Of a stretch of 38,561 nucleotides of DNA, positions 1-38,561 are shown piece by piece (position 1 is the first letter of the stretch; each line of letters begins with the position of its first letter). Below the pieces are notes generated by a model that saw nothing but the letters and a program-made list of their open reading frames with translations, had not been told where the DNA came from and ran no database searches. The stretch is from contig JAIRUP010000004.1 in assembly GCA_031254335.1 (NCBI GenBank), positions 1 to 38,561 on the forward strand, read 5' to 3'. The stretch is from Rickettsiales bacterium. Its GTDB lineage: Bacteria; Pseudomonadota; Alphaproteobacteria; Rs-D84. A program made the translations under genes and the position numbers.

Positions 1-130
1 TTATGACCTGGATTCCCCAACGAATCCACCAAATCGAAGATTTGGGGATTCTGCTCGGACGGGAAATCATGACGCCAGTCATGATTTCTTGTCCGTCCTC
101 ACCTACGCTGGCATGACGGCGGGGGAAGGG
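1..130. repeat. Type E composite repeat, copy 1
   Basis: A type B-like outer hairpin that begins CCTGGATTCC and ends near GGCATGACGG contains a second hairpin. The inner stem pairs GAAATCATGAC with GTCATGATTTC around a GCCA loop, extended outward by GGAC/GTCC. Bases 1-102 are identical to 38460-38561, and a third, longer copy lies at 538-757. Both ends of the window are therefore the same dispersed repeat, which probably explains why the contig stops there. Confidence 0.85.
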
Positions 131-157
131 GCCCCGAGACCCATTCCCGCAAAGGAT

Positions 158-250
158 GAGGTCCCGGGTCGCGCTGACGCTTGCCCGGGATGACACCCGC
201 CGGAGGCGGGCCTTTATTACCTGGATGGCCCTAGTCAGCCCGACCATGAC
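158..250. repeat. Type B hairpins and a GC-rich stem before the ncRNA
   Basis: Three short inverted repeats stand in a row. The first (158-195) has CCCGGG arms and ends GGATGACAC. The second (about 194-218) pairs CCGCC with GGCGG and runs into CCTTTATT, so it could terminate transcription entering from the left. The third (226-250) is a degraded ATGG...CCAT type B copy. No reading frame here looks like a gene. Confidence 0.6.
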
Positions 251-286
251 AAAGGATATTTACAAATTGGGATTGGTTTAATTGTC

Positions 287-314
287 TTGAAAACACCATC
301 GGTTCTGATAGAAT
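287..314 (+). promoter_or_regulatory. Promoter of the structured RNA
   Basis: A -35 box TTGAAA (287-292), a 16-bp spacer and a -10 box TAGAAT (309-314) predict a start near 321. The start lies at the edge of the first hairpin of the RNA, which supports a discrete transcription unit. Confidence 0.55.
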
Positions 315-320
315 ATCAAA

Positions 321-508
321 TACGCGGAGAGGCATGCTTTATCCGCGTTCAGGGACCACAAAGCTCTGAAAAACAAGATGCGCGGATGGCTCGCGTTAAA
401 AAGCCCTACCTGTCCTAGGCAGGAGGGCTGCGGAATATCCAATACGCAGTGCTATTTCATCTTGAGTAGCTTTGTGCCTCCTGCCGCTTTATCAAAGGCG
501 GCTTTTTT
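321..508 (+). ncRNA. Structured non-coding RNA of unknown family, about 188 nt
   Basis: A promoter lies upstream and a strong intrinsic terminator closes the unit, while no reading frame inside looks real. Visible helices are ACGCGGA/TCCGCGT near the 5' end (about 322-350), CACAAAGCT with AGCTTTGTG (9 bp, about 357-365 with 467-475), and CAAGATG with CATCTTG (7 bp) stacked inside it. Apical hairpins are AGCCCT/AGGGCT (with CCTG/CAGG inside) and CTGCG/CGCAG. The length and long rod with internal loops resemble 6S RNA, but I could not match the diagnostic 6S bases. It does not show the SRP RNA or RNase P signatures. Identity is open; the existence of an RNA gene is fairly well supported. Confidence 0.6.
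483..508 (+). terminator. Intrinsic terminator of the structured RNA
   Basis: The arms GCCGCTTT (483-490) and AAAGGCGGC (494-502) enclose a three-base loop and are followed by six T. The A-rich 5' flank is weak, so it should act mainly on the plus strand. Confidence 0.8.
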
Positions 509-537
509 ATTACCTGCTATCGCAGGCCTTATGACCT

Positions 538-757
538 GGATTCCCCAACGAATCCACCAAATCGAAGATTTGGGGATTCATGTCCTTTGCGCATTGGAAA
601 ACACTTGCGATTGCCTTCCCATGCAACCTTGCGACGCGCACATCAATTCGCGGCTAACAACGCCGCTCATTGTGCGCTTATGCGCTCGGTTTCTGCTCGG
701 ACGGGAAATCATGACGCCAGTCATGATTTCTTGTCCGTCCTCACCTACGCTGGAATG
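538..757. repeat. Type E composite repeat, long copy
   Basis: Same sequence as 1-130, but with about 112 extra bases (roughly 579-690) between GGGGATTC and CTGCTCGG. The short copies look like exact deletions of this segment, or this copy holds an insertion. The preceding CCTGCTATCGCAGG motif (512-525) recurs at 6185 and 38441, always followed by TATGACCTGG. Any apparent coding potential across this region is repeat-derived. Confidence 0.8.
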
Positions 758-772
758 ACGAGCGGGAGGGAA

Positions 773-1573
773 TTATAAATGGTTGGCGATGGAGATTAGG
801 GTTTCGAGGGTTAGGGTTTCGGCTCGCTCCGCGCCGGACAGTCCCACCGACGCCCAGTCGAAGCCGGGCAGGGCCGACCGTATCATTTTCCGCCTATTGG
901 CGAACAGGACGGACGAAGCCCGCTCCACCCGGTCGCAAAGTTCCCGCGGGTATTTGCCGTGCGGGATTAACCGCACCACCGCATTCTCCACCTTTGGCGG
1001 CGGATTGAACGCCGTTCTTGCGACTGGGAATAGAATCCTCGCTTCCGCCTTCATGGCCGCGAGGACGCTTAATCGCCCGTATTTCTTCGAGCCGGGTTTC
1101 GCCACTATTCGCTCCGCGACTTCCTTTTGGAACATGAGCGTCATGCTGGCGAACAGGTCCGAATCGTGCAGCCATCCGACCAGCAATTCCGTCCCCACAT
1201 TATAGGGCAGGTTGCCCGCAATCGCCCTTGGCATGGGAATATTTTCATAAAACTCACGGTTCAGCTTCAAGGCGTCCTTTTCAAGTATGGTCATATTGGG
1301 AAAACATTCCTTTATCCTTTCCAATATCGGGAGCATGCGGCGGTCCTTTTCCACCGCCGTCAAACTTTTCGCGCCGCACCGCAGGAGCGAGCGGCTGAGC
1401 GGCCCGGCTCCGGGTCCTATTTCGACGACATTCATTTGTTCGAGGCCGGGTATGGCGCGCGCGATTTTATCCGTTATATTCATATCGAACAAAAAGTGCT
1501 GGCCCAGCGATTTTTGCGTCGCGACGCCGGCCGCTTTCATCATTTCCGATACAGGGGGAAGGGTGTCCGTCAT
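773..1573 (-). CDS. rsmA: 16S rRNA (adenine-N6,N6)-dimethyltransferase RsmA (KsgA)
   Basis: RsmA dimethylates two adjacent adenines in the 3'-terminal helix of 16S rRNA during late small-subunit assembly, using S-adenosylmethionine. The 266-aa product has the family's usual size. The N-terminus carries the KSLGQHFLFD signature, followed by the SAM-binding VVEIGPGAGPLS motif (about residues 49-60) and the catalytic NLPYNVGTELL motif (about 120). The start codon overlaps the recR stop by 4 bp, so the two are co-translated. rsmA is often found near surA/lptD in proteobacteria; here it is paired with recR instead. Nothing in the sequence suggests damage. Confidence 0.97.
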   Translation of the reverse strand: MTDTLPPVSEMMKAAGVATQKSLGQHFLFDMNITDKIARAIPGLEQMNVVEIGPGAGPLSRSLLRCGAKSLTAVEKDRRMLPILERIKECFPNMTILEKDALKLNREFYENIPMPRAIAGNLPYNVGTELLVGWLHDSDLFASMTLMFQKEVAERIVAKPGSKKYGRLSVLAAMKAEARILFPVARTAFNPPPKVENAVVRLIPHGKYPRELCDRVERASSVLFANRRKMIRSALPGFDWASVGLSGAERAETLTLETLISIANHL

Positions 1574-2160
1574 ATCTCGCGCCTGTCGGAAAAGGCGACG
1601 GCCAAAGTGCCGTCGTCTATATAGTCCAGGCTGCCGCCCATCGGGACCCCTTGCGCGGGCTCTGAAAATTTTAGAGCCGCGCCGCGCAGCATTCCTTTGA
1701 CATAGAACGCCGTAGATTTGCCGTCAACCGTATTCGGCAGGGCTGAAATCACTTCCGTTATCTTTTCCGACGCGACCCGCGCGGGCAGGGTTTTCAGGTT
1801 CAGGTCTTCCGGCGTTATGCCGTCCAATGCGCTGAGCAGGCCGCCAAGGACATGATACCGCCCCCGGAACACCCCCGCTTTTTCCAAGACTATGATATCC
1901 GACAGGTCCCGCACCAGGCAGAGCTGGCCGTTCGCGCGCGTCGCGTCCGCGCACGCAAAACACAGAGGGCCTTCGGTGAGGCAGCCGCATTTTTCGCATG
2001 GCCTTATTTTTTCCATCGCTTCCGCCAGGTTCCGCGCCAGCGCGGCGGCTTCGCCGTCCTTGGATTCCAAGAGGTGTATAACCGCGCGGCGCGCAGACCG
2101 GCTTCCCACGCTTGGCAGCTTGGCGAACGACTGGATTAATTTCTGGATTAGCGGGTTCAT
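1570..2160 (-). CDS. recR: Recombination mediator protein RecR
   Basis: RecR works with RecF and RecO to load RecA on gapped DNA. The 196-aa protein shows the helix-hairpin-helix N-terminus (LPSVGSRSARRAVIHL), a four-cysteine zinc finger (CEKCGCLTEGPLCFAC, about residues 54-69) and a Toprim domain with LEKAGVFRGRYHVLGG. It heads a two-gene unit with rsmA, which overlaps its 3' end. A candidate promoter (TTGACG, 17 bp, TTATTG) leaves only 7 nt before the ATG, so the message is probably leaderless. dnaX and ybaB, the usual neighbours, are not visible. Confidence 0.97.
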   Translation of the reverse strand: MNPLIQKLIQSFAKLPSVGSRSARRAVIHLLESKDGEAAALARNLAEAMEKIRPCEKCGCLTEGPLCFACADATRANGQLCLVRDLSDIIVLEKAGVFRGRYHVLGGLLSALDGITPEDLNLKTLPARVASEKITEVISALPNTVDGKSTAFYVKGMLRGAALKFSEPAQGVPMGGSLDYIDDGTLAVAFSDRREI

Positions 2161-2167
2161 GCCGCAA

Positions 2168-2207
2168 CAATAACATCATTGACCCGGCCCCGTCAAAGTC
2201 TTTATCA
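2168..2207. promoter_or_regulatory. Overlapping divergent promoters for recR and the carboxypeptidase
   Basis: Plus strand: TTGACC (2179-2184), 17 bp, TTATCA (2202-2207), then 7 nt to the ATG at 2215. Minus strand: TTGACG (2196-2191), 17 bp, TTATTG (2173-2168), then 7 nt to the ATG at 2160. Each -35 box lies inside the other promoter's spacer, in a TTGAC...GTCAA dyad. The layout is nearly symmetrical and predicts mutually exclusive polymerase binding and leaderless mRNAs on both sides. Boxes were assigned by eye. Confidence 0.5.
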
Positions 2208-2214
2208 TTAAGCC

Positions 2215-3375
2215 ATGAGGGAAATCCGCGCCGCGCTGTTCGCCGTTCTTTTTTTCATGTCGACCGCTCACGCCGACCCGAAGGCCGTCATCGTCGCAGA
2301 CATGGATTCCGGCGTCGTCCTTTACCAGGAGGGCGCGAGCCAGCTGAATTACCCGGCCAGCCTTACCAAACTTATGACGCTTTACCTTACCTTCGACGCG
2401 CTTGAACACGGGCGGCTGTCCGAGGACCAGAACCTAATCGTATCACAGCGCGCCGCAAACCAGCCCGCCGTCAAACTCGGCCTTAAACCGGGCGAAAAAA
2501 TCAAGGTGTCCACCGCCATCAAGGCCCTTGTCATCCGGTCCGCCAACGATGTCGCGACCGTCCTTTCAGAAAACCTTAAAGGCGACGAGGGCGACTTTTC
2601 CGAGACTATGACCCGAATCGCCCGCGAAATCGGCCTTAAACAGACCAATTTCGAGAACGCTTCCGGCCTGCCGAACGACGACCAGATTTCAAGCGCGCGC
2701 GACATCGCCTTGCTTGCGATTGCGATTTACCAGCATTTTCCGCAGTATTTCCACTATTTCAACGCGCGCTCGTTCTCGCACGACGGGCAGTCCTATGACA
2801 CCCACAACACCATGCTGAAAACATACATGGGCGCGAACGGCATGAAGACCGGCTTCACCAACAAGGCCAGATACAATATCGCGGCTTCCGCGAAGCGAAA
2901 CGGGATTCAGCTTGTCGCCGTCGTTCTGGGCGCGGCAAATTCCGCGGAAAGGTCCGCCGTCGGGTCAAGGCTTTTGGATTACGGGTTTGCAATCAAGGCA
3001 GGGGAGCGGCCCGGAAACTTCGCCATGTTCAACGCCAAGCCCGCGACGGCGTATTACGAAGACGACGATGACGAGCCGGTCGAATACGCATATACTCCGC
3101 CCGCCGTTCAGGCGACGAAGCCCGCGCCTTTGCCGGCGAGTTCGAAACAAACTTATTCCGCAGGCGGGGCGGGGGTGCAATTCGGGGCCTTCGGGTCGCG
3201 CGCCGCCGCCGAAAAAATGAACGCGAGGGTCAAATCCGCTTTCGGTTTGACCGCCAAAATCGAGCCGTTCAACGGGCTTCACCGCGTGCGCGTCTATAAC
3301 TTGTCCGATTCGGCCGCCGCACAGGTCAAAGCCAAGGCCGATTCCGCCGGGATTCAGTCCTTTATATTCCGATAG
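2215..3375 (+). CDS. D-alanyl-D-alanine carboxypeptidase (PBP5/6 type) with C-terminal SPOR domain
   Basis: This enzyme trims the terminal D-Ala from peptidoglycan pentapeptides in the periplasm. A signal peptide ends at about STAHA/DP (residue 20). The penicillin-binding motifs are in order: SLTK with the nucleophile at Ser49, SAN (about 118) and KTG in GMKTGFT (about 214). A low-complexity acidic and Pro/Ala linker (about 275-320) leads to a SPOR domain (VQFGAFGSRAAAEKMNARV, then FNGLHRVRVYNL), which binds denuded glycan. The 386-aa length and the DacF/DacC-plus-SPOR layout are common in Alphaproteobacteria. Its 3' end overlaps convergent queH by 22 bp. Confidence 0.95.
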   Translation: MREIRAALFAVLFFMSTAHADPKAVIVADMDSGVVLYQEGASQLNYPASLTKLMTLYLTFDALEHGRLSEDQNLIVSQRAANQPAVKLGLKPGEKIKVSTAIKALVIRSANDVATVLSENLKGDEGDFSETMTRIAREIGLKQTNFENASGLPNDDQISSARDIALLAIAIYQHFPQYFHYFNARSFSHDGQSYDTHNTMLKTYMGANGMKTGFTNKARYNIAASAKRNGIQLVAVVLGAANSAERSAVGSRLLDYGFAIKAGERPGNFAMFNAKPATAYYEDDDDEPVEYAYTPPAVQATKPAPLPASSKQTYSAGGAGVQFGAFGSRAAAEKMNARVKSAFGLTAKIEPFNGLHRVRVYNLSDSAAAQVKAKADSAGIQSFIFR

Positions 3376-3884
3376 GTTGCAGAGAATTCGCAGCCGCAGT
3401 ATTTCTGGCGGTAGAATTCGGATGAGATTCCGCGGTCAAGCCGCGGAATGACAATATTTATGTATTTAAGGCTTTTGGGGAGGGCGGAGGCCGCCGCCGC
3501 GTCCACCTGCGCCTGGGATTTGTGCCGGGACACCCCGAATGTGCTTGCGACCGCTTCACAGCCGTTTTCCCGCGCCCATTTCGCCGCCATGCGGAAGCGG
3601 AACTTGAAGCATTCCGAACAGCGCGGCCCGCGCTCGGGCCCGTTTTCAAGCCCCCGCACCGCCGCCAGCCATTCGTCATGGCCGTATTCGCCGACATTGA
3701 GGCGGACGCCGAGTTCATCGCACAATCTTTTCTGCTCGGCCAGTCTTTTTTCGTATTCCGCCGCGGGGTAGATGTTCGGATTCATAAACAGGACGCAGAA
3801 ATCCGCCCCTTCCGAATGCAGCTTGCGGATGATTCCCGCAGAACACGGCGCGCAGCACGACAATAATGCGATTGACTGTTTCAT
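3354..3884 (-). CDS. queH: Epoxyqueuosine reductase QueH, with an in-frame repeat insertion
   Basis: QueH is the non-orthologous replacement for QueG and performs the last step of queuosine synthesis in tRNA. The 176-aa protein keeps the metal-binding cysteines: SCCAPCS at residues 9-15, CSECFKFR at about 89-96 and YCGCEFS near the C-terminus. The segment just before YRQKYCGC, normally a conserved loop containing a KxNG-like motif, is replaced here by INIVIPRLDRGISS, the translation of a type B repeat (3421-3453). I chose the ATG at 3884; a TTG three codons earlier is also open. A -10-like TATACT lies 8 nt before the ATG. Activity depends on whether the replaced loop is dispensable. Confidence 0.9.
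   Translation of the reverse strand: MKQSIALLSCCAPCSAGIIRKLHSEGADFCVLFMNPNIYPAAEYEKRLAEQKRLCDELGVRLNVGEYGHDEWLAAVRGLENGPERGPRCSECFKFRFRMAAKWARENGCEAVASTFGVSRHKSQAQVDAAAASALPKSLKYINIVIPRLDRGISSEFYRQKYCGCEFSATYRNIKD
3421..3453. repeat. Type B hairpin inside queH
   Basis: The arms ATTCCGCGG and CCGCGGAAT enclose TCAAG and are followed by the conserved GACA tail. Read on the minus strand it encodes VIPRLDRGIS in the queH frame. Confidence 0.9.
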
Positions 3885-3900
3885 AATAGGCAAGTATAGT
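3872..3900 (+). promoter_or_regulatory. Porin promoter; overlaps a queH -10 box
   Basis: TTGACT (3872-3877), a 17-bp spacer and TATAGT (3895-3900) sit only 7 nt before the porin ATG at 3908, with no Shine-Dalgarno sequence. On the minus strand TATACT (3898-3893) is 8 nt before the queH ATG. The two -10 boxes overlap, so both genes are likely leaderless and may compete. Confidence 0.65.
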
Positions 3901-3907
3901 TCTGGTT

Positions 3908-4933
3908 ATGAAATTAATAAAGGATTTTATACGATTTGGGATTCCAACGCTTGCGGGAATGACGGCGATATTTATCGGGGCCGCCAACGCGTATGAGCAT
4001 GATTTCGGGAATTCCAAGGCCGTTCTTTCGGGATACGGGACGCTTGGCAACCTTTCCAAATCCGGCGAATCCGCGCCGAGGCTTCTTTTCGACTGGCAGG
4101 CCCGCGGCGAATATTCCAAAAGCTATGGCGGGGCCGTTCTGACGCTGAACCAGGTTTCCGAATTGGAATCGCGCTATTTGCAGGACCTTTTCGCCTTCTT
4201 CGACCTTGGGTTCGGGCGGCTTGAAATCGGACACACCAATTCCGCCGCGCAGAAACTTTCCGTCGGGCTTCCCGACGCGGGCGGTCTTCGCATAAACAAT
4301 TCCTTCATTCCGTATAGCCTGCAAAATTCGCCGAACGCAATCGCAACGCCCGCCGCCAATTCGTCATCGAACCAAATCCGCGCGCAAATCGTATCCAAGC
4401 CCGATGTATTCCAAGCCGGATTCGGCGCGGCCGCGCCGTCGTTCGACATGGACGGGTCCCTTGATTTGGGAATGAGGGTCAAGAGCGGGACCGCCGTCAA
4501 ATTCGCCGCCAGCCTGGGCGCGAGCCATATCTTCAATCCCGACGGCCTTATAGCCGAAATATACGCTCCGCGCGTCTATGCCGACAACCGCAGCGAGATT
4601 GCGCTGGGCCTGAATATTCAATATCACAGCTGGTCGCTCGGCGCGGTCGGGAAAGCCATATACGACGCGAATCCGACCGGACGCCCTTCCGACGGCGTCA
4701 TGTATGGCGGCGGCCTTAGCTATGAGATTTTGACATGGCGCGTGAGCGCGAACAGCCTCAGGTCGGATACTTCGGTGTTTCATGATTGCGATTCGGGCTG
4801 TAAGAACACAGTCGCCGTTCTTAGCGTTCAGGACAAGTTGGACGACATTGTGGACATTTGGGCGAGCGCGGGAGAGATATTCAGCGACAGCAACGCGTTC
4901 TTTTGGTCGGTTAGCTTGCGGGCGAAATTCTAG
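3908..4933 (+). CDS. Outer-membrane porin, general bacterial porin type
   Basis: A 341-aa exported beta-barrel protein. After a signal peptide cleaved at about GAANA/YE (residue 28), the chain alternates short amphipathic strands with Gly/Ser-rich turns. The start FGNSKAVLSGYGTLGNLSKSG and the strand FFDLGFGRLEIGHTNSAAQKL are typical of alphaproteobacterial trimeric porins, and it ends in the barrel signature SVSLRAKF with a terminal Phe. Residues 11-20 of the signal peptide (FGIPTLAGMT) are encoded by a type B repeat (3938-3965), so part of the export signal derives from a repeat. A consensus-like promoter immediately upstream suggests strong leaderless expression. Substrate range cannot be read from the sequence. 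Confidence 0.88.
   Translation: MKLIKDFIRFGIPTLAGMTAIFIGAANAYEHDFGNSKAVLSGYGTLGNLSKSGESAPRLLFDWQARGEYSKSYGGAVLTLNQVSELESRYLQDLFAFFDLGFGRLEIGHTNSAAQKLSVGLPDAGGLRINNSFIPYSLQNSPNAIATPAANSSSNQIRAQIVSKPDVFQAGFGAAAPSFDMDGSLDLGMRVKSGTAVKFAASLGASHIFNPDGLIAEIYAPRVYADNRSEIALGLNIQYHSWSLGAVGKAIYDANPTGRPSDGVMYGGGLSYEILTWRVSANSLRSDTSVFHDCDSGCKNTVAVLSVQDKLDDIVDIWASAGEIFSDSNAFFWSVSLRAKF
3938..3965. repeat. Type B repeat forming the porin signal peptide core
   Basis: GGGATTCCAACGCTTGCGGG followed by AATGACGG matches the type B pattern (GGATTCC, short loop, GGAATGAC). It is translated in the porin frame as part of the hydrophobic signal. Confidence 0.75.
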
Positions 4934-4934
4934 T

Positions 4935-5045
4935 TTTCCCCATTCGGCAATCCGATAAAAGGCTGCCGAATGGGGGCCCCGAAACCCCCCACCGTCCGCC
5001 TGCGCTTCGCGCCGGCGCGACGACTCCCCCACAAGGGGGGAGTTA
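4935..5045. repeat. Paired hairpins: CCCCAT stem plus type C repeat
   Basis: The first hairpin (4936-4976) pairs CCCCATTCGGCA with TGCCGAATGGGG. It is followed by a type C copy (4984-5045) with CCCCCCACC and GGGGGGAG ends around a GC-rich core. The same two-part arrangement recurs after rpsO (31203-31290) with different stem sequences, so the pair behaves as a unit. It may stop transcription between the porin and comF. Confidence 0.8.
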
Positions 5046-5055
5046 TAAAAGGTGC

Positions 5056-6018
5056 ATGATGATTAAATGGATTAGCCGGTTGTTCGATTTCGTGTTTCCG
5101 GCGGACTGCCCAGCCTGCGGCGCGTCCGTATCCAAGGCCGGGACCATGTGCTCCGACTGCTGGGGCAAAATAACATGGATTTCGGGCTGCGTTTGCCAAA
5201 GGTGCGGCTATCCTTTTCCCGCCGATTTCGGAAGGGTCGAGAGGTGCCCGAGATGTATTGTCGATGAGGTCCCGCAAGAGGATAAAGGAAGAAGCAAGAA
5301 GGCAGAAGGAAGAAGGGCCGCTTATATTTATAAAATCAGGGCGGCGTGCGCTTACGACGAGGGTTCCAAAAAAATCGTTCTGCCGTTCAAGCATTCGGGC
5401 AAAGTCCGCAACGGGAAGACCATGGCCAACTCCATGATGATGGGGGTGATGGATATAGCGGACAAAAAATCCGAGCGGGAATCTTCGTCCGCCGGGTCAA
5501 ATCACCCACTACCGTCGCAAACCCGACGCGCCGCGGCGGCACGACAGGCCAGACGGCGGCCGGGTTTGCTAGGTATTGTGCGATTTTCCCTTGGCGTCGC
5601 GTTCCCGATAAGGATTTTTTGGAATTTATTAAATCATAAAAAACAACAAAACCACGATATTGATTTGGTTGTGCCGGTGCCGCTGTCCTATTGGCGGCTT
5701 GCAAAAAGGGGATACAACCAGGCGACCGTTCTCGCCCGGCCAATCGCGAAAAGGCTGGGAGTTCCCCTTATGACCAATTTGGTCGCCCGGGCGCACAGGA
5801 ACGACCAGGGGCACAAGTCCGTCAAAGAGCGCAGGCAGAACATAGCCGGCGTATTTCGGGCGAGGAACGCCGAGGCGGTTCGCGGCAGGCATATTTTGAT
5901 TGTGGACGATGTCATCACCACGGGCGCGACTCTCAACGAATTGGCAAGGGTGCTGCTTCGCGCCGGAGCCGCCAAGGTTTCCGCCGTTTCGTTCGCCAGG
6001 GTGGTGAGGGATTTGTAA
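5056..6018 (+). CDS. ComF-family phosphoribosyltransferase-like protein carrying two in-frame repeat insertions
   Basis: The protein begins with the ComF double zinc ribbon (CPACGASVSKAGTMCSDC, then CQRCGYPF and RCPRC) and ends with a phosphoribosyltransferase domain whose PRPP-binding loop is VDDVITTGAT (residues 283-292). ComF proteins are linked to DNA uptake or nucleotide scavenging, but the exact role is unresolved. At 320 aa it is about 80 residues longer than usual. A type D purine tract (5281-5319) adds a GRSKKAEGRR-like segment near residue 80. A whole type A element (5461-5624) adds about 55 residues between DIADKK and the DLVVPVPLSYWRL motif. Both insertions keep the frame, and the conserved RGYNQA motif follows intact. 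Whether the long insert is tolerated in the folded protein is unknown. Confidence 0.9.
   Translation: MMIKWISRLFDFVFPADCPACGASVSKAGTMCSDCWGKITWISGCVCQRCGYPFPADFGRVERCPRCIVDEVPQEDKGRSKKAEGRRAAYIYKIRAACAYDEGSKKIVLPFKHSGKVRNGKTMANSMMMGVMDIADKKSERESSSAGSNHPLPSQTRRAAAARQARRRPGLLGIVRFSLGVAFPIRIFWNLLNHKKQQNHDIDLVVPVPLSYWRLAKRGYNQATVLARPIAKRLGVPLMTNLVARAHRNDQGHKSVKERRQNIAGVFRARNAEAVRGRHILIVDDVITTGATLNELARVLLRAGAAKVSAVSFARVVRDL
5281..5319. repeat. Type D purine tract inside comF
   Basis: A run built from GAAGGAAGAAG-like units (AGGAAGAAGCAAGAAGGCAG and so on), the same composition as the tracts at 9914, 10588, 16810, 17068 and 25803. It is translated in frame. Confidence 0.75.
5461..5624 (+). repeat. 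Type A element, full length, in frame within comF
   Basis: It starts GACAAAAAATCC and ends AAGGATTTTTTGG. The inner stem pairs GCAAACCCG with CGGGTTTGC. The outer arms are partly eroded (CGGGAA with TTCCCG). The conserved CACCCACTAC and AGGCCAGAC blocks are present. No stop codon occurs in the comF frame. Confidence 0.88.
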
Positions 6019-6020
6019 AG

Positions 6021-6176
6021 GACAAAAAATATAAGTCCACTTTTTCGTTTTCGGTCTATAACACCCGCTTGCTTGGAAAACCGGCTTCGCAGGGGCGGCA
6101 AGCCTAGCGCGCGCCGGTTTTCCCGCGCATCGGGCGTTCTATCCTCGAAAACGCGAGTGGACTAATATTTTTTGAG
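6021..6176 (+). repeat. Type A element, full length, after comF
   Basis: It begins two bases after the comF stop codon. The outer stem is AGTCCAC (6034-6040) with GTGGACT (6157-6163), the conserved stem CGTTTTCG with CGAAAACG, and the inner stem GGAAAACCGGC with GCCGGTTTTCC. The A-run at the left and T-run at the right flank the hairpin, so it can serve as a bidirectional terminator between convergent comF and carD. Confidence 0.9.
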
Positions 6177-6184
6177 AATATTAA

Positions 6185-6278
6185 CCTGCTAACGCAGGAT
6201 TTATGACCTGGATTCTCGGGTCGAGCCCGAGAATGACAATTAATGATGAGGTCCCGCGCGTAATCCGCGGGATGACAG
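6185..6278. repeat. Two type B hairpins
   Basis: A CCTGCTAACGCAGG motif leads into a type B copy with ATTCTCGGG/CCCGAGAAT arms (about 6210-6237), then a second copy GATGAGGTCCCGCG...CGGGATGACA (6245-6278). No gene lies between the type A element and the end of carD. Confidence 0.85.
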
Positions 6279-6303
6279 AGAAAATTGGTATGACAACAGG
6301 GGG

Positions 6304-6816
6304 TTAGGCGTTGATGTCCGCTTCTTTCGGGACGCCGAGCAAATCCTCGATTTCCTCTTCCGCCTCCTTCAAATCAATCTTATGCAAAACCGCGAATTCC
6401 TCGGCCATTCTCTCCAACGCGCGGATATAAAGTTTCCGGCCTGAAAATGTCATGGAATCTTCCGCGCTGCGCCGCTGCAAATCGCGGATGACATCGGCAA
6501 GCTCGTTGGGATTCCCCGAATTTATTTTTTCTTCGTATTGGGCCGCGCGGCGCGCCCATATCATGCGTTTGCTTGCGGGCGGCTGTTTGGCCGAATTAAT
6601 CGCCTCGTTCATTTCCTTTTGCGACACTAGGGGCCGAAGACCCAAAATCTCGGTCCGCTCGACCGGGACGCGAAGCACGATTTTCTCGCGCGCAAGCTCT
6701 ATGACCAAGAGCTGCATTTTTTGGCCGCCGACCGTTTGTTCCTCGATATTGACAATCTTCCCCACGCCCTGCATGGGATACACAACAAACATATCTTGCT
6801 TAAATTTCGTCGCCAT
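6304..6816 (-). CDS. carD: CarD-family transcriptional regulator
   Basis: CarD-type proteins bind the beta subunit of RNA polymerase and stabilise the open complex, notably at rRNA promoters. The 170-aa protein starts with the polymerase-interacting Tudor-like domain (FVVYPMQGVGKIVNIEEQ, residues 10-27), continues with VLRVPVERTEILGLRPL, and ends in a helical DNA-binding domain rich in Arg and Glu (WARRAAQYEEKINSGNPNEL onward). The length is normal for the alphaproteobacterial form. It has its own candidate promoter and convergently faces comF, with repeats between them. Confidence 0.95.
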   Translation of the reverse strand: MATKFKQDMFVVYPMQGVGKIVNIEEQTVGGQKMQLLVIELAREKIVLRVPVERTEILGLRPLVSQKEMNEAINSAKQPPASKRMIWARRAAQYEEKINSGNPNELADVIRDLQRRSAEDSMTFSGRKLYIRALERMAEEFAVLHKIDLKEAEEEIEDLLGVPKEADINA

Positions 6817-6840
6817 TGCGCGCTTTCCTTCTTTTGCGCG

Positions 6841-6868
6841 ATTTTATCACGAGTTTTTGGAATTGCAA
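6841..6868 (-). promoter_or_regulatory. Candidate carD promoter
   Basis: On the minus strand TTGCAA (6868-6863), 16 bp, TAAAAT (6846-6841), followed by a leader with AAGAAGGAAAG before the ATG. Assigned by eye. Confidence 0.45.
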
Positions 6869-6878
6869 CTGTTTTTAG

Positions 6879-6934
6879 ACCCCCCACCGAAATTTTCCAT
6901 GAAAATTTCGACTCCCCCGCAAGGGGGGAGTTAA
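6879..6934. repeat. Type C repeat between recA and carD
   Basis: ACCCCCCACC, then an inner hairpin CGAAATTTTC/GAAAATTTCG, then CTCCCCCGCAAGGGGGGAG. It ends three bases before the recA stop codon and could terminate recA transcription. Confidence 0.9.
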
Positions 6935-6937
6935 TCT

Positions 6938-8008
6938 TTATTCCTCGTCGTCATCGTCCGGGTTCGACTGGTCGATGTCCAGCATTTCGTCCGCGATTCC
7001 GCTGGACTTCGCCTTAATCGCCGCAAGCAAGTCCGTCTGGGCTTCCGGGTTGTCTTTCAGCCACTGGCGCGCGTTCGCCTCTCCCTGGCCGATTCTTTGC
7101 GAATTATACGAATAGAACGCGCCGGATTTATCAATCATCCCGAATTTCACGCCCATATCCAAAATTTCCGACACGCGGCTTATACCCTCGCCATACATAA
7201 TCTTGAACTCCACCACGCGGAACGGCGGAGCAAGTTTGTTCTTCACGACCTTGACCCTTGTCTCGTTTCCGACAACCGTTTCCTTGTCCTTTATTTGGCC
7301 TATGCGGCGGATGTCCAGGCGGACCGACGCATAGAATTTAAGCGCGTTGCCGCCGCTGGTCGTTTCCGGCGAGCCGAACATGACCCCGATTTTCATCCTT
7401 ATTTGATTGATGAATATCATAAGCGTATTGCTGCGCGAAACGCTGCCCGCCAATTTTTTCAAGGCTTGCGACATAAGCCGCGCCGTCGTTCCCACAGACG
7501 GGTCGCCGATGTTGCCTTCCAATTCCGACTTCGGGACCAAGGCCGCGACCGAATCAACCACGACCACATCCACCGCCCCAGACTTTATCAGCGTGTCCGC
7601 GATTTCAAGAGCCTGCTCGCCGCTGTCAGGCTGAGAGATAATCAGGCTTTTCACATCCACGCCCAATTTATGCGCATAGTTCGGGTCGAGCGCATTCTCG
7701 GCGTCTATGTAAGCGCAGGTGCCGCCCTTTTTCTGGGCTTCGGCCACCGCGTGCAGGGCCAGCGTCGTTTTGCCAGAGCTTTCAGGGCCGTAGATTTCGA
7801 CGATACGGCCGCGCGGGTAGCCCCCTATGCCCAGCGCGATGTCGAGGCCCAGGGAACCCGTCGATATGCTGTCGATGTTCTGCGTCAGACCGTCGCCCAT
7901 CGTCATAATCGCGTCCTTGCCGAATTCGTTCTTAATCTTCGCCAAGACCGCGTCCAAAACCGAATTTTTCGAGGATGATTTCGTTTCCGAAGTTTTCGCT
8001 TTCGCCAT
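6938..8008 (-). CDS. recA: Recombinase RecA with an atypical L1 loop
   Basis: RecA forms the nucleoprotein filament for homologous recombination and triggers LexA cleavage. The 356-aa product has the Walker [10 protein letters not shown] (about residues 71-79), the typical L2 region ([20 protein letters not shown]) and an acidic C-terminal tail (PDDDDEE). The L1 loop reads [18 protein letters not shown] where most RecA proteins have EGEMGDSHVGLQARLMSQ or similar. The usual DAEHALDP is DAENALDP. These substitutions are at DNA-binding or core positions, yet the rest is well conserved, so the protein is probably functional in a divergent lineage. No clear alphaproteobacterial LexA box was seen upstream. 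Confidence 0.97.
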
Positions 8009-8035
8009 AGTTTTCCCTTTTGTTTCGTCGTGGGA

Positions 8036-8065
8036 ATATTAGCAAAAGCAAATAGGTAGTGGCAA
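8036..8065 (-). promoter_or_regulatory. Candidate recA promoter
   Basis: On the minus strand TTGCCA (8065-8060), 18 bp, TAATAT (8041-8036), with an AAAGGGAAA ribosome site close to the ATG. Confidence 0.5.
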
Positions 8066-8171
8066 GCATATTTTTGGAGCGACAGGATTCGCTCGGCGCT
8101 TCGCACCTGCGCGGCATTCGTTCCCGCTCACTTCGTTCGTTGCGCTCGCCTTCGGCTCGCTAACTCATTGT

Positions 8172-8205
8172 CGAACCTTTCGCCGCTTCGCGGCTTGACG
8201 GTTCG
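8172..8205. repeat. Isolated nested hairpin between recA and tRNA-Pro
   Basis: CGAACC pairs with GGTTCG, and GCCGC with GCGGC inside it. The surrounding 8090-8220 stretch is full of TTCGCTCG-like repeats and contains no convincing reading frame. It may be an eroded repeat of a further family. Confidence 0.5.
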
Positions 8206-8221
8206 TTTCCTCGCTTCGCGC

Positions 8222-8257
8222 AAAAAAATAAAACCGCGCAAAGGCGGTTTGATTTTT
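8222..8257 (-). terminator. Terminator after tRNA-Pro
   Basis: Read on the minus strand, AAACCGCC and GCGGTTTT form a stem closed by TTTGC and followed by ATTTTTTT. The mirror-image T-run on the plus strand would also allow termination from the other side. Confidence 0.75.
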
Positions 8258-8258
8258 T

Positions 8259-8335
8259 TGGTCGGAGTGACAGGAATCGAACCTACGACCTCTGCGACCC
8301 GAACGCAGCGCTCTACCAGGCTGAGCTACACTCCG
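8259..8335 (-). tRNA. tRNA-Pro (anticodon CGG)
   Basis: Read on the minus strand, the acceptor stem CGGAGTG pairs with CACTCCG. The D-arm region is TAGCTCAGCCTGGTAGAGC. The anticodon stem CTGCG/CGCAG holds the loop TTCGGGT with anticodon CGG, and the T-loop is TTCGATT. CCA is encoded (complement of 8259-8261). It decodes CCG codons. A terminator follows directly. Confidence 0.95.
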
Positions 8336-8378
8336 ATTTCGGCATTATGCACGGATTTTTATCGAAATCAATTAAAAT

Positions 8379-8408
8379 GATGAGACCCCAGCCTTCGCGG
8401 GGGTCCCA
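8379..8408. repeat. Type B hairpin near the end of the next gene
   Basis: GATGAGACCCC...GGGGGTC form of the type B repeat, lacking the usual ATGACA tail. Confidence 0.65.
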
Positions 8409-8430
8409 ATTTTATTTACAGCGATTCGGA

Positions 8431-9000
8431 TTAATTCGAGGTGCCGTTGATTAACATCAGCGCGCTGTGGATGTCCCCGAGCGTTTTGCCCACATATTCA
8501 TGCACCGCGCCGCTTTGAACCAGCTTTTCACCGTCGGCGTGGCTGAACGGGACGATGCGGTCCGTCGTCCTGTCTTCCAAAAGGGCGCTTACTATGGCCC
8601 CTACCTCGGCATTGTTCACGCCGCCCATTTCTTCAAGCGCGCGCAGGCGGGAGTCAGTCGCCCTTTGATATATTTCAAAATTGCCTTGCAGGGCGTATTG
8701 GCTTTGATTCGGGTCAATATTTATCGAATCGCCGGGATTCCTGTTCGCATTGATGGAACCGCCGCCGGTAATCGAGCCGCCCAGACCGCCGCGCGCAGCC
8801 GTCGCCCCGGGGACCGCCGCCTTCTTCAATATGCCCGGAGTCATGACCGCGCGCGACGCGGTTCCACCGGCCATCCCGGCCGTCGTTTTCTTCGCCGCCA
8901 CCGCGCTTACCGCCTTGGCCTGGTTGCCCGACACAGTCGCGGCGTTCGCGCCGACCGCAAACATACAGAGCGCGGCGCATACAATCAGTTTCGTTTTCAT
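8431..9000 (-). CDS. Unknown exported protein, Ala/Gly-rich
   Basis: I do not recognise this 189-aa protein. It has a clear Sec signal peptide (MKTKLIVCAALCMFAVGANA, cleaved about residue 20). A low-complexity Ala/Thr/Gly segment with basic residues follows (about 20-85, including a GGLGGSITGGGSINANRN-like stretch), then a better-ordered, helix-forming C-terminal half (about 95-189). The start has a strong Shine-Dalgarno sequence (AAGGGAGAG). It lies 15 bp downstream of an outer-membrane barrel gene on the same strand, so both may be transcribed together. A surface or periplasmic role is plausible; nothing more specific is supported. Confidence 0.8.
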   Translation of the reverse strand: MKTKLIVCAALCMFAVGANAATVSGNQAKAVSAVAAKKTTAGMAGGTASRAVMTPGILKKAAVPGATAARGGLGGSITGGGSINANRNPGDSINIDPNQSQYALQGNFEIYQRATDSRLRALEEMGGVNNAEVGAIVSALLEDRTTDRIVPFSHADGEKLVQSGAVHEYVGKTLGDIHSALMLINGTSN

Positions 9001-9015
9001 GCTTTCTCTCCCTTA

Positions 9016-9855
9016 TTATATTTCAAACCGCAGACCCAGGCGCAGGAAGTGCGCAGGGTCCGATACGAAATTGGTTTTGAGTTTTCCCGCGACTTCGGTC
9101 GGGGCGCCAGCGCCGACAGTCGTCGTATATATAATAGGCTGCTCCATTTCCGCGCTTCCGTTCATCACAAGCCTGTATCCCAAATCGACGAAGACGCCCT
9201 TGCCGACTTCGCCGTATAGGCCCGCCATGCCCTGGGCGGACAGTCTGCTGAACGAGCGCGATTCACGGACGATGGCACTTGTTATTGTGATATCATTTAG
9301 AGAATCATAATAGGTTCCGCGAGCAGCCCGTTCAATTTGCGCTATGTTCAGGCCCACGCCCGCACCGATATAGGGGCGGACCGCCCATTTCCTTGTCCCG
9401 AAGTCCCAATACGCGTTCGCCATAAACGAATAATTGCCGAAATCCAGAGAATGAAATTCATCGTTCGCAACATCCATATACTTGTCGGAAAACGGGAACA
9501 CATAGTTGAACTCCAACTCGCCCCTGAAATTCTTGCTGAAAAATCCGAACGCGCCCGATATGCCGAACGGGCTGTAATTCAATTCATCCTGTTCAGTTTC
9601 GGTTTGGACGCCGTTTACAGAGTCATAGGTTTTAATGCTATACTTTTCGGTCCAGCCGGCGAAGCCCTTCATGACCGCGAACGACGCGTAGGTGCCGACC
9701 GTTTCATCCCGCACAGGGGCGCGGTTTTCCCGGGCCTGGGCATAGGAAAAGTCCGATTTGCTTGTCGCGTAGTTGTTGTTCTTCACCACGGCGGAAGATT
9801 CCGAGGTGAAAAAGACCGGAAGGGCCACGGCCATAAGTTTCATAAACGATTTCAT
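9016..9855 (-). CDS. Outer-membrane beta-barrel protein
   Basis: A 279-aa exported protein with a signal peptide ending about ESSA/VV (residue 22). The mature part alternates hydrophobic and polar residues in short strands typical of small barrels: FRGELEFNYVFPF, YSFMANAYWDFG, WAVRPYIGAGVGLNIAQIE, and the end FLRLGLRFEI. The layout (RPYIGAGVG in mid-protein, about eight strands) resembles the OmpA-like/Msp4-Opa surface antigen superfamily common in Alphaproteobacteria. It lies upstream of the unknown exported protein on the same strand. Ligand and exact family are not decidable from the sequence. Confidence 0.8.
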   Translation of the reverse strand: MKSFMKLMAVALPVFFTSESSAVVKNNNYATSKSDFSYAQARENRAPVRDETVGTYASFAVMKGFAGWTEKYSIKTYDSVNGVQTETEQDELNYSPFGISGAFGFFSKNFRGELEFNYVFPFSDKYMDVANDEFHSLDFGNYSFMANAYWDFGTRKWAVRPYIGAGVGLNIAQIERAARGTYYDSLNDITITSAIVRESRSFSRLSAQGMAGLYGEVGKGVFVDLGYRLVMNGSAEMEQPIIYTTTVGAGAPTEVAGKLKTNFVSDPAHFLRLGLRFEI

Positions 9856-9913
9856 TTTTCAATCCTTGTTTCGGTTGCGTCGGTTCTCTCTTCCTTGGAG
9901 ATATTATATCATA

Positions 9914-9946
9914 AAAAGAAGGAAGATGGAAGAAGTAAGAAGGAAG
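9914..9946. repeat. Type D purine tract
   Basis: AGAAGGAAGATGGAAGAAGT and following GAAGGAAGA units, between the lipoprotein gene and the barrel gene. Confidence 0.75.
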
Positions 9947-9963
9947 AATTACCCCCCACCAAA

Positions 9964-10473
9964 TCAATCGAATTCGCAGGTGAAGCCGTATTCGCGCATG
10001 TTCGCGGAACCCGCGTCCGCGCGGAAGTCGAAGAACGGATTCGGACGGAAGGTGTCGAACGACGGATTGTCATACACCACATTCACCCATCTGACGCCCT
10101 TGCCGCATATCCTTTTCGACGAGGCCTCGGCCACACGCTCCAATATCTCGCCCGCCTTCATGCCCGCGTCCATGCCTTCGGCCCGGGGCATAAGGCGCAG
10201 GCGCATTTCTTTGAGGTCGCTGTCCGACTTTATGACCTGGACCCGGACCGTTCTTCCGCGGAAGTCCTGGAACCAGGTTTCCACATTCGTTCCGCCCCAT
10301 CTTTGGGCGATGTCCTCCGCCTGGGCCTCGTTCCTTGGCTGCGCCATGCCGCCCACGCCGCCCACGAACTGCGGGTCCGGCTGGATGGTTCCATAGCCGC
10401 CCGGATAGTTTTCCTCGGGCGAGGCGCAGGCCGCGAGCATTGCGCAAGTAAAGACCATAAATAATTTTTTCAT
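9964..10473 (-). CDS. Unknown lipoprotein
   Basis: A 169-aa protein with a lipoprotein signal (basic start MKKLF, lipobox LAAC with the modified Cys at residue 16). The mature chain starts with a Pro/Gly/Gln-rich segment and continues with a region predicted to be mixed alpha/beta (TWFQDFRGRTVRVQVIKSD onward), with two further Cys (RICGKG and FTCEFD) that could form a disulfide. I do not recognise the family. An open frame continues upstream to 10563, but the lipoprotein signal fixes the start at 10473. The gene is divergent from virB11 and shares a symmetrical promoter region with it. A VirB7-like or T4SS-associated role is only a contextual thought. Confidence 0.8.
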   Translation of the reverse strand: MKKLFMVFTCAMLAACASPEENYPGGYGTIQPDPQFVGGVGGMAQPRNEAQAEDIAQRWGGTNVETWFQDFRGRTVRVQVIKSDSDLKEMRLRLMPRAEGMDAGMKAGEILERVAEASSKRICGKGVRWVNVVYDNPSFDTFRPNPFFDFRADAGSANMREYGFTCEFD

Positions 10474-10493
10474 AGCATTTCTCTTTTTATGCG

Positions 10494-10526
10494 GATGAGA
10501 TACCGGCTCGATGCCAGGTATGACAC
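10494..10526. repeat. Type B repeat in the lipoprotein leader
   Basis: GATGAGATACCGGC...GGTATGACAC, a degraded type B copy lying in the predicted 5' leader of the lipoprotein mRNA. Confidence 0.6.
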
Positions 10527-10534
10527 TTGTCATA

Positions 10535-10583
10535 ATGGTATCATTATTAGGCGTTTGATTCAAGGGGTTAGTTGTGATACCAT
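10535..10583. promoter_or_regulatory. Symmetrical divergent promoters or operator of virB11 and the lipoprotein
   Basis: ATGGTATCA (10535-10543) and TGATACCAT (10575-10583) form a perfect 9-bp inverted repeat separated by 31 bp and centred on TTGATTCAA. As promoters: plus strand TTGATT (10555-10560), 17 bp, TACCAT (10578-10583); minus strand TTGAAT (10563-10558), 17 bp, TACCAT (10540-10535). Both -10 boxes are preceded by TGA, as in extended -10 promoters. The dyad could equally be an operator for a dimeric or looping regulator. Confidence 0.5.
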
Positions 10584-10587
10584 TGAA

Positions 10588-10617
10588 AGGAAGAAGGCAG
10601 AAGTAAGAAGGAAGAAG
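10588..10617 (+). promoter_or_regulatory. Type D purine tract acting as the virB11 ribosome-binding site
   Basis: AAGGAAGAAGGCAGAAGTAA and the following AAGGAAGAA lie directly against the GTG start at 10617. The last AAGGA is 4-5 nt before the start codon and is the only Shine-Dalgarno candidate, so translation initiation appears to depend on the repeat. Confidence 0.55.
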
Positions 10618-11576
10618 TGTCGAATGTAGTATTGGATACTTTATTGAAACCGCTGGCGGAATTCTTTTCCCCGGAATTCGTCGAGGAAATCGCCGTCAAC
10701 AACGAAGGACGCGTTTGGCTTCGACTTCACGGCGCGCGCGTCCCATGGGTTCCTTACAATTCGGACAAACTTACCAAAGACTATTTGCTGACCCTTATCC
10801 GCACAGTCGCCAATGTCTACGACAAGCCCTTCGACCCCGCGCGCGGAGTTCCCGTCGTTTATGCCACCCTTCCCGGAAACCACCGCTTCGCCGCAATCGC
10901 CGGCCAAAATGTTTCATACGACGACAACGACATTACGGGCGGAGTCGCCCTTAACATCCGCGGCGCGAGCGCGCCCGAGACCAGCTTCGCGAAATACCAT
11001 TTGACGAAGGGCGCGCCCCTTAAAAAAATCAGCAGGCGCGGAGCCGCGCTTCCATCCGACCCGCACGACAAACTGATGTCCATCATAGAATCCGGCGCGC
11101 CAATCATAATTTCCGGCAGCACCGCGACGGGCAAAACCACATTATTAAATCATATCCTGACCTTGATTGACAGGAATCTCCGCGTCATAACCATCGAGGA
11201 TTCGCGCGAGATAACCGTCCCGCAGGAGAACCGCGTTCACCTTATGCTGTCGCGGACCGACCAGAACAATGCCTTCGATTACGCGAAACTTCTGGATTTG
11301 GTCGTCCGCATGACGCCCGATGTCATAATCGGCGGCGAGATTTCCACCGGCAACGCGTCCGTTCTTTGGGAAATCATGGGGACAGGCCACAATCATTTCT
11401 ACACCACAATCCACGCCGAGAATTCCGACGCGGCCTATGACGCTTTCGCCGACCGCATCCTTCACACCCAGCCGGCTTATAATCGGACCGAATTAATCAA
11501 GGAAATGCGGCGAAAGATTCATGTCGTGCAGGTTGCGCGCGACGGCTCGCTGAGGGCGATAACGGAAGTGGTGTAA
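10617..11576 (+). CDS. virB11: Type IV secretion ATPase VirB11-like, orphan
   Basis: VirB11 ATPases form hexamers at the cytoplasmic side of type IV secretion systems. The 319-aa protein has the N-terminal domain and a RecA-like C-terminal domain with Walker A GSTATGKTT (about residues 167-175). The ITIEDSREI Asp-box follows, then a GEIS segment where GELRG is usual, and GHNHFYTTIHAE in place of GHxGSxTTxHA. The GTG start sits directly behind a purine repeat. No other vir/tra gene lies in the window, as in lineages where virB genes are scattered. The altered Walker B and His-box surroundings make it a divergent but apparently intact member. Confidence 0.88.
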   Translation: MSNVVLDTLLKPLAEFFSPEFVEEIAVNNEGRVWLRLHGARVPWVPYNSDKLTKDYLLTLIRTVANVYDKPFDPARGVPVVYATLPGNHRFAAIAGQNVSYDDNDITGGVALNIRGASAPETSFAKYHLTKGAPLKKISRRGAALPSDPHDKLMSIIESGAPIIISGSTATGKTTLLNHILTLIDRNLRVITIEDSREITVPQENRVHLMLSRTDQNNAFDYAKLLDLVVRMTPDVIIGGEISTGNASVLWEIMGTGHNHFYTTIHAENSDAAYDAFADRILHTQPAYNRTELIKEMRRKIHVVQVARDGSLRAITEVV

Positions 11577-11577
11577 G

Positions 11578-11738
11578 GACAAAAAAAGTAAGCGCAATTT
11601 TTCATTTTCGGTCTATATTATCCACTACCGTCGGAAAACGGGTCGTCGCGGCGGCGACCAAGGCCAGACGCCGACCCGTTTTCCTTGGTATTGAATAATC
11701 TATCCTCGAAAATGCGATTGCGCTAAACTTTTTTTGAG
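11578..11738 (+). repeat. Type A element, full length, after virB11
   Basis: It begins one base after the virB11 stop codon. The outer stem is AGCGCAAT (11591-11598) with ATTGCGCT (11717-11724), and the inner stem GGAAAACGGGTCG with CGACCCGTTTTCC. It lies between convergent virB11 and the MFS gene. Confidence 0.92.
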
Positions 11739-11745
11739 TTTATTA

Positions 11746-11811
11746 CCTGGATTCCAGCTTTCGCTGGAATGACGGCGGAGGGGATGTCGGATTAAATCCG
11801 ACCATGACATT
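11746..11811. repeat. Two type B hairpins
   Basis: CCTGGATTCCAGC/GCTGGAATGACGG (11746-11776) and GTCGGATT/AATCCGAC followed by CATGACA (11784-11811), immediately before the MFS stop codon. Confidence 0.85.
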
Positions 11812-13000
11812 ATTTATTTATATTGCGCGTGATATAGGCGGCGGCGAGGGCCAGCAAGGCCGCCAGAACCCAGACCGACGCCAAGTTCCCCGTAATATAT
11901 ATGACCGCCGCGCCCAAAAGAGGGCCCATGACCTTGGCCAGATATTTCGCCGTTTGGAATATACCCACGAACCTGGTCTTTTCCGCCTTGGTCGTCGCCG
12001 CATGGAACGGCAACTCCTTTATAGGCTCGACCACGGAATTGGGTATTTGCCAAAGGACGAACAGGGCCAGCATCAGCATTCCGCTTGAACACGACGCGAA
12101 CAGCGCAGGCAGCGCAAACGACACGAAGCCGATTGCAAGCAATCTTCCAGTTCCGATTTTTCTTGCGAGCGCGGTGCTTGGGCCCGCGAGCAATGCGAAC
12201 GGAACCGTTCCAATCGCCAAGACCATGCCGAGAGCGTCCTTGGAAAAGCCCGCCCCCACCACCGCAAGCGGGACATACAGCGCGCGCAAGGACTGCGTCG
12301 CATAATAGCCGAAGCTGGCCGCATAGGCCCGCACAAGAGTTTCGTTCCCCGCGAATTCCCTTAGGTTCCCGAAGATTTTCCTTATCGTATGGAACAAGGG
12401 CGCGGGCAATGTCCTTTTATCCGCCGCAGTTATTTTATAGTTCCTGTAATACAGCAACGCCACCAGCATGACCGCGCTTACCAGAACAAGGGGCGCGCGG
12501 ATGTCGTTCGTCATCGTCGCGAACCTTAGCGCGACGACGGGAGCCACGATGGAACCCAGATTATTCAGAGTATAGTATCTTCCGCTGACCTTCGCGATGC
12601 CCGCATCCCCCGCGAATTCCGCCATGAACAGCGTCAGGCTCATAATCAGCAACGCCCAGCCGAATTCGCGGAACACATCCAACGCTATGAAAGAGCCCGC
12701 GCTTGGCTGGAACACCATTCCGAATGTCGCCACGATTATCATCATCAATGAAAGCGGCAAAATCCGCGCCTTTGGAAGCAGGCGGAATATTTCGCTGCTG
12801 AACATCGCGAACAGCATCGTTATGACCGCGAACGCCGCGGAATACAAGCCGACCAAGGACGCGTCCTTGAATATATCGAACAGTATCAGCGAATAGACCG
12901 TGGAAAAGATTGCTCCGCCCAGGCCGTAAAACAATCCGATATTGGCGAAGGTGTAGCCGCTGGTTCGTCCACTGAAAGATAAGTATTTGTCGCCCGCCAT
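11810..13000 (-). CDS. MFS transporter of unknown substrate
   Basis: A 396-aa integral membrane protein with about twelve hydrophobic helices in two halves, typical of the major facilitator superfamily. The order is a first six-helix block (from about IGLFYGLGGAIFSTVYSLIL), a cytoplasmic loop rich in Lys/Arg near residue 190 (YYRNYKITAADKRTLPAP), and a second block ending AALLALAAAYITRNINK. The GRYYTLNNLGSIVAPVVAL stretch after helix 4 is the kind of conserved loop seen in drug-export MFS members. No substrate-specific motif is recognised. The ATG directly abuts a type A element (13001-13158), whose T-rich minus strand forms the entire upstream region, and no ribosome site is visible. Confidence 0.88.
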   Translation of the reverse strand: MAGDKYLSFSGRTSGYTFANIGLFYGLGGAIFSTVYSLILFDIFKDASLVGLYSAAFAVITMLFAMFSSEIFRLLPKARILPLSLMMIIVATFGMVFQPSAGSFIALDVFREFGWALLIMSLTLFMAEFAGDAGIAKVSGRYYTLNNLGSIVAPVVALRFATMTNDIRAPLVLVSAVMLVALLYYRNYKITAADKRTLPAPLFHTIRKIFGNLREFAGNETLVRAYAASFGYYATQSLRALYVPLAVVGAGFSKDALGMVLAIGTVPFALLAGPSTALARKIGTGRLLAIGFVSFALPALFASCSSGMLMLALFVLWQIPNSVVEPIKELPFHAATTKAEKTRFVGIFQTAKYLAKVMGPLLGAAVIYITGNLASVWVLAALLALAAAYITRNINK

Positions 13001-13158
13001 GACAAAAAATTCAACCTCGGTTTTTCGTTTTCGGCCCGAATCGCCCGCTTGCTTGGAAAACCGACGCCTCGCGGACGCCGCAGTCCAGACTCGGGTCGGT
13101 TTTCCCGCGCATCGAACGATTTGCCCTCGAAAACGCGACCTCGCTAGGATTTTTAGAG
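13001..13158 (+). repeat. Type A element, full length, abutting the MFS start codon
   Basis: It begins at the base following the MFS start codon complement and ends TTTTTAGAG, 30 bp from the recG stop. The inner stem GGAAAACCGAC/GTCGGTTTTCC is intact. The outer arms are no longer complementary: ACCTCG appears in both instead of as a complement. Confidence 0.88.
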
Positions 13159-13187
13159 CTTATTCAATTATATGAATTATAACAGAA

Positions 13188-15257
13188 TCAGCCGGCTTTT
13201 ACAAACTGCATCGCGTCCGCGCGGCCGAACAGTTCAAGCAGCGTTCGCGCCGCGACGCCGCGCGCGGATTTTAATCCCGGGTCCGCAGCCACCAATTCAC
13301 GCGCGCTTGCCGCCGCCATCCTGAACAAGGCCTTATGCGCGCGCCAGTCCACGAACCTATAATTTATGAATCCGCTTTGCCTGACCCCAAGCATTTCACC
13401 TATGCCGCGCATTGCCAAGTCATGCTCGGCAATCTCGAACCCGTCGTCCGTTTCGCACAAGATTTCCAGGCGGCGCGCGCCGTCGCCTGTCATCCCGCGG
13501 CCCTCGCACAATATGCAGAACGACCGGCGCGCGCCGCGGCCGACGCGGCCGCGAAGCTGGTGAAGCGCGGCCAGCCCGAAACGCCACGCGTCCTCGATTA
13601 CCATGACGGAGGCTTCCGGGACATCAATCCCAACCTCGACAACCGTCGTCGCGACAAGGATTTTTATTTCGCCGCTTGCGAATTTCGCCAATGCCGCGTC
13701 CCGCTCGGCCTTGGGCATTTTGCCGTGGGCCAGGCCGACGGACGCCGCGCCGAATTCCGCGGCCAGCGCGCGGAAGCGGTTCTCGGCCGACATCAAATCG
13801 CTTGCTTCCGATTCCGCCACCAACGGGCAGACCCAGAAAACCCTTGCGCCCTTTTCGATTTCGTTTTTGAGGCGCGCGCACAGAGCCGGGATTTTCTCCG
13901 CCGACAATTTCGTCGTCTTTATGGGAAGCCGGCCCGCCGGTTTTTCATTTATAACCGACACATCCATATCGCCGTAAATCGTCATAGAAAGCGTTCTTGG
14001 TATCGGCGTCGCGCTTAGCGCGAGCACATCCGTCATCGCGCCTTTGCTTGTCATATCAAGCCGCTGGCCCACGCCGAATCGGTGCTGCTCGTCTATGACC
14101 GCGAGGCCAAGGTTCCGGTATTCCACCGCTTCCTGGAACAATGCGTGGGTGCCGATTATTATTTTCGCGCGGCCGGATTTGAGCGCGACCAATTTCTCGC
14201 GCCGCTCGGCCCCCTTGTCGCGGCCCGTCAGGATTTCCGAATGGATATTCAGCCGTTCCAGCAGCGGGCGGATTTTCGCATAGTGCTGCTGCGCAAGAGC
14301 GTCCGTCGGGGCGAGAAGCACCGATTGAAACCCGCTTTCCGCCGCGCGGAGCATCGCGAGCAACGACACAATCGTTTTGCCGCTTCCAACATCGCCCTGG
14401 ACCAGGCGGCGCATTTGGACCGGCTTCGCCATGTCCGCCAAAATTTCGTCCACCGCCCGCTTTTGCGATTCGGTAAGTTGGAACGGGAGGAGTTCGAGCA
14501 GCGCGCCGGTCAGAGCGTTCGTGCCTTGCATGGAGATTCCCGGCTGGCCCTCGGTTTTCTTCCGCGTCAAGGCGACCGCGATTTGGTGCGCGAACAGCTC
14601 GTCGAACGCAAGGCGGCATATCGCGCGCGAAGTCGGAGCGACATCTTCCAGGGTTTTCGGGGAATGCGCGGCGCGAAGGGCTTCGGCGAAAGACAGATTA
14701 TCGAACGCCGCCAAGGTTTCGTCGTTCAGCCATTCGGGCGCGCGCGGGATTCGCGGCGTTATTTGGTCCCGGAGATTTTGCATTATTTTTTGGGTGAGGC
14801 CTTCGCACAGCGGGTATATCGCCTGGAATTCCGGGATTTTCGACGGGTCCGCCGCGATGTAGTCCGGGTGAGAGAAGACGCCGTTCTCCAACTTGCCGCT
14901 GATTATGCGGGTTTCGCCGATTGGAAGCTGCTTCGACCAATAGTCCGAGAAGCCTGTTCCCCAGAATTGAATCGCCGCCGCCACGCCGTCCTTGTCGCGG
15001 GCGAAAAATTGAAGCGGACGCCTGCCGCCGCGAAACGAGGCCGCGGGCTTCATTCCCGTGATTTCAAGCGGGACCGTTATGATTTCGCCGGGCGTTCCGT
15101 CCGCGAGCCGCGGAACCATCGGCCTGAATTTGAGGTCCGTCGGGCGGTGCAGCAGAAAGTCCAGAATGCGGCGGCCGCCCAAGAGTTCGGCAAGCTTTTC
15201 GGCCAATTTCGGGCCTATGCCTTTTATATATTGCAAATCGGTTGCGAAGAATTCCAT
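13188..15257 (-). CDS. recG: ATP-dependent DNA helicase RecG
   Basis: RecG regresses stalled replication forks and migrates branched DNA. The 689-aa protein has an N-terminal HhH-like start (LQYIKGIGPKLAEKLAELL), the OB-fold wedge domain (about residues 60-150), helicase motif I GDVGSGKT (about 287-294), motif II DEQH in VIDEQHRFGVGQR (about 386), SATPIPRT, and motif VI LHQLRGRVGRGARRSFC. I chose the ATG at 15257, which gives the family start MEFFATDLQ; an in-frame ATG at 15311 would overlap yidD. The gene is divergent from yidD with 34 bp between starts. Confidence 0.97.
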   Translation of the reverse strand: MEFFATDLQYIKGIGPKLAEKLAELLGGRRILDFLLHRPTDLKFRPMVPRLADGTPGEIITVPLEITGMKPAASFRGGRRPLQFFARDKDGVAAAIQFWGTGFSDYWSKQLPIGETRIISGKLENGVFSHPDYIAADPSKIPEFQAIYPLCEGLTQKIMQNLRDQITPRIPRAPEWLNDETLAAFDNLSFAEALRAAHSPKTLEDVAPTSRAICRLAFDELFAHQIAVALTRKKTEGQPGISMQGTNALTGALLELLPFQLTESQKRAVDEILADMAKPVQMRRLVQGDVGSGKTIVSLLAMLRAAESGFQSVLLAPTDALAQQHYAKIRPLLERLNIHSEILTGRDKGAERREKLVALKSGRAKIIIGTHALFQEAVEYRNLGLAVIDEQHRFGVGQRLDMTSKGAMTDVLALSATPIPRTLSMTIYGDMDVSVINEKPAGRLPIKTTKLSAEKIPALCARLKNEIEKGARVFWVCPLVAESEASDLMSAENRFRALAAEFGAASVGLAHGKMPKAERDAALAKFASGEIKILVATTVVEVGIDVPEASVMVIEDAWRFGLAALHQLRGRVGRGARRSFCILCEGRGMTGDGARRLEILCETDDGFEIAEHDLAMRGIGEMLGVRQSGFINYRFVDWRAHKALFRMAAASARELVAADPGLKSARGVAARTLLELFGRADAMQFVKAG

Positions 15258-15291
15258 AATGGCATTATTTATTACACGGGGTTCGCGGTCA

Positions 15292-15510
15292 ATGCTTAAA
15301 ACAATCTTCATATTCCTTGTGAAAATCTATCAGGCCGGGGTGTCGCCCTTTGTTGGCGGGAAGGGCGCATGCCGGTTTTATCCGTCCTGTTCCGAATACA
15401 CGAAACAGGCCATAGAAAAATACGGAATTTTTAAGGGCTGCGCGATGGGCGCAAAGCGAATCGCAAAGTGTCGGCCCGGGGGTGGCAGGGGCTTCGACCC
15501 CGTTCCTTAA
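15292..15510 (+). CDS. yidD: Membrane protein insertion efficiency factor YidD
   Basis: A 72-aa protein of the YidD family, which assists YidC-dependent membrane insertion. The signature is complete: KIYQAGVSPFVGGKGACRFYPS, then CSEYTKQAIEKYGIFKG, and the C-terminal GGGRGFDPVP. The amphipathic N-terminus MLKTIFIFLVKIYQ is typical. The start at 15292 follows the conserved length; the open frame extends upstream into antisense recG and is not used. It is convergent with, and overlaps by 4 bp, a small membrane protein gene. The usual partners rnpA and yidC are absent. Confidence 0.93.
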   Translation: MLKTIFIFLVKIYQAGVSPFVGGKGACRFYPSCSEYTKQAIEKYGIFKGCAMGAKRIAKCRPGGGRGFDPVP

Positions 15511-15791
15511 AACCGGCGGCCTGGGCGGCGGTCGCCTCCAAAATTATTTCCGCCGTTTTGTCCGCCGTGGCGGTGGCCCTGCGATTTCGCGAACCTAAGC
15601 GCGGCCCACTGGACAATCAGGAAACCCCATATCATAAAGACCGGTCCCTCGAAAAAGAACGCGCCGGCGGCGAGTTCGTTCGCGGTGAAGACCAAGGCGG
15701 CAGCGAACTGCGCGAAGAACGCGAGGTTCAGCGCGAGCCATACGATTTTGTTGTATATCTTCTTTGATTTGTAAAGCAGGTTTTTAAGCAT
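15507..15791 (-). CDS. Small membrane protein of unknown function
   Basis: A 94-aa protein that I do not recognise. A basic N-terminus (MLKNLLYKSKKIYNKIV) is followed by two hydrophobic segments (about residues 18-40 and 45-66) and a Gly/Arg/His/Asn-rich tail (RHGGQNGGNNFGGDRRPGRRF) that is probably cytoplasmic. The start is chosen for its AAAAAGGAAAAA ribosome site; an upstream in-frame ATG would lie within a type A fragment. It is downstream of ssrA on the same strand, separated by that repeat. Confidence 0.7.
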   Translation of the reverse strand: MLKNLLYKSKKIYNKIVWLALNLAFFAQFAAALVFTANELAAGAFFFEGPVFMIWGFLIVQWAALRFAKSQGHRHGGQNGGNNFGGDRRPGRRF

Positions 15792-15819
15792 CGTTTTTCC
15801 TTTTTTTAGTTTTATAATA

Positions 15820-15901
15820 CAAAAATTTTTAGCGAGGTTCGGTTTTCCAAACAAGCGGGCGATTTAGGCCGAAAACGAAAAACCGAGCAAAAATTTTTGT
15901 C
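15820..15901 (-). repeat. Type A element, shortened, opposite orientation, after ssrA
   Basis: Read on the minus strand it begins GACAAAAATTTTTGCTCGG and contains TTTTTCGTTTTCGGCC and CCCGCTTG. It is truncated after the first arm of the inner stem (GGAAAACCG), then jumps to CCTCGCTAAAAATTTTT. It is the only copy in this orientation, and it abuts the 3' end of a minus-strand gene (tmRNA). Confidence 0.82.
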
Positions 15902-15904
15902 TTT

Positions 15905-16160
15905 GCCAAGTGCCGGATTCTGTTGCAAGGCTCCGGCGGGCCCCCGGATGACTATTGCTTATTAGGCAGCCATCGCATATTGAGTGTTATCATTAGCACT
16001 CGTTTTAATCAGCCTTTTATGGAAGCAACCCCAAATGCACGCCGCACTTTTATTGTTCAGGTCGAAACATATGTCATCCCCATAGCTTTTTATTGGTGGA
16101 GATGTGGGGTACCGCCCCCCAGTCCCATAAACCTATTCCGAACGGTATTCAGCATTATCT
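15905..16160 (-). ncRNA. ssrA: tmRNA, circularly permuted two-piece form
   Basis: tmRNA rescues stalled ribosomes and tags the nascent chain for degradation. On the minus strand the acceptor piece comes first and ends CATCTCCACCA (CCA end at 16094). After about 11 bp the coding piece starts with GGGGATGAC (about 16081), and GGGGATG pairs with CATCTCC to rebuild the 7-bp acceptor stem. The tag frame reads ANDNTQYAMAA from 15997 and stops TAATAA (TAA at 15964-15962). The ANDN start and the AA end fit alphaproteobacterial tags. The permuted order is diagnostic for Alphaproteobacteria (also known in some cyanobacteria). The outer ends are approximate, and no convincing promoter was assigned. Confidence 0.92.
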
Positions 16161-16209
16161 CTACATTAAGTAGCAATTCGATTTTAATATATATGACAAA
16201 AAATGCAAG

Positions 16210-16237
16210 AAAAAAAGGGCCGCGGATGCAGCCCTTT
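16210..16237 (-). terminator. Intrinsic terminator of pal
   Basis: On the minus strand AAAGGGC and GCCCTTT close a stem followed by a run of T. It lies about 20 bp after the pal stop codon. Confidence 0.8.
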
Positions 16238-16255
16238 AATTCGCAACGGGAACAA

Positions 16256-16672
16256 TTACTTGTTCACGCGGGTCGTGGTGTTGCGGTTCATCTTCCAGAC
16301 ATCCTCGCCAGTGCCTTTGACGGCCGGACGCGATTTGCCATAGGAGATGGTCTTGATGCGCTTGGCATCAACGCCGTCATCCGTTATGACCTTTTTCGAA
16401 GCGTTCGCGCGGCGCGCGCCCAAAGCCAAGTTGTAGGCTTCGGTTCCGCGCTCGTCGCAGTGACCTTCGATGGTCGCCTTGACATTAGCGTGGTTCTTCA
16501 TGTAAAGGGCCTGACCCTTCAAGTTGTCGCGGGCTTCGCTGGATATGGCGGACGAATCAAAAGCGAAGAACGCTTTCTGGCCGTCGAGTTCAGCGGGTTC
16601 CGTGACGCCGCCGCAAGCAACCAATCCGGCGCATGCAGCAGCCATTGCTGTGTATTTGAACAGTTTCATCAA
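16256..16672 (-). CDS. pal: Peptidoglycan-associated lipoprotein Pal
   Basis: Pal anchors the outer membrane to peptidoglycan as part of the Tol-Pal complex. The 138-aa protein has a lipoprotein signal (MMKLFKYT start, lipobox LVAC, Cys20), a very short linker, then the OmpA-like domain: KAFFAFDSSAISSEARDNL, HANVKATIEGHCDERGTEAY, NLALGARRANA and ISYGKSRPAVKGTGEDVW. The Asp and Arg that grip diaminopimelate are in the CDERG and LGARRA segments. It is shorter than typical Pal because the disordered linker is reduced. tolB and ybgF, usually adjacent, are absent. A good AAGGAGGA ribosome site precedes the start. Confidence 0.95.
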   Translation of the reverse strand: MMKLFKYTAMAAACAGLVACGGVTEPAELDGQKAFFAFDSSAISSEARDNLKGQALYMKNHANVKATIEGHCDERGTEAYNLALGARRANASKKVITDDGVDAKRIKTISYGKSRPAVKGTGEDVWKMNRNTTTRVNK

Positions 16673-16679
16673 ATCCTCC

Positions 16680-16707
16680 TTGATTGTCGCTGGTTCCCCG
16701 ATATAAT
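16680..16707 (+). promoter_or_regulatory. Candidate promoter of the UDG-like gene
   Basis: TTGATT (16680-16685), 16 bp, TATAAT (16702-16707), with AGAGG 10 bp before the ATG at 16726. It overlaps the leader region of divergent pal. Confidence 0.55.
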
Positions 16708-16725
16708 GGCACAGAGGTTTGACAA

Positions 16726-17550
16726 ATGCAAGATAATTTACAGAAGACTTTATCGGAGTTCGCGGGTGCCGGGATTCTCTTCGAATTGGAGGAAGAAATT
16801 ACCATAAACAAGAAAGAAGCAAGAGGGCAGAAGGAAGAAGGACCCCCCACCGGCGGCTGCGCCGCCGACTCCCCCGCAAGGGGGGAGTTTCCCTTGATAA
16901 TCCCCAAGGCGGAGCCGGTCGGAGGAGCCGCCGTTTTGTCCGAAGCCCGCGCGGCCGCGGCCGCCGCGGGCGATATGGGCGCGCTGCTTGCCGCAATCAA
17001 GGCTTTCGACAGGAGGACGCCGACCGCGAAACTGGCGAAGAATATTGTTCCGCCGAAGACGGCGGAAAAGGAAGAAGGAGGAAGGAAGAAGGAAGAAGGG
17101 CGGATATTGGTCATTACGGACGGGCCGGGGAAGGACGACGACGAGGCGGGCGTCATAATGTCCGGCGAAGGCGGCGCGATGTTCGCCAAGATGGTCGCCG
17201 CCATAGGATTAAATGCCGCGGAGATTTCCGTTTTTCCCGTAGTCTTCCACAAGCTGCCCGGCGACCGCACCCCGACCAACGACGAGATGGCGGTCGGAAA
17301 AGTTTTCTTCGAGCGGTTCGCGGAACTCGCGCCGCCCGAATTTATTCTGACGCTCGGGCAGTCCGCGTTCTCGTTCGCCGTTCCGGGCGGCGGGACTTTG
17401 GTGCGCGGGCGCGGGAAAGTTTTCGAGGCTTATGGCGCGAAGGTTGTTCCGACTTTCGGGCTGAAATTGCTTATGGCGAAGCCCGAGCATAAAAAAGACG
17501 CCTGGGCCGATTTGCAGAAGTTCAAGGAAGTAATAGGACAAAAAATATAA
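16726..17550 (+). CDS. Degenerate uracil-DNA glycosylase family protein with three repeat-derived segments
   Basis: The C-terminal 150 residues follow the family-4 UDG layout: ILVITDGPGKDDDEAGVIMSG (normally GEAPG...G.PFVG), then FPVVFHKLPGDRTPTNDE, FILTLGQSAF, PTFGLKLLM (normally TFHPAYLL) and DAWADLQKF. The Fe-S cysteines of family 4 are missing, and the catalytic GEAPG and HP motifs are altered, so activity as a glycosylase is doubtful. Residues about 29-39 (type D tract), 39-55 (type C hairpin) and 115-126 (second type D tract) are repeat-encoded and in frame. The last residues GQKI and the stop come from a type A element. It may be a decaying gene or a repurposed structural relative. Confidence 0.75.
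   Translation: MQDNLQKTLSEFAGAGILFELEEEITINKKEARGQKEEGPPTGGCAADSPARGEFPLIIPKAEPVGGAAVLSEARAAAAAAGDMGALLAAIKAFDRRTPTAKLAKNIVPPKTAEKEEGGRKKEEGRILVITDGPGKDDDEAGVIMSGEGGAMFAKMVAAIGLNAAEISVFPVVFHKLPGDRTPTNDEMAVGKVFFERFAELAPPEFILTLGQSAFSFAVPGGGTLVRGRGKVFEAYGAKVVPTFGLKLLMAKPEHKKDAWADLQKFKEVIGQKI
16810..16890. repeat. Type D tract joined to a type C hairpin, inside the UDG-like gene
   Basis: AGAAAGAAGCAAGAGGGCAG (16810 onward) runs into ACCCCCCACC (16842), an inner stem CGGCGGC/GCCGCCG and CTCCCCCGCAAGGGGGGAG. The two families are fused end to end, as also seen near 9946. Confidence 0.85.
17068..17101. repeat. Type D purine tract inside the UDG-like gene
   Basis: GGAAGAAGGAGGAAGGAAGA and following units, translated in frame as an EKEEGGRKKEEGR-like segment. 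Confidence 0.8.
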
Positions 17551-17697
17551 GGCCGGTAATTCGCTTTCGGTCTAAATCGCCCACTACACTTCGAAAAACG
17601 GGGCGTCGCGGCGGCAGGCAAGGCCAGACGACGCCCCATTTTTCTTGGTATTGAACGATTTATCCTCGAAAGCGCGACCGGCCTAATATTTTTTGAG
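17537..17697 (+). repeat. Type A element, full length, at the UDG-like stop codon
   Basis: GGACAAAAAATATAA provides codons GQKI and the stop. The outer stem is AGGCCGGT (17550-17557) with ACCGGCCT (17677-17684), and the inner stem CGGGGCGTCG with CGACGCCCC. It lies between convergent UDG and pyk genes. Confidence 0.92.
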
Positions 17698-17707
17698 TTT
17701 ATTAATT

Positions 17708-17758
17708 ATCCTCGGCGATTTTCTCTCGAAAACGCGATTGCGCTAGGGATTTTTTGAG
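17708..17758 (+). repeat. Type A element, 3' fragment
   Basis: Only the right-hand part remains: CTCGGCGATTTTCTCTCGAA, then ACGCGATTGCGCTAGGG and ATTTTTTGAG. It stands in tandem behind a full copy. Confidence 0.85.
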
Positions 17759-17763
17759 TTATT

Positions 17764-17843
17764 GATGAGACCCCCGATTAAATCGGGGGTGACAAATGAT
17801 ATTAGTTATTACCTGGATGGTCGGATTAAATCCGACCATGACA
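17764..17843. repeat. Two type B hairpins before pyk
   Basis: GATGAGACCCCCGATT/AATCGGGGGTGACA (17764-17794) and CCTGGATGGTCGGATT/AATCCGACCATGACA (17812-17843), a few bases from the pyk stop codon. Confidence 0.88.
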
Positions 17844-17851
17844 TATAAGGA

Positions 17852-19240
17852 TTAGAGGGTTTTGATGGAGATTTTGTCCCCGTTGCCCGATACGACCACG
17901 ACCTTGTCGCCTTTCTTCAAGCCCGCGTTCGACTTGACCGCGTCTTCCCAGGTTTCGCCCACCATCGGGAAGACCCCGCGCGACAGGCACAGCTGATTCG
18001 CGATTATGCTTTCGCGGCTGATGGAGACGATTGGAAGATAGCTTTTGCGCGCCGACAATCTCCGCGTTTGGTCGCCCGTGTCGTCCAAAGACACGACCGC
18101 CGCCGCGTCCTCGGATTCCGCGTAGCCCATAATCGTATCGAACTTCGAATTCTCGTCGTCCAAAAAGTCCCCGTCCGATTCGTCCAATTCGTTTTCGAGG
18201 ATGTCCTCTTCCGTGGCGCGCAAGGTTCTCGCCATCGCGCTTGTCGTTTCGACAGGATACAGGCCCATCGTCGTTTCCTCGCTCGTCATGGTCGAATCCG
18301 CCAGCAGGTATCCAGCCGTCGCTATATCCGAGATTTCCGCGCGAGTCGGGAACAGGCCTTTTTCCATCGAGCCCAGCATTTGCGTCGCGACGATTACAGG
18401 CTTGTTCTTCGCGCGGCATATCCTTATCATCTTGCGCTGGGCCGCCGGGACTTTCTCGAACGGCATTTCAACCGCCAAATCACCGCGCGCAACCATTATG
18501 ACATCGGAGGCCTCGACAATCGCTTCCAACCTGTCGCCCACGACCTGCGGGCGTTCCAGCTTCGAGATAATCTTCACCGGCCTTTTCGTCCGGGCTTCTA
18601 TGAATTTCCGAGCCTCGATAACATCCTCGGCCGTTTGCACGAATGAAATCGCCACGAAATCCGGGTCCAGCGGCAGAACGAATTCCAAATCAGACCTGTC
18701 CTTCTTCGTCAGAATCGACGCCTTTATTTCCGTGTCCGGCAGATTGAATCCGCGGCGGTCCCATATTTCCGAACCGCGGACGACTTCCGTTTCAATCGCC
18801 GAGTCGCCTTTCTTCGCCGTGACCTTCAATTCGATTTTGCCGTCGTTCACCAGGACGCGGTCGCCGACTTTAAGCGACTTCATGACATCCGGGTCCGGCA
18901 ACTGGACGCGCGTTTCGTCCCCGGGCGTCGGGTCGGAATCCAATGTGAATTTCTGCCCCGGAACCAACGGGTATTTCTTGTTTATGCCGCTGGCCTGGCC
19001 GTCCTTGAATTCGCCGATTCTGTGCTTGGGCCCCTGCATGTCCGCCAGGACCGCGATGGGACGGCCCAGCTTTTTAGATATGTCGCGCACCGTTTTCAGC
19101 TTCATCCCCTGGACTTCCTGGGAGTCGTGCGAGAAGTTCAGGCGGCACATGTTCGTGCCGGCTTCATACAATTTCTCGAGCATTTCGGGGGACTGGCTTG
19201 TCGGGCCGATGGTTGTCGTGATTTTCGTCAGTTTCCACAT
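17852..19240 (-). CDS. pyk: Pyruvate kinase
   Basis: Pyruvate kinase makes pyruvate and ATP from phosphoenolpyruvate, the last glycolytic step. The 462-aa protein begins with the usual TKITTTIGPTSQSPEML and has RLNFSHDS, FVAISFVQTAEDV, the catalytic Lys in KIISKLERPQ, MVARGDLAVEMPFEKVP and KPVIVATQMLGSM. The C-terminal domain is present (residues about 340-462). The usual PTRAEVSDVANAVxDGxDAVMLSxETA reads PTRAEISDIATAGYLLADST then MTSEETTMG, an unusual change close to the active-site lid. The start has an AAGGAAG ribosome site and a good promoter upstream. Downstream repeats separate it from the convergent UDG gene. Confidence 0.95.
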   Translation of the reverse strand: MWKLTKITTTIGPTSQSPEMLEKLYEAGTNMCRLNFSHDSQEVQGMKLKTVRDISKKLGRPIAVLADMQGPKHRIGEFKDGQASGINKKYPLVPGQKFTLDSDPTPGDETRVQLPDPDVMKSLKVGDRVLVNDGKIELKVTAKKGDSAIETEVVRGSEIWDRRGFNLPDTEIKASILTKKDRSDLEFVLPLDPDFVAISFVQTAEDVIEARKFIEARTKRPVKIISKLERPQVVGDRLEAIVEASDVIMVARGDLAVEMPFEKVPAAQRKMIRICRAKNKPVIVATQMLGSMEKGLFPTRAEISDIATAGYLLADSTMTSEETTMGLYPVETTSAMARTLRATEEDILENELDESDGDFLDDENSKFDTIMGYAESEDAAAVVSLDDTGDQTRRLSARKSYLPIVSISRESIIANQLCLSRGVFPMVGETWEDAVKSNAGLKKGDKVVVVSGNGDKISIKTL

Positions 19241-19279
19241 TTCGCTTCCTTTTTTGTTCTTGCATTTTTTGGATTCAGG

Positions 19280-19308
19280 ATTATATTACCTTAGCTAAGA
19301 AAAATCAA
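19280..19308 (-). promoter_or_regulatory. pyk promoter with a palindrome in the spacer
   Basis: On the minus strand TTGATT (19308-19303), exactly 17 bp, TATAAT (19285-19280). The spacer contains the perfect palindrome CTTAGCTAAG (19290-19299), a possible operator between divergent pyk and gapR. Confidence 0.65.
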
Positions 19309-19320
19309 GGGGGATTAAAA

Positions 19321-19569
19321 ATGGCAAAAGAAAACAAGGGCGGAATCGCCGCAGACCAATTGGTTTCAATCGTCGAACGAGTCGAAAAGCTGAACGAAGA
19401 GGCCGCGAACATCGCCGCCGACATCAAGGAAGTCTACGCCGAGGCAAAGGGCATCGGCTTCGACACCAAATACATCCGCCAAATCGTGCGGCTTCGCAAG
19501 ATGGACCCGGACGAGATTTCAGAAAACGACGAGATGCTTGCGCTTTACCGCGAGGCCATCGGCATATAA
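19321..19569 (+). CDS. gapR: GapR-family nucleoid protein (DUF2312)
   Basis: GapR binds overtwisted, AT-rich DNA ahead of replication and transcription in Caulobacter and is almost confined to Alphaproteobacteria. The 82-aa protein matches the family end to end: IAADQLVSIVERVEKLNEEA (coiled-coil helix 1), IAADIKEVYAEAKGIGFDTK and YIRQIVRLRKMDPDEISEND, closing with a short helix. The basic RQIVRLRK stretch contributes to DNA binding. AAGGGGG lies 7 bp before the ATG. The gene is divergent from pyk and is followed by a tiny lipoprotein gene. Confidence 0.95.
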   Translation: MAKENKGGIAADQLVSIVERVEKLNEEAANIAADIKEVYAEAKGIGFDTKYIRQIVRLRKMDPDEISENDEMLALYREAIGI

Positions 19570-19574
19570 TAAGG

Positions 19575-19596
19575 AGTCGGCTTCGCGGGAATGACA
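19575..19596. repeat. Degraded type B repeat at the start of the small lipoprotein
   Basis: GTCGGCTTCGCGGGAATGAC ends in the AATGACA tail, which supplies the candidate ATG at 19591 of the next gene. Confidence 0.55.
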
Positions 19597-19719
19597 ATGA
19601 TGAAAAAGTTGCATATTCTTATATTTATACTGGCGGTCGCCGCCGTCGCGGCTTGCGGCGTCAAGTCCAACCTTGAACATCCGAACAAGGATTATCCGCG
19701 GAGCTATCCGACGAAGTAA
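19591..19719 (+). CDS. LptM-like small lipoprotein, 42 aa
   Basis: A very short gene. The signal KKLHILIFILAVAAVAAC ends in a lipobox with Cys22. The mature part CGVKSNLEHPNKDYPRSYPT matches the pattern CGxKxxLxxP...PRxYP of the YifL/LptM family, which in E. coli helps oxidative maturation of LptD. In-frame ATGs at 19591, 19597 and 19600 are all possible; AAGGAG lies upstream of the first. The next feature is a short type A element that starts at the stop codon. In many Alphaproteobacteria this gene lies beside argH/lysA, which are not here. Confidence 0.82.
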   Translation: MTMMKKLHILIFILAVAAVAACGVKSNLEHPNKDYPRSYPTK

Positions 19720-19720
19720 G

Positions 19721-19790
19721 GACGAAAAATAAAAGCGACGCTTCTCGAAAATCTATCCTCGATTTTGCGGCGTCGCTAATATTTTTAGAG
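19721..19790 (+). repeat. Type A element, short form, after the LptM-like gene
   Basis: It starts two bases after the stop codon with GACGAAAAAT. The outer stem AGCGACGC (19734-19741) pairs with GCGTCGCT (19770-19777), then TAATATTTTTAGAG. The inner hairpin of the long form is missing. It lies between convergent lipoprotein and infC genes. Confidence 0.9.
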
Positions 19791-19813
19791 CTTATTATCT
19801 ATAAAATACCGTT

Positions 19814-20356
19814 TTAGATTTTTTTCGGGGTGGCGATGATGGAGCTTCGGTTGCCCATGTCCTTTCCCGCGTCGACGGCCGCGACATCCTTCAACGATTC
19901 GGCGACTTTTTTCAGCATATTGTTCACAAGCTCCTTATTCCTAAGCATGCGCTTGTCGCCCTTGCCCCAGGCCGAAATCTTCACCTTGTGGCCTTCGGCC
20001 AGAAATTCCAGGGTTTTCTTCATTTTGATTTCGAAGTCGTGCGCCTCAATCAGAGGCTTTATCCAAATCTCTTTAAGCTCTGACTGTTTTTGGTTTTTCT
20101 TGGCTTCGGAGAGTTTCTTCTTCTGGTCATACTTGAATTTGCTGTAATCCATAATCTTGGCGATGGGCGGAGTTTGCGTTCCGGCCATTTCCACCAAGTC
20201 GAGGCCGCGTTCGCGCGCCATTTCAAGAGCTTGGGAAATCGGCAATATGCCGACATTCCTTCCCTCGTCATCCACAAGCTGGACGCTGCGCGCCGCTATG
20301 TTCTCGTTGATTTTCGGGCCTTGGGGCCTGCGATTGTCCTGGTTCGGTCTGAAAAT
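19814..20356 (-). CDS. infC: Translation initiation factor IF-3, AUU start codon
   Basis: IF-3 keeps ribosomal subunits apart and checks start-codon pairing. The first ATG/GTG-type start gives only 153 aa and loses the conserved INENIAARSVQLVD segment. The frame is open further up to ATT at 20356, preceded by AGGAAG five bases before, giving 180 aa, the normal IF-3 length. An AUU start on infC is the classical device for autoregulation, because IF-3 discriminates against its own start codon. Both domains are complete: GRNVGILPISQALEMA, KIMDYSKFKYDQKK, then the C-terminal KEIWIKPLIEAHDFEIKMK and HKVKISAWGKGDKR. It lies 20 bp downstream of a DUF4167 gene and is probably cotranscribed with it. 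Confidence 0.95.
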   Translation of the reverse strand: MFRPNQDNRRPQGPKINENIAARSVQLVDDEGRNVGILPISQALEMARERGLDLVEMAGTQTPPIAKIMDYSKFKYDQKKKLSEAKKNQKQSELKEIWIKPLIEAHDFEIKMKKTLEFLAEGHKVKISAWGKGDKRMLRNKELVNNMLKKVAESLKDVAAVDAGKDMGNRSSIIATPKKI

Positions 20357-20376
20357 GGTTTCTTCCTTTGGTTTTA

Positions 20377-20727
20377 TTATCCGTTAATCGCCGCGCCCGA
20401 AATGAAATCCGGGAAGACATTGTCGTCCGGCGCGCTTTCCGCGTCCGCGCTTTCCGTCGCGATTTCCTTCCTGAGGCTTTCCAATTCCTTGGAGTCGCCG
20501 CGGGACAAGTCAATCTTGCCCTGCTCGTCGTTAATCATCCGGCCGTAATGCTCGGCCATTTGGAACAGGCGCTCGCGCTCTATCTTATCAATCGTCGTGC
20601 GCGCGAGGTCCAGGTATTTCTTGCGATTCATGCGCCATTTGTGGCACCGCTGAATCATCATGCCGATATTTCCGCCGCCGCCATTGTTGTTGGAGTAGCC
20701 GTTGTTTCGTCTATTATTATATTGCAT
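20377..20727 (-). CDS. DUF4167-domain protein
   Basis: A 116-aa protein with an Asn/Gly/Arg-rich N-terminus (MQYNNRRNNGYSNNNGGGG) followed by a helical repeat-like block (KYLDLARTTIDKIERERLFQ then MAEHYGRMINDEQ). This layout, a disordered RNA-binding-like head and a helix pair ending AEHYxR, defines the DUF4167 family found in Alphaproteobacteria; its function is unknown. In many of these bacteria it neighbours prmC/prfA; here it precedes infC, so a translation-linked role is plausible. A promoter of usual spacing and an AGGATA ribosome site are present. Confidence 0.85.
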   Translation of the reverse strand: MQYNNRRNNGYSNNNGGGGNIGMMIQRCHKWRMNRKKYLDLARTTIDKIERERLFQMAEHYGRMINDEQGKIDLSRGDSKELESLRKEIATESADAESAPDDNVFPDFISGAAING

Positions 20728-20756
20728 TCATTATCCTAAAAGTTGGGAACATTGGA

Positions 20757-20785
20757 ATTTTATTGCATATCGCGCAAAAACGCAA
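20757..20785 (-). promoter_or_regulatory. Candidate promoter of DUF4167-infC
   Basis: On the minus strand TTGCGT (20785-20780), 17 bp, TAAAAT (20762-20757), about 29 nt before the ATG. Confidence 0.5.
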
Positions 20786-20786
20786 G

Positions 20787-21749
20787 TTAAAAATATTCAT
20801 TCAGCAAATCTTTCAATAATTGCATTTCACCCGGAAGGGGGGAGTGCAGCTTTATGGGCTTGCCGGTTATCGGGTGCGCGAACTCCAATGTTCCAGCGTG
20901 GAGCATTTGGCCGCCGGTCCAATTTTCCATGAAATCGAGGAGCGGGCCGGGATGGACGGATTGGATTTTATGGCGCGCGCCGCTGCCGTAGGTATTGTCC
21001 CCGACAAGGGGGAAGCCGTGCGTGGATAAATGGACGCGGATTTGGTGCGTGCGGCCCGTCAAGAGGCGCGCCTTGATTTCCGCCACGCCCGCCCGCGGCC
21101 AGACAGCCCGCGTTTCGGCGAGCGTCGTCGCGGGCTTGCCGCCGATTTTGACCAGGGCCATTTTCTGCCGGTTCTTTTTGCTGCGCCGGATGTTCCCCGA
21201 AATCTCCGCGCTTTCCCAAGAGGGAACGCCCCACACGAACGCCGTATATTCGCGTTTCAAGTCGTGCCGGGAAAACATTTCCGAGAGCTTGGCGAAGGCA
21301 GTATCCGTCTTGGCCGCGACCAGGATTCCCGAGGTGTCCTTGTCGAGGCGATGGACTATGCCCGGGCGGAGATTGTCCCCGCCGCCCGCGAGCGCGGTAT
21401 GCGACAAAAGCATTTGGACGAATGTTTCGGTTTCCCGTCCCGCGCCCGGATGGGTTGCGATTCCGCGGGGCTTTACGGCGGCGATGATGTGGGGGTCTTC
21501 GTAGAGGATGTTCAGCTTCGACCCCCCACCGAAACCGCGAAGCGGTTTCGACTCCCCCGCAGGGAGGGAGTTAATTATAATTTCGAGGGTGTCGCCGGGG
21601 CGGGCGGGCGCAGACCATTTCGCGGGCTTTCCGTTCAATGTCATTTCCATCTTTTGGATTTTGGAGCGCGACAGTTCCGGCATAAGCGACTGCGCCGCCG
21701 CGTCCAGGCGGGGGAAGGGTTCGGTAATGGCGAAGTTTTTTTTATTCAT
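20787..21749 (-). CDS. Ribosomal large-subunit pseudouridine synthase, RluD/RluC family, with a type C insertion
   Basis: Pseudouridine synthases of this family modify 23S rRNA. The 320-aa protein has an S4-like N-terminus (RLDAAAQSLMPELSRSKIQK), the catalytic HRLDKDTSG motif with Asp136, LTGRTHQIRVHLSTHGFPLVGDNTYG, and the usual end IKLHSPLPGEMQLLKDLL. Residues 61-78 (SLPAGESKPLRGFGGGSK) are encoded by a type C repeat (21521-21571). It falls between the S4 domain and the catalytic domain (NILYEDPHIIAAVKPRG), where a flexible linker can accept extra residues. RluD versus RluC cannot be settled here. Another type C copy lies just upstream of the start. Confidence 0.92.
   Translation of the reverse strand: MNKKNFAITEPFPRLDAAAQSLMPELSRSKIQKMEMTLNGKPAKWSAPARPGDTLEIIINSLPAGESKPLRGFGGGSKLNILYEDPHIIAAVKPRGIATHPGAGRETETFVQMLLSHTALAGGGDNLRPGIVHRLDKDTSGILVAAKTDTAFAKLSEMFSRHDLKREYTAFVWGVPSWESAEISGNIRRSKKNRQKMALVKIGGKPATTLAETRAVWPRAGVAEIKARLLTGRTHQIRVHLSTHGFPLVGDNTYGSGARHKIQSVHPGPLLDFMENWTGGQMLHAGTLEFAHPITGKPIKLHSPLPGEMQLLKDLLNEYF
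21521..21571. repeat. Type C repeat inside the RluD-type gene
   Basis: ACCCCCCACC, inner stem CGAAACCGC/GCGGTTTCG, then CTCCCCCGCAGGGAGGGAG. It is translated in frame on the minus strand. Confidence 0.9.
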
Positions 21750-21760
21750 AATTTTTTTTG

Positions 21761-21813
21761 ACCCCCCACCAAAAACGGCAGAGCCGTTTTTGGCTCCCCC
21801 ACAAGGGGGGAGC
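21761..21813. repeat. Type C repeat upstream of the RluD-type gene
   Basis: ACCCCCCACC, inner stem CAAAAACGGC/GCCGTTTTTG, then CTCCCCCACAAGGGGGGAG. It lies between two codirectional minus-strand genes. Confidence 0.92.
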
Positions 21814-21817
21814 TAAT

Positions 21818-22438
21818 TTACTTGAAGGGGCGTTCCTCGCAGGTTTCAAGGCGGACTTGGATTGTCCGGCCGTCGCCCGCTTCCGGATTGCAAACGAAGT
21901 AGCCCGTCGCCCGGCCCTGCGGCGCGCGCGCGCGGATTTTCCTGAACGCGAATTTCAATTCCTGCGGCCTGAACACGCAGCCTATGCTTATGCCCGCGTT
22001 ATCGTCCCAGCCGAATGTGCTTGACGGCGAAACCCATGTGAATGTCTTCGCCACTTCGCCGATGCAGGGGAAGCCGTCCAGAAAGTAAATCTCGACGCCG
22101 GCGTCGCCCATCGATTTGTCCCGTCCGAAGCGGATGTCATAGACCGAATAGCGGGTTCCCAAGAGGGCTTCCCAGTCCGATGTTGTTGAAAAGAGGGGAG
22201 TCGCGCGCGGAAGCTCTGCCGATAGCGAAGGTTGTATTGCGATAAACGCAAAGACAAAAAATACAAACGCAATGTTTCGTTTTCGGATTAAATCGCCGAA
22301 TGACACTTCGGAAAACCAACGCGCCGCGGCGGCACGACAGGCCAGCGGCGGTCGGTTTTCCTTGGTCCTCGGACGATTTCCTCTCGAAAACGCGATTGCG
22401 TTAAGTATTTTTTGGAACTTATCGATAATTATTCTCAT
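21818..22438 (-). CDS. Unknown exported protein with a repeat-derived N-terminus
   Basis: I do not recognise the mature protein (about 130 aa: LFSTTSDWEALLGTRYSVYD, FLDGFPCIGEVAKTFTW, IRARAPQGRATGYFVCNPEA). Two of its Cys may pair. The export signal is IRKRNIAFVFFVFAFIAIQP then SLSA. Its hydrophobic core FVFFV is the minus-strand translation of the left end of a type A element (22253-22415). Two starts are possible. The ATG at 22438, 4 nt after the previous gene's stop, reads through the whole element and gives a 74-residue leader. A GTG at 22306, still inside the element, gives a more normal 30-residue signal. I list the longer form and consider the shorter equally likely. Confidence 0.65.
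   Translation of the reverse strand: MRIIIDKFQKILNAIAFSRGNRPRTKENRPPLACRAAAARWFSEVSFGDLIRKRNIAFVFFVFAFIAIQPSLSAELPRATPLFSTTSDWEALLGTRYSVYDIRFGRDKSMGDAGVEIYFLDGFPCIGEVAKTFTWVSPSSTFGWDDNAGISIGCVFRPQELKFAFRKIRARAPQGRATGYFVCNPEAGDGRTIQVRLETCEERPFK
22253..22415 (+). repeat. Type A element, full length, encoding an export signal on the minus strand
   Basis: GACAAAAAATAC at the left end. The outer stem is ACGCAAT (22267-22273) with ATTGCGT (22395-22401). The inner stem GGAAAACC/GGTTTTCC carries CGCCGCGGCGG between. The frame used by the exported protein is free of stops across the copy. Confidence 0.92.
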
Positions 22439-22442
22439 ATAA

Positions 22443-22925
22443 TCAGTCCTCGTCCGACAATTCAAGGCGGATGGTTTTAGGGTTCTGGACATTATATTCT
22501 ATTTTTTCCGAAAACTCAACAGATTCCCCGCCAAGGAGCTGGGGGCTTGGAACCGTGAAAAGAATCCTTTCCGAAGTTCCGTCCGCGCCCGACACAACCG
22601 CCGCGATTTTCGGAACGCGCCTTAGCGAATCGGTTTGATTGAGGACGCGCCCGTCGACCGTTATACAGCCCGCCCCCATGCGCGCGCTTTCCATCGCAAC
22701 CCGCATCGGTTCCGGCGCGCCGCTTTCTTCCATATACCAAAACGCGGCCGCCGACGCGAACACCAGCAGCAAAAACAGCGCGAGCGCGATTATGAATTTT
22801 TTGGCCGCAGAGGCTTCCCGCCCGCCCGCCGTCCAGACATTCCCGCACGCAACGCACCGGACGCTTTGCGATTTCGGCTTTTTCACATCATAAGAAACCC
22901 CGCAGACGGAGCATTGCGAAATCAT
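22443..22925 (-). CDS. MJ0042-type zinc-ribbon membrane protein
   Basis: A 160-aa protein with an N-terminal zinc ribbon (CSVCGVSYDVKKPKSQSVRC followed by VACGNVW), a single transmembrane helix (about residues 43-66, KKFIIALALFLLLVFASAAA) and a periplasmic domain that resembles DUF3426 (ITVDGRVLNQTDSLRRVPKI, then EFSEKIEYNVQNPKTIRLEL). Such proteins are common and poorly understood in Alphaproteobacteria. The ATG overlaps the surA stop (ATGA), which indicates translational coupling within the lptF-lptD-surA unit. Confidence 0.85.
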   Translation of the reverse strand: MISQCSVCGVSYDVKKPKSQSVRCVACGNVWTAGGREASAAKKFIIALALFLLLVFASAAAFWYMEESGAPEPMRVAMESARMGAGCITVDGRVLNQTDSLRRVPKIAAVVSGADGTSERILFTVPSPQLLGGESVEFSEKIEYNVQNPKTIRLELSDED

Positions 22926-23845
22926 TGGTCCAAAGCCTTTTTATATTTCTTGTCTATGATTCCGACGACCGCGCGGCGGCGCGCGGATTTAAGCTGCTGG
23001 TCCGCGTCGAAAAGCGCGCGCTTGAATATGACCTGGTTCTCGGCGTAGCCGCGGGCTTTCTCGTATTCGCCCTTGTCCTTTTCGCGCTTGCACACCATGA
23101 AGCGGCGGCCGTCCGGCATTTTCGACCATTCGTTCACGGGCAGGCCTGCCACGGCCATGCGGACATCCGGTTCGAGTTCCTGCTCATAGACCGTAATCTT
23201 TGCAGGGGAATCCTTGCACGAGCCGTCCGTTATAAGCGTGATTTTGACAGGCAGGCCGTGCGCCGCCGATATTCCTTCCAGCTCGCGCTCGATGTCCGCC
23301 TTGGACACCGACACCTGCGGCGCATAGACTTGGAACACCGTTTTCTGCCACGCCAGATTCGCCGCGCTGGCCAGGTTCAGCTGGTCCTCGTCCCCGGACG
23401 CGGATTTCAGGAAGCCCGGGCTTTTCCCCATCTGCCGCTCCAACGATTTTATATTCTCTTCGATTTCCGCCTTGCTTGGCGTTATCTTGAACTGCGCCGC
23501 GTATTCCAATTTCGCCAAGTCGTCCATGATGTTCGACAGCGCGCGGATGTCCATGTCCCGCTCGGGCTGATTCTGCAAACGCATAAGGGCCATGCGCGAG
23601 TTTATGTCCACATCCGTTATAGGCACCGAATTCATCGTCGCGATTACGCGCGCCGCGCGTGCCGGGATATTATGACAAAAAATACAAGCGAATATCGCAA
23701 TCGCCGCGACAAATCGTCCACTACCGGCGGAAAACCGACGCGCCGCGGCGGCCGCGCAGGCCAGACGGCGGTCGGTTTTCCTTGGTATTGGACGATTCCT
23801 CATCGGCTTTGATTCGCTAGTATTTTTTGAGTTCATTAAAAACAT
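22922..23845 (-). CDS. surA: SurA-like periplasmic chaperone with a repeat-derived signal peptide
   Basis: SurA escorts outer-membrane proteins through the periplasm, and its place directly after lptD matches the classical lptD-surA order. The 307-aa frame contains the SurA N-terminal domain (VIATMNSVPITDVDINSRMA, then MDDLAKLEYAAQFKITPSKA and IEENIKSLERQMG) and one short, poorly conserved PPIase-like segment. The start ATG overlaps the lptD stop (TGATG). Residues about 5-58 are the antisense translation of a complete type A element. The hydrophobic core VAAIAIFACIFCHNIPARA, with the cleavage site at about residue 64, ends with bases of the element's GACAAAAAAT end. The n-region is therefore unusually long and basic. 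Confidence 0.82.
   Translation of the reverse strand: MFLMNSKNTSESKPMRNRPIPRKTDRRLACAAAAARRFSAGSGRFVAAIAIFACIFCHNIPARAARVIATMNSVPITDVDINSRMALMRLQNQPERDMDIRALSNIMDDLAKLEYAAQFKITPSKAEIEENIKSLERQMGKSPGFLKSASGDEDQLNLASAANLAWQKTVFQVYAPQVSVSKADIERELEGISAAHGLPVKITLITDGSCKDSPAKITVYEQELEPDVRMAVAGLPVNEWSKMPDGRRFMVCKREKDKGEYEKARGYAENQVIFKRALFDADQQLKSARRRAVVGIIDKKYKKALDQ
23674..23831 (+). repeat. Type A element, full length, within the surA signal region
   Basis: The left end TGACAAAAAATAC is antisense to the signal core. The outer stem is AGCGAAT (23687-23693) with ATTCGCT (23812-23818), and the inner stem GGAAAACCGAC with GTCGGTTTTCC. There are no stops in the surA frame. Confidence 0.92.
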
Positions 23846-25866
23846 CACTGGCCCTGCATTTTGAGGTTGAACTGGATTCGATAAGATGTCGCGCCAGTCG
23901 GTATGCCCGTAAGGCTTTCCGACCGGTCCTCGCGGTATCCCAAATTGATGGAATAGCACGGGTGGTCGTATAGTATGCCGATATTCCGGGTTTGCAATCT
24001 GCTTTCCGTCATATTATAGGTTATTCTATAATCCACGCGCAACCTTTCCGTGATTCCGATTCCGAACCCTCCGATTATCTCGTCGAACTTGTTTTCGAGC
24101 ATGACCTTCTCGTCGAACTGGACCGCGTGCATGAAGCCGAAATTCACATAGTCCTTCCCGCCGATTCGCACATCGCTTTCAAGGTGCTTCACGCTCGCGT
24201 TGTCCCTGTCCATGCGGAACCTGTTGGAAAACGCCAGCCAATCGCTTGCGCGGATTTTAAGCCGCCCCACAAAATCCGAGCCGCCGAGCCTGAAACCAGA
24301 ATTCGGGTCCAGATTCTGCGGCGCATAGAAGTCATAGCTTTGGCCCGCGAAGGCCTCGACCCCGCGGCCGGCGTCGTCGAACGCCGACCATTCCGCGCCG
24401 TAGTCCGCGAAACTTCCGTCGTTCCAAAGGTCATAGCCCGAATAGCGGTTGTCCGCGAACACCGAAGCGTCCGTGAACAACGAACCGCTGGAATCCTGGT
24501 TTATGAAATTAATCGCCCTGGTATGGTCTATGAACACCATGCGCGCCTTGGGCTCGAATATTTGCGTCATGCCTTTGTCCCTTTTGACCAGCGGCCACGA
24601 CAGAGCCGCGCTTGCGCTGGGCAAAAACCGCGTTTTCATCCCCGTGAAATCCGTTTGGCCCGTCAAGAGATTCGCGTTTTGGAACTGATACACATCGTAT
24701 CTCGCGCCCGCGCTTAATTCCACCTTCTGGCCCCACAGGATTATGAAGGGATAGGTATATTTCGCGTCCCCGACCAGGCGCGTCGTATTCGCGCTTTCGC
24801 TGTTGCCGGACAAGTTCATGAAGTCCGTTTTCAGATTCAGATACGAATTCCCGATTATGGGGCCCGTTTGCACCGCCCCGGACACGCGCGGCAATATGTC
24901 GCCGTTGCTTTGCCGCTCGTTCCCCTTGTTCTGGCGAAGTTCCTGGAACGAGCGCGCCTCGGTCTTCACATATCCGCTTTCCCCGAACGCCGTCAATTTC
25001 GCCGATGTCGCAAGATAGGGCTGCGCGTCGTAGAATTCATATTCTTTAAGATACAATTTGTCCGATGTCCTGTTCACATCCGCTTCAAGGAGCGCATGGC
25101 TTCCAAGCTCCATCCGGTCCTTGTTGAACACATGCCATCTGTCCCGGCCCGCCTTGTTCCGCGTATAGGAGCCCGTCGTCTTGAATTCCGAATAATCGAG
25201 ATTCAGCCTGTGCTCGGCTTTCAAGAACGGGTTCTCGCGCGACAAATATGTCGGCGACAGGGTCAAATCATGATAATCCGAAAACGCGATATAAAGCGGG
25301 ATGCCCGCAAGAGTGCCGAAATTGCTCGTCGCGCCGACATAGGGCATCAGAAGGCCGCTTCGCCTTTTGACCGTCGGGTCCGGGTTCGAAAAATACGGAA
25401 GCCACACGACCGGCAGCCCGCGCCAATACAAGACCGACGAATAAAAATGCATGTTCCTGTTCTCGCGGTCGTGGAGCATTTTCGCCGAATGGAACTCCCA
25501 CGCGTTGCCGCCCATGTCGCAGCCCCAGCACGCCGTGAATGTCATGTCGAACGCCTTGGTCAATTCCGCAGTGGAGACTATTTCACGCGCCGTGATTTGC
25601 ACGCGCGGGCTTAAAAATATCTCGCCCCTTTGCACGGTGATTTCGCCGGACGGCTTGGACAGCGACATGAAGTCCGAATACACCTGTTGTCCGCCCGCGG
25701 TTTTCACGCTCGCGTTGCCTTTGCCCCGGACGCTGCCGGTGCGGGCGTCGAAGTATATCTCGTCCGCATAGATGTCCTTGGGTTGGTCCGATAAAGGGGC
25801 GGCGAAGGAAGAAGGAAGAAGGAAGAAGCAGGAAGCTATGATGGACGACAATATTTTCTTAGGCAT
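23845..25866 (-). CDS. lptD: LPS-assembly protein LptD
   Basis: LptD is the outer-membrane beta-barrel that inserts lipopolysaccharide into the outer leaflet. The 673-aa protein starts at the ATG overlapping the lptF stop by 8 bp. After the signal peptide an OstA-like jellyroll segment follows (DIYADEIYFDARTGSVRGKG, EGEI-type features to about residue 120), with two Cys in TACWGCDMGG. The large barrel contains the typical LPVVWLPYFSNPDP and KRRSGLLMPYVG motifs and ends SYRIQFNLKMQ. Residues 10-21 of the signal (IASCFFLLPSSF) are the antisense translation of a type D purine tract. It lies between lptF and surA in one unit. Confidence 0.95.
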   Translation of the reverse strand: MPKKILSSIIASCFFLLPSSFAAPLSDQPKDIYADEIYFDARTGSVRGKGNASVKTAGGQQVYSDFMSLSKPSGEITVQRGEIFLSPRVQITAREIVSTAELTKAFDMTFTACWGCDMGGNAWEFHSAKMLHDRENRNMHFYSSVLYWRGLPVVWLPYFSNPDPTVKRRSGLLMPYVGATSNFGTLAGIPLYIAFSDYHDLTLSPTYLSRENPFLKAEHRLNLDYSEFKTTGSYTRNKAGRDRWHVFNKDRMELGSHALLEADVNRTSDKLYLKEYEFYDAQPYLATSAKLTAFGESGYVKTEARSFQELRQNKGNERQSNGDILPRVSGAVQTGPIIGNSYLNLKTDFMNLSGNSESANTTRLVGDAKYTYPFIILWGQKVELSAGARYDVYQFQNANLLTGQTDFTGMKTRFLPSASAALSWPLVKRDKGMTQIFEPKARMVFIDHTRAINFINQDSSGSLFTDASVFADNRYSGYDLWNDGSFADYGAEWSAFDDAGRGVEAFAGQSYDFYAPQNLDPNSGFRLGGSDFVGRLKIRASDWLAFSNRFRMDRDNASVKHLESDVRIGGKDYVNFGFMHAVQFDEKVMLENKFDEIIGGFGIGITERLRVDYRITYNMTESRLQTRNIGILYDHPCYSINLGYREDRSESLTGIPTGATSYRIQFNLKMQGQ
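25803..25838. repeat. Type D purine tract encoding the LptD signal core on the minus strand
   Basis: GAAGGAAGAAGGAAGAAGGA and following units. The complementary strand reads TTCTTCCTTC, giving FFLLPSSF in the lptD frame. Confidence 0.85.
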
Positions 25867-26929
25867 GGCGCAGGCCCCGCTGCAAGGCGACCGACAAAAG
25901 CAGGAGCGCCGCGACCAGCGCGCCGCCGAAAACATATATGCCGCCCATATTGCCGCCGCTTGAATTTATAACCCCCATGAACAGCGACTGCGACACGACG
26001 AGGCCCGCGATGGCGACAGGCACGCTTAACGAGGCCGCGCGGCGCAAGGTGCTTGTGCGCAGTAAGGAAACCAACGCAATCATGGCCAGCAGGATATTCA
26101 TAAGCGGGCTTAGAAACCGGTTCCCGATTTCCGACACAAAGTCGGACCGCGACTTTTTGGGCAGCTTCCTTATGTCCATGCGGACAAGGTCCGCGGTTCC
26201 GACCTGGCGCATTTTTATGCGGCCCCCGTCTTCCGGCTCGCGCAGGTTCATATCCATATCAAGACTCTCGAAGCTGCCCGTCGCAAGGTTCCCCGTCTTC
26301 ATTTGGACCGTGCCGGATTTCGTGAGCAGACTCAGCCCCCTTTGGGTTTTGACTATGCGGCCCTGCGCCGCCATAACCATCATATCCCCCGCGTTCCTTG
26401 TATCCGAAATAACCAGGTTTTCCAGGTTGTCCCCGCGCGCTTTCTCCACAAACACAACCAGCCCGGGGCTTAGCTGGGTCCAGGTCGAATCCTGGATTTT
26501 CATATTCGCAAGGCCATAGCGCAAATCCCACTGCTTGTCGTAAAAACGCTTTTGGCTGTCCGGGATTATGAAAAGCGTCAGCGCGTAATGAAACACCATG
26601 ACAAGCACGGCCAATCTCAGCGCGGGGACCGCTATCTGCCCAGGGGATAAACCCGCGGACATCATGACCGGTATTTCATGGTCCGCTATCATTTGATTAT
26701 ACACGAAGACGACCGATATGAACACCACATACGGCAATATTATCGATATTATGAACGGAAACATCAGAAGCGTCATTCCGATAAACGCGCCGACGCCCGC
26801 GCCGTATTGGACTATATATCTTAAAAGCGCGAGGATTTGCGTCATCCAGGCCAGTCCGGCAAGGATTATGCACAGCATGACGAACAGGGCCAAAAGCCGC
26901 TTCGCGAAATATCGGTTCAGAATTTTCAT
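25859..26929 (-). CDS. lptF: LptF/LptG family LPS-export permease (LptF-like)
   Basis: LptF and LptG form the inner-membrane part of the LPS export ABC transporter. The 356-aa protein has three N-terminal transmembrane helices (ALFVMLCIILAGLAWMTQIL, GMTLLMFPFIISIILPYVVF and so on), a periplasmic beta-jellyroll (about residues 125-260) and three C-terminal helices. The ADHEIPVMMSAGLSPGQIAV motif after helix 2 is closer to LptF than LptG. Only one permease gene is present here; the partner must be elsewhere. I chose the ATG at 26929 because a TATAAT box lies 9 nt upstream; an ATG at 26950 is open but would precede the predicted transcription start. It is divergent from xseB. Confidence 0.88.
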   Translation of the reverse strand: MKILNRYFAKRLLALFVMLCIILAGLAWMTQILALLRYIVQYGAGVGAFIGMTLLMFPFIISIILPYVVFISVVFVYNQMIADHEIPVMMSAGLSPGQIAVPALRLAVLVMVFHYALTLFIIPDSQKRFYDKQWDLRYGLANMKIQDSTWTQLSPGLVVFVEKARGDNLENLVISDTRNAGDMMVMAAQGRIVKTQRGLSLLTKSGTVQMKTGNLATGSFESLDMDMNLREPEDGGRIKMRQVGTADLVRMDIRKLPKKSRSDFVSEIGNRFLSPLMNILLAMIALVSLLRTSTLRRAASLSVPVAIAGLVVSQSLFMGVINSSGGNMGGIYVFGGALVAALLLLSVALQRGLRHA

Positions 26930-26938
26930 AGTGCTTGA

Positions 26939-26967
26939 ATTATATTTCATGATATTGTAAAAGTAAA
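26939..26967 (-). promoter_or_regulatory. Promoter of the lptF-lptD-surA unit
   Basis: On the minus strand TTTACT (26967-26962), 17 bp, TATAAT (26944-26939), with the ATG only 9 nt beyond. This leaves almost no leader. Confidence 0.55.
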
Positions 26968-26988
26968 GTGCAAAGGAAGGGGAAGGTT

Positions 26989-27207
26989 ATGGAAAAGATT
27001 AAGGAAATGAATTTCGAGCAGGCTTTCAAGGCCTTGGAAGAAATCGTAAAAAAGATGGAGGCCGGGCAGGTCAGTCTTGAAGAGTCGGTCGCGGCATACG
27101 AAACCGGCGTCGCCCTTAAAAAACGGTGCATGGAGCTTCTGGCCGCCGCGGAGATGCGCATCGAGAAAATCAAGCCCGACGGAAGCACGGAGAAATTCAC
27201 CGAATGA
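26989..27207 (+). CDS. xseB: Exodeoxyribonuclease VII small subunit XseB
   Basis: XseB partners XseA to degrade single-stranded DNA. The 72-aa protein matches the family: FEQAFKALEEIVKKMEAGQV, SLEESVAAYETGVALKKRCM and the C-terminal helix with EMRIEKIK. GGAAGGGGAAGG lies just before the ATG at 26989; an upstream ATG (26968) has no ribosome site. The stop TGA is followed at once by a short type A element whose first bases include the stop codon. xseA is not in the window. It is codirectional with mutS. Confidence 0.95.
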   Translation: MEKIKEMNFEQAFKALEEIVKKMEAGQVSLEESVAAYETGVALKKRCMELLAAAEMRIEKIKPDGSTEKFTE

Positions 27208-27265
27208 CAAAAAATCCAATCGCGATTTTCCCTCGAAAACGCGATTGCGCTAATGATTTTTTGGA
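27206..27265 (+). repeat. Type A element, short form, at the xseB stop codon
   Basis: TGACAAAAAAT holds the stop. The outer stem CAATCGCG (27217-27224) pairs with CGCGATTG (27240-27247), followed by GATTTTTTGG. The inner hairpin is absent. Confidence 0.9.
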
Positions 27266-27291
27266 ACTTAATAAGAAAGATAAAATAAAAA

Positions 27292-29757
27292 ATGGCGACG
27301 AAAGAGAAAGAACTTAGTCCGGTTATGCAGCAGTATGTGTCCATGAAGCACCAGGTGCCGGACGCGCTGCTTCTGTTCCGCCTGGGGGATTTCTTCGAGG
27401 CCTTCTTCAACGACGCCAAAATCATATCCAAGGCCCTTGACCTTGTCCTTACAAAACGCGGAAAGGACGGTGAGGGCGACGGGATTCCGATGTGCGGAAT
27501 TCCATACCACGCAATAGACAGCTATATGGGCAAACTCGTCAAAGCCGGCTTCCGCGTCGCGTTGGCCGAGCAGATGGAGACGCCGGATGCCGCCAAGTCC
27601 CGCGGCGCGAAACAGATTAGGCGCGAGGTCGTTCGGGTCGTAACCCCCGGAACCCTTACCGACGACGCGCTACTTTCCGCCGGCAGGCCGAATATGTTAT
27701 TGGCGATTGTGAAAGACCACCCCTCCACAGGAGGGGAACTTAGATGGTGTTTGGCGGCGTGCGATATTTCCACCGGAGAATTTTTAACCGGTTTCGCCAG
27801 CTTCGACATCCACGATGTCATAGCCCGCATAAATCCCGCCGAAGCCATCATGCCCGAAGAGCTTTCCGAAGACACGGACGCGCTTCGCATAAAAAAATCG
27901 TGGACCCTTCATTTCATTCATAAAAACATCGCCGACCGCTCGGACGCGGATGAAATCAAAGACAGGATTTTCGGACGCAGCAAAAGCGAAAATCCCGCCG
28001 CACTGCTTCTCGCCATCTATCTCAACCAGACCCAGCGCGGAACGCCCCTTATATTCCAAGCCCCAAAAGGCCTTGACGCCGGGAATGTCATGTCAATCGA
28101 CGCCAGCAGCTTCGAGAGCCTTGAAATAGAAAAGGCCAACCGCGCGGACGGAGCGAGTCTTCTGGACATAATCGACCGGACGCGCACTTCCATGGGCGCG
28201 AGGCGTCTTAAATCATATTTGCGCGAGCTTCCCACCGACAGCGATGAAATCGCCGCAAGGCAGGACACCGTCGGATTCCTTATAAACAACAGGAAGACGG
28301 GCGACGCAATCGCCGCCCTTCTAACCCAGACCCCCGACATGGTCCGAAGCCTTACGCGCCTTGTATCCAACCGCGCCGCGCCCCGCGACCTGACTGCCGC
28401 CCTCGCTTTCGCCCGCGTCGCCGCCGGATTCAAGGCGAACGGTATTCGCATGAATCCGCACATGGCCGAAAAGTTCTCCAAGATGAGCGAATTTTCCGCC
28501 ATCCGGGACACCCTTGAAAGGGCGTTATCCGACGAGCCGCCGACATTCTTCCGCGACGGAGGCGCAATCAAAGCCGGGTATTCCCAGCCGCTGGACCATC
28601 TTCGGAACCTTGGCAAGAACGCCAAGGAAACGATTGCGGGGATGCAGCAAAAGTATGTGGCAAAGACCGGCATAAGCAGCCTTAAAATCAAATTCACCAA
28701 CATGCTTGGATACTTCGTCGAGGTTCCCGCCAAACACGCCGACCAGCTGATGGACAAGGAGTCCGGCTTCATCCACCGCCAGACCATCCTGAACAACATG
28801 CGCTTCACCACGGTCGAATTGTCCGAGCTTGATTCCGAAATAAGGACCGCCGCGGACAAGGCTTTGGCACTTGAACAGGAGCTTGTCCAGGAAATCATAG
28901 AAAAGATTTCCGCCGAAAGCGAGGCCATCCTTACCGCGTCCAACCTGATTGCCGAACTGGACGCGTGGGTTTCCCTTGCCGAGGTCGCCGAGGAATTCCA
29001 TTGGGTTCGCCCGGAAATGGTTTCGGAACCCGTTCTTAAAATATCCGGCGGACGGCATCCCGTCGTCGAAAAAACCATGCGCGCGCGCGCCCTTCAATTC
29101 GTTCCGAACGACTGCGCCCTTGCGGGCGGCGGAAAAGGCATCAATGTCATAACCGGCCCCAATATGGCCGGAAAATCGACCTATCTTCGCCAGAACGCGC
29201 TTATCATAATTCTCGCGCACCTTGGCTCATTCGTCCCCGCGGCCGGCGCGGTCATCGGGGTTTGCGACAAATTATTCTCGCGCGTGGGGGCTTCCGACAA
29301 CCTCGCGCAGGGGCAATCCACATTCATGGTCGAGATGTCCGAGACAGCCAACATCCTGCGCAACGCGACACGGCACAGCTTTATAATCCTGGACGAAATC
29401 GGCCGCGGCACCGCGACCTGGGACGGAATGGCAATCGCCCAGGCCACCCTTGAATTCTTGGACGAGCTCGCCCCGCGCGCGCTTTTCGCGACCCATTATC
29501 ACGAGCTTACCGAACTTAAACTCGAATCGCTGCTGTTTTCCACCATGCAGGTCGTGGAACACAACGGCGAGATTGTCTTCATGTATAAGGTCGCGCCGGA
29601 AAGCGCGGGCAAGTCTTACGGCATTCATGTCGCCAAGCTGGCGGGCATGCCCGCCAAGGTCGTCGCGCGCGCCGAGCAGATTCTTAAAGGTTTGGAAAAC
29701 AAGAATGACAAAAAATCCCAGCTCAGTTTTTCGTTTTCGGACAAAATCACCGAATGA
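27292..29757 (+). CDS. mutS: DNA mismatch repair protein MutS with repeat-derived C-terminus
   Basis: MutS recognises mismatches and starts repair. The 821-aa protein has the mismatch-binding N-terminus with the Phe-Xaa-Glu motif in RLGDFFEAFF (about residue 35), the core and clamp domains, and the ATPase with Walker A GPNMAGKST (about 622) and Walker B region ILDEIGRGTATWDGMAIA. A short hairpin (27717-27740) adds HPSTGGE near residue 145. The last 18 residues, from NDKKSQLSFSFSDKITE, are encoded by a type A element. The translated QLSFSF resembles the QLSLF-like beta-clamp-binding motif that many MutS proteins have at this site, so the element may have supplied a working motif. Confidence 0.95.
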   Translation: MATKEKELSPVMQQYVSMKHQVPDALLLFRLGDFFEAFFNDAKIISKALDLVLTKRGKDGEGDGIPMCGIPYHAIDSYMGKLVKAGFRVALAEQMETPDAAKSRGAKQIRREVVRVVTPGTLTDDALLSAGRPNMLLAIVKDHPSTGGELRWCLAACDISTGEFLTGFASFDIHDVIARINPAEAIMPEELSEDTDALRIKKSWTLHFIHKNIADRSDADEIKDRIFGRSKSENPAALLLAIYLNQTQRGTPLIFQAPKGLDAGNVMSIDASSFESLEIEKANRADGASLLDIIDRTRTSMGARRLKSYLRELPTDSDEIAARQDTVGFLINNRKTGDAIAALLTQTPDMVRSLTRLVSNRAAPRDLTAALAFARVAAGFKANGIRMNPHMAEKFSKMSEFSAIRDTLERALSDEPPTFFRDGGAIKAGYSQPLDHLRNLGKNAKETIAGMQQKYVAKTGISSLKIKFTNMLGYFVEVPAKHADQLMDKESGFIHRQTILNNMRFTTVELSELDSEIRTAADKALALEQELVQEIIEKISAESEAILTASNLIAELDAWVSLAEVAEEFHWVRPEMVSEPVLKISGGRHPVVEKTMRARALQFVPNDCALAGGGKGINVITGPNMAGKSTYLRQNALIIILAHLGSFVPAAGAVIGVCDKLFSRVGASDNLAQGQSTFMVEMSETANILRNATRHSFIILDEIGRGTATWDGMAIAQATLEFLDELAPRALFATHYHELTELKLESLLFSTMQVVEHNGEIVFMYKVAPESAGKSYGIHVAKLAGMPAKVVARAEQILKGLENKNDKKSQLSFSFSDKITE
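27717..27740. repeat. Short C/G hairpin inside mutS
   Basis: CACCCCTCCACAGGAGGGG, a minimal CCCCTCC/GGAGGGG stem, translated in frame. It may be a fragment of the CCCCTCCC half of a type C-like unit (compare 31270-31290). Confidence 0.6.
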
Positions 29758-29867
29758 CGCTTCGGAAAACAGGCCGCCGCAGGAGCGGCAAGCCCAGACG
29801 GCGGCCCGTTTTCCTTGGTCCTCGGCGATTTATCCTCGAAAACGCGACTTCGCCGGGATTTTTCGAG
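29707..29867 (+). repeat. Type A element, full length, overlapping the mutS 3' end
   Basis: It starts 51 bases before the mutS stop (29755-29757). The inner stem GAAAACAGGCCGCC/GGCGGCCCGTTTTC is mostly intact. The outer arms are eroded, possibly because the left arm is now coding. It ends ATTTTTCGAG. Confidence 0.9.
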
Positions 29868-29873
29868 TTTATT

Positions 29874-29906
29874 ACCTGGATGGTCGGGTTAAACCCGACC
29901 ATGACA
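29874..29906. repeat. Type B hairpin before truB
   Basis: CCTGGATGGTCGGGTT/AACCCGACCATGACA, 18 bp before the truB start. Stem GGTCGGGTT pairs with AACCCGACC. Confidence 0.92.
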
Positions 29907-29923
29907 ATTATAAGGGATGACGG

Positions 29924-30862
29924 ATGGTTTCGGGGTGGATTATTTTGGACAAGGATTCGGGCGCGAAATCCCGGCGCGCCGGGAATCAAATCAGAAAGAT
30001 GTCCGGGGCCGAATCATTCGGCCATATCGGGACCCTCGACCCCATGGCCAGCGGCGTTTTGCCGATTGCGCTGGGCGAGGCGACAAAGATGATTCCATAT
30101 ATGCCGGGCGGGCGGAAGGTTTATGAGTTTTCCATCGTCTTCGGAATTAAGACCGATACGGACGATATAATGGGAAATATATTGATGAGGTCTCCGGTCA
30201 AGCCGGGGACGACAGGGATAAAAAAGGCGTTGGAAGGGTTTCATGGGAAGATTATGCAGGTGCCGCCCGCTTATTCCGCGGTGCATGTGGACGGAGTGAG
30301 GGCTTATAAATTGGCCAGGAAGGGGCAGGCCGTCGATATTCCCGCGAGGGAGGTCGAGGTGTTCGCACTTTCCTTACTAGACGACGGGATGCCGGGTCAA
30401 GCCCGGCATGACAATGAATATAGGTTCAGAGTCGAATGTTCGGCGGGGACTTATGTGCGCGCTTTGGCGCGCGATATTGCCGCAAAACTCGGAACCTTTG
30501 GCGTCGCCGGCATGATAAGGCGCGTGGAAACCAACGGTTTTTCATTAAAGGACGCGATTAGACTTGAAAAGTTGGAAGAACTGGTCAATAATGGGCGGGA
30601 CGAATCGTTTAATGATTCCAACCCCGGAGGGGAATTTGGGGAAGGAATATTAAAACCCGTGGATTTCGGGCTGGACGGCATTCCGGTCCTTAATCTTGAT
30701 TCCGAACAAACAAGGCTCTTCCGCAACGGCGGATTTGTCGCCCTAAATGCCGGAAATTGCGAGGGAACCTCTATTTTCCGAATTTATTACGGCGACGAAT
30801 TCATTGGGATTGGCATGACCGAAGGCGGTTTGCTTAGACCGAAGAGAGTCATTAACAAATGA
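29924..30862 (+). CDS. truB: tRNA pseudouridine-55 synthase TruB with two type B insertions
   Basis: TruB makes pseudouridine 55 in the T-loop of tRNAs. The 312-aa protein has the family start GWIILDKDSGAKSR, the catalytic FGHIGTLDPMASGVLPIALG (Asp39), VYEFSIVFGIKTDTDD, QVPPAYSAVHVDGVRAYKLA, and FRVECSAGTYVRALARDIA with the conserved Arg. Residues 87-98 (LMRSPVKPGTTG) and about 154-164 (DDGMPGQARHD) are the translations of two type B repeats at 30184-30216 and 30384-30414. Both sit in loops between conserved blocks. The NDSNPGGEFGEG stretch near residue 230 may be a third, more eroded insertion. truB-rpsO-pnp is the standard gene order. Confidence 0.94.
   Translation: MVSGWIILDKDSGAKSRRAGNQIRKMSGAESFGHIGTLDPMASGVLPIALGEATKMIPYMPGGRKVYEFSIVFGIKTDTDDIMGNILMRSPVKPGTTGIKKALEGFHGKIMQVPPAYSAVHVDGVRAYKLARKGQAVDIPAREVEVFALSLLDDGMPGQARHDNEYRFRVECSAGTYVRALARDIAAKLGTFGVAGMIRRVETNGFSLKDAIRLEKLEELVNNGRDESFNDSNPGGEFGEGILKPVDFGLDGIPVLNLDSEQTRLFRNGGFVALNAGNCEGTSIFRIYYGDEFIGIGMTEGGLLRPKRVINK
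30184..30216. repeat. Type B hairpin 1 in truB
   Basis: GATGAGGTCTCCGGTCAAGC then CGGGGACGACAGG. It is translated in frame as LMRSPVKPGTTG. Confidence 0.85.
30384..30414. repeat. Type B hairpin 2 in truB
   Basis: GGGATGCCGGGTCAAGCCCG then GCATGACA. Stem ATGCCGGG/CCCGGCAT. It is translated in frame as GMPGQARHD. Confidence 0.9.
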
Positions 30863-30905
30863 TGAGGCCCCTGGTCGCGCGCTTTGCGTTTGCCTGGGGC
30901 GACAA
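30860..30905. repeat. Type B-like hairpin between truB and rpsO
   Basis: GATGAGGCCCCTGG...CCTGGGGCGACA. The stem GCCCC/GGGGC is extended by a GCGCGC core. It starts at the truB stop. Confidence 0.7.
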
Positions 30906-30927
30906 ATAAGAAAAAGGAAAATGTAAA

Positions 30928-31200
30928 ATGTCGATGGACAAAGCAAAGAAAACAGGAATCATCAAGGAATTCAAAGTTTCCGAAAAGGACAACGGCGGTT
31001 CCGTCGAAGCACAGGTCGCCGTTCTGACCGAGCGCATACGCTATCTTACAGAACACGCCAAAAGAAACCCCAAGGACAAGCACTCGCAATACGGAATGAA
31101 GAAGATGGTCGCGCAAAGAAAATCCCTGCTGCAATACATCAAGAAGCGTTCCGAAAAGGACTATGAGTCCATTATCAAGAAGCTGGGGCTTAGGAAGTAA
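30928..31200 (+). CDS. rpsO: 30S ribosomal protein S15
   Basis: S15 binds 16S rRNA helix 22 early in small-subunit assembly. The 90-aa protein is full length and shows GGSVEAQVAVLTERIRYLTE, HAKRNPKDKHSQYGMKKMV and AQRKSLLQYIKKR. Compared with the usual DTGSPEVQ it reads DNGGSVEAQ, and the typical HRRGL is HSQYGM, so it is a divergent member. It is placed between truB and pnp as usual; a weak AAAAAGGAAAA ribosome site precedes the ATG. The leader could hold the S15 autoregulatory fold, but I did not find a clear one. Confidence 0.96.
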   Translation: MSMDKAKKTGIIKEFKVSEKDNGGSVEAQVAVLTERIRYLTEHAKRNPKDKHSQYGMKKMVAQRKSLLQYIKKRSEKDYESIIKKLGLRK

Positions 31201-31202
31201 AA

Positions 31203-31290
31203 TTTCCCCATAAACCCAACCCATAAAAGGGCGGGTTTATGGGGGCCCAACCCACCCCGCCGCTTCGCGGCACCCCTCCCCGGGAGGGGA
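31203..31290. repeat. Paired hairpins between rpsO and pnp
   Basis: The first stem CCCCATAAACCC pairs with GGGTTTATGGGG. Then a CCACCCC...CCCCTCCCCGGGAGGGGA unit follows with a CCGCTTCGCGG core. The layout is the same as at 4935-5045. It may attenuate rpsO-pnp transcription or mark an RNase site, as the rpsO-pnp spacer does in E. coli. Confidence 0.8.
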
Positions 31291-31309
31291 ATAAAAAAGG
31301 AGAAAACAA

Positions 31310-33454
31310 ATGTTTGGAATATTCAACAAAAAGGAAAATGGAATGAAACTCAACAATCCCAAGACCGTATCGCTAAAATGGGGCGATGAAACACTCACAC
31401 TCGAAACCGGCCGCTTCGCAAAACAAGCAACCGGTTCCGTCATGGCAACCCTTGGCGAGACCATGGTGCTTGCCACCGTCGTAGCCGCCAAGACCGCAAA
31501 ACCAGGCCAGGACTTCTTCCCGCTTACCGTGGATTACCAGGAAAAGCAGGCGTCCGCAGGCCGCATTCCCGGAGGATTCGAACGCCGCGAGACCAAACCG
31601 TCCCAAGACGAGGTTCTTAAAGCCCGCCTTATAGACCGCCCGATTCGCCCCCTGTTCCCCGACGAATTCAAAAACGAAGTCCAAATCGTCGCGACGGTGT
31701 TCGCCTATGACAAGAAGAACTCTCCCGACATTTTGGCCGTCATCGCGTCGTCCGCAGCCCTCGCCCTTTCCGGCGTTCCCTTCCAGGGCCCCGTCGGCGC
31801 CGCGCGCGTCGGATACATCGACGGCAAGTATGTAATCAACACCCCCGTCAAAGAACGCCCCGGCACCGCCCTTGACCTTGTAGTCGCCGGAACCAAAGAC
31901 GGCGTCCTTATGGTCGAGTCCGAGGCGCACGAACTGTCCGAAGAAATCATGCTTGGCGCGGTTCAAGCCGGATTCGAGGCTTTCCAGCCCGTCATAAAGG
32001 CCATCAACGAGCTTGCCAGCGCGAACGGAAAAGCCAAATGGGCCGAGCCCGTCCGCGACGAAGAGTATGCGGCGTTCGAGAAAGCCTGCTCCAAATACGC
32101 GCCGGCCATCGAGGCCGCGCTCGGCATATCCGAAAAGATGGAGCGGCTTGACACCCTTGCCAAGATAACCGACGAGGCCAAGGCCGAAGTAGTCAGCGAC
32201 GCGACCGACATGCAGAAGGCCAAAATCGCCGAAATCATCGACGGCATGACCGCAAAGGTTCTTCGCGGAAACATCCTTGCAAACAAGCCCCGCATCGACG
32301 GCCGCGACCTTAAAACCGTGCGCCCCATCGAAGTGGAAGTCGGCGTGTTGCCGCGCAACCACGGCAGCGCGCTGTTCACCCGCGGCGAGACCCAGGCCCT
32401 TGTGTCCCTTACGCTCGGCGGAAAGACCGACGCGAAGCTCATCGACGACATGGATGGAAAACGCGACGAGAAATTCCTTCTCCACTATAACTTCCCGCCG
32501 TTCTCGGTCGGAGAAGTCGGCCGCATAGGCGCGCCGAAACGCCGCGAAGTCGGCCATGGAAAACTCGCATGGCGCGCGCTTAACCCCGTTTTGCCGACGC
32601 AGGCCGATTTCGACTATACAATCCGCGTGATTTCCGAAGTTCTTGAATCCAACGGTTCGTCTTCGATGGCCACCGTTTGCGGAACCACCCTTGCCCTTAT
32701 GGACGGAGGAGTGCCGATTCTGCGCCCTGTCGCGGGAATCGCGATGGGACTGGTCAAAGAAGGCGCGGATTACGCCGTCATAACCGACATCCTGGGCGAC
32801 GAGGACCATCTCGGCGACATGGATTTCAAGGTCGCCGGAACCGACAAGGGAATAACCGCCTTGCAGATGGACATCAAAATCACATCCATCACATTCGAAA
32901 TCATGAAGAAGGCTTTGGCCCAGGCGAAAGACGGACGGGTTCATATTCTTGGAATCATGAAGGACGCCATCAAGGCCCCGAGGAAAGAGCTTTCCAAATA
33001 CGCCCCGCAGACCACCACCATGCAGATTAACCCGGACAAAATCCGCGAAGTCATCGGCAAGGGCGGCAGCGTCATTCAGGACATAACCAAGAAGACCAAC
33101 ACCCAAATCGACATCGACGACACGGGCCTGATTAAAATCTCGGCCGTCGATTTCGAGGACGCCAAGCGCGCAATCGAAATCATCAAGGGAATAACCGCGG
33201 AACCCGAAGTCGGAGTCGTCTACGAGGGCGTCGTCAGCGGCGTAAAGGACTTCGGCCTGTTCGTCAAATTCTTCGGCAACAACGAGAGCCTGGTGCATAT
33301 TTCCGAGATTACCGGCGAGAGGCTGGACCGAATCGAGGACGCAAAGCTTAGAGAAGGCGACAAGGTGTTCGTGGAATACCTTGGCATGGACAAACGCGGG
33401 AAGACACGCCTGTCCATGGTCGGAATCAACCAGAAGAATGGAAAGAAGCAATAA
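31310..33454 (+). CDS. pnp: Polyribonucleotide nucleotidyltransferase (PNPase)
   Basis: PNPase degrades RNA 3' to 5' by phosphorolysis and is part of the degradosome. The 714-aa protein contains two RNase PH domains (LTLETGRFAKQATGSVMATL near the start; TRGETQALVSLTLGGKTDAK and the catalytic GDEDHLGDMDFKVAGT in the second), an alpha-helical linker, a KH domain (IREVIGKGGSVIQDITKKTN) and an S1 domain (VYEGVVSGVKDFGLFVKFFG). The start at 31310 has AAGGAG in good position; an ATG at 31343 is possible. It ends at a type A element. The long antisense frame opposite is a codon-bias shadow. Confidence 0.97.
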   Translation: MFGIFNKKENGMKLNNPKTVSLKWGDETLTLETGRFAKQATGSVMATLGETMVLATVVAAKTAKPGQDFFPLTVDYQEKQASAGRIPGGFERRETKPSQDEVLKARLIDRPIRPLFPDEFKNEVQIVATVFAYDKKNSPDILAVIASSAALALSGVPFQGPVGAARVGYIDGKYVINTPVKERPGTALDLVVAGTKDGVLMVESEAHELSEEIMLGAVQAGFEAFQPVIKAINELASANGKAKWAEPVRDEEYAAFEKACSKYAPAIEAALGISEKMERLDTLAKITDEAKAEVVSDATDMQKAKIAEIIDGMTAKVLRGNILANKPRIDGRDLKTVRPIEVEVGVLPRNHGSALFTRGETQALVSLTLGGKTDAKLIDDMDGKRDEKFLLHYNFPPFSVGEVGRIGAPKRREVGHGKLAWRALNPVLPTQADFDYTIRVISEVLESNGSSSMATVCGTTLALMDGGVPILRPVAGIAMGLVKEGADYAVITDILGDEDHLGDMDFKVAGTDKGITALQMDIKITSITFEIMKKALAQAKDGRVHILGIMKDAIKAPRKELSKYAPQTTTMQINPDKIREVIGKGGSVIQDITKKTNTQIDIDDTGLIKISAVDFEDAKRAIEIIKGITAEPEVGVVYEGVVSGVKDFGLFVKFFGNNESLVHISEITGERLDRIEDAKLREGDKVFVEYLGMDKRGKTRLSMVGINQKNGKKQ

Positions 33455-33455
33455 G

Positions 33456-33614
33456 GACGAAAAACAGGGCGGACTTTTCCGTCCGCCGGGTCAAATCACC
33501 CACTACCGTCGCAAACCCGACACGCCGCGGACCGCCAAGTCCAGACGGCGGCCGGGTTTGCTTGGTATTGCGCGATTTCCCCTCGGCGTCGTGAGTCCGC
33601 CAATGTTTTTTGAG
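33456..33614 (+). repeat. Type A element, full length, after pnp
   Basis: TAAGGACGAAAAAC: the pnp stop is part of the left end. The outer stem is GGCGGAC (33468-33474) with GTCCGCC (33595-33601), and the inner stem GCAAACCCG with CGGGTTTGC. It lies between convergent pnp and tRNA-Val. Confidence 0.92.
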
Positions 33615-33620
33615 AATATT

Positions 33621-33687
33621 CAGCGGCGGTTCCCGCACGCTTTATGGATTAATACAATTTGAGATTCTGACCTTCGTCAGAATGACA
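33621..33687. repeat. Dispersed unit: CGGCGGTTCCC block plus type B hairpin
   Basis: AGCGGCGGTTCCCGCACGCT then TTATGGATT, followed by GAGATTCTGACC/GGTCAGAATGACA-type hairpin. An almost identical unit follows the type A element after rlmN (36319-36385), so the two families travel together. Confidence 0.85.
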
Positions 33688-33696
33688 AAGGGGAAT

Positions 33697-33773
33697 TGGT
33701 GGACGCGAGAAGACTCGAACTTCCGACCCCCTCCATGTCAAGGAGATACTCTAACCAACTGAGCTACGCGTCC
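33697..33773 (-). tRNA. tRNA-Val (anticodon GAC)
   Basis: On the minus strand the acceptor stem GGACGCG pairs with CGCGTCC. The D-arm is TAGCTCAGTTGGTTAGAG. The anticodon stem CTCC/GGAG holds the loop TTGACAT with anticodon GAC. The T-loop is TTCGAGT. CCA is encoded (complement of 33697-33699). It decodes GUC/GUU. Confidence 0.95.
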
Positions 33774-33904
33774 AATGGTCGTAATTATAACCGAGCATTG
33801 GCGAAACGCAAGGACAATATTTTTATGGATTTCCGCGGACTATGTGCTATCGTCCGTTCCATGCGGGAGCGCAGGAGAGGGCAACAAACCGCGGAGGCGA
33901 CACC

Positions 33905-35050
33905 ATGTCTAAAACACACACATCAGAAACCTTGGAATTCGACTTGGGTAAATTCCTGGAAAACCACAAGGACGAAATCAAGGATACAAAGCCCGTCGTC
34001 CGCGTCCCATACAATGTCCATTCGTCGCGCCTGGTCGAAGTGTATATCGAAAGGGACTGCTTTATCGTCAATATCGACACCATGGAAGAGGTGGTTTCCC
34101 CCGGCAGTCTGAACCATGAAATAACCGACCATGGAATCATAGTCGCCGGCGCAGCAGGAAAAATCATGTATGACCACAAGGGAAAGCGCATCGAATTCCC
34201 GGACGGCATGAGTCCGGTCAGCCCGAAAGGCTATAATTCCTCGATGCCGCAATGCATGAAACACAACATAATCCCGGTCGGCCGCGACGGCAGCGATAAA
34301 ATCCAATTGCTTAGAATGTCGGATTTGAAGCCGCTCACCCCGGACGCCGTTCCAATGGACTTCGACATGTCGTGCCATCCAGAAGCCGGACTTTTGACAT
34401 TAAGCGGAAGGTCTTTCGACAGCATGTATTTCCAATATCCCTCGCTTGAAAAATTCGAAGCACCCGCGGGGATTCCGGCGAACAGGGGATTTTCCGTGTA
34501 TTACAAAACCTTCGCCGTGATGGGCGAGCAGTTCGGGATGGAAAAACTGGCTGAAATCGCCAAATACAAGCGCGAATACGGCGGCGCTTACGTATGGGAC
34601 ATGAAAACAGGAAAAATACTTCTTCAATCCGACTATGTCTTCGTCGACAACAGGAACTTCATAACACTGGACGATTCCGGCCTTATGCGGGTGTTCAAGC
34701 ACGACAGGACCAAAAAGCCGGCCATAACACACGAAATCAATCCGAATAAAGGATTCTATCCGCAGGGCGTCAACAAATGCACCGAATTCCACACCGCGGA
34801 CGGCCGAATAATCGGATACGACTTGAAGACTTTGCAAAAACTATACGAGGTTTCGGAAGAATCCTACAATTCCATAGATTGGAACAACGGCGAAATGAAG
34901 GCATACAAGAAAAACGGAACATACGATTTGCTGGACAGGAACGGCGCGGTCGTCAGGTCCGGCGTGAATCCGAAAAAGCTGGATATGCGCGGAGCCGGAT
35001 ACGCCGACGGATACAAAATATTCGTAAATCGAATCGGCAACGGAAGATGA
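33905..35050 (+). CDS. Unknown soluble protein with beta-rich repeats, 381 aa
   Basis: I do not recognise this protein. There is no signal peptide or transmembrane segment. It is rich in beta-forming short segments with recurring GXXXXYDXKT-like units (GKIMYDHKGKRIEFPDG, GAYVWDMKTGKILLQSDYVF, GRIIGYDLKTLQKLYEV, GTYDLLDRNGAVV), which suggests a beta-propeller or similar solenoid, as in WD40/PQQ-like folds. The start at 33905 follows GGAGG at proper distance; an open frame upstream from 33842 lacks a ribosome site. The stop overlaps the rlmN start (ATGA), so the two are translationally coupled. Confidence 0.8.
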   Translation: MSKTHTSETLEFDLGKFLENHKDEIKDTKPVVRVPYNVHSSRLVEVYIERDCFIVNIDTMEEVVSPGSLNHEITDHGIIVAGAAGKIMYDHKGKRIEFPDGMSPVSPKGYNSSMPQCMKHNIIPVGRDGSDKIQLLRMSDLKPLTPDAVPMDFDMSCHPEAGLLTLSGRSFDSMYFQYPSLEKFEAPAGIPANRGFSVYYKTFAVMGEQFGMEKLAEIAKYKREYGGAYVWDMKTGKILLQSDYVFVDNRNFITLDDSGLMRVFKHDRTKKPAITHEINPNKGFYPQGVNKCTEFHTADGRIIGYDLKTLQKLYEVSEESYNSIDWNNGEMKAYKKNGTYDLLDRNGAVVRSGVNPKKLDMRGAGYADGYKIFVNRIGNGR

Positions 35051-36168
35051 ACAAAGAAGTCCTGTTTGGAAAGACTTTGGCGGAAATCGAGGCTTTGGCC
35101 GCGGGGTTGGGCGAGCCGAAGTTCCGCGCCAGGCAAATCATGGACTGGCTTGACAAGGGCGTCGCTTCCTTCGCCGAGATGAAGAACCTTCCCGCCGGGC
35201 TGCGCGCCAAACTGGGCGATGCCGCCGCCGTATTGCCCTGCGAAATCGTGAAAGTTTTGGAGTCCAAGGACGGCGGGACGAAGAAGCTGCTGCTGGGGTT
35301 TTCGACCCCCCACCAAAACCGCGGGGCGGTTTTGACTCCCCCGCAAGGGGGGAGCTGTCTTATAGAGACGGTGCTTATGCGGACGAGGTATGGGAATTCC
35401 GTTTGCGTGTCCAGCCAGGCCGGCTGCGCGATGGGCTGCGCTTTTTGCGCTTCCACTTTACGCGGGTTTTCCAGGAATTTGACGGCAAATGAAATGATGG
35501 CGCAGGTTGCCGCCGCACAGAGCTTATTAGTCAACGAGCGCGTGTCCCATGTCGTTATCATGGGCTCCGGCGAGCCGCTTCTCAATCTTGACAATGTTTT
35601 GGAATTTATCGAAAAGCTGAATACCCCCCACCAAAACCGCGGGGCGGTTTTGACTCCCCCGCAAGGGGGGAGTTGCCGGGGCGGAATTTCATATCGCAAG
35701 ATTACCCTTTCAACCTGCGGCGTCGTTCCCGGTATCGACCGCCTGACCGAATGGGGGAAGCCCATCAATCTCGCTTTGTCGCTTCACGCGCCCGACGACG
35801 AACTGCGCTCGCGCATTATGCCAATCAACGCCAAATATCCAATCGCCGAAGTCATGGCCGCAACCGACCGATGGCAGGCCGCGACGAAACGACAGCTTAC
35901 CGCCGAATACATCGTTCTGGGCGGCGTCAACGACAGCGCCGGGCATGCCGAGGGTCTTGCCGATTTAATCGGCTCGCGCGATGTTTTCGTGAATCTTATT
36001 CCCTTCAATCCCGTCGCCGAGCGCGAGTTCATCGCCCCGTCCGGCAACGCCGTTCACCGAATGAAGGACGCCTTGGAAGCGCGGAAGATTCCCTGCGCGA
36101 TTCGTTTCGAGAGGGGAGCGGATATTCAGTCGGCTTGCGGGCAGTTAAGGAATGGACAAAAAATATAA
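35047..36168 (+). CDS. rlmN: 23S rRNA A2503 / tRNA A37 methyltransferase RlmN with two same-sequence type C insertions
   Basis: RlmN is a radical-SAM enzyme that methylates adenine C2 in 23S rRNA and some tRNAs. The 373-aa protein keeps the radical-SAM cysteines in GCAMGCAFC (Cys127, 131, 134), MGSGEPLLNLDNVLEFI, LSTCGVVPGI, LALSLHAPDDELRSRIMPIN, and the C-terminal catalytic Cys in DIQSACGQL. Residues 87-103 and 193-209 have the same sequence, TPHQNRGAVLTPPQGGS. They are encoded by 52-bp type C repeats that differ only in the last base. They interrupt the region before the SAM cluster and the loop before YRKITLSTCG. The last residues GQKI and the stop come from a type A element. Confidence 0.95.
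   Translation: MNKEVLFGKTLAEIEALAAGLGEPKFRARQIMDWLDKGVASFAEMKNLPAGLRAKLGDAAAVLPCEIVKVLESKDGGTKKLLLGFSTPHQNRGAVLTPPQGGSCLIETVLMRTRYGNSVCVSSQAGCAMGCAFCASTLRGFSRNLTANEMMAQVAAAQSLLVNERVSHVVIMGSGEPLLNLDNVLEFIEKLNTPHQNRGAVLTPPQGGSCRGGISYRKITLSTCGVVPGIDRLTEWGKPINLALSLHAPDDELRSRIMPINAKYPIAEVMAATDRWQAATKRQLTAEYIVLGGVNDSAGHAEGLADLIGSRDVFVNLIPFNPVAEREFIAPSGNAVHRMKDALEARKIPCAIRFERGADIQSACGQLRNGQKI
35305..35356. repeat. Type C repeat 1 in rlmN
   Basis: ACCCCCCACC, inner stem CAAAACCGC/GCGGTTTTG, then CTCCCCCGCAAGGGGGGAG. It is identical to the copy at 35623 except for the last base. Confidence 0.95.
35623..35674. repeat. Type C repeat 2 in rlmN
   Basis: Same sequence and frame as the copy at 35305, which suggests a recent duplication or conversion within one gene. 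Confidence 0.95.
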
Positions 36169-36311
36169 GGCCAATTTTTCGTTTTCGGGCTAAATCGCCC
36201 ACTACGCGGCGAAAAGCCGCCTTCGCGGCGCGACAAGGCCAGCGCGCGGCGGCTTTTCTTGGTATTGAACGATTTATCCTCGAAAACGCGATTGGCCTTA
36301 TATTTTTTGAG
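36155..36311 (+). repeat. Type A element, full length, at the rlmN stop codon
   Basis: GGACAAAAAATATAA supplies GQKI and the stop, exactly as in the UDG-like gene. The outer stem is AGGCCAAT (36168-36175) with ATTGGCCT (36291-36298), and the inner stem GAAAAGCCGCC with GGCGGCTTTTC. Confidence 0.92.
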
Positions 36312-36318
36312 TTATTTA

Positions 36319-36385
36319 AGCGGCGGTTCCCGCACGCTTTATGGATTTTTTACAAATTGAGATTCTGACCTTCGTCAGAATGACA
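36319..36385. repeat. Dispersed unit: CGGCGGTTCCC block plus type B hairpin, second copy
   Basis: It matches 33621-33687 closely, including TTATGGATT and GATTCTGACCTTCGTCAGAA. Both follow a type A element at a similar distance. Confidence 0.88.
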
Positions 36386-36413
36386 GAGGGGGAAGGGTGG
36401 AAGTTCGGGGATA

Positions 36414-36442
36414 TTGACTTTTGGGAAAAGGGTTGGTAGAAT
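36414..36442 (+). promoter_or_regulatory. Promoter of accB-accC
   Basis: TTGACT (36414-36419), 17 bp, TAGAAT (36437-36442). The leader of about 83 nt contains a type B hairpin (36477-36512) directly before the ribosome site. Confidence 0.65.
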
Positions 36443-36476
36443 TTCGGGAAATGGAGGCGGCAGAGCCGCCAAACTA

Positions 36477-36512
36477 TTACCTGGATGGTCGGATTAAATC
36501 CGACCATGACAA
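36477..36512. repeat. Type B hairpin in the accB leader
   Basis: CCTGGATGGTCGGATT/AATCCGACCATGACA, same core as at 17812. It ends about 20 bp before the accB start. Confidence 0.9.
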
Positions 36513-36531
36513 TCAAATAAAAGAGGAACGA

Positions 36532-36975
36532 ATGAAGATACACAGAAAAATCCGCACCTTGGCAAAGGCCATGGAGGAAAACGGAATCGAAGAGATAACC
36601 GTCGAAGACCGATATGCGTTCGGCCTTGTAAGCAAAAAAATGCAGCTGGCGAAAAAAGGCCACGCCTGCGCCGCTCCGCAATTCGCAATGACTTCGCCCG
36701 CCCCGGCAACGACCGCCGCAGTCGCCGCTCCGCGCGCCGCCGGGACCGTCGTCAATTCCCCCATGGTCGGAGTCATTTATTTCTCGCCCGAACCCGCCGC
36801 CAAAAAATTCATCGAAGCCGGCAAGGCCGTCAAAGCCGGCGACACCCTTTGCCTTATCGAGGCCATGAAGACTTTCAGCCCGGTCAAAGCCGAGCGCGAC
36901 GGCGTCATAGCCGAAATCATCGCCAAGGACGGGCAGGTCGTCGAATTCGATACTCCGATTTTGGTTATATCCTAA
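36532..36975 (+). CDS. accB: Biotin carboxyl carrier protein AccB
   Basis: AccB carries biotin between the carboxylase and transferase halves of acetyl-CoA carboxylase. The 147-aa protein has an N-terminal helical part, an Ala/Pro-rich linker (SPAPATTAAVAAPRAAG) and the biotinyl domain (VNSPMVGVIYFSPEPAAKKF onward). The biotinylated Lys113 lies in IEAMKTF, where IEAMKMM or EAMKLM is usual. The E-A-M-K core is intact. The start follows AGAGG; an open frame continues upstream through a type B repeat and is not used. accC follows 58 bp later. Confidence 0.95.
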   Translation: MKIHRKIRTLAKAMEENGIEEITVEDRYAFGLVSKKMQLAKKGHACAAPQFAMTSPAPATTAAVAAPRAAGTVVNSPMVGVIYFSPEPAAKKFIEAGKAVKAGDTLCLIEAMKTFSPVKAERDGVIAEIIAKDGQVVEFDTPILVIS

Positions 36976-36992
36976 TATAATGATTTATACAA

Positions 36993-37019
36993 TGGACCCC
37001 GGCCTCCGCCGGGGTGACG
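36993..37019. repeat. Type B hairpin between accB and accC
   Basis: ACCCCGGC/GCCGGGGT with a short loop and GACGA tail. It ends 14 bp before the accC ATG, close to its GAGG ribosome site. Confidence 0.88.
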
Positions 37020-37033
37020 AGTGAGGAATTTCC

Positions 37034-38386
37034 ATGCCTGAGATTAAGAAACTGCTTGTTGCCAACAGGGGCGAAATTGCGCTTCGAATTATCCGAGCCT
37101 GCCGCGACATGGGCATCAAGACAGTCGCCATTTATTCCACCGCAGACCGCGATGCTTCACATGTCCATGTCGCCGACGAGGCGATTTGCGTCGGGCCGGC
37201 TCCTTCCAAAAATTCCTACCTCAACGAATCCGCAATCATAACCGCCGCGCAGCTCACCGGCGCGGACGCAATCCATCCCGGATACGGATTCCTTTCCGAG
37301 CGCGCGTCCTTCGTCGAAAAGGTCGAACAGCACAAGATTATTTGGGTCGGGCCCACCGCGAAGATGATTGCCAAGATGGGCGACAAGGTCGAGGCAAAGC
37401 GGACCGCCATAAAATGCGGCCTTCCCGTCGTTCCAGGTTCCGACGGAGCCGTCAAAGACTTGGCCGAGGCTTATATCGTCGCCGACAAAATAGGCTATCC
37501 GGTCATGCTTAAAGCATCCGCAGGCGGCGGCGGAAAGGGAATCCGCCCCGTTCTTAAAAAATCCGAGATGGAGGAAGTTTTCGCCCTTACCAAGGCCGAG
37601 GCCAAAAACGGATTCGGCGACGACACACTATATATCGAAAAACTTCTTCTTCATCCGCGGCACATCGAATTCCAAGTCATGGCCGACCAGCACGGCGAGG
37701 TCGTCATATTCGGCGAGCGCGACTGCTCGCTTCAACGCAAAAATCAAAAGGTCATGGAGGAATGCCCCGCCGCGATTTTAACGCCCGAAATCCGCGGCGA
37801 CATGATTGAGGTTTGCCGAAAGGCCGTCAAGCAGATGGGATACACAAACGCCGGAACTTTGGAATTCATGTATGAAGACGGCAAATTCTATTTCCTTGAA
37901 ATGAACACCCGCCTGCAAGTCGAACACCCGGTGACCGAGCAGGTTTACGGCGTCGACCTTGTGCGCGAACAGATTCGCGTCGCGCAGGGCGAGAAACTCG
38001 GCTATGCGCAGAAAGACCTTAAAGCGACCGGCCACGCAATCGAGTTCCGCATAAACGCCGAGGACCCGGAGACTTTCGTCCCCTGCGCGGGGCTTATCAC
38101 CCAATACCATCCCGCGGGCGGCCTTGGCGTGCGAGTCGACAGCGCGGTTTATTCAGGATACAAGATTCCGCCGACCTACGATTCCATGATTGCCAAGCTA
38201 ATCGTCTTCGGGCCGGACAGGAAGGTTTGCCTTAAACGCGCCGAGCGCGCGCTCGGCGAATTCGGAATCGAGGGGATTAAGACGACTATACCTTTGCATT
38301 TGCGGTTATTGGCCGAGAAGGATGTGCAGAACCTTAAATTCGACAATCACTGGTTGGAAGGTTATTTAGGTAAGGACAAAAAATAA
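37034..38386 (+). CDS. accC: Acetyl-CoA carboxylase biotin carboxylase subunit AccC
   Basis: AccC carboxylates biotin on AccB at the expense of ATP, the first step of fatty-acid synthesis. The 450-aa protein is full length. It begins KKLLVANRGEIALRIIRACR, has the ATP-grasp glycine loop KASAGGGGKGI, FGERDCSLQRKNQKVMEECP, FLEMNTRLQVEHPVTEQVYG and the C-terminal HAIEFRINAEDPETFVPCAG. The final residues GKDKK and the TAA stop are encoded by the start of a short type A element (TAAGGACAAAAAATAA). It forms an operon with accB. Confidence 0.97.
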   Translation: MPEIKKLLVANRGEIALRIIRACRDMGIKTVAIYSTADRDASHVHVADEAICVGPAPSKNSYLNESAIITAAQLTGADAIHPGYGFLSERASFVEKVEQHKIIWVGPTAKMIAKMGDKVEAKRTAIKCGLPVVPGSDGAVKDLAEAYIVADKIGYPVMLKASAGGGGKGIRPVLKKSEMEEVFALTKAEAKNGFGDDTLYIEKLLLHPRHIEFQVMADQHGEVVIFGERDCSLQRKNQKVMEECPAAILTPEIRGDMIEVCRKAVKQMGYTNAGTLEFMYEDGKFYFLEMNTRLQVEHPVTEQVYGVDLVREQIRVAQGEKLGYAQKDLKATGHAIEFRINAEDPETFVPCAGLITQYHPAGGLGVRVDSAVYSGYKIPPTYDSMIAKLIVFGPDRKVCLKRAERALGEFGIEGIKTTIPLHLRLLAEKDVQNLKFDNHWLEGYLGKDKK

Positions 38387-38435
38387 AAGGGGCGTTTTAT
38401 CCTCGAAAACGCGACGCCCCTAATTATTTTTTGAG
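38375..38435 (+). repeat. Type A element, short form, at the accC stop codon
   Basis: GACAAAAAATAA contains the stop. The outer stem AGGGGCG (38388-38394) pairs with CGCCCCT (38415-38421), followed by AATTATTTTTTGAGG, an intrinsic-terminator-like end. Confidence 0.92.
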
Positions 38436-38459
38436 GTTATTTACCTGTTAACGCAGGCT

Positions 38460-38561
38460 TTATGACCTGGATTCCCCAACGAATCCACCAAATCGAAGAT
38501 TTGGGGATTCTGCTCGGACGGGAAATCATGACGCCAGTCATGATTTCTTGTCCGTCCTCAC
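38460..38561. repeat. Type E composite repeat, copy at the window end
   Basis: Identical over 102 bp to positions 1-102, preceded by CCTGTTAACGCAGG as at 512 and 6185. Confidence 0.95.

Follow-up and report, generated by a model that had tools for sequence, protein, structure and literature searches.

How did a single rlmN reading frame come to carry almost the same stretch of sequence twice, at two different places, and still encode a recognizable enzyme? The gene lies in the window (the whole 38,561-nt stretch of DNA analysed here; Table 1), and its product matches Pfam RlmN_N and Radical_SAM as well as PDB entries 6fz6 and 3rf9. A Foldseek search with the RlmN model returned 6fz6 (E 5e-37), and the CxxxCxxC motif, the mechanistic cysteines and the RlmN fold are all present. 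Cys 120, 127, 131, 134 and 364 are invariant in an alignment of 20 RlmN homologues, which bears out the first-pass annotation, where the catalytic cysteines were called intact and two near-identical insertions were placed at coordinates that are accurate to one or two bases. The two repeats (35305-35357 and 35623-35675) belong to a 53-nt family, are 98% identical and are spaced 318 nt apart. They had been described as 52 bp, identical but for the last base; they do share a 50-nt core (35305-35354 and 35623-35672) after which copy 1 has C where copy 2 has T, with the amino acid unchanged (Ser, AGC/AGT), but TG follows in both and the family measures 53 nt. Both copies are read in the same frame and encode TPHQNRGAVLTPPQGGSC, so that the same residues are indeed added twice, with 17-18 residues common to both. 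In the AlphaFold model, site 1 lies in the turn of a beta-hairpin and site 2 in a loop joining a helix to a strand; the inserts (residues 88-101 and 199-211) have pLDDT values below 50, a stretch at 136-141 and the C-terminus are also low, and most of the body is confidently predicted. RlmN with both inserts is probably still active, and the inserts are probably near-neutral. No known RNA family in Rfam matched in the rlmN region. Elsewhere in the window (15909-16212, minus strand), matches to alphaproteobacterial tmRNA overlap others to permuted (two-piece) tmRNA, with no ARAGORN call.

Table 1. Positions of rlmN, its two inserts and the related elements in the window.
Feature	Position	Strand	Basis or remark
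Type C element, intergenic	4984..5042	+	
Type C element, just past the 3' end of a 356-aa minus-strand ORF (6938-8008)	6879..6930	+	
Type C element	16842..16887	+	
Type C element, read in frame within the minus-strand gene for a pseudouridine synthase (20787-21749)	21521..21570	+	G017: other palindrome, same loop
Type C element, intergenic, G-C version of closing pair	21761..21812	+	
Second triplex stem family CCCCTCC/GGGGTGG, polarity as type C copies	31252..31289	-	
rlmN, 373 aa, dual-specificity 23S rRNA A2503/tRNA methyltransferase with two in-frame inserts	35047..36168	+	Pfam, PDB, translation
Copy 1 (site 1), C-rich orientation on coding strand	35305..35355	+	between beta strands 78-85 and 104-113
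Copy 1, ACCCCCCACC; complement GGTGGGGGGT is the putative reverse-Hoogsteen third strand	35305..35314	+	sequence; sequence-blind finder
Copy 1, inner hairpin CAAAACCGC-GGG-GCGGTTTTG (variable; loop 2 in the triplex layout)	35314..35334	+	only in the RlmN pair
Copy 1, conserved hairpin ACTCCCCC-GCAAG-GGGGGAGC	35335..35355	+	
Copy 2 (site 2)	35623..35673	+	between helix 177-192 and strand 219-223
Copy 2, third-strand complement ACCCCCCACC	35623..35632	+	sequence; sequence-blind finder
Copy 2, inner hairpin, same as that of copy 1	35632..35652	+	
Copy 2, conserved hairpin ACTCCCCC-GCAAG-GGGGGAGT	35653..35673	+	

The nearest congener, Rickettsiales bacterium Coa324_bin6 (G017), has an RlmN that is 79% identical and lacks both inserts, reading LLLDF-GDAE-IESV and EKLN-ER-ISYRK at the sites that hold 20 and 21 residues here; by a count made on the alignment by eye, site 1 has gained a net 16 residues and site 2 a net 19. 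Both inserts are also absent from most RlmN sequences aligned across the family. Their absence from the nearest congener indicates that the rlmN repeats are insertions and not an assembly duplication, and the copies are lineage-specific. A second congener, G004, has other repeats in both loops of its RlmN (72% identical over the best segment), and Alphaproteobacteria bacterium Nt197P3bin125 (G005), from another genus, has site 1 filled by a third repeat, present in frame as an inverted pair. The rlmN coding strand is the G-rich strand in G004 and the C-rich strand here, and the main G004 repeat family, with 161 matches in G004, has none in the genome under study. In the rlmN of a more distant relative (G003, L141), two near-identical inserts (NEPPSLCALRPST) occupy two other loops, in which the triplex layout described below was not seen by eye.

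The same loops are also shared by differing palindromes of congeners in DnaX, UvrD, pseudouridine synthase, MtaB, Der, TsaD, RsmE, FtsW, PriA and PolA, and 20 of the 53 palindrome clusters in congener orthologues lie within 15 residues of a site used here, compared with 4.2 expected under uniform placement, an enrichment that is diluted by chance hairpins among the 53. Such co-occupancy could also have arisen if the loops had been occupied ancestrally and the elements later replaced in place, by nested insertion and deletion or by recombination between elements. The very high frequency with which different families occupy the same loops in three congeners would fit such a history, as would the nested or chimeric elements found in TsaD of G017 and at C4:52179, C8:2915 and C13:9675 of the genome under study. 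In RlmN, however, the sites are empty in G017 and most of the family, site 1 of G005 is filled by an inverted pair, and the copies here and in G004 are oppositely oriented relative to the gene, which fits independent insertion, at least in RlmN. The evidence from the RlmN loops favours repeated insertion over replacement of an older element, and we regard ancestral occupancy as rather unlikely.

The inserts are part of a dispersed family. With up to three mismatches allowed, the 750-kb genome of this uncultured alphaproteobacterium contains 68 copies of the core hairpin compared with 0 occurrences of a reversed control, so its recurrence is not due to chance. This genome is a draft of 14 contigs (92.8% complete), and its listing, which leaves out contig C10, parts of C6 (about 72 kb as N) and parts of C13, contains about 60 copies of the element, here called type C, each of about 46-60 nt. 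In-frame copies are present in approximately 20 core genes, several of them named from Pfam hits and sequence, including those for MnmG, DnaX, UvrD, FtsW, transketolase and HemW, with MtaB, PriA, Der, TsaD, PolA and RsmE as further carriers. The first-pass annotation overlooked that the rlmN element is one of about 60 polar repeats with triplex architecture, and that the elements of other lineages use the same loops. Genes for RNA modification are frequent among the carriers (MnmG, MtaB, RlmN, pseudouridine synthase, RsmE and TsaD). Four of the six Radical_SAM genes detected hold type C elements (G000:C8:15414-16592, C8:42077-43363, C1:70248-71339 and window:35047-36168, where G000 is the genome under study); the RlmN gene and the MtaB-like gene have two each, and a second element (16472-16522) is situated in or beside the end of the HemW-like gene.

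Two other kinds of repeat were observed in the window. 'Type B' repeats of about 150 nt (GACAAAAAATATAAG...), with long terminal complementarity, are located at 6020-6175, 11577-11740 and 36156-36310, just downstream of genes, rlmN among them. 'Type A' repeats (ATTCCAGC...GCTGGAATGACG), at 1-130, 540-770 and 11740-11800, resemble CGTC-tagged REPs, and in G017 they fill loops (DnaX, TsaD) that are taken by type C here. Type C is interrupted by type A in the chimeric or nested elements listed above (the G017 TsaD example being L169), and these are present as several near-identical copies.

The consensus over about 60 copies comprises ACCCCCCACC, a variable hairpin, and (A/G)CTCCCCC-GCAA-GGGGGGAG(T/C), in which the closing pair is usually A-T or G-C together. 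Read on the complementary strand, the order is C-rich arm, G-rich arm, hairpin and G-rich tail. The tail, GTGGGGG, is neither the complement nor a repeat of the arm GGGGGAG but its mirror image with A changed to T, as would fit a reverse-Hoogsteen third strand in a class II intrastrand triplex. A finder that specified the class II layout and no fixed sequence, with a loop 2 of 7-45 nt, returned 56 hits in the genome under study, 205 in G004, 19 in the G017 stretches and 0 in shuffled sequence; at a loop 2 of 1-6 nt it gave no hits. Nearly all hits fall into four stem families (CTCCCCC|GTGGGGG, CCCCTCC|GGGGTGG, CCCCTTC|GGGGTAG and CTCCTCC|GAGGTGG), all of which follow the mirror rule, combining a pyrimidine arm, a complementary purine arm and an antiparallel mirror third strand (G.GC, A.AT or T.AT). 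Inner stems of 5 bp or longer are found in 48 of 56 loops here (6 when shuffled) and in 87 of 205 in G004 (7 when shuffled). The sequence of the element would in principle allow one of its DNA strands to form a class II intrastrand triplex.

The elements are also strongly polar. Single copies agree with the orientation prevailing on their contig in 44 of 45 cases for CTCCCCC in the genome under study, 111 of 113 for CCCCTTC and 34 of 34 for CCCCTCC in G004, and different stem families agree contig by contig. Elements of one orientation sit in genes of both directions on a single contig, so gene direction does not account for the polarity. On contigs with clear skew, the G-rich strand is the strand of positive GC skew (51 of 60 by local masked skew); contig C7 of G004, where skew is near 0, and C5, C11 and C12 of the genome under study do not follow the sign. 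The one-way orientation within nearly every contig hints at spread through DNA replication, and the natural reading of contig orientation together with a weak GC skew is that replication would set the orientation, with the G-rich strand on the lagging-strand template. Polarity might instead be acquired after insertion, if symmetric inverted pairs (MITE-like, about 120 nt) lost one arm according to fork direction. Inverted pairs do occur in G004, G005 and G202, and partial deletion of palindromic motif pairs has been described (Holder et al., PMC4666352), but the flanks of single copies have no clear remnant of a second arm and the dominant G004 family consists almost entirely of singles, and we therefore consider this route unlikely. 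On contigs C4 and C15 of G004, the CTCCTCC family is found mainly as such inverted pairs, unlike the polar singles of the other families. It is less probable still that the elements are selected polar signals, in the manner of FtsK-orienting KOPS or Chi sites, and not selfish DNA: the G-rich strand keeps its polarity over long chromosome stretches in two families at once, as such signals might, yet the sequences differ among congeners (68 copies of the family here, where the main G004 family is absent), the inner hairpins vary, and a 50-nt folded unit would be more than a short recognition motif needs.

Within this dispersed family, the rlmN pair stands out by its inner stem. The stem CAAAACCGCGGGGCGGTTTTG was found in the rlmN pair only, in a search of four congeneric genomes, and the nearest other copy has 3 mismatches over the 32-nt query; other type C copies have the different inner stems quoted for them by the first-pass annotation. 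Since the stem is confined to the pair, one of the two copies probably descends from its partner or from a single donor, and on this sequence evidence a recent common origin is likely. Recent local copying, as had been proposed, is plausible for this lineage-specific pair but not shown as a general rule. In the genome under study the elements are closely spaced more often than expected (11 gaps below 700 nt, compared with 2.9), and one of its 11 close pairs, the rlmN pair itself, has a common inner stem (permutation P about 0.02). In G004, the figure is one in 15, about chance level, and since close pairs there are no more alike than chance, local homogenization as a general rule was rejected. 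Gene conversion had also been suggested earlier; in a form that takes in the flanks it was rejected because identity ends at the element borders, which indicates that the element itself was copied without its flanks. That the pair is an artefact of a draft, probably metagenome-assembled genome, might be suspected from 14 contigs and short repeats with many near-identical copies, but is scarcely credible when the flanks are unrelated, the reading frame around each copy is unique and intact and both loops are independently occupied in G004, and assembly duplication was rejected on these grounds.

The closest known counterpart of the layout is the class II intrastrand triplex motif TM_ECO, or BoxC/PIT, of sequence CCCTCNCCC-N3-6-GGGNGAGGG-N3-GGGNGAGGG, which was seen to form a triplex in vitro, though none was seen in vivo (Holder et al. 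2015, PMC4666352). Both have a C-rich arm, a loop, a G-rich arm, a second loop and a mirror-matched G-rich third strand, and both are dispersed, high-copy repeats that are unequal between close relatives. In TM_ECO, loop 2 is 3 nt and the published search covered 1-6 nt (ITxF), whereas here it is 7-45 nt, often with a hairpin, and the stems differ. Furthermore, TM_ECO is reported to be intergenic in every case and to show no strand bias in E. coli (PMC4666352), unlike the intragenic and polar copies described here. In their coding context, the elements recall the palindromic elements of Rickettsia and Wolbachia (RPE/WPE), in-frame palindromic repeats of housekeeping genes in small alphaproteobacterial genomes, which lie in solvent-exposed loops and of which different RPE groups have been reported at or near the same loci in orthologues (PMC3767692). 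By description, both are dispersed palindromic repeats inserted in frame into otherwise intact genes; the present elements differ in length (about 50 nt compared with 100-150 nt), in triplex layout, in near-uniform orientation within contigs and in that congeners and a further genus fill one loop with different families. CGTC- and GTAG-tagged REPs are short palindromes, some of them intragenic, including two in one gene, and many lie in replication and repair genes; no transposase is known for the CGTC type (Di Nocera et al. 2013, PMC3733652). The type C consensus has no CGTC or GTAG foot and has a third strand. The inverted pairs of about 120 nt in congeners are like REPIN or MITE structures, although most copies here are single and polar. 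In the literature searched, mostly without subscription papers, no repeat was found to combine a hairpin-loop triplex layout with in-frame insertion and near-uniform orientation, and among polar palindromic or triplex repeats no closer match emerged than those of these three reports (PMC4666352, PMC3767692, PMC3733652).

Taken together, our data suggest that the rlmN inserts are probably dispersed, species-specific, non-coding mobile repeats with a triplex layout, oriented by the replication fork and filtered into loops. The repeat, most likely non-autonomous, couples a hairpin of C-rich and G-rich arms to a variable hairpin and a mirror third strand rich in G, and its foldable strand would be copied or inserted while single-stranded on the lagging-strand template, whereby its orientation would be fixed by the fork. 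Selection would purge protein-breaking insertions, which could explain why survivors are found in disordered surface loops, and the few tolerant loops would be hit repeatedly, in each lineage by the element family active there; in RlmN itself, one copy would recently have given rise to the other. A Y1 (RAYT) transposase (PF01797) was absent from the genome under study (92.8% complete), G001 and G017, with one partial hit in G004, and an RVT_1 reverse transcriptase was likewise absent from the genome under study. Neither was therefore retained as the mover, and the search yielded no mobilizing enzyme. Across species the loops are too diverged to place the element ends exactly, and for this reason no target-site duplication is shown. 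We suggest, tentatively, a broader possibility: a class of mobile DNA defined by folding as a triplex around a hairpin and not by sequence, which would insert, in an orientation set by the fork, from the single-stranded template of the lagging strand and would rewrite the same surface loops in core enzymes over and over.

Triplex motifs and protein-coding palindromes, known separately, are joined here in one element, and its near-perfect orientation opens replication-linked spread to test. Loops that are filled time after time provide a natural map of the positions at which proteins tolerate insertion, and a case of selfish DNA extending proteins.
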